From: Elusimicrobiota bacterium
GTDB lineage: Bacteria > Elusimicrobiota > Elusimicrobia > UBA1565 > UBA9628
NCBI GenBank assembly: GCA_028871595.1
Contig: JAGWMT010000126.1
Coordinates: 1 to 8,875 of the forward strand
Direction: 5' to 3'
Length of the DNA stretch: 8,875 nt
A program made the position numbers and the translations under genes. Position 1 is the first letter of the stretch. Each line of letters begins with the position of its first letter. Below are positions 1 through 8,875 of the stretch, piece by piece. Under the pieces are notes generated by a model. It searched no databases, was not told where the DNA came from, and was given only the letters and a program-made list of their open reading frames with translations.

Positions 1-450
1 GCAGACGGGCTTGAGCTCGCCGTAGCTGATGGTGGACATGCGGCTCAGCGGGATGCCCAGGGACACGTAGTACTCCTCGACGGCCCGGGCGCGTTCCTGG
101 CCGAGAGCCAGATTGTAGGCGATCGTGCCGCGGTCGTCGGCGTGGCCTTCGATCAGGAGCGCCGATCCCGGCTTCTCCTTGAGCTTCGCCGCGTTGGCTT
201 TCAGGACGGCCAGGGTCGCGTCGCTGAAATCGTGCGAGTCGAGGGCGAAAAACACGGGCTTGATCTCCGGATCGGATTCGTACGTCTTCGAGCGCAGCGA
301 GGCCTCCTGGACCTCGCCGGCGGGAGGCGTGGTCACGGCGGCGGGGGCGGCGTCCTTCGTCAGCGCCTTCTTGTTCTTCATCGAGGCGCAGCCGGTCAGA
401 AGCACGGCCAAAGAGAGGGCGGCGGCGGCGAAATTGCGGTTATTGAGCAT
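1..450 (-). CDS. pal: Pal/OmpA-family peptidoglycan-associated lipoprotein (3' end cut by window edge)
   Basis: The frame is open from the ATG at 450 to the window edge (150 codons seen, no stop). It starts with a lipoprotein signal peptide whose lipobox LLTGC puts the lipidated Cys at residue 21. Ala at +2 favours outer-membrane sorting. A Lys/Ala/Pro-rich linker follows, then an OmpA-C domain from about residue 64. It carries the family's peptidoglycan-binding signature: IEGHADDRGT, then YNLALGQERA, then a GIPLSRMSTISYGE segment. The conserved Asp of HADD and the Arg of QERA, which contact diaminopimelate in this family, are present. Pal anchors the outer membrane to peptidoglycan, usually with TolB. 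No tol gene is visible here; any would lie beyond the left edge. A GGAG Shine-Dalgarno (459-462) sits 8 nt before the ATG. The gene lies 59 nt after the preceding CDS, with a possible promoter in the gap. Another OmpA-C lipoprotein paralogue is the main alternative. Confidence 0.93.
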   Translation of the reverse strand, partial: MLNNRNFAAAALSLAVLLTGCASMKNKKALTKDAAPAAVTTPPAGEVQEASLRSKTYESDPEIKPVFFALDSHDFSDATLAVLKANAAKLKEKPGSALLIEGHADDRGTIAYNLALGQERARAVEEYYVSLGIPLSRMSTISYGELKPVC

Positions 451-487
451 GGCGGATTCTCCGGGGCGCGCGAGCGCCTTCCTTGCG

Positions 488-496
488 ACTATAACA
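488..496 (-). promoter_or_regulatory. candidate extended -10 promoter for the pal-like gene
   Basis: On the minus strand the gap before the lipoprotein gene contains TGTTATAGT, an extended -10 (TG-N-TATAGT, one mismatch to TATAAT). It would start transcription near 481 and give a leader of about 30 nt carrying the GGAG site. No good -35 hexamer lies 16-18 nt upstream, as is usual for extended -10 promoters. It could give the Pal gene expression independent of the upstream oxygenase operon. The call rests on motif match alone. Confidence 0.35.
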
Positions 497-509
497 ATTC
501 GGGCGGGAA

Positions 510-1151
510 TCAGGGCGCTTTCGGACTGCGCGCCAGGCCCGACGTGAAATCCAGCGCGAACAGGATGTCGGCGCGGGGCGCGCCGCCGTCCGGAGCGCGG
601 ACATAGGCGAAGCCCAGGTACACTCCGGGCGAGACCATGCGGATCTCGTCGCGGATGGCTCCGGCGATCCAGGACGTGCCCTTGTAGTCGATGATCACCG
701 AGGGCTTGCCGTCCAGCCAGCTGGGTCCGATGAAGACCTTCGCCTTGACCGCGCGGCCGATCACCAGGCGGTTGACCAGCTCGCCGCGCCGGGCGTCGAA
801 CACCTTGCCGTGCCAGAAGAACGCGAACAGCGCCTGCGACGCTCGGCCCGCGGCGGTGCCCGGGTCCAGCGTGGCCAGCCCGTCGGATTTTCCGTCGGGA
901 ATGGGGCCCGCGGGGCTGGCGCGGTACAGCGCCTCAAGGTCCGCGCGCTTCCTGCCCATCAGCTTGCTCGTCGCGGCGGTGGCGTCGGCGTCGGGGGTCT
1001 TGTCCGCGACCGAGTCCTTGAGCTCGGTCATGCTCGCGCGGATGTCCCTGAGCTGGAACGGATCGTCCCAGTCCGCCCGGCCGGACGGCGCTTGCGCCGC
1101 CGCCAGGGACGCGGCGGCCAGGAGGACGGCGAGCGAAAGAAAAGTTTTCAT
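510..1151 (-). CDS. secreted protein of unknown function, downstream partner of the oxygenase
   Basis: The 213-residue protein begins with a clear Sec signal peptide (h-region about residues 4-19, likely cleavage after AAAQA), so it should be periplasmic or exported. A variable, charged segment follows to about residue 105. From about 110 to 200 comes a compact, conserved-looking domain: FWHGKVFD, then VNRL, then GPSWLDGKPSVIIDY, then IRDEIR, and PGVYLGFAYVR, ending in a hydrophobic strand LFALDF. The order WxGK...VN.L...IDY...RDEIR...LG faintly resembles the GXWXG/DUF4334 lipocalin-like fold, but I do not recognise the family with confidence. Its start is 4 nt after the stop of the alpha-dioxygenase fusion gene, and its SD-like GGGGA lies within that gene's last codons. 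Co-transcription and translational coupling are therefore likely. By context it may bind or process an oxidised fatty acid or help the oxygenase; that is inference only. Confidence 0.85.
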   Translation of the reverse strand: MKTFLSLAVLLAAASLAAAQAPSGRADWDDPFQLRDIRASMTELKDSVADKTPDADATAATSKLMGRKRADLEALYRASPAGPIPDGKSDGLATLDPGTAAGRASQALFAFFWHGKVFDARRGELVNRLVIGRAVKAKVFIGPSWLDGKPSVIIDYKGTSWIAGAIRDEIRMVSPGVYLGFAYVRAPDGGAPRADILFALDFTSGLARSPKAP

Positions 1152-1155
1152 GCGG

Positions 1156-4100
1156 TTATTTCCCCGTGCGGTCGCGGATCTCGTCGTACTGCAGCCCGCC
1201 CTGGTAGAAGCGGAGCAGCTGCTCGCGGCTGATGGCCGGCACCAGACGGCCCTGGAGGCCGTCTTCCCAGACCACGCGGTCGGCGAACAGCTCCAGGAGC
1301 TGGTCGGCGCGGCGCTTGGCCGCGTAGCGCCCGATCAGGCGCGACAGCCAATTGCCGCGTCCTGCCTGCGCGTCGCGGAACTGGTTGGCCTCCCGGATGC
1401 GGGCCAGGTCGTACGCGGTCAGGTAGTCGTGCATGCCGAAGTCGCGGAACAGGCGGTTGAACTCGTCCATGTCCACGTCGCCGCGCTTGATCCCCGGCTT
1501 GGAGCCGTCGGAGTAGACGCGGTTGTTGGAGTAGCCCTGCGTGTCGATGAGCCCCGGGATGTAGATGTCGAAGAAGCCGGGATTGAGGCGCGCCTTCTCC
1601 GCGGCCGGGACGTTGACCCAGGTCTTGCGCGCGAACGGCACGTGCCACATCGACGCCGTCATGAACGCCTTCGCCGCGGGCAGGCCGCTGCGCTTGAGCG
1701 CCGCGAACGTGTCGGAGAAATGGAGCAGCGGCGTCGGATTGCCGCCGACCATCACCCAGTAGCGCTTCTGCAGGGCCGTCTCTCCGGGCAAGGTGGACGG
1801 GTCGGTGCGCGGCCGGTCCGCGGTCAGCTTCGCGGCCAGTCCGACCCGGAGGGCCGTCATGTCCTCGGCGGCCCGTTTCGCCCGCTTCAGCGTCCCGATT
1901 CCCCGGGCGAGCACCACGGCCCCGAGCAGCAGCGCGCCGAGCGGATGCGCGGCGAACAGGTGGAAGGCGATCATGCCGCCGGCGTCGAGCAGGGCGAACG
2001 CCCCGATCTTCAGCGCCAACGAGGCGCGGCGGACGTCCTTTTCGGTCTTCAGCACGCCGGGCAGCGTGGCGCCCGTCGTCATTTGGATGGAGTCGTTCAG
2101 CCACGCGGCGGCCAGGAACGCCGCCGTGGGGACCACGATCAGCGCGGCCAGGGGGGCCACCGCGGCGGAGCCGATGGTCAGCGCCGCGACTCCCAGCCCG
2201 GAGAGGAAGGACCACGCGCCGTACGTCATCGCCGTTTCGAAGGAGGTCTTCGCGTTGACCGCCAGCCGCTCGTTGAGCGTGCCCGCCTTGGGAAGCGGCG
2301 CGAACATGTTCTCCACGCCCTCGACGGCCGGGCGCAGGGACGGGAAGTGACGCTCGATGAGGTGGGCGAAATTCGTGTGCTCGACGTACTCGATTCCGCT
2401 GGTCCCGTAGGTTTGGGAGCCGTACTGCACGGAGAGCAGCCGGTCGTTCTTCAGGCGCGCCGGCGCGGAGAGAACGAACACCTTGAACTGCCGGTTGCCC
2501 AGCGCGAAGCCCGTGGGCTTGCGCTCGGCCAGGATGCCGATCTGGAAGTCCACGTCGTTCACGTTCTTGTAGACGGCGGCCAGCTTGTCGGCCGCGGCCT
2601 GGTCGCCGCCGGTCAGCTCCAGGAAGGTCTTCGGGGGCTTCTCGCCCAGGCGCGTCGTGAACTTGACGTAGGTGCTGGCCTCCAGGCGCTCGCGGGTGCG
2701 GATCACGTCCACCGCGGCCAGGTCGATCTTGCGGCCGTCCTGCGTGGTCAGGTTGCGCAGCCCGTTGGGGGTGTTGTTGATGGTCAGCGCGCCTGCGGAC
2801 TCGTTGAGGAAGGTCAGCGCCCAGTCTTCCTGGGAGTGCCCGGCCATCAGGTCGCGGGACTTGAAGCCCAGCATGTCCTCGAGGGGGATCTTCTTGAGCA
2901 GGCGGACCTCGACCGTGCCGTCGGCCTCGGCCGACAGGTGCTGCATCTGGTAGAGGTCGCGCACCATGGTGTGCAGGCGGTACACGTCGGGGAACTCCTC
3001 GACGAAGCCGTAGTTCTTCCCGAAGTGCTGGGTCTTGGTGCCGGGGACGCCGAACGCCAGCTCGTTGCGCAGCGGCGCGAAGAGGAACGCGCCCAAACGC
3101 GGGTGGCGGTCCGTGAAGCGCATGATCCACAGCTTCGCCCGCTTGCCGATGAACCCGTACCAGTCGTGCCACATGCCGGCGTGCAGGATCTTGTTGGGCA
3201 GGAGGGCGCGCGTCCACTCGGTGGTGTGCAGGCGCGCGTTCAGGGCGGTCAGGCGCAGGCGCGTGGCCTGGAAAATCTGCTCGTCGTTCCAATCCGGATG
3301 CTCGGACTTGACCGCCGCGGCCACGGAGTTGTGCTCCAAGGTCCAGATCGTGTGCATCATGATCAGCGGCGGCGACATGTTGTCGTTGAAGCCGGTGAGA
3401 GGCACGCCGGGCTTCTCCGGGTCGTCGAGCAGGCGGCCGTCGGCGCCGATCTTCATCTTCCCGTCCACGCCGGCGCGCACCTGCATCTGGCGCTCGGGGC
3501 TTGAGCCGTAGATCATGGACATGTCCCACGCCGACGTCTCCATGTTGCGGTGGGTGACGGGCCCCGCATAGCCGGCCGGGAGGGTCTCGTCCTTCGCGGT
3601 GCGGTCCAAGGTCATTTCGGCGGAGCCGTCGGCGCCCAGCGGGTGGCCGGCGGGAATAGGGAACTTCAACGGGTCCTGGGCGATGGACTGGCGCTCGTGG
3701 TTCTCCCAGTCGTGGACGTTGAACTGGATATGACCCGCGGCCAGGTCGTTGAGGATGCCGGCTTCCTTGATCACGGGAACGCCGTCGGGGCCGGCCTCTC
3801 GCTTCTGAAGCTTCTCGGAGATCGTCAGCGGGGTGGGCTCCATCGTCGCCCAGTTCGGATTCGGCGGACCGGCGGGCTCGCGCAGCTGGTTGAAGCGGGC
3901 GCCGGCCTTGGCCATGGCCGGGTCCTGATCGTCGAAGTAGGAGCCGTCGGCGCTGCGGCCGTTCTTCTGCGCCTCGGTGGCGGGGGCGTATTCCTTCTTA
4001 TCCGTGGAGGGCTGCGCGTTCGCGTCCCAGATGTGGAGGCGCAGGGACTGCTCGTTCATGTACAGGTACAGTTCGCCGAGGATGGCCGGCATCGTGTCCC

Positions 4101-4779
4101 ACTTGGAGCCGATGGCGCGGTCCCACAGGGACCAGACCGCCGCCATGGCGCGCATCGCGGCGTAATGGACCGGGCCGACCTGGAAGCGGGAGGACGCGGG
4201 GGCGCCCGGAGCGGGAGGAGTCCCGTTCGAGGGCGTTCCGGCCGGAGCGTCGGAGGGGGCCAGGCGCGCGGCGTCGCGCTTGCGGGCCATGTCCGCGAAG
4301 ATGCACGGCGCGGCGGCGGCGACGCCGTTGTAGAAGGAATCCAGGGCGGCCGCGGCCATTTGCCCGTCGGCGCCGGGCCGAGCCGCGGCGTCCAGGCGCG
4401 CGCCGAGGGCGCGGCCCGATGCGAGGGCCGAGACGGGCGCGGCGGCGGCCGCCGGCGCGGGAGCGGCGGACAAGGCGGACGGGACGGACGCCGCCGGGAG
4501 CGCGGCCAACGCGGGCGCGGCGAGAGCCGCGGCGGCCGACGGACCGCTCAAGACGGACAGGCTGGGGGCGGCGGACGGAATCAGCGCCGAGGGCGCGAGG
4601 GTTTGGACGCTCAAGCTGGCCGCGGCGACTCCCGGAACACCGGAGGCGGCCCGGGCCGCTCCCAGGCTCATCGTCTGCGCGAGGGCCTGCACGGCCAGCG
4701 GACCCGGGGCGGACACCAGGAGGGCGGCGCTCAGGACGGCGGCCAAGGTCTTGCGTTCCGAAGAGGGGGAGATGATCAT
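1156..4779 (-). CDS. alpha-dioxygenase (haem peroxidase superfamily) fused to a caleosin/peroxygenase-like C-terminal domain
   Basis: This 1207-residue protein has a Sec signal peptide (residues 1-35, c-region QALAQ), an Ala/Ser/Pro-rich leader (about 40-125), and a fatty-acid alpha-dioxygenase domain (about 200-830). Plant alpha-DOX inserts O2 at C2 of fatty acids to give 2(R)-hydroperoxides. The key residues are all present. Distal haem His356 lies in VHDWENH. The Ca2+ site is Asp357 plus Thr415, Asp419 and Ser421. Carboxylate-binding His518 and Thr523 lie in LHTTEWT, with Arg780 in RLKNDR. The radical Tyr600 and proximal His603 lie in VYRLH. Residues 684-825 continue to match the plant enzyme's C-terminus. 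Hydrophobic segments follow at about 853-894 and 922-962. Residues about 1002-1207 resemble caleosin: LQKR, DIYIPG, VYSDG, FNRLF, REANQF, NWLSRLIGR, then a late ISREQLLRFYQGGL. Both caleosin haem histidines and the EF-hand loop appear lost. An AGGA site 7 nt before the ATG at 4779 supports this start. The alpha-DOX assignment is strong; the caleosin assignment is moderate and from memory. Confidence 0.92.
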   Translation of the reverse strand: MIISPSSERKTLAAVLSAALLVSAPGPLAVQALAQTMSLGAARAASGVPGVAAASLSVQTLAPSALIPSAAPSLSVLSGPSAAAALAAPALAALPAASVPSALSAAPAPAAAAAPVSALASGRALGARLDAAARPGADGQMAAAALDSFYNGVAAAAPCIFADMARKRDAARLAPSDAPAGTPSNGTPPAPGAPASSRFQVGPVHYAAMRAMAAVWSLWDRAIGSKWDTMPAILGELYLYMNEQSLRLHIWDANAQPSTDKKEYAPATEAQKNGRSADGSYFDDQDPAMAKAGARFNQLREPAGPPNPNWATMEPTPLTISEKLQKREAGPDGVPVIKEAGILNDLAAGHIQFNVHDWENHERQSIAQDPLKFPIPAGHPLGADGSAEMTLDRTAKDETLPAGYAGPVTHRNMETSAWDMSMIYGSSPERQMQVRAGVDGKMKIGADGRLLDDPEKPGVPLTGFNDNMSPPLIMMHTIWTLEHNSVAAAVKSEHPDWNDEQIFQATRLRLTALNARLHTTEWTRALLPNKILHAGMWHDWYGFIGKRAKLWIMRFTDRHPRLGAFLFAPLRNELAFGVPGTKTQHFGKNYGFVEEFPDVYRLHTMVRDLYQMQHLSAEADGTVEVRLLKKIPLEDMLGFKSRDLMAGHSQEDWALTFLNESAGALTINNTPNGLRNLTTQDGRKIDLAAVDVIRTRERLEASTYVKFTTRLGEKPPKTFLELTGGDQAAADKLAAVYKNVNDVDFQIGILAERKPTGFALGNRQFKVFVLSAPARLKNDRLLSVQYGSQTYGTSGIEYVEHTNFAHLIERHFPSLRPAVEGVENMFAPLPKAGTLNERLAVNAKTSFETAMTYGAWSFLSGLGVAALTIGSAAVAPLAALIVVPTAAFLAAAWLNDSIQMTTGATLPGVLKTEKDVRRASLALKIGAFALLDAGGMIAFHLFAAHPLGALLLGAVVLARGIGTLKRAKRAAEDMTALRVGLAAKLTADRPRTDPSTLPGETALQKRYWVMVGGNPTPLLHFSDTFAALKRSGLPAAKAFMTASMWHVPFARKTWVNVPAAEKARLNPGFFDIYIPGLIDTQGYSNNRVYSDGSKPGIKRGDVDMDEFNRLFRDFGMHDYLTAYDLARIREANQFRDAQAGRGNWLSRLIGRYAAKRRADQLLELFADRVVWEDGLQGRLVPAISREQLLRFYQGGLQYDEIRDRTGK

Positions 4780-4824
4780 GGGTTTATCCTATCAAGCTCC
4801 GGCGTTTTCCCTCTGAAGCGGAAG

Positions 4825-4856
4825 TCCTAGGCCTCGTAAGAATTATGACCTAGAGG
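4825..4856. promoter_or_regulatory. CCTAG-containing imperfect dyad and candidate -10 for the oxygenase gene
   Basis: Between the divergent oxygenase and NUDIX genes, CCTAG occurs at 4826-4830 and again at 4849-4853, 23 nt apart (about two helical turns). The outer TCCT...AGGA ends can pair around an A/T-rich centre, giving an imperfect inverted repeat. Within it, the minus strand reads CATAAT (4847-4842), one mismatch from a -10 box, which would start oxygenase transcription near 4835 with a leader of about 55 nt. No convincing -35 was found. It may be a regulator site overlapping the oxygenase promoter; support is motif-level only. Confidence 0.25.
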
Positions 4857-4858
4857 AT

Positions 4859-4886
4859 TTGGGCCTCGCGCGCGATCAGGTATAAT
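4859..4886 (+). promoter_or_regulatory. promoter of the NUDIX gene with consensus TATAAT, possibly leaderless
   Basis: A perfect TATAAT lies at 4881-4886. A weak -35 (TTGGGC, 4859-4864) sits 16 nt upstream. Transcription would start at about 4892-4894, only 3-5 nt before the ATG at 4897. No Shine-Dalgarno lies between, so the mRNA may be leaderless or nearly so. An alternative in-frame ATG at 4885 overlaps the TATAAT itself and is unlikely to be transcribed if this promoter is real. Confidence 0.5.
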
Positions 4887-4896
4887 GGCCGCCGCC

Positions 4897-5376
4897 ATGA
4901 CTCCTCCCCGCGCGAAGACCGTCGTCGCCACTTTGTGCTACATCCGCGCCGGCGGGCGCACCTTGATGCTGCACCGCAACAAGAAGCCCGGCGACGTGCA
5001 CCGCGGCAAGTACAACGGCCTGGGCGGCAAATTCGAGCCCGGGGAATCCCCCGACGAGTGCGTGATCCGCGAGGTCCGCGAGGAATCCGGGCTGAACCTG
5101 CTGGATCCCCGCCTGCGCGGCGTGCTGACCTTTCCCGCCTTCAAGGACGAGGAAGACTGGCTTGTGTTCGTCTACACCGCGACGCGCTTCGAAGGACGGA
5201 TCGGGGATTGCGCGGAAGGCACCTTGGAATGGGTGGACGACGCCAAGGTCGCGGACCTGCCGCTTTGGGAAGGGGACCGCGTCTTCCTGCCGTGGCTGGA
5301 CGGGGAGCGCTTCTTCTCCGCGAAGTTCGTCTATCGGGACGGCCGCTTGGCCGGCCACGACGCCGCCTTCTACTGA
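4897..5376 (+). CDS. NUDIX hydrolase, MTH1/MutT-like (probable 8-oxo-dGTP diphosphatase)
   Basis: The 159-residue protein holds a complete NUDIX box at residues 44-66 (G-x5-E-x7-REVxEExGL), with metal-binding Glu59, Glu62 and Glu63. The flanks KYNGLGGK before the box, and PLWEGDRVFLPWLDG plus an FSAKFVY strand near the C-terminus, resemble human MTH1 (WNGFGGK; MWPDD...WFPLLL). Family members hydrolyse oxidised purine nucleoside triphosphates to monophosphates, which prevents mutagenic incorporation. The exact substrate cannot be read from sequence. It is cytosolic, with no signal peptide. I chose ATG 4897 because the upstream in-frame ATG (4885) lies inside a consensus TATAAT; the longer form would add four residues (MAAA). 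It is divergent from the oxygenase gene, and its stop overlaps the 3' end of the opposing TPR gene by 7 nt. It is the only plus-strand gene in the window. Confidence 0.93.
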   Translation: MTPPRAKTVVATLCYIRAGGRTLMLHRNKKPGDVHRGKYNGLGGKFEPGESPDECVIREVREESGLNLLDPRLRGVLTFPAFKDEEDWLVFVYTATRFEGRIGDCAEGTLEWVDDAKVADLPLWEGDRVFLPWLDGERFFSAKFVYRDGRLAGHDAAFY

Positions 5377-6068
5377 GGGCGGGGCGGAGCGGGACGCCGG
5401 TCCCGCATGAGCGCGCGGATCTCGGCCACCTGGATGCGGGCGCGCGGCCACTCGCGCGCCTCCAGTTCGCTGTCGAGGATGCCGTTCCAAAGCTCGAGCG
5501 CCTTCTCGTACTGACCGCGAGACTTGTAGAGGTTGGCGACGATGGCCTTCATCTCGATGGGGCTCTTGGGATCGTTCAAGGTCGGCTCGAGGATGGCGAT
5601 CATCTTGTCGGACTCGCCGCGCTTCTTGTACGCCAGCGCGGCGATGTACTCCGAATACAGCGGCTGTCCCGGATCCCGGCTCATCCCCTCGCGCAGCACG
5701 TCCAGCGCGTCGTCGGTGCGGTCCACCTCGGGGAAGAAGGCCAGGATGCTGGCGCCGTACAGGTAGGCGCGGTGAAAGGACGGATCCAGCCGGGCGACGC
5801 GCAGGCTCAGCGTCTTCACGTGCTCGTACGGGCGCGAGTCGGGCAGTTCGGGGAGACCGCCGGCCGCGTATTGAAGGAGCTGAATCCAGGCCATGTCGGC
5901 CGCGGCGGCGCGCAGTCCCGCGGCGGCCATGGCGACGTCCTGGAAGGCGTACGGCGTGTCCGGGAGTTCGGACAGCGGGGGAAACGGCTTGAGTCCGCGG
6001 CGCAGGGCGGGCTGGACCCCCAGCGCGAGCGCGACGCTCAGCGCGGCGGCCGGGAGGCGCGCGCTCAT
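5370..6068 (-). CDS. TPR-repeat protein with N-terminal signal or membrane anchor
   Basis: The 232-residue protein opens with a short hydrophobic segment (about residues 5-19) that could be an uncleaved anchor or a signal peptide. Helical tetratricopeptide-like units follow at about 85-125, 134-163 (PLYSEYIAALAYKKRGESDK) and 172-200 (EMKAIVANLYKSRGQYEKAL), with the Y/A/G/Y/A spacing typical of TPRs. TPRs are protein-protein scaffolds, so no enzyme function is implied. An open frame extends upstream, but the ATG at 6068 is the real start. It overlaps the permease stop by one base (TGATG) and has a strong AAGGAG site (6074-6079) 5 nt upstream. It is the last gene of the ABC-transporter operon and probably serves that complex in the periplasm or at the membrane. 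Its stop overlaps the NUDIX stop region (5370-5376). Confidence 0.85.
   Translation of the reverse strand: MSARLPAAALSVALALGVQPALRRGLKPFPPLSELPDTPYAFQDVAMAAAGLRAAAADMAWIQLLQYAAGGLPELPDSRPYEHVKTLSLRVARLDPSFHRAYLYGASILAFFPEVDRTDDALDVLREGMSRDPGQPLYSEYIAALAYKKRGESDKMIAILEPTLNDPKSPIEMKAIVANLYKSRGQYEKALELWNGILDSELEAREWPRARIQVAEIRALMRDRRPAPPRPQ
5389..5406 (+). terminator. GC-rich hairpin 12 nt after the NUDIX stop
   Basis: GCGGGAC (5389-5395) pairs perfectly with GTCCCGC (5400-5406) around a GCCG tetraloop. It could end or stabilise the NUDIX transcript. No U-tract follows, so it is not a canonical intrinsic terminator. It also lies inside the last codons of the opposing TPR gene, where coding constraint in GC-rich DNA could produce it by chance. 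Confidence 0.25.
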
Positions 6069-6832
6069 CAGAACTCCTTCTGCTCGAAGACCTGCACGGA
6101 GAGCAGGAAGCAGGCCGCGGAATAGGCCAGCGCGTACGCGGCCGCGGCGGCCATCCACGCGGCGGAGGGGAGCCCGCCGTGCCACGCGTCCCGGTAGTTG
6201 AGGCTCGCGAAATCGGGCGCCGCGTGGGAGAACGCCAGCAGCGCGGTGCGCAGGAGGGGGCTCCCCGATTTCTCGGCGACGAAGCGGATCTCGGCCGTGA
6301 AGTGCCCCAGGATCCAGAAGAAGCCCGAGAACGACATCGCCGCCGCCTCGGAGGTGAGCGCCAGGGACAGCAGGAGCGCGAGCGCCCCCATCATGGCCGT
6401 CTTGGCGAACGAGCAGGCCCACGCCAGCGCGTACGCGCCGCCGCCGCCCCAGCCCAGGAGCGTCAGCAGGCTCCAGTGGAACAGGCCCATGGCCGCCATG
6501 CCGACGCCGACCGCGGCCAAGGTTCCCAGGAAACGGCCGAGCAGGTAGTGCCAGCGCTTGACCGGATGGGTCAGGATCAGGAACACCGCGCGCGACTCGA
6601 TCTCGGCCAGGATCAGGTGCACGGTCAGGAAAACGACGGAGACCAAGGCGATGATCTCGTTGGCGGCCAGCCCCAGGTCCAGCAGCATGCGCCCGCGCTC
6701 GTCCTGGGCCAGCGCGGAGATCACCAGCCCGCCGGTGATGAGCACCAGGCCGAACAGGGCGGCGCTCAGCCAGACCTTGTGGCGCACGTGCTCGCGGAAG
6801 GTGTATGTGAAGACGGCCTTGATCGTTTCCAT
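6068..6832 (-). CDS. ABC-2-type transporter permease
   Basis: The 254-residue integral membrane protein has about six hydrophobic segments, near residues 20-41, 58-78, 100-122, 133-160, 164-180 and 224-247. The cytosolic loop after the second segment reads ILTHPVKRWHYLLGR, the P-x-R/K-x-x-Y-L-L-G-R/K signature common in ABC-2 export permeases. The tail VQVFEQKEF also fits that family. It should form the membrane pore for the ATPase encoded just upstream, with a 2-nt gap. The substrate is unknown; single-pair ABC-2 systems handle lipids, polysaccharides, drugs, or (NosFY-like) respiratory maturation factors. I placed the start at 6832, not at the far end of the longer open frame at 7048, because that extension would overlap ATPase coding sequence and lacks a membrane-protein character. 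Confidence 0.88.
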   Translation of the reverse strand: METIKAVFTYTFREHVRHKVWLSAALFGLVLITGGLVISALAQDERGRMLLDLGLAANEIIALVSVVFLTVHLILAEIESRAVFLILTHPVKRWHYLLGRFLGTLAAVGVGMAAMGLFHWSLLTLLGWGGGGAYALAWACSFAKTAMMGALALLLSLALTSEAAAMSFSGFFWILGHFTAEIRFVAEKSGSPLLRTALLAFSHAAPDFASLNYRDAWHGGLPSAAWMAAAAAYALAYSAACFLLSVQVFEQKEF

Positions 6833-6834
6833 GT

Positions 6835-7599
6835 TCAGCCCAGCCTGATTTCGCCGATGCCGTCGGTGCGCGCGACCGCCGCGGTAAAGGCGTTCTCCAG
6901 CGCGTCGGGGCGCCCGCGCCATTCGTCCTGCGTCATGACCTTGGCCAGGCGCCCGGCGCTCAGGATCCCGATGCGGTCGCACACCTTCTCGACCTCGGAG
7001 ATGTCGTGCGACGAGAACAGCACGGTCTTGCCCTTGCCCTTCAACCACAGGATCAAGGACCGGACTTCCTTGATGGCCAGCGGGTCCAGGCCGGTGACGG
7101 GCTCGTCCAGGATCACCAACTCGGGCTCGTGGATCAGCGCCTGGGCCAGGCTGGCGCGCTGGAGCATGCCTTTCGAATACTCGGAGAGCCGGCGGTCCAT
7201 GGCGTGGCCCAGGCCGATCTTCTCCAGCATCCGGGCGACCTTCGCCTCGCGCTCGGCGGCGGGAACGCGGGAAAGGGCGGCGAACAGGCGCAGGTTCTCG
7301 CGTCCGGTCAGGGACTTGTTCAGGTACGCCGCTTCCGGCGCGTAGCCGATACGGGCCAGAACCTCCACGTCGGGGACGCGCCGGCCCAGGACCTCGACGT
7401 CGCCGGTGGTGGGGAGGTGCAGGCCCATGAGCAGCTTGATCGCGGTGGTCTTGCCCGAGCCGTTGAGCCCCAGCAGGCCGAACACCTCTCCGGTCCGGAC
7501 CTCCAGGTCCAGTCCGTCCAGGCCCATGGTCTCCGTGACCTTGCCCAGATGGGAGCGGCGGTAGATTTTCCCGACATGTTGGAAGCGAAGCGCGTTCAT
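6835..7599 (-). CDS. ABC transporter ATP-binding protein
   Basis: The 254-residue protein carries the full ABC ATPase motif set: Walker A GLNGSGKTT (44-52), a Q-loop position occupied by Glu89 in YAPEAAY, signature YSKGM (141-145) followed by Gln147, Walker B LVILDE (161-166), D-loop GLD and switch His199 in SSHD. The Glu in place of Gln at the Q-loop and the YSKGMxQR signature are typical of the CcmA/NosF/DRA-type ATPases that pair with ABC-2 permeases. It should hydrolyse ATP on the cytosolic face to drive the permease encoded 2 nt downstream. It starts 4 nt after the HupE-like gene. A GGGA site lies just before the ATG and overlaps the end of that gene. Confidence 0.96.
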   Translation of the reverse strand: MNALRFQHVGKIYRRSHLGKVTETMGLDGLDLEVRTGEVFGLLGLNGSGKTTAIKLLMGLHLPTTGDVEVLGRRVPDVEVLARIGYAPEAAYLNKSLTGRENLRLFAALSRVPAAEREAKVARMLEKIGLGHAMDRRLSEYSKGMLQRASLAQALIHEPELVILDEPVTGLDPLAIKEVRSLILWLKGKGKTVLFSSHDISEVEKVCDRIGILSAGRLAKVMTQDEWRGRPDALENAFTAAVARTDGIGEIRLG

Positions 7600-7603
7600 G
7601 GTT

Positions 7604-8719
7604 TCATCCCGCGCGGCCGCCGAAGAACCCGTAGCCGCACGCCAAAAGCAGCACGGTGGCGGCCAGGCGGCGGCGGCGTTCGAAGAGTTCCGCGGCGCGC
7701 GACTCGGACACCGCGGTCAGCGCGCGTCGGTCGGCCGAAGCGGCCCAAATTCCGAGGGCAAGGACGGCGGAGCCCGCGGCCAGCAGCCCCAAAGCGCCTC
7801 CGGCGCGTTCCAGCGCTCCGGGCGCGGCGCGCGGCAGGCGCACCACGACCTGCGCGGACCAGGCGCGCGCCAGGGCCGCGGCAGCCGCGGCCTCCAGCCA
7901 CGGCGCGGCGGACGCCCCCAGCCAGCGCCCGGCGGCGACGGCGGCCGCGGCGCCGGCGGCCCACTCCAGCCCGACGGGGGCGGCGCCGGGCCAAGGCGCT
8001 GAGGCGACGGCCGCGGCGGCCAGAAGGCCGGCGGCGCGCTTGCGCGTGGGGAATCCCGGGGCCAGCGACAGGGCCAAAGCGGCGAGCGCCGCCCAGCCCT
8101 CGACCGAATTCAACGCCGCGACGGCGCCCGCGCGCGCGCTTTCCAGGAAGCGCCCCGCGGCTCCGGCCCGGGCGTCGTCGGCGGGGAAGGAGAAATCGTA
8201 CGCGCCCGGGACCAGTTGGAAGTCGTGCGCGACCCGTCCCCGGATCCGCAGATGCCCGCGGAATTCCTGGATCGGCAGGATGGGTTCCTTGCGTTCGAGG
8301 CGCTCCTGGCGGAACTCCTCGAAGAAATCCATGCGGCCGGCCAGGACCGCGCCGGCGGCGACGGGAGGGTAGGCCATGCGCAGATGGAAGCGGCCCTGCT
8401 CGTTGACCTCCCATGGCCGCTGAACGTAGGACGCGTCGATCAGCCGGCCCGTCAGCGGCTTGCCGTCGGACGTCAAGCGCAGGCGCGCGTTGACGTACGC
8501 CTCGGTCTTGGCCAAGGCGTCGGCCGGCCAGGCGCGCGGCGGCATGGGATGAAGCCCGACGACCTCCTCGATCCAGTAGATCGAGTCGCTGTCCACGTCG
8601 GCCACCACGCGGTCCGGCTCGACGCGCAGGACGACCTCCACCGGCTTGATCGGATAATCATGCGCGGCGGCGGTTCCCGCCGCGAAGAAGATCAGAAGGG
8701 CCGCGAGGCTGGTCGGCAT
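7604..8719 (-). CDS. HupE/UreJ-like membrane protein with signal peptide and soluble N-terminal domain
   Basis: The 371-residue protein has a Sec signal peptide (residues 1-19) with a likely AAA cleavage site that would expose His20 as the mature N-terminus (HDYPIKP). A mostly beta-strand extracytoplasmic domain spans about 20-180 (VEVVLRVEPDRVVADV, then DSIYWIEEVVGL). A very Ala-rich membrane region of about six segments runs from residue 200 to 365. This layout, with 'AH' right after the signal peptide, resembles HupE/UreJ_2-type proteins, some linked to nickel or other metal handling. The match is loose and the family call is tentative. It begins directly after the TAA of the preceding gene (TAA-ATG) and ends 4 nt before the ABC ATPase, so it is a likely component or accessory of that transporter. 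Its Ala content is extreme, so membrane-segment counts are approximate. Confidence 0.8.
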   Translation of the reverse strand: MPTSLAALLIFFAAGTAAAHDYPIKPVEVVLRVEPDRVVADVDSDSIYWIEEVVGLHPMPPRAWPADALAKTEAYVNARLRLTSDGKPLTGRLIDASYVQRPWEVNEQGRFHLRMAYPPVAAGAVLAGRMDFFEEFRQERLERKEPILPIQEFRGHLRIRGRVAHDFQLVPGAYDFSFPADDARAGAAGRFLESARAGAVAALNSVEGWAALAALALSLAPGFPTRKRAAGLLAAAAVASAPWPGAAPVGLEWAAGAAAAVAAGRWLGASAAPWLEAAAAAALARAWSAQVVVRLPRAAPGALERAGGALGLLAAGSAVLALGIWAASADRRALTAVSESRAAELFERRRRLAATVLLLACGYGFFGGRAG

Positions 8720-8875
8720 TTATTTCAGGACGACGGTCTCCAGAAGGATGAGCACCAGGCCGATGATCGAGCCGCCGGCGATGGCCCCGGCGCACACGGG
8801 CTCCTGGTTGGCCACGAACGCGCGCCAGCCGAAGCTCTTCTTGTCGGTGAAGTACTTTCCCGCCAGCCAGAACAA
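8720..8875 (-). CDS. C-terminal end of a membrane protein, possibly an OPT-family transporter (partial)
   Basis: The frame is open from the right edge to TAA at 8722-8720, giving 51 residues. A WLAGKYF start and a basic stretch (TDKKSFGWR) precede NQEPVCAGAIAGGSIIGLV and a final hydrophobic helix ending ETVVLK. The pattern of a polar turn, then 'EP..AG.IAGG..IG', then a last transmembrane helix, recalls the C-terminus of OPT-type oligopeptide/metal-chelate transporters, but the fragment is too short to be sure. Its stop abuts the next start with no gap, so it belongs to the same operon as the HupE-like and ABC genes. Confidence 0.65.
   Translation of the reverse strand: MFWLAGKYFTDKKSFGWRAFVANQEPVCAGAIAGGSIIGLVLILLETVVLK

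What the first reader, a model, noticed from the sequence alone, without database searches (positions are those of the whole stretch)
1156..4779. Bacterial alpha-dioxygenase fused to a caleosin/peroxygenase-like domain in one polypeptide
Seen: residues ~200-830 match plant alpha-DOX with every catalytic landmark (His356, Tyr600, His603, His518, Thr523, Arg780, Ca2+ ligands), and residues ~1002-1207 match caleosin in motif order. Known: in Arabidopsis, alpha-DOX1 and caleosin CLO3 co-localise on oil bodies and act in sequence, 2-hydroperoxide formation then conversion to a 2-hydroxy fatty acid. Inference: this bacterium has merged the two steps in a single secreted or membrane-bound protein, a possible oxylipin-making enzyme. 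I know of no described bacterial fusion of this kind.
Basis: partly seen in the sequence, partly recalled or inferred. Interest (0 to 1): 0.9.

Follow-up and report, generated by a model that had tools for sequence, protein, structure and literature searches.

The report
Bacterial alpha-dioxygenase with degenerate caleosin tail
Some bacteria of the phylum Elusimicrobiota make one large protein that joins a plant-type fatty-acid-oxidising enzyme to a relative of the plant oil-body protein that works next to it in Arabidopsis, but the second half has lost the residues known to make it a working peroxygenase.

Summary
The interpretation only partly holds. The two haem histidines of caleosin/peroxygenases are Arg1006 and Gly1082 here; the second is His in 0 of 30 readable family members. 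The EF-hand loop lacks its first three ligands. Yet the tail is about as conserved as the alpha-DOX domain. Best reading: an exported alpha-DOX with a hydrophobic helical anchor and a caleosin-derived, probably non-catalytic lipid/scaffold domain, rather than a two-step 2-hydroxy-fatty-acid synthase. My literature searches found no report of such a fusion.

The parts
4675..4779 (-). N-terminal hydrophobic export-like signal, residues 1-35 (MIISPSSERKTLAAVLSAALLVSAPGPLAVQALAQ)
   Evidence: sequence; hydropathy peak centred on residues 20-24; similar N-termini match other large proteins of the phylum. No signal-peptide predictor was available.
4186..4674 (-). Ala/Pro-rich low-complexity spacer, residues 36-198
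   Evidence: sequence; residues 1-198 are 22-75% identical to the window in the 27 other members with enough aligned residues, the near-copy P0002 left out
2290..4185 (-). alpha-dioxygenase module, residues 199-830 (catalytic core 225-830)
1825..2277 (-). helical hydrophobic linker, residues 835-985, four long predicted helices, three membrane-like stretches
   Evidence: AlphaFold secondary structure; hydropathy; replaced by a 97-98-residue linker with no membrane-like stretch in P0026-P0028
1162..1794 (-). caleosin-like domain, residues 996-1206, lacking both haem histidines and EF-hand ligands 1, 3 and 5
   Evidence: hhalign E 1.5e-24 to stand-alone caleosins; PF05042 in 14 of 31 members; 87% secondary-structure agreement with a separately modelled stand-alone caleosin
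1762..1764 (-). Arg1006 at the position of haem ligand His70 (AtCLO1 numbering, recalled)
1534..1536 (-). Gly1082 at the position of haem ligand His138 (AtCLO1 numbering, recalled)
1642..1644 (-). His1046, His in 30 of 31 fused rows; also His in 25 of 37 stand-alone caleosins
510..1151 (-). next gene downstream, 4 bases after the fusion's stop codon: 213-aa export-like protein of unknown family, possible partner
   Evidence: no Pfam family at E<=1; homologue just downstream of the fusion in L115 (E 7e-31; also seen in the overlapping L090), no other hit at E<=0.01 in the 121 sequences searched, several of which overlap

Best explanation
An exported, probably membrane-attached fatty-acid alpha-dioxygenase of Elusimicrobiota. 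Its haem peroxidase-fold domain abstracts the alpha hydrogen of a free fatty acid through the Tyr600 radical and adds O2 at C2, giving a 2-hydroperoxy fatty acid, which breaks down to CO2 and a shortened aldehyde unless reduced. The C-terminal domain descends from a caleosin/peroxygenase but has lost the two known haem histidines and most calcium ligands. It most likely acts as a non-catalytic scaffold that, with the hydrophobic helices before it, holds the dioxygenase at lipid surfaces and/or handles substrate or product. SHOWN by sequence and structure prediction: the fusion, its single grouping, intact alpha-DOX residues, caleosin homology, loss of the known haem residues and of EF-hand ligands 1, 3 and 5, strong conservation of the tail. 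INFERRED: export, membrane attachment, catalytic activity, the scaffold role.
Against: No biochemistry exists. P0026-P0028 lack membrane-like stretches in the linker, so anchoring by the linker is not universal. Nine of 31 rows keep His at the first haem position and His1046 is His in 30 of 31; seven of 30 have a His one column from the second haem position; so a rewired haem or metal site is not excluded. EF-hand position 12 is Asp in the window and in 21 of 28 relatives, and P0026-P0028 carry an acidic insertion in the loop that I did not test. I had no coordinates to look for a new site or an interdomain channel. Localisation rests on hydropathy only.
Confidence: 0.6

Rival explanations
1. 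One reading: a bifunctional enzyme in which the alpha-DOX makes a 2-hydroperoxide and the caleosin-like domain, with a rewired haem site (for example using His1046), reduces it to a 2-hydroxy fatty acid in the same polypeptide.
For: The two domains are the partners coupled in Arabidopsis (review PMC6914826, passage); the tail is about as conserved as the enzyme; His1046 is His in 30 of 31; a stand-alone caleosin with both histidines exists in the same phylum (L083).
Against: Arg and Gly at the two haem positions of the window; second position His in 0 of 30 family rows and in 0 of the 5 further tails that span it (L113, L115-L118); EF-hand positions 1, 3, 5 lost. By the field's own criterion a member lacking the EF hand and both histidines is 'not a true caleosin' (AtCLO7, PMC5957377, passage).
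Confidence: 0.15
2. The C-terminal domain is a regulatory or assembly module (dimerisation, or binding a partner such as the 213-aa protein encoded downstream), with no lipid-related role.
For: Conserved domain without the known catalytic residues; a second, partial copy in P0020 and P0023 and a copy without any alpha-DOX in L113; the downstream gene is 4 bp away and a homologue lies next to the L115 fusion.
Against: Ancestry is from a lipid-droplet family and the module travels with hydrophobic helices in most members; the downstream gene was found beside only 2 of 9 fusion loci with flanking DNA (window and L115; not L001-L003, L114, L116-L118).
Confidence: 0.2
3. Artefact: two genes joined by an assembly error, or chance resemblance of the tail to caleosin.
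For: The window copy alone gives no Pfam Caleosin hit at E<=1.
Against: 30 other database proteins (both modules found in all) and five further genome-derived genes have the same order in one frame; profile-profile E 1.5e-24 with a negative control; two separately built structure models agree.
Confidence: 0.01

Closest known systems
Plant and cyanobacterial alpha-dioxygenases (rice 4kvj, Arabidopsis 4hhr; CalDOX/LepDOX of PMC8720084)
   Different: The plant entries are stand-alone chains of 621-652 residues; here there is an export-like signal, an Ala/Pro spacer, hydrophobic helices and a caleosin-derived tail. The survey in PMC8720084 discarded sequences over 1000 aa (passage), which would have removed most of this family.
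Caleosin/peroxygenase (CLO/PXG, PF05042)
   Same: Co-linear sequence and secondary structure over about 180 residues
   Different: Both haem histidines and EF-hand ligands 1, 3 and 5 missing in the window; a 10-residue insertion before the second haem region relative to P0034; fused to an oxygenase
Arabidopsis alpha-DOX1 + CLO3/RD20 on leaf oil bodies (two proteins)
   Same: The same two families acting together
   Different: Two separate proteins with an active peroxygenase; here one polypeptide with the known peroxygenase residues lost
Fungal dioxygenase-P450 fusions (linoleate diol synthase type; recalled, and abstract start of PMC13049297)
   Same: An oxygenase related to cyclooxygenases fused to a hydroperoxide-handling partner
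   Different: The partner there is an active P450, here a caleosin relative; different oxygenase subfamily

Membership tests
alpha-dioxygenase | peroxidase-cyclooxygenase fold closest to plant alpha-DOX | tested here: met
alpha-dioxygenase | distal His, proximal His, catalytic Tyr, carboxylate-binding His/Thr/Arg | tested here: met
   His356 (30 of 31, one gap), His603, Tyr600, His518, Thr523, Arg775 (each 31 of 31)
alpha-dioxygenase | fatty-acid alpha-oxygenation activity | not testable with these tools
   needs biochemistry
caleosin/peroxygenase (CLO/PXG) | sequence homology to PF05042 | tested here: met
   through the family profile; the window alone gives no Pfam hit
caleosin/peroxygenase (CLO/PXG) | two invariant haem-coordinating histidines | tested here: not met
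   Arg1006 and Gly1082
caleosin/peroxygenase (CLO/PXG) | single calcium-binding EF-hand | tested here: not met
   positions 1, 3, 5 are Val, Gly, Pro; only position 12 (Asp) is acidic
caleosin/peroxygenase (CLO/PXG) | lipid-binding segment with proline knot | tested here: inconclusive
   the corresponding helix (residues ~1035-1049) is predicted; no clear proline knot by eye; hydropathy peaks sit in the preceding linker
caleosin/peroxygenase (CLO/PXG) | peroxygenase activity | not testable with these tools
   needs biochemistry

The most novel reading that the evidence does not exclude
A self-contained bacterial oxylipin synthase: the alpha-DOX passes its 2-hydroperoxide to a caleosin-derived domain that has evolved a new active site (for example around the near-invariant His1046) and delivers a 2-hydroxy fatty acid or another product. 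The alpha-DOX/caleosin partnership seen on Arabidopsis oil bodies would then have arisen at least twice, once as a gene fusion in bacteria.
Probability: 0.15. Interest if true: 0.85.

Novelty: new variant of a known kind. Interest (0 to 1): 0.6.

Why it matters
The alpha-DOX/caleosin pairing was known as two co-operating plant proteins. Finding both families fused in an unrelated bacterial phylum suggests the functional link may be general, and offers a single-chain system to test whether caleosins do more than reduce hydroperoxides: here the caleosin fold is conserved after the known haem residues and most calcium ligands are gone. It also adds stand-alone caleosin homologues in Elusimicrobiota, one of them with both haem histidines; the section on bacterial CLO/PXG that I read in PMC5957377 names Sorangium as the bacterium that has them.

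Tried and rejected
Direct Pfam test of the window copy for caleosin: negative at E<=1; kept as a result against the claim and resolved by family profiles. NCBIfam gave nothing for the three proteins sent. PDB sequence search with the tail of P0030 (as L002 DNA) gave only two haemoglobin entries at E 0.5-0.6. Foldseek with a stand-alone caleosin model gave EF-hand proteins, best E 8.3e-4 with TM about 0.3, and no caleosin entry among the 50 rows shown. VIA-align covered the tail poorly because the alpha-DOX filled the list, so absence of a tail match there means nothing. Gene-neighbour test: of 76 alpha-DOX loci outside Elusimicrobiota (L004-L036, L038-L080, flanks up to 8 kb) none had a full caleosin; weak 75-residue hits in L061 (7e-4) and L004 (2e-3) were not followed up. 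The first scan of genome contigs with the window protein found no relative; the second, with alignment A1, found 106, of which 80 were kept. Genome counts are lower bounds: for genomes with many candidates only two were scored; 34 of 294 genomes matched, most of them only through the shared N-terminal region. The domain trees conflict for P0020 and P0023 (alpha-DOX tree: with P0021-P0025; tail tree: near the base); I read this as a second tail copy of other origin, untested. Both trees carry long-branch warnings and are drawn with a midpoint root; their rows were my selection (25 unfused alpha-DOXs from the 120 proteins and 80 loci listed; 16 of 30 usable family tails plus L113, L115, L116, L118). 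EF-hand columns printed were off by one and were redone.

On re-checking the draft I corrected these: two of the three stand-alone caleosins of the phylum lack one haem histidine each (L084, L085); four family members, not three, are truncated; EF-hand position 12 is acidic; tail conservation is given as 15 of 29. Confidence in the best explanation went from 0.62 to 0.60 for the near-column histidines and the acidic EF residue.
Full report
WHAT IS THERE. The minus strand at 1156-4779 holds one uninterrupted 1207-aa frame. It reads: hydrophobic export-like signal (1-35), Ala/Pro-rich spacer (36-198), alpha-dioxygenase (core 225-830), helical hydrophobic linker (835-985), caleosin-like domain (996-1206). 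A 213-aa export-like protein of unknown family starts 4 bases later on the same strand (510-1151), then an OmpA-domain protein that reads as a Pal-like lipoprotein (1-450). A divergent NUDIX gene lies on the other side.

CALEOSIN-LIKE TAIL. The window copy alone does not reach Pfam Caleosin. The homology is nevertheless secure. Fourteen of 31 family members hit PF05042 at E<=0.01; of seven scored with bits, two pass Pfam's cut-off. Profile-profile comparison with 37 stand-alone caleosins gives 99.6%, E 1.5e-24, over 179 columns, while the neighbouring linker gives 0.1%. The window hits an HMM of stand-alone caleosins at 2.2e-8 (2.8e-7 and 3.3e-7 in the larger sets). Two AlphaFold models made from non-overlapping alignments (A3 without caleosins, A4 without fused proteins) agree in secondary state at 87% of 172 aligned residues, against 33-75% when shifted by 1-12 residues and at most 64% elsewhere in the window model.

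WHAT THE TAIL HAS LOST. Peroxygenase activity of CLO/PXG proteins needs haem held by two invariant histidines, and one EF-hand is a diagnostic feature (PMC6309107 and PMC5957377, passages). At the haem positions the window has Arg1006 and Gly1082. Stand-alone caleosins have His in 35 and 36 of 37, both in 34; fused proteins have R20/H9/K2 of 31 at the first and no His among 30 at the second. Seven of the 30 have a His one column from the second position, all seven with Arg or Lys at the first. Five additional tails (L113, L115-L118) have Arg and Gly; L114 lacks that half of the domain. EF-hand positions 1, 3 and 5 are Val, Gly and Pro; position 12 is Asp. In the 28 relatives aligned there, position 1 is never acidic, position 3 is Asp in 8, position 5 is Asp or Glu in 17, and position 12 is Asp in 21, so calcium binding is doubtful rather than excluded across the family.

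THE TAIL IS CONSERVED. Against the window, tail identity equals or exceeds alpha-DOX identity in 15 of 29 members and is lower in 14 (for example P0003 86 vs 82%, P0030 50 vs 44%, but P0023 44 vs 58%). The linker is less conserved than the tail in 28 of 29. That is the pattern of a repurposed domain, not a dying one. His1046 is His in 30 of 31 and is the best candidate for any new site.

DISTRIBUTION AND ORIGIN. Thirty database proteins besides the window carry both modules; four look truncated (P0002, P0015, P0017, P0018). All eight that carry an organism name are Elusimicrobia/Elusimicrobiota; P0002 is 99% identical to the window. The window's own genome is not held. Among 294 genomes of the phylum of L001, an Elusimicrobia MAG, seven gave the fusion (G001, G003, G191, G212, G220, G274, G293), though G212's fused protein keeps only part of the tail, and one gave an unfused alpha-DOX (G004). 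Six of the 294 had Pfam Caleosin hits, three of them stand-alone proteins (G201, G212, G279); of these three only L083 (G279) has both haem histidines, L084 has Arg at the second and L085 Arg at the first. The fused alpha-DOX domains form one group of 36 rows against 25 unfused ones (100/100), and 20 family tails (counting L113, which has no alpha-DOX) form one group against 37 stand-alone caleosins (100/100). A single fusion event is therefore sufficient, with the caveat that both trees are unrooted selections. Domain shuffling continued: P0020 and P0023 carry a second, partial tail copy, L113 carries linker plus tail without alpha-DOX, and P0026-P0028 have a plain linker in place of the hydrophobic one.

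HOW IT PROBABLY WORKS. The enzyme half should make 2-hydroperoxy fatty acids, which are converted to the 2-hydroxy acid or decompose to CO2 and shortened aldehydes (PMC6914826, passage). In Arabidopsis the reduction is coupled to CLO3 (same passage). Here the caleosin-like half lacks the known catalytic apparatus, so I favour a scaffold or lipid-surface role, with the hydrophobic helices anchoring the exported enzyme. Membrane attachment, export and scaffold function are inferences; the rewired-peroxygenase alternative is kept at 0.15.

NOVELTY. Searches of the open-access library for caleosin + alpha-dioxygenase (18 papers, all listed; titles and abstract starts seen), a five-term set with bacteria, fusion and Elusimicrobi (20 of 247 listed), caleosin in prokaryotes (15 of 32 listed), cyanobacterial alpha-dioxygenase (11), Elusimicrobi + caleosin (0 papers), Elusimicrobi + oxylipin (2, unrelated by title) and a domain-fusion query (0) showed no description of such a fusion. 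Section 17 of PMC5957377 (read) names Sorangium as the bacterium with CLO/PXG-like proteins. The alpha-DOX survey PMC8720084 names five bacterial phyla, not Elusimicrobiota, and discarded sequences over 1000 aa (passages). It is a new variant built from known kinds, made more puzzling by the lost active site.

Noticed in passing
window 4675-4779; genomes of the phylum: The N-terminal pattern (hydrophobic run...APGPLA...A.AQ, then Ala/Pro-rich spacer) matches N-termini of many other large predicted proteins in these genomes; it may be a phylum-specific export signal.
   Followed up: no
L083 1483-2106(-), L084 946-2124(+), L085 994-2064(+): Stand-alone caleosin homologues in Elusimicrobiota genomes, with export-like N-termini by eye; only L083 has both haem histidines. 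Two of the 35 proteins found with L083 are named Elusimicrobia and some are named 'peroxygenase'.
   Followed up: partly
L113 5062-6828(-): A 588-aa protein with the hydrophobic helices and caleosin-like domain but no alpha-dioxygenase, in genome G212, which also has an alpha-DOX fusion with a partial tail (L114) and a stand-alone caleosin homologue (L084).
   Followed up: partly
P0020 (1542 aa), P0023 (1393 aa): Two caleosin-like copies after the alpha-DOX; the first keeps only the C-terminal half, the second keeps the first haem histidine.
   Followed up: partly
window 510-1151(-); L115 about 6805-7188(+): 213-aa export-like protein with no Pfam family, directly downstream of the fusion in both places; a weak tblastn relative (33%, E 3e-5) on a Nocardia farcinica replicon.
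   Followed up: partly
L037 7626-9743(+) and 11115-12635(+): An unfused Elusimicrobia alpha-DOX (705 aa) with a gene that reads as an aldehyde dehydrogenase (by eye, not searched) as second gene downstream, which would fit an alpha-oxidation route.
   Followed up: no
P0026-P0028, alignment: These three carry an acidic 11-residue insertion at the degenerate EF-hand loop and a plain linker instead of the hydrophobic helices; possibly a distinct subtype that binds calcium.
   Followed up: no
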